A stretch of 10,508 bases of DNA, taken from assembly GCA_029210545.1 (NCBI GenBank), contig JARGFV010000089.1, positions 1-10,508 of the forward strand, read 5' to 3'. Positions 1 through 10,508 of this stretch are shown one piece after another; the first letter of the stretch is position 1; each line of letters starts with the position of its first letter. Made by a program: the position numbers and the translations under genes. This DNA is from a bacterium (GTDB lineage: Bacteria > BMS3Abin14). Under the pieces are notes generated by a model. The model saw only the letters and a program-made list of their open reading frames with translations, did no database searches and was not told the origin of the DNA.

Positions 1-30
1 GAAAGGGAAAACGACGCTTTTCCCTTTCCC
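1..30. repeat. Hairpin repeat, family 2 (left copy)
   Basis: Two arms, GAAAGGGAAAA and TTTTCCCTTTC, flank a short GC core (CGACGC), giving a near-perfect hairpin. The same hairpin occurs at 10475-10504 as its exact reverse complement. The window edge may cut off the first base of this copy. It lies beyond the 3' end of the rpiR-family gene, so it could also act in transcript ends. It does not look like a simple intrinsic terminator, because the T-run is inside the stem. Confidence 0.7.
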
Positions 31-50
31 CAGAACATTAAGGAGCCAGG

Positions 51-91
51 AAAAGTCCCGCCTGGACTTTTTGCGACTCTATCAAAGATAG
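51..91. repeat. Hairpin repeat, family 1 (copy A), just after the rpiR-family gene
   Basis: On the minus strand this holds GTCGCAAAAAGTCC, a 5-base loop, then GGACTTTT. It begins within ten bases of the stop codon of the RpiR-family gene. About 35 of 36 bases match the copy at 7513-7561, including the flanking TTTGATAGA, and the core also matches 10439-10469. A small CTATC-AAA-GATAG palindrome sits at 79-91. The position right behind a stop codon suggests a role in 3'-end formation or mRNA stability, which is an inference. Confidence 0.75.
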
Positions 92-97
92 CATGGA

Positions 98-952
98 TCA
101 GCCCTTCCAGTAGACATTCTGCTTTTCCCAGGCGTCCTCCATGTCGTTGAGGATGTTCAGGGTGTCTGCCCTGCTTTCGAACGCCAGCGCCGTCACCTGG
201 GCGTTGACCAGGCTGAGTGCAGCGGTAAAGGACTCCACGTGGGAGTCGAGCTCGTACGCGGCCGTCAGGCTGTGATGGGCGAACCGGTTCAGGGGTGAAA
301 GCTCACCGTCGGTGACAGCCACGACCCTGGCACCCCTTTCCCTCGCTTCCCTGAGCACTTCCACAGTCACCCTGGTGTACCTCGGAAATGCGAAACCGAT
401 GACAAGGTCCTTTTCCCCGAGGTCCCTCATCTGGTCCGGCATCTCTCCGATGCCCGGGGTCAGCAGGACCACGTCACGGCCCAGAAATTTCAGGGCGCTG
501 GCCATGAAGACTCCAAGGCAATGGGTCGAACGCAGGGCGATGATGAAGATCCGCTTCGCCTTGTCCATCTCATGGACAACCGCGGTGAAAAGGGCGGGGT
601 CGGTCTCTTCCATGGTCATTTTCAGGTTGTTGAGATCTCGCGCCATGACACTGTTGAGGACATCGGCAATCGATTCGACCCTGCGCACCGTTTCGCCCAG
701 CCGCTGGACAGTGGTGACCCTGGGCTGGACGAACTCCCTGAGCTTTCGCTTCAGGTGGGGATACCCCTTGTAGCCGAGAGCCTGGGCCAGGCGGACGATG
801 GTGGTATCGCTCACCTCGAGCTTGGCGGCCAGTTCGGTAGCAGTGTAGAAGGCGGCGTCTTCAGGGTGTTTGAGAATGAAGTCGAGGACATTACGCTGGG
901 TAGAAGTCAGGTCTCTGGTTCTTCCCTTGACGATCTGGTCGATCCTGATCAT
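98..952 (-). CDS. RpiR/MurR-family transcriptional regulator (HTH + SIS domain)
   Basis: A 284-residue protein with the two-domain layout of the RpiR family. The N-terminal helix-turn-helix (about residues 1-77) has its recognition region around residues 36-60, with the family-typical LEVSDTTIVRLAQALGYKGY. A SIS sugar-isomerase fold follows (about 115-260), with the typical string RIFIIALRSTHCLGVF. Family members bind phosphosugars or related ligands through the SIS domain and control sugar or cell-wall-sugar catabolic genes; the ligand cannot be read here. Length is normal. The ATG start at 952 is supported by a strong promoter 33 bp upstream, although the ribosome site (GGGGTGG) is weak. 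No sugar-catabolism gene lies in the window, so its target is unknown. A palindrome overlapping its own promoter suggests autoregulation. It is separated from the tol-pal cluster by a terminator and is its own transcription unit. Confidence 0.9.
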   Translation of the reverse strand: MIRIDQIVKGRTRDLTSTQRNVLDFILKHPEDAAFYTATELAAKLEVSDTTIVRLAQALGYKGYPHLKRKLREFVQPRVTTVQRLGETVRRVESIADVLNSVMARDLNNLKMTMEETDPALFTAVVHEMDKAKRIFIIALRSTHCLGVFMASALKFLGRDVVLLTPGIGEMPDQMRDLGEKDLVIGFAFPRYTRVTVEVLREARERGARVVAVTDGELSPLNRFAHHSLTAAYELDSHVESFTAALSLVNAQVTALAFESRADTLNILNDMEDAWEKQNVYWKG

Positions 953-970
953 GCCACCACCCCGATTACA

Positions 971-984
971 GCAGAATATTCTGC
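971..984. promoter_or_regulatory. Candidate operator, perfect 14-bp palindrome GCAGAATATTCTGC
   Basis: A perfect two-fold palindrome abuts the -10 box of the rpiR-family promoter and covers the expected transcription start. This is a classical position for a repressor operator. The most economical reading is autoregulation by the adjacent RpiR-family protein, whose relatives bind inverted repeats as dimers. The palindrome is seen directly; the binding protein is inferred. Confidence 0.6.
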
Positions 985-1013
985 ATTATAACAAAGGCGG
1001 GCAGGTTTTTCAA
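985..1013 (-). promoter_or_regulatory. Sigma-70-type promoter of the rpiR-family gene
   Basis: On the minus strand a TTGAAA box (1008-1013) is followed by exactly 17 bp and a perfect TATAAT (985-990). Expected transcription start is near 978, giving a leader of about 25 bases before the ATG at 952. This is the best-matching promoter in the window. Confidence 0.75.
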
Positions 1014-1216
1014 CACATTCGCAATTCCGGCGGCAATGGGCGATAGGCGATAGGGAAGATCGGTCCAACGTCCAATGGGGGGAAGCAAAGGGAGTGAGGG
1101 GGACCAAAGGGTAGACACCGGGGGAAGAGGTGTCAACACTCAACGATGTCATCGCGAACTGCTACCTATGCGAAGTGATCTCACTTCAAAGATGGGTTCG
1201 CCCTGCCGGGCGCACC
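1014..1216. other. Gene-free spacer between the pal-operon terminator and the rpiR-family promoter
   Basis: No credible gene. It holds two tandem copies of the heptamer GCGATAG (1040-1053), a purine-rich stretch (about 1076-1130) and a degenerate repeat half-site beginning TGTCATCGCGA (1147-1184), similar in reverse complement to 9211-9245. A small hairpin, CGCCC-TGCC-GGGCG, lies near 1199-1213 next to the terminator. Confidence 0.5.
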
Positions 1217-1247
1217 AAAAAAAACCAGGGGCCCTTGCGGGCCACCG
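1217..1247 (-). terminator. Rho-independent terminator of the tol-pal transcript
   Basis: On the minus strand a GC-rich stem (GGCCC/GGGCC, extended past one mismatch to about 9 pairs) is closed by a GCAA tetraloop and followed within a few bases by eight consecutive T residues (the A-run 1217-1224 on the plus strand). It lies about 40 bp after the stop codon of the last gene of the tol-pal cluster. Confidence 0.8.
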
Positions 1248-1286
1248 TATATTGTTTTTTCCGGCTATGCCGTTTATGTCCGGCTA

Positions 1287-1721
1287 TTATGGGCTGTTTT
1301 CCAGCATCTTCTTCAGCTTGTCGGCCAGGACGCGGACGTCCGCTTCGAGGCGGTTCGTTATATCCTCGAGGGCCTTGTCGATCTCGCCCCCCTTCTTGCG
1401 GTACTGGGCCATGAACTGTTCCACCTCGTCCATATAGGCCTTGAACGATTCGACCTTTTCGCCAAGTTCGTTAACCGTCCACCGCGAGTCGGCGAAATCC
1501 TTGCGGAGGGTTTCCACCTCATCTTCGAGCCCCTGGAGCTTCTCACCGAATCTGGACTGGTCCTCGGCCTTCCGGGCTGCCTGGGCTCTCTCCAGCACAC
1601 CGATCCTGGTGCCGTGATCCTTGAGCTGCCCATTGACCGAATCCAGGTCCACAGCTGTGGCGCAGCCTGTGGTCAGGACCAGAACTGAAAGGACCGCGAA
1701 GCGGGAAAGGAGCCTTCCCAT
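1287..1721 (-). CDS. Small coiled-coil lipoprotein of the tol-pal cluster (cpoB position)
   Basis: A 144-residue protein of unrecognised family. An N-terminal signal peptide ends in a lipobox-like LTTGC (Cys20), so it should be lipidated and envelope-anchored. The rest (about residues 24-144) is highly charged and heptad-like, rich in Leu, Glu, Lys and Arg, and predicted to form a long coiled coil. In proteobacteria the gene after pal is usually cpoB/ybgF, which has a short N-terminal coiled coil and then TPR repeats; this protein has no room for TPRs. The ATG at 1721 is the only in-frame start that keeps the signal peptide; a longer reading frame to 1934 overlaps pal and is not coding-like. 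The start is 13 bp after the pal stop. A GGAG lies directly against the ATG, too close for a normal ribosome site, so translation may be coupled to pal. Role as a Pal or Tol partner is inferred from position. Confidence 0.75.
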   Translation of the reverse strand: MGRLLSRFAVLSVLVLTTGCATAVDLDSVNGQLKDHGTRIGVLERAQAARKAEDQSRFGEKLQGLEDEVETLRKDFADSRWTVNELGEKVESFKAYMDEVEQFMAQYRKKGGEIDKALEDITNRLEADVRVLADKLKKMLENSP

Positions 1722-1734
1722 CTCCGTCGAACCG

Positions 1735-2307
1735 TTACTGGAGACCGAAGTGGGCCCGGCGGTTCTGCTTCCAGGCGTCCTCGTTGTGACCGGAGGCAAA
1801 AGGCTTCTCTTCGCCGTAGCTGATGGTCTTGATCCTCGACGCGGAGATGCCCAGGGACACGAGGTAGTCCTTGGCGGCGTTGGCCCGTCTCTCTCCGAGA
1901 CCCAGGTTGTACTCGTTGGTGCCGCGCTCGTCACAATGCCCCTCGATAACGATCTTCACGTTGGCTGCGTTCTTGAGGAGCTTGGCGTCGGCGGCCAGCG
2001 TGTCACGCGACTGGGAGGTCAGCTCCGATTTGTCGAAGGCATAGAAAACGTCCACCAGGTCGGAAACGTTGAAAGCCGGGACCGGGGGAGGAGGAGGCAC
2101 CACCTTGGCAGGTTCCGGTTTCGGCTGCTCAACAGGAGGAGGCGTGTACGCCTCGACCTTGGGCTGTTCCACCGGTTTAGCGGCCGGCTCGGATACCTGA
2201 GCCGTGGGACCCGGCTGGGCCGGTTTCTTGGCGCAATTGACCAGGGACAACGCAAAAACAAGGGCCATGAGAACGATTATAAGGGTACTTTTCCTTCCTC
2301 GGATCAC
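1735..2307 (-). CDS. pal: Peptidoglycan-associated lipoprotein Pal
   Basis: A 190-residue outer-membrane lipoprotein. It has a signal peptide (about 1-24), a candidate lipidated Cys25, a Pro/Val/Glu-rich linker (about 28-72) and a C-terminal OmpA-type peptidoglycan-binding domain (about 85-190). The domain carries the family hallmark IEGHCDERGTNEYNLGLGER, the conserved ALGERRA-type helix and a C-terminal NRRAHF segment. In the Tol-Pal complex Pal binds peptidoglycan and TolB and keeps the outer membrane attached during division. Translation starts at GTG (2307), supported by AGGAGG six bases upstream. The residue before Cys25 is Asn (SLVNC), whereas Gly, Ala or Ser is usual in proteobacterial lipoboxes; this is odd but no other Cys serves. 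tolB ends 197 bp upstream, so pal may also have its own promoter. Confidence 0.95.
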   Translation of the reverse strand: MIRGRKSTLIIVLMALVFALSLVNCAKKPAQPGPTAQVSEPAAKPVEQPKVEAYTPPPVEQPKPEPAKVVPPPPPVPAFNVSDLVDVFYAFDKSELTSQSRDTLAADAKLLKNAANVKIVIEGHCDERGTNEYNLGLGERRANAAKDYLVSLGISASRIKTISYGEEKPFASGHNEDAWKQNRRAHFGLQ

Positions 2308-2414
2308 TGTCCACCTCCTGATTATCGTCTGTTAAATTGGGAACCCGCACCCGCCGTGCAAAAGCCGGAAACCTTGGCTTTGTGAACCATCCACCATCCT
2401 AAGGATATTCTAGA

Positions 2415-2444
2415 TATATACCGTATTCCCCAGCCCGTTGTAAA
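2415..2444 (-). promoter_or_regulatory. Possible promoter of pal
   Basis: On the minus strand TTTACA (2439-2444) is followed after 18 bp by TATATA (2415-2420), about 108 bp upstream of the pal GTG. It would allow pal and the coiled-coil lipoprotein gene to be transcribed apart from tolQRAB. The boxes match the sigma-70 consensus only partly. A weak AAAGCC/GGCTTT hairpin follows in the leader. Confidence 0.4.
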
Positions 2445-2470
2445 GGAAGCTGTTGCAGCAATTTTCGCAA

Positions 2471-2500
2471 GTGCACATGTGCACCGGTGCACCAGTGCAC
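2471..2500. repeat. Four GTGCAC palindromes at exact 8-bp spacing
   Basis: GTGCAC occurs at 2471, 2479, 2487 and 2495, separated by the dinucleotides AT, CG and CA. Each hexamer is its own reverse complement, so the tract is both a tandem repeat and a palindrome. It ends 4 bp before the tolB stop codon (plus-strand coordinates 2505-2507), in the tolB-pal spacer. The function is unknown. Confidence 0.85.
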
Positions 2501-2504
2501 CTCC

Positions 2505-3836
2505 CTACTCCCCCCACGCAGGCTGGGTCTTGTCCCCGGGACCGGAAGTCACCCGGATCTGCCTGCGGCCGTCCCTGTCCACCATGTATATCTGGTACTC
2601 GCCGGTGCGGTCAGAGGTGAAAACGACATGTCTCCCGTCAGGGCTCCAGGCCGGGTCCTCGCTGTTACCGGCCTCCCCCACCAGGGCCCTGTACTCCAGC
2701 GTGTCGGGGTTGACGAGGGCGATGCCGAACTTTCCCCCGATCCGGGTCGTGTAGGCGATGAGGTCGCCTCTGGGAGACCACGCCGGGGAGGTGTCGTAGA
2801 TGCCCTCGAAGGTGAGTCGCTGGACCCCTGAGCCGTCCGCGTTCATGACGAAGATCTGCGGCTTCCCGTACCTGTCCGAAACGAAGGCGATGCGCTCGCC
2901 GTCGGGGGACCATGTCGGCGAGGCCTCCACACTTTTAAGCCACGTCAGCCGCGTCAGGCTTTTGCCCCGGTCGTCCGTGACGTAAATGTCGGGGTTTCCG
3001 TCCACATTTTTCATGAAGGCGAGGCGCCTGCCGTCAGGGGAGAACTCCGCCCCCACATCCACCCCCTCACCGCCCGAGATCCTCTCCTCCTTCCCCTTCA
3101 GGGAGAGGGAATATAGGTTGGGATCGCTGTGCTTGTATGAAGTGTAGATAAGACCCTGAGCGTCGGGCCACCATTCCGGGGAAAGGTTGATGGACCCGTT
3201 GCGGGTGACCTTTTTGACCTGGGCCCCGTCATAGTCCATGGAGTAGATCTCCTTGCCCTTCCCCCCGGACTGGACGAACAGCACCTTGCTCAGGAAGATC
3301 CCCTCTTCCCCGGTGACCTGCTTCATGACCTCGTTGGAGAACATGTGGGCCATGTTGCGGACCTGGACCGGAGTTCCTTTCCACCGCTTGGCAACGACCT
3401 CCTTCCTCTGGAAGACGTCGTAAAGATGGAGTTCCAGTTCGATGTCGCCGTCCGGACGAAGCAGATATCCCGTTTTGACGAGGGCTTCGGCGTTGATGAG
3501 TTCCCAATCGTCGAAAGCGAACTCACCGGAAGCGATGCCGGTCGATCCCAGGTCCTCCATGAAGAGAACGGGATCGAGCACCCGGAAAACGCCGGAGAAC
3601 TCCAGGTCCCCGGAAAGAACCTCACCGACTTCCCTGGCGATGAGAGGGATGGGCTCTGACCCCTCAAGGGGGATGGCGGTCTGCACCGCAATGGGCATCC
3701 TCCTCGTGGCCGGAGCGTTGATGTCCAGATATATTTTTGCCCACACATCACGGGGCAAAAATATATGTGAAGTGACCAGGATTGAAAGGGATACAATCAG
3801 TATTCCGGTGAACGATTCCTTTGAAACGGATAGCAT
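2505..3836 (-). CDS. tolB: Tol-Pal system protein TolB
   Basis: A 443-residue periplasmic protein of normal TolB length. It has an N-terminal signal peptide with likely cleavage after VWA (residue 33), an N-terminal TolB domain (about 34-165) and a beta-propeller of PD40-type repeats (about 185-440). The repeat signature WSPDG or a variant occurs at least five times (EFSPDGRRLAF, TWSPDGERIAF, AWSPRGDLIAY, AWSPDGRHVVF, and the degenerate LSPEWWPDA). TolB docks on Pal and is released by TolA pulling. The ATG start has AGGGA nine bases upstream. The start is 215 bp from the end of tolA, a spacer with a terminator-like hairpin and a 7-bp repeat array, so tolB may be partly uncoupled from tolQRA. 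A perfect 14-bp inverted repeat lies within codons 25-36. Confidence 0.95.
   Translation of the reverse strand: MLSVSKESFTGILIVSLSILVTSHIFLPRDVWAKIYLDINAPATRRMPIAVQTAIPLEGSEPIPLIAREVGEVLSGDLEFSGVFRVLDPVLFMEDLGSTGIASGEFAFDDWELINAEALVKTGYLLRPDGDIELELHLYDVFQRKEVVAKRWKGTPVQVRNMAHMFSNEVMKQVTGEEGIFLSKVLFVQSGGKGKEIYSMDYDGAQVKKVTRNGSINLSPEWWPDAQGLIYTSYKHSDPNLYSLSLKGKEERISGGEGVDVGAEFSPDGRRLAFMKNVDGNPDIYVTDDRGKSLTRLTWLKSVEASPTWSPDGERIAFVSDRYGKPQIFVMNADGSGVQRLTFEGIYDTSPAWSPRGDLIAYTTRIGGKFGIALVNPDTLEYRALVGEAGNSEDPAWSPDGRHVVFTSDRTGEYQIYMVDRDGRRQIRVTSGPGDKTQPAWGE
3729..3766 (-). repeat. Perfect 14-bp inverted repeat inside tolB, at the signal-peptide region
   Basis: ATATATTTTTGCCC (3729-3742) and its exact reverse complement (3753-3766) flank a 10-base loop. 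It covers codons 25-36 of tolB, spanning the predicted signal-peptidase site. In mRNA it would form a stable hairpin about 70 bases after the start codon. A perfect stem inside conserved coding sequence is unexpected by chance. Confidence 0.8.
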
Positions 3837-3997
3837 CAGTTAATTCCCTTGCCGTGCTCGTGTAGTAAAAATATCCCGCCTTCGCCGAGAGTTTCCACCT
3901 GGACTAAAGCTTAGCCTTGACAAACAGGCATGGCAGACCGGTTTCGGTGTCTGTCCTACTGATGGAACATTGTGAATTCCGGATCTCAAACGACCTG

Positions 3998-4029
3998 AAA
4001 CTGTAAACCGTAAACTGTAAACTGTAAAC
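3998..4029. repeat. 7-bp tandem array (AAACTGT)4 in the tolA-tolB spacer
   Basis: Four consecutive heptamers, AAACTGT, AAACCGT, AAACTGT, AAACTGT, then a partial AAAC. The array abuts the hairpin at 4031-4047. No coding role is visible. Confidence 0.85.
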
Positions 4030-4030
4030 A

Positions 4031-4047
4031 GGGCAGCTCCGCTGCCC
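4031..4047 (-). terminator. Terminator-like hairpin just after tolA
   Basis: GGGCAGC and GCTGCCC pair perfectly around a 3-base loop, starting five bases after the tolA stop codon. On the minus strand it is followed by TGTTTACAGTTTAC, which is T-rich but not a clean U-tract. It may attenuate transcription between tolA and tolB rather than end it completely. Confidence 0.45.
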
Positions 4048-4051
4048 TGCC

Positions 4052-4873
4052 CTATTCCGGATAGCGGAAATTCACCCCCACCTCCAGGGACCCGTCCGCC
4101 AAATTTTCCGGCAGGGGCGGCAAAGGTTTTTTCATGATGGCCCGGATGGCGGACTGATCGTAATAAGGATTACCCGATTTCTTCTCGACCCAGTACTGCT
4201 GGATGTCTCCCATGGGGGAGATCCGGATACCCACAACGGTGAGGAGGCTGGCCCCGGCGGTCACTCCCTCCGGCAGTACCCAGGAGGCTCTTATCTGGGC
4301 CCATATCTGGTCGTAGTAGGCACGGAACCTCAGGTCCGATGCCTGTCCCCCTCCTCCCGTTATCACCTGTTTACCTGCTGTCCCCGTTTCAGGTTCGGCC
4401 TCATCAGGCCTGGCGGCCTTCCCGGCCCGATCGGCAGGGTCGGAGGCATAGGACTCGTAAAGGCGGCGGGCCTCCTGCTCGAGTTCCACGATCCGCCTGC
4501 GGCGCTCGAGGCGGGCGGCCTCATCCCCCCCCGCCGGACGGATCTCCTCCAGCGCATGGTCGGGGGTGGGAGGCTCCTTTGCGGGAGCCACCGTCCGGTC
4601 CGGCTTCCTTTCCTGGGCCTCGACGGCAGTGGTTCTTGCCGGGCTCCTTTGAGGCGCTTCAGCCGCCGGTCTGGACGCCGGGGATGGAGGCAATGTGACG
4701 AGGTCCACGGTGTAGGTTGGAGAGTAGGTGGTTCCGGTCATCCGGAAAAGGGTCACACTGCCGGCAGCGACGAGGATGACAATGTGGATCCCCACGGATA
4801 CGAGGAACGACCGCTTGAACTCACGTTCCCTGAAGTGGTGTCCCTGACCTGATGGAAGAGTGTGTGCCGTCAC
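4052..4873 (-). CDS. tolA: TolA/TonB-family energy-transducing protein
   Basis: A 273-residue inner-membrane-anchored periplasmic protein. It has a cytoplasmic N-terminus (1-20), one transmembrane helix (about 21-43, FLVSVGIHIVILVAAGSV, with the SxxxH-type motif typical of TonB/TolA helices), a Pro/Ala-rich stretch (about 60-110), a charged helical segment (about 112-150) and a C-terminal TonB/TolA domain (about 180-273) with SWVLPEG and a closing VNFRYPE. Its place directly after tolQ and tolR makes it the TolA of this system, linking the proton motor to TolB and Pal. The periplasmic helical arm is much shorter than in E. coli TolA. Translation appears to start at GTG (4873), 19 bp after the tolR stop, with only a weak upstream GGA; an exact start is uncertain. 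Confidence 0.88.
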   Translation of the reverse strand: MTAHTLPSGQGHHFREREFKRSFLVSVGIHIVILVAAGSVTLFRMTGTTYSPTYTVDLVTLPPSPASRPAAEAPQRSPARTTAVEAQERKPDRTVAPAKEPPTPDHALEEIRPAGGDEAARLERRRRIVELEQEARRLYESYASDPADRAGKAARPDEAEPETGTAGKQVITGGGGQASDLRFRAYYDQIWAQIRASWVLPEGVTAGASLLTVVGIRISPMGDIQQYWVEKKSGNPYYDQSAIRAIMKKPLPPLPENLADGSLEVGVNFRYPE

Positions 4874-4892
4874 TTTCAGTCCGTCACCGCTT

Positions 4893-5303
4893 CTAGAGCT
4901 GATCGGGCTCCGTCACCAGCCCGATCCTCTCCACACCGGCCCCTTTCAGCACCGACATGGCGGCGACGATGGTGCCGTAGGAGATCCTGGAATCACCCCT
5001 GAGGTACACCGGCCGGCCGCCGAGCTCGGAAAAAAGGACCGGTGCCCGGCGCCTGAACTCGGCGAGGGTGAAGCTGTGCTTGTTGAGGTGGATCTGCCCG
5101 CTGCGGTCAATGGAAATGGTCACGGCCCTCTCCCCTTTCTCAAGGGGGGCGGTACCGGCCGTGGGAAGCTGGACGTCGATCCCCGACTGCAGCATGGGAG
5201 CTGTGACCATGAAAACGATGAGCAGCACCAGCATGACGTCCACCAGGGGAGTCACGTTGATATCCGACATGATCCGCCTTTCACCACCCCTTCTCATGGC
5301 CAT
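4893..5303 (-). CDS. tolR: TolR, ExbD/TolR-family proton-channel subunit
   Basis: A 136-residue inner-membrane protein with a short cytoplasmic N-terminus, one transmembrane helix (about 18-38) and a periplasmic domain. The helix carries the conserved Asp22 in INVTPLVDVMLVLLIVFM, the proton-pathway residue of the family. The periplasmic part contains the conserved VYLRGDSRISYGTIV segment. Together with TolQ it forms the proton-driven stator that energises TolA. The ATG at 5303 overlaps the TGA of tolQ by one base (TGATG), and an AGGAGG lies eight bases upstream inside tolQ, so the two are translationally coupled. Confidence 0.95.
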   Translation of the reverse strand: MAMRRGGERRIMSDINVTPLVDVMLVLLIVFMVTAPMLQSGIDVQLPTAGTAPLEKGERAVTISIDRSGQIHLNKHSFTLAEFRRRAPVLFSELGGRPVYLRGDSRISYGTIVAAMSVLKGAGVERIGLVTEPDQL

Positions 5304-6070
5304 CAGCTTTTCCTCCTGAAATGACGCTCGATGATGTTGAGAAATTCTGCTGTAAAGGTGCTCATATCATTGTCCAGGATACGGATCTTCTGGATGAAAT
5401 AGTTATAACCGACCACAGCGGGTATAGCTGCCGCAAGACCGCCGGCCGTCGCTACCAGGGCCTCTGAGATCCCGGGAGCGACCGAGAGAAGGCTCGCACT
5501 CCCCGCCAACCCTATACTCCTGAAAGCGTTCATTATTCCCCAGACTGTTCCGAAAAGACCGATAAAGGGAGCCGTGCTGCCTGTAGTGGCCAGAAAAGGG
5601 AGTGCCCTTTCCAGCCTGGTCAGTTCGGTCTCCGCCGCCTTGGACAGGGCCCGTTTGATGTTGTCAAGGCCTTCCACCTCCTTGATGAGCCCGCCCGGTT
5701 CCTCCGGAACGTCGTTGGCCGTCTGCTGCTGGCGCATCCGGGATACCCGGACCAGTTCGATATATCCGGCCCTGAAGATGGAAGCCACCGGGGAGAAAGT
5801 CATCTCCTCTGCCCCTTCGTGTATCGTGCTCAGGCGCTGCTGGTGTAAAAACAGGTTGTGGAACCGCCGGTTTTCCGTCTCTGCCTGCCGGAACATCCTC
5901 CACTTGTAGAAGATGATGGCCCAGGTCATGACCGACATGAGAAGCAGCAGGATGAGGACCAGCTGGACCACAGGCCCGGCCCTGAGGATCATGGAAAGGA
6001 CGCCAAGTTCCACCTCGCGGCCCACCTGGGCAGTGGCGAGTTGTGGGATGATGGTGAGATCAGCGATCAA
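5303..6070 (-). CDS. tolQ: TolQ, MotA/TolQ/ExbB-family proton-channel protein
   Basis: A 255-residue inner-membrane protein with three transmembrane segments (about 33-54, 155-180 and 190-213). It has the family signature across the second and third helices, including ATTGSTAPFIGLFGTVWGIM and EALVATAGGLAAAIPAVVGYN. It forms the pentameric channel around the TolR dimer that converts proton flow into TolA movement. The likely start codon is TTG (6070), chosen because a GGAGG sits five bases upstream (6076-6080) and no ATG precedes the first helix. It is the first gene of the tol-pal cluster; the usual upstream ybgC thioesterase gene is absent and replaced by a repeat-rich spacer. Confidence 0.95.
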   Translation of the reverse strand: MIADLTIIPQLATAQVGREVELGVLSMILRAGPVVQLVLILLLLMSVMTWAIIFYKWRMFRQAETENRRFHNLFLHQQRLSTIHEGAEEMTFSPVASIFRAGYIELVRVSRMRQQQTANDVPEEPGGLIKEVEGLDNIKRALSKAAETELTRLERALPFLATTGSTAPFIGLFGTVWGIMNAFRSIGLAGSASLLSVAPGISEALVATAGGLAAAIPAVVGYNYFIQKIRILDNDMSTFTAEFLNIIERHFRRKS

Positions 6071-6105
6071 TGATGCCTCCGTGGTTACGTGGAGCAGTTG
6101 TGTGT

Positions 6106-6111
6106 TTTATA
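6106..6111 (-). promoter_or_regulatory. Possible -10 box of the tolQ promoter
   Basis: TATAAA on the minus strand lies about 36 bp before the tolQ TTG. No good -35 box is seen; that position falls at the edge of the 7-bp repeat array at 6120-6150, so repeat length could influence promoter strength. This is a weak call. Confidence 0.3.
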
Positions 6112-6119
6112 AGCCATGG

Positions 6120-6150
6120 GAAGGTAGAAGGTGGAAGGAGGAAGGTGGAA
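6120..6150. repeat. 7-bp tandem array (GAAGGTG)4 upstream of tolQ
   Basis: Heptamers GAAGGTA, GAAGGTG, GAAGGAG, GAAGGTG and a partial GAA follow without gaps. The period equals that of the unrelated arrays at 3998-4029 and 7033-7053. Confidence 0.85.
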
Positions 6151-6287
6151 TAAAATCTCAATCAAAACATATGCCCTGTCTTCCTTCTTCCTTCATAACC
6201 AATTTTATATTCCAGATTCCCGAACAACAAACTTCCGCATTTTCTAAGCCAGTGCGTGCTGGGTGTCAATGGGAGACAGGGAAAAAC

Positions 6288-6353
6288 AGGCAGGAGGGAG
6301 GAGTTTACTCCCTCTACTCCCTCTACTCCCTCTTCCCTTTTCCCTTCTCCCTC
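6288..6353. repeat. Purine/pyrimidine mirror tract with 9-bp tandem repeat
   Basis: A purine-rich run (AGGCAGGAGGGAGGAG) is followed by three exact copies of TACTCCCTC (6306-6332) and a further pyrimidine run to 6353. GAGGGAG and CTCCCTC can pair as a hairpin, and the long pyrimidine strand could favour triplex DNA. It lies between tolQ and the cyclase-family gene. Confidence 0.7.
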
Positions 6354-6389
6354 GAGTCATTTTGACATTTCATGTCGTCAAAATGACTC
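6354..6389 (-). repeat. Perfect 13-bp inverted repeat across the cyclase-family stop codon
   Basis: GAGTCATTTTGAC (6354-6366) and its exact reverse complement (6377-6389) flank a 10-base loop that contains the TGA stop. The upstream arm in mRNA is the last codons of the gene. There is no U-tract after it on the minus strand, so it is not a standard terminator; it may protect the mRNA 3' end. Confidence 0.8.
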
Positions 6390-6999
6390 TTGCCGGCGCT
6401 CCGTCGCAGCCGGCGATCTTCAGCGGCAATGCCGTCATCTGGTAGATACCCGGAACCACCTCCCGCAGATCCAGTCCTTCGATGATCACGATCTCCTCCC
6501 TGAGCAGCTCCTGGTGCACGCCGTCGCCCATCCCGTACTGTGCGACGGACAGGTAGTCGATCCCCACCAGGCGTACGTGTTTATCCACCAGGTACCGTGC
6601 CCCGTCCAGGGTCAGGAAGGTGAACTTCTCATCGAAGGTCCCTTTGTCGAGGAGGGCGCTGTTGTCGGTCTTCAGGAGGAGCCGTTCGGTCCCCGCGGGG
6701 ATACCGGCGTTTTTCAGCTGATAAGCGCCGATCTCCTTGACGCCCGGAAGGTGGACGAGGACGGCAGGCCCCATGAGAAGGTCCAGGCTTACCGTGTCGA
6801 TACCCGTCCCGGCCTCGAGGAAGTGCACGGGGGCGTCGATGTGTGTCCCGGTATGAGCGCTCATGTCCAGCCGGGACAGGTTGAGCCGGTCCCCGTCGAT
6901 CATCGATTTGATCCTCTGAACGTGGACCGGGCCGTCGCCCGGCCAGGAGATCATCTTCTCCCTGATGCTCATTGTGACGTCGAAGATTTTTCGCTCCAT
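6370..6999 (-). CDS. Cyclase-family metal-dependent hydrolase (kynurenine formamidase-like)
   Basis: A 209-residue cytoplasmic protein of the cyclase/KynB-type fold. It carries the family motif HTGTHIDAPVHF (residues 49-60), whose His49, His53 and Asp55 are the expected metal ligands. A further His162 and Glu174 lie where the family has its remaining ligands. The N-terminal DVTMSIREKMISWPGD segment is also typical. Characterised relatives hydrolyse N-formylkynurenine, other amides or cyclic substrates; no tryptophan-degradation gene is nearby, so the substrate is unknown. Length is normal. The ATG has an excellent AAGGAG five bases upstream. It stands alone, with 300 bp of repeats between it and tolQ. 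Confidence 0.88.
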   Translation of the reverse strand: MERKIFDVTMSIREKMISWPGDGPVHVQRIKSMIDGDRLNLSRLDMSAHTGTHIDAPVHFLEAGTGIDTVSLDLLMGPAVLVHLPGVKEIGAYQLKNAGIPAGTERLLLKTDNSALLDKGTFDEKFTFLTLDGARYLVDKHVRLVGIDYLSVAQYGMGDGVHQELLREEIVIIEGLDLREVVPGIYQMTALPLKIAGCDGAPARVILTT

Positions 7000-7032
7000 G
7001 ACGACTCCTTTATCGGCCCCGGATAGAATACA

Positions 7033-7053
7033 GGGTCCGGGGTCCGGGGTCTA
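7033..7053. repeat. 7-bp tandem array (GGGTCCG)3 upstream of the cyclase-family gene
   Basis: GGGTCCG, GGGTCCG and GGGTCTA follow without gaps. The last unit runs into the CTAG at the left edge of the palindromic element at 7051-7298. Confidence 0.75.
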
Positions 7054-7298
7054 GCCCGCATTATTCATGATGCAAATGAGATGTCCGCTAACTGTTTGGC
7101 AATTAAAGATAAATGGGAATGGCACTATAAGCATCATGAATCAGGCGGGGTTGAGCGGACATAGTCACGAGAGGAGTTTTTCGTTCCGGCAAGGCGACTG
7201 AGGAGTGAGCGCGGAGGCATACTTTAGTATTCCGCACAAGCGAACGACTCAGCAACGCCGCCGGAACGGAAAAGAACCTCGTGAATAGTCCGGGCTAG
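7051..7298. mobile_element. Palindromic MITE-like element with terminal inverted repeats
   Basis: The ends are CTAGCCCG (7051-7058) and CGGGCTAG (7291-7298); similarity continues inward (CATTATTCATGA against the complement of CGTGAATAGTC). The right half (7165-7284) is a long imperfect hairpin with paired blocks TCACGAG/CTCGTGA, CGTTCCGGC/GCCGGAACG, CTGAG/CTCAG, GCGGA/TCCGC and ATAC/GTAT at the tip. The left half has two interleaved inverted pairs: 7055-7073 with 7131-7150 (17 or so of 19 matched) and ATGTCCGCT (7081-7089) with AGCGGACAT (7154-7162). There is no transposase gene. The outer CTAG at both ends may be a 4-bp target duplication. Non-autonomous mobility is inferred; a structured RNA is the alternative. 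Confidence 0.6.
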
Positions 7299-7327
7299 CA
7301 ACGTGTCGGACTTTACCGACACGTTGC
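7298..7327 (+). terminator. Perfect 12-bp hairpin, possible plus-strand terminator
   Basis: GCAACGTGTCGG (7298-7309) and its exact complement (7316-7327) flank the loop ACTTTA. On the plus strand GATGAGTTTTTCG follows, a late and short T-run. It sits right against the palindromic element and may belong to it. No plus-strand gene ends here, so a terminator role is doubtful. Confidence 0.35.
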
Positions 7328-7353
7328 GATGAGTTTTTCGAAATACCCCTGCA

Positions 7354-7444
7354 TGTCACTGCGAACCGACCACGCGTGAAGCAGTCTCAGGTTCTGCGAC
7401 CAATCACCGAGATCGATTCGTCCAGGTCATCGCTCGCGATGACA
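7354..7444. repeat. Degenerate palindromic repeat with ends TGTCACTGCGA / TCGCGATGACA
   Basis: A 91-bp stretch whose ends pair in 9 of 11 positions. Half-sites with the same end sequence are at 1147-1184 (TGTCATCGCGA then GCGAAGTGATC) and, inverted, at 9211-9245 (GATCGCTTCG then TCGCGATGACA). Similar palindromic repeats with ends like TGTCATTGCGA are widespread in intergenic DNA of several bacterial phyla; this is from general knowledge and was not searched. Confidence 0.5.
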
Positions 7445-7480
7445 GAAAAAACCAGCGCGGGCACAAGGCCCGCGCAGCTT
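7445..7480 (-). terminator. Rho-independent terminator of degP
   Basis: On the minus strand GCGCGGGC and GCCCGCGC (7455-7475) form a perfect 8-bp GC stem with a 5-base loop, followed by TGG and then six T residues. An A-run precedes it, so it may work in both directions. It lies about 85 bp after the degP stop codon. Confidence 0.75.
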
Positions 7481-7512
7481 TTAGTATGAGCTTATCCAGA
7501 CACCAGACAATT

Positions 7513-7561
7513 TTGATAGAGTCGCAAAAAGTCCAGGCGAGACTTTTTGCGAGTCCATCAA
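7513..7561. repeat. Hairpin repeat, family 1 (copy B), just after degP
   Basis: Arms TTGATAGAGTCGCAAAAAGTC (21 bases, given here as positions 7513-7533) and 7541-7561 match at 19 of 21 positions around a 7-base loop. It is the most complete copy of the family and begins four bases after the degP stop codon. It shares about 35 of 36 bases with copy A in the opposite orientation. Confidence 0.8.
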
Positions 7562-7564
7562 TTT

Positions 7565-9064
7565 TCACCGTTTTACTGCTATGAAAATTGTCCTCCCCCC
7601 CCTGTTTACCAGAAACAGCACGGACGCCTTGTCCTTACTCTTCTCCAGGACACTCGACAGTGCCGCGACATCACTGACCTCCTGGCGGTCCACCTCCAGG
7701 ATCACGTCGCCGCGGGCAAGACCCGCTTCAGCGGCCGGGCTCCCCGGTTCCACACCGGAGACGAGAACTCCCCGGGAGGTGCCCAGGTCAAGGCGCTCGG
7801 CGATCTCGGGAGTGATGTTCTGGACTGTCAGGCCCAGTTCACCCTTCATCTCCTTATCTTCCCCAAAAGATCCGACCGGGGTCGCCTCGTCGGTCATCTC
7901 CTCCAGGGTCACGGTGAACTTCTTCTCCTTGCCGTCGCGCAGGGCCACCACTTCGACACCGGTCCCCACCTGCAGGTATGCCACCATGGTGGGCAGCTGG
8001 TGCTGGCTTTCCACAACTTCACCGTTGAACCGCACGATGACGTCGCCCCTTTGGATACCGGCTTTGGCCGCCGGACCATCCTGGACCACATCGGCCACGA
8101 GGGCGCCTTTACGTTCGGACAGGCCCAGGGCCTCCTGCATGTCGGGGGTGATCTGCTGGATGAGCACGCCCAGCCAGGCACGGGTCACTTCGCCCTTCTC
8201 CTTGAGCTGGGAGACGATGGCCTTGGCCAGGTTGATGGGGATAGCGAACCCGATCCCCTGGTTGCCCCCGGTACGGCTGTAGATGATGCTGTTGATCCCG
8301 ACCACGTTGCCCGCCGTATCGAACAGGGGTCCTCCGCTGTTGCCGGGATTGATGGCGGCATCGGTCTGGATGAAGTCGTCGTAGGCGCCGGCGCCGAGTT
8401 CACGCCCCTTGGCGCTGACAATGCCGGCGGTTACCGTGTGACCCAGCCCGAAGGGGTTCCCGATGGCCAGCACCCAGTCGCCCACACGGGCCTTGTCCGA
8501 ATCGCCGAGACGGCAGAGGGGCAGGCCTCCGTTCTTCGGCTCGATCTTGATAAGAGCGAGGTCCGTCTTCTCGTCGGTGCCCAGGATCTCGGCCGGGTAC
8601 TCATCACCCTCTTCCAGGATCACTACCACTTCGTCGGCCTCGGCCACCACGTGGTTATTGGTGATGATGTACCCTTCCTCGTTGATGATGAAGCCCGAGC
8701 CCAGGCTGCGCTGTTTAAAAGGCCTCTGAGGGCCCCTCTCACCGAAAAACCGCTTTAAGAACTCGTCGCCGAAAAACTCCCTGAAAGGGCTGTCCTCTTC
8801 TTTCCCGAAGGGATGCCGGGCCTGCCCTTCCTTGACCACGGTGGCTGTGCTGATGTTGACGACCGCCGGGGACAGTTCCTCGGCCAGATCCGCGAAAGAT
8901 CCGGGCTGTCCGGCCGGCGCCTTGGCGGTGCCCTCGGTCCAGAAACTGTCTGATCGCGCTTCCGTTTGTGGAGTCAGTGACAGGTTCGAAGCGACGATCA
9001 ACCCGATGACGAGAAAACTGACGGCTACGATCCCTACCGTCACACCACGAAAAACCTTACTCAT
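7565..9064 (-). CDS. degP: DegP/HtrA-family periplasmic serine endoprotease
   Basis: A 499-residue protein of normal DegP/DegQ length. It has an N-terminal membrane-spanning signal sequence or anchor (about 8-27), a trypsin-like protease domain (about 60-280) and two PDZ domains (about 285-375 and 400-490). The catalytic triad is readable as His138 (ITNNHVV), Asp168 (TDLALIK) and Ser243 (NPGNSGGPL). An insertion rich in Phe (FREFFGDEFLKRFFGER, about 94-110) matches the regulatory LA-loop region of DegP/DegQ. It degrades or refolds misfolded envelope proteins, with activation by exposed C-termini through the PDZ domains. The signal has no clear signal-peptidase site, so it may stay membrane-bound. 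The ATG has AGGAG eight bases upstream. Its leader contains a perfect inverted repeat, and it is followed by a hairpin repeat and a terminator. degQ would be an equally fair name. Confidence 0.95.
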   Translation of the reverse strand: MSKVFRGVTVGIVAVSFLVIGLIVASNLSLTPQTEARSDSFWTEGTAKAPAGQPGSFADLAEELSPAVVNISTATVVKEGQARHPFGKEEDSPFREFFGDEFLKRFFGERGPQRPFKQRSLGSGFIINEEGYIITNNHVVAEADEVVVILEEGDEYPAEILGTDEKTDLALIKIEPKNGGLPLCRLGDSDKARVGDWVLAIGNPFGLGHTVTAGIVSAKGRELGAGAYDDFIQTDAAINPGNSGGPLFDTAGNVVGINSIIYSRTGGNQGIGFAIPINLAKAIVSQLKEKGEVTRAWLGVLIQQITPDMQEALGLSERKGALVADVVQDGPAAKAGIQRGDVIVRFNGEVVESQHQLPTMVAYLQVGTGVEVVALRDGKEKKFTVTLEEMTDEATPVGSFGEDKEMKGELGLTVQNITPEIAERLDLGTSRGVLVSGVEPGSPAAEAGLARGDVILEVDRQEVSDVAALSSVLEKSKDKASVLFLVNRGGRTIFIAVKR

Positions 9065-9087
9065 TTTACCTTCTCCTCTTTCCCCTC

Positions 9088-9137
9088 ATAAATTTTTCAG
9101 TAAGATAACCACGCAAAAAGGCTCCTGAAAAATTTAT
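9088..9137 (-). promoter_or_regulatory. Perfect 13-bp inverted repeat in the degP leader
   Basis: ATAAATTTTTCAG (9088-9100) and its exact reverse complement (9125-9137) flank 24 bases, 24 bp upstream of the degP ATG. A second hairpin, TTCGAG-CTGTG-CTCGAA (9141-9157), lies next to it. In RNA the larger stem would sit just before the ribosome site, so it could modulate translation; in DNA it could be an operator. The role is inferred. Confidence 0.55.
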
Positions 9138-9267
9138 CTGTTCGAGCTGTGCTCGAAAAAACCTGAATAACCGATTTTGCGAAACACTTTAACACCCCGG
9201 TTAAATCCGGGATCGCTTCGCCCGGGAAGTAGCTCGCGATGACAAACCTTGACCCAATAGTCTTCAC

Positions 9268-9506
9268 CTTACTTTGCGTAACTTAGCGTACTTGGCGGTT
9301 CAGACTCTTTCAGAGCATTCGCGGTATCTGCCTGCGCTCCCCCCTGAATCCAGGTTTTCTCCGCCTTTCTCCGTGACTCCGTGGTGAAAGATTTAAAGAG
9401 CCTCTACGGCATACGCCTGAGTCTTCCCCCCAGTTTAGCTTTTCTCTGTGACCTCTGTGTCCTCTGTGGTGAATGCTTTAAAGAGCCTCTGCGGTATACG
9501 CCCGAG
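9268..9506. repeat. Three degenerate tandem repeats of about 85 bp
   Basis: Two units share GTGGTGAA, then TTTAAAGAGCCTCT, then CGG-ATACGCC-GAG at the same spacing (9381-9421 and 9466-9506; 36 of 41 bases identical, offset 85). A third, more diverged unit starts near 9297 (GGTTCAGACTCTTTCAGAG, CGGTAT). Each is preceded by a micro-repeat of its own: GCGTAACTTAGCGTACTTGGCG, CTCCGTGACTCCGTGG and CTCTGTGACCTCTGTGTCCTCTGTGG, written here in parts. Confidence 0.7.
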
Positions 9507-9525
9507 TTGTTACTCCCTTACTCCC

Positions 9526-10365
9526 TCAGCCTCTGTTTATTTCTCTTAGCCGCTGGACCCGTTTTTCCACCGGCGGATGGGTGGAAAAGAGGCTCAGCAA
9601 ACTCTTGCCCGAGAACGGCTTGACGATGAACATGTGGCTGGTCGCGGGGCTTGAAGCCATGGGTATCCTCTTCGATGCCATGGTGAGCTTCTCCAGGGCC
9701 GAGGCCAGGCCCTGGGGGTTGCCGGCGATCTTCGCCCCGGTGGAGTCTGCCTGGTACTCCCTGGACCTTGACACCGCCATCTGGATGATCACAGCGGCAA
9801 TAGGCGCCAGGATAGCCGTGGCGAGGGCGCCGAGGGGGTTGTTGTCACTGTCCCTGCCCCCGCCGAAAATGAAGGCCCACCTGGCCATGTTGGCAAGCAT
9901 CATGATGGCCCCGGCCAGCGTGGCGGCGATGGAGGAGATGAGGATGTCCCGGTGGCCGATGTGGGCCAGCTCATGACCGATGACCCCCGCGAGTTCCTCG
10001 GCCGTGAGAAGCTGCCTTATCCCGTCGGTGACCGCCACCACGGCGTTTTCCGGGTTGCGTCCCGTGGCGAAGGCGTTGGGTGTGGGCTGGGGGATCCTGT
10101 AAACACGGGGCATGGGCAGGCCCGCGCGCGACGCCAGGCTCCTGACGATGCCGTATAGTTCAGGGTCGTCGCTCTCCGCAATGGGTTTTGCCCTGTACAT
10201 GGCCAGGACGATGCGGTCGGAGAACCAGTAGCTGCCGAAGTTGATGACCACGGCGAACCCGAAGGCGATCATCATCCCGCTCCGGCCGCCGAACAGCTGG
10301 CCGAACATGAGCAGGAGTCCTGTCAGGGCGCCCAGTAGAAGTGTGGTTTTAAACATGTTGTTCAT
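9526..10365 (-). CDS. htpX: HtpX-family membrane zinc metalloprotease
   Basis: A 279-residue inner-membrane protease of the M48B family. It has two N-terminal transmembrane segments (about 6-25 and 30-50), the zinc motif HELAH (residues 131-135, with Glu132 as catalytic base), two further hydrophobic segments (about 141-160 and 178-198) and the third zinc ligand Glu203 in [11 protein letters not shown]. The C-terminus ends in the family-typical [15 protein letters not shown]. It cleaves damaged or misassembled membrane proteins on the cytoplasmic side, in parallel with FtsH. Length is normal. The ATG at 10365 has a GGAG eleven bases upstream, slightly far; a second ATG at codon 4 is possible. 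It is a separate unit from degP, although both belong to envelope stress defence. Confidence 0.95.
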
Positions 10366-10403
10366 TGCGTTTTTCGCTCCTTTGCGTTGTTGAGCTAATA
10401 TCT

Positions 10404-10417
10404 AACAGCCGGCTGTT
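10404..10417. promoter_or_regulatory. Perfect 14-bp palindrome AACAGCCGGCTGTT upstream of htpX
   Basis: It lies about 40 bp before the htpX ATG. On the minus strand it falls between a weak TTGGTC and a weak TAGATA spaced 17 bp, so it may be an operator within the htpX promoter. The promoter boxes are poor matches; the palindrome itself is exact. Confidence 0.4.
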
Positions 10418-10438
10418 TAACGACCAAGACCTGACAGG

Positions 10439-10469
10439 GTCGCAAAAAGTCCAATCCGGGACTTTTCGC
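10439..10469. repeat. Hairpin repeat, family 1 (copy C), upstream of htpX
   Basis: GTCGCAAAAAGTCC (10439-10452) pairs with GGACTTTTCGC (10459-10469) around a 6-base loop, with one mismatch. The loop differs from copies A and B, showing that the stem is what is conserved. Confidence 0.75.
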
Positions 10470-10474
10470 TCCAC

Positions 10475-10504
10475 GGAAAGGGAAAAGCGTCGTTTTCCCT
10501 TTCC
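10475..10504. repeat. Hairpin repeat, family 2 (right copy)
   Basis: Arms GGAAAGGGAAAA and TTTTCCCTTTCC flank GCGTCG. It is the reverse complement of the copy at 1-30. It lies five bases from the family 1 hairpin, mirroring the order seen at the left end of the window. Confidence 0.75.
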
Positions 10505-10508
10505 TCAC

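Follow-up and report, generated by a model that had tools for sequence, protein, structure and literature searches.

Introduction

Insertion sequences of the IS1380 family (NF033539 / PF13701) have terminal inverted repeats of 16–21 bp and a target-site duplication of 4–5 bp; elements of 1561 and 1718 bp, for example, have IR of 16/16 and 21/18 and DR of 4 and 5, respectively (PMC4133298). IS1380 has been used as an outgroup to the piggyBac superfamily, in which CCC opens the terminal repeats and TTAA, or its variants TTAG and CTAA, is duplicated at the target (PMC10813416). Prokaryotic miniature transposons (MITEs), such as Correia elements and TIMEs, are short, non-coding, intergenic sequences of high copy number, the terminal repeats of which resemble those of an intact transposon (PMC10969869, PMC4133298). 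IS1380 is absent as a parent family from a 2024 review of prokaryotic MITEs, and our literature search found no description of an IS1380-derived MITE and no report of the end sequence studied here in a transposon context. In the TIME-COMP elements of Pseudomonas, two miniature elements move together as a larger unit via their outer ends, with kilobases of genes enclosed between two copies of one Tn3-type MITE (PMC4133298).

Here we describe an element at positions 7051–7298 of a 10,508-nucleotide stretch of bacterial DNA, the whole of which is referred to as the window. This region is one copy of a dispersed, gene-less 248-bp element composed of two miniature transposons joined end to end. It resembles IS1380 insertion sequences in that nearly identical ends were found on three intact IS1380 elements in this analysis, but it has no transposase gene, consists of two modules, and measures 248 bp rather than about 1.65 kb. 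With piggyBac it shares the CCC start and a YTAR duplication (CTAG, TTAG, CTAA, CTAT), although it is bacterial, has no transposase inside, and has a target preference centred on CTAG. It differs from other prokaryotic MITEs in its parent family, IS1380, and from TIME-COMPs in being made of two different MITEs that abut directly and have a common 4-bp site.

Extent and structure of the element

The features of the window copy are as follows.

7051–7298, + strand: bipartite IS1380-type MITE, 248 bp including CTAG at each end, defined by its repeats in two genomes, an alignment of 19 copies and an empty site
7051–7054: left target-site duplication, CTAG
7055–7072, + strand: outer left terminal inverted repeat, CCCGCATTATTCATGATG
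7051–7153, + strand: left module, a 103-bp MITE also found alone
7081–7089, + strand: Y, ATGTCCGCT, within the left module, its complementarity to Y′ being accidental
7132–7149, − strand: inner right terminal repeat of the left module
7150–7153: GTTG, a decayed CTAG common to both modules
7150–7298, + strand: right module, a 149-bp hairpin MITE, delimited by the two-module consensus alignment
7154–7171, + strand: inner left terminal repeat of the right module, here AGCGGACATAGTCACGAG (consensus CCCGGACATAGTCACGAG), of which the first 9 nt are Y′
7165–7284, + strand: imperfect hairpin of the right module, about 120 bp
7278–7294, − strand: outer right terminal inverted repeat, CCCGGACTATTCACGAG as read on that strand
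7295–7298: right target-site duplication, CTAG

The CTAG-bounded ends begin at 7051 with CTAGCCCG and finish at 7298 with CGGGCTAG. A repeat finder detected an inverted pair, X, at 7050–7073 and 7131–7154 (24 nt, 83% complementary), and a right-hand stem at 7177–7190 and 7260–7273. Compared with shuffled sequences, the element region folded with z = −7.2 as RNA and −5.8 as DNA; the right-module hairpin, located by the repeat finder and by folding, had an interior z of −6.9. No ORF of 80 aa or more was present inside the 248-bp element, which has the size (below about 300 bp) and the absence of a transposase gene that characterize MITEs. The first-pass annotation of this DNA had described terminal inverted repeats within CTAG, a right-hand hairpin of about 120 bp, inverted pairs interleaved in the order X-Y-X′-Y′, and a lack of coding capacity, and all of these are properties of the sequence at 7051–7298.

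Directly to the right of the element, the window (7298–7327) contains a perfect 12-bp hairpin (GCAACGTGTCGG/CCGACACGTTGC) followed by a T-rich stretch. A similar hairpin was observed at the matching place beside the copy in locus L005 (1750 onwards), so that in both cases insertion took place at the base of a terminator-like repeat of one kind. The copy in L006 (677–924) is embedded centrally in palindromic sequence, CACGTCATTAGCT-CTAG-CTAATGACGTG, which hints that hairpins or palindromes are preferred as targets.

Copies and target sites

In the genome from which the window derives (G000), about 42 full or partial matches were detected, eight of them whole or nearly whole in length, and many were located at contig ends, where the assembly broke. 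A relative of the same family but another genus (G003) contained 12 full copies. No copy of the 248-bp element was found in 59 other genomes searched; likewise, the exact end was absent from viral contigs and the 248-bp element from a plasmid collection. The end motif (CTAKCCCGNNNTATTCA) had 53 occurrences in the own genome and 43 in G003, as opposed to 0 for the reversed control; these counts and the matches in both genomes reveal the dispersed, high copy number typical of MITEs. The flanks of the copies differed, and all full copies spanned CTAG to CTAG or a near variant. The first-pass annotation had named the lack of a second copy anywhere, together with the lack of compensatory changes in homologous sequences, as the outcome that would speak against its reading; many further copies were found.

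Empty sites with a single CTAG, which that annotation had proposed as a check, were sought by joining the flanks of G003 copies with one CTAG and searching for the product in congeners. Contig C81 of congener G011 carries the uninterrupted orthologous site of G003 copy L049, with a single CTAG (GGCTTCTAGTGGG), where the occupied site reads GGCTC-CTAG-[element]-CTAG-TGGAG. The insertion site of a second copy, L047, was also uninterrupted in G011 and in G008. Copy L036 has CTAT at both ends, and elements in other genomes are flanked by TTAG/TTAG (three times) or CTAA/CTAA (five times). Since CTAT, TTAG and CTAA are not palindromic, their presence at both ends indicates duplication of a 4-bp target and not merely a palindrome belonging to the element. 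Together with the one-CTAG empty site, these sequences constitute the 4-bp target-site duplication of an IS1380-type MITE, and the same evidence underlies the assignment of both CTAG motifs of the window copy.

Two subfamilies, distinguished by CAAATG or GTGATG in the left interior, were present in both genomes. The closest copies between the two genera were 97–98% identical, whereas the few insertion-site gene fragments that can be compared between these genera were 68–79% identical. This difference in sequence identity suggests that the copies were not inherited vertically but were exchanged recently or acquired from a common recent source.

IS1380 as the parent family

Genomes holding these repeats were searched for IS1380 transposases with PF13701 and then NF033539. 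Intact IS1380-family transposases enclosed by nearly identical ends (CCCGGATTATTCATGA) were present in three unrelated genomes, namely G073 (L249, 501–2151, 1651 bp, encoding a 447-aa transposase), G101 (L296, 101–1755) and G096 (L298, 4–1706). The ends of these elements differed from the end consensus by 1–3 mismatches per end. The L249 transposase scored 409 bits against the IS1380 equivalog NF033539 (cut-off 180), and PF13701 scored 517 bits on an IS1380 transposase with these ends. The same ends adjoin IS1380 remnants in several more loci. Because its ends are common to intact IS1380 elements, the 248-bp element is an IS1380-type MITE. The palindromic MITE suggested at first is borne out by the many copies, the one-CTAG empty site, the 4-bp duplication and the IS1380-type ends.

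No IS1380 transposase with matching ends was detected in the own genome or in G003; the own assembly is fragmented, with many contigs ending inside the repeat, and a collapsed helper transposase may therefore be absent from the contigs. MITEs of this type usually, but not necessarily, coexist with such a helper in one genome. The IS1380 genes of G000 and G003 have other ends (CCCCARAATC...), and the genes of the own lineage were rejected as the helper for this reason. A second IS1380 group with CCCCARAATC-type ends was observed in G007, G000 and G003 (L080, L081, L082, L259) and is degraded in the latter two; in L259 (G003), an element of this type is inserted in a right module. Within the phylum, the right end was found on only one longer element, L054 of G007, which runs off its contig and is a candidate full IS1380 with CTAGCCCGGATTATTCATGA ends. 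Long end pairs considered as autonomous copies in G062 and G066 were discarded, the former enclosing a peptidase gene and the latter other, non-transposase ORFs. Ends on Persicobacter plasmids were also dismissed as a possible full element, one being a gene-less 222-bp MITE; no transposase lay beside the ends examined.

Two modules and their junction

The left 103 bp occur alone as a complete MITE, terminating in CATCATGAATTATGCGGGCTAG, in both G000 and G003 (L015, 1501–1603; L237, 175–277; L262, 133–235; L266, 126–228). The inner right terminal repeat of this module, which is CCCGCATAATTCATGATG in G003 and in the solo form, has a consensus identical to the outer left repeat at 17 of 18 bases. 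It is followed by CTAG in the solo elements and by GTTG in all 19 composites aligned. Beyond this site, the inner left repeat of the right module agrees with the outer repeat in 16 of 17 bases, one base being inserted, a score reached by 0 of 2000 shuffles. The composite thus reads ...CATCATGAATTATGCGGG-GTTG-CCCGGACATAGTCACGAG..., in which the left MITE finishes with its right end, followed by the decayed CTAG and by the left end of a second MITE; the right end of this second MITE is the outer end CTCGTGAATAGTCCGGGCTAG. The module lengths are consistent with this layout (103 + 149 − 4 = 248). The occurrence of the GTTG junction in all 19 aligned full-length copies indicates that the fusion happened once and that the pair was then amplified as a unit.

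A different origin, in which a single 248-bp MITE arose by a one-step deletion inside a longer IS1380 element and its inner repeats are due to chance or are internal transposase-binding sites, would agree with the junction being common to all copies and with the right module, which was not found alone in G000 or G003 and the left arm of which occurs there only in composite context. We regard this origin as unlikely, given that the left module is a complete, solo-occurring MITE that ends exactly at the junction, that the inner left end is so close to the outer end, and that another adjacent pair of MITEs has a common CTAG. The latter, L003 on contig C6 of G000, is an independent case, in which a further short copy adjoins a 248-bp copy at a shared CTAG, across a short assembly gap.

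The arrangement as two fused MITEs also revises the nested structure initially envisaged, in which a palindromic MITE was interrupted by a second element of about 90 bp with ends ATGTCCGCT/AGCGGACAT: the modules are placed head to tail. A 90-bp element bounded by Y and Y′ was rejected, since that interior also occurs in solo left MITEs and Y′ is what remains of a terminal repeat; as the left 103 bp occur alone as a complete MITE, Y is part of the ordinary interior of the left module. Of the two halves that were to be searched for separately, only the left was recovered on its own in G000 and G003.

A distinct repeat family, TTGATGACTTTTTGCGAAGTCATCAA, follows the first ~60 bases of the left MITE and replaces its remainder at many loci of the own genome; the sequence GACTTTTTGCGAGTCCATCAA, at about 7520–7560 of the window and in L239–L243, L269 and L274–L276, belongs to this family.

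The Y/Y′ pair and the RNA interpretation

In the window copy, Y and Y′ (AGCGGACAT, 7154–7162) form a perfect 9-nt inverted pair interleaved with X, and a structured RNA had been offered as the other explanation of the element. When sequences were shuffled, a perfect inverted pair of at least 9 nt arose in 7% of cases for the whole element and in 2% for the left region; the pair alone is therefore mildly unusual. In most copies, ATGTCAGCT or ATGTGAGCT stands in place of Y, and many copies have CCCGGACAT or TCCGGACAT in place of Y′. Pair 36–107 of the Y/Y′ helix is formed in 2 of the 19 copies, and all nine pairs only in the window copy. These sequence comparisons indicate that the apparent pseudoknot is accidental, Y′ being an inner terminal repeat that has decayed.

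A pseudoknotted, structured non-coding RNA kept for a function at this locus would account for a region that folds far better than shuffles, as do the interiors of 18 of 25 unrelated relatives (z below −2), yet such folding is explained by a palindromic MITE, and the copies are dispersed with different flanks. The covariance analysis proposed in the first-pass annotation yielded no two-sided change in the Y/Y′ helix among the 19 aligned copies, and one such change, in one cell, among 48 pairs in all helices. Moreover, Rfam gave no match at the gathering threshold or at E up to 1. On these grounds the pseudoknotted RNA was rejected, and we consider it very improbable. This case is a caution against taking interleaved inverted repeats in raw sequence for an RNA pseudoknot, as they can instead be the fused ends of transposons.

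Proposed origin and movement

Transposition by Y1 (RAYT) enzymes makes no target duplication. A REP/BIME-like repeat moved by such a transposase, although likewise palindromic, intergenic and of high copy number, and with a GTAG tag that the CTAG ends recall, is scarcely credible here, because the element has true, linear terminal inverted repeats in place of GTAG-footed hairpin ends, its individual ends are not hairpins, the 4-bp duplications include TTAG, CTAA and CTAT, and the same ends flank IS1380-family DDE transposases.

Most probably, the element is a non-autonomous miniature transposon that depends for movement on an IS1380-family (DDE) transposase acting in trans, the 248-bp unit having arisen from two fused MITEs. 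We infer the IS1380 transposase as the mover, the order of events, movement as DNA, and a role for the hairpin that is at most secondary. In the proposed scheme, the transposase would recognise both outer ends (CCCGSAYTATTCAYGA) and cut out or copy the element, and insertion at a YTAR site, mostly CTAG, would duplicate that site. The 149-bp hairpin MITE would have inserted into, or recombined onto, a CTAG flanking the 103-bp MITE; subsequent changes may have turned the common CTAG into GTTG and added a base to the inner left end of the second MITE. Afterwards, the outermost ends would have been used together, so that the pair multiplied as one 248-bp unit. In this manner, the boundary between two adjacent MITEs could disappear, leaving a single larger mobile unit, which would be a stepwise route to bigger non-autonomous elements.

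The same ends in other phyla

A scan of 85 thousand genomes with TAGCCCGGANTATTCATGA, in which phyla were assigned by record title, detected at least 119 loci, compared with about 7 expected by chance as estimated from the collection size. The matches listed include Planctomycetota, Nitrospirota, Acidobacteriota, Myxococcota, deltaproteobacteria, Gammaproteobacteria, Eisenbacteria, Zixibacteria, Armatimonadota, Rokubacteria, Bacteroidota and others; among them, about a dozen phyla contain diverse palindromic elements with these ends, and the paired ends are 32–293 bp apart and enclose no gene. When the ORFs recurring beside the ends at the 119 loci listed were compared, no transposase family emerged. 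The interiors are of unrelated sequence and mostly palindromic, the median fold z over 25 clusters being −3.3. What appears is a very widespread, apparently unnamed group of bacterial palindromic repeats tied to the IS1380 family, with piggyBac-like end and target rules.

It is conceivable, though we hold this only tentatively, that ends of the TAGCCCGGAYTATTCATGA type mark one undescribed IS1380/piggyBac-like MITE superfamily, which extends over about a dozen phyla and in which unrelated interiors are kept palindromic. If this were true, it would point to an involvement of the hairpin itself in spreading or regulation, and to frequent passage of the elements from one phylum to another.

The apical 7-mer GGCGTAC was found in 6 of 25 clusters, where 0.4 are expected; this recurrence is only suggestive, because the maximum reached by some 7-mer in shuffles averages 6.0. 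GGCGTAC...GTACG(T/C) is present in the apical loop in many hairpin MITEs that are otherwise unrelated (L108–L226), and the right module in the window has GGAGGCATACTTTAGTATTCC at the corresponding place. In addition, L154, L214, L217 and L226 are 32-bp solo palindromes of the TAGCCCGGATTATTCATGAATAATCCGGGCTA type, which consist of two terminal repeats without an interior and are possibly leftovers after loss of the inner hairpin.
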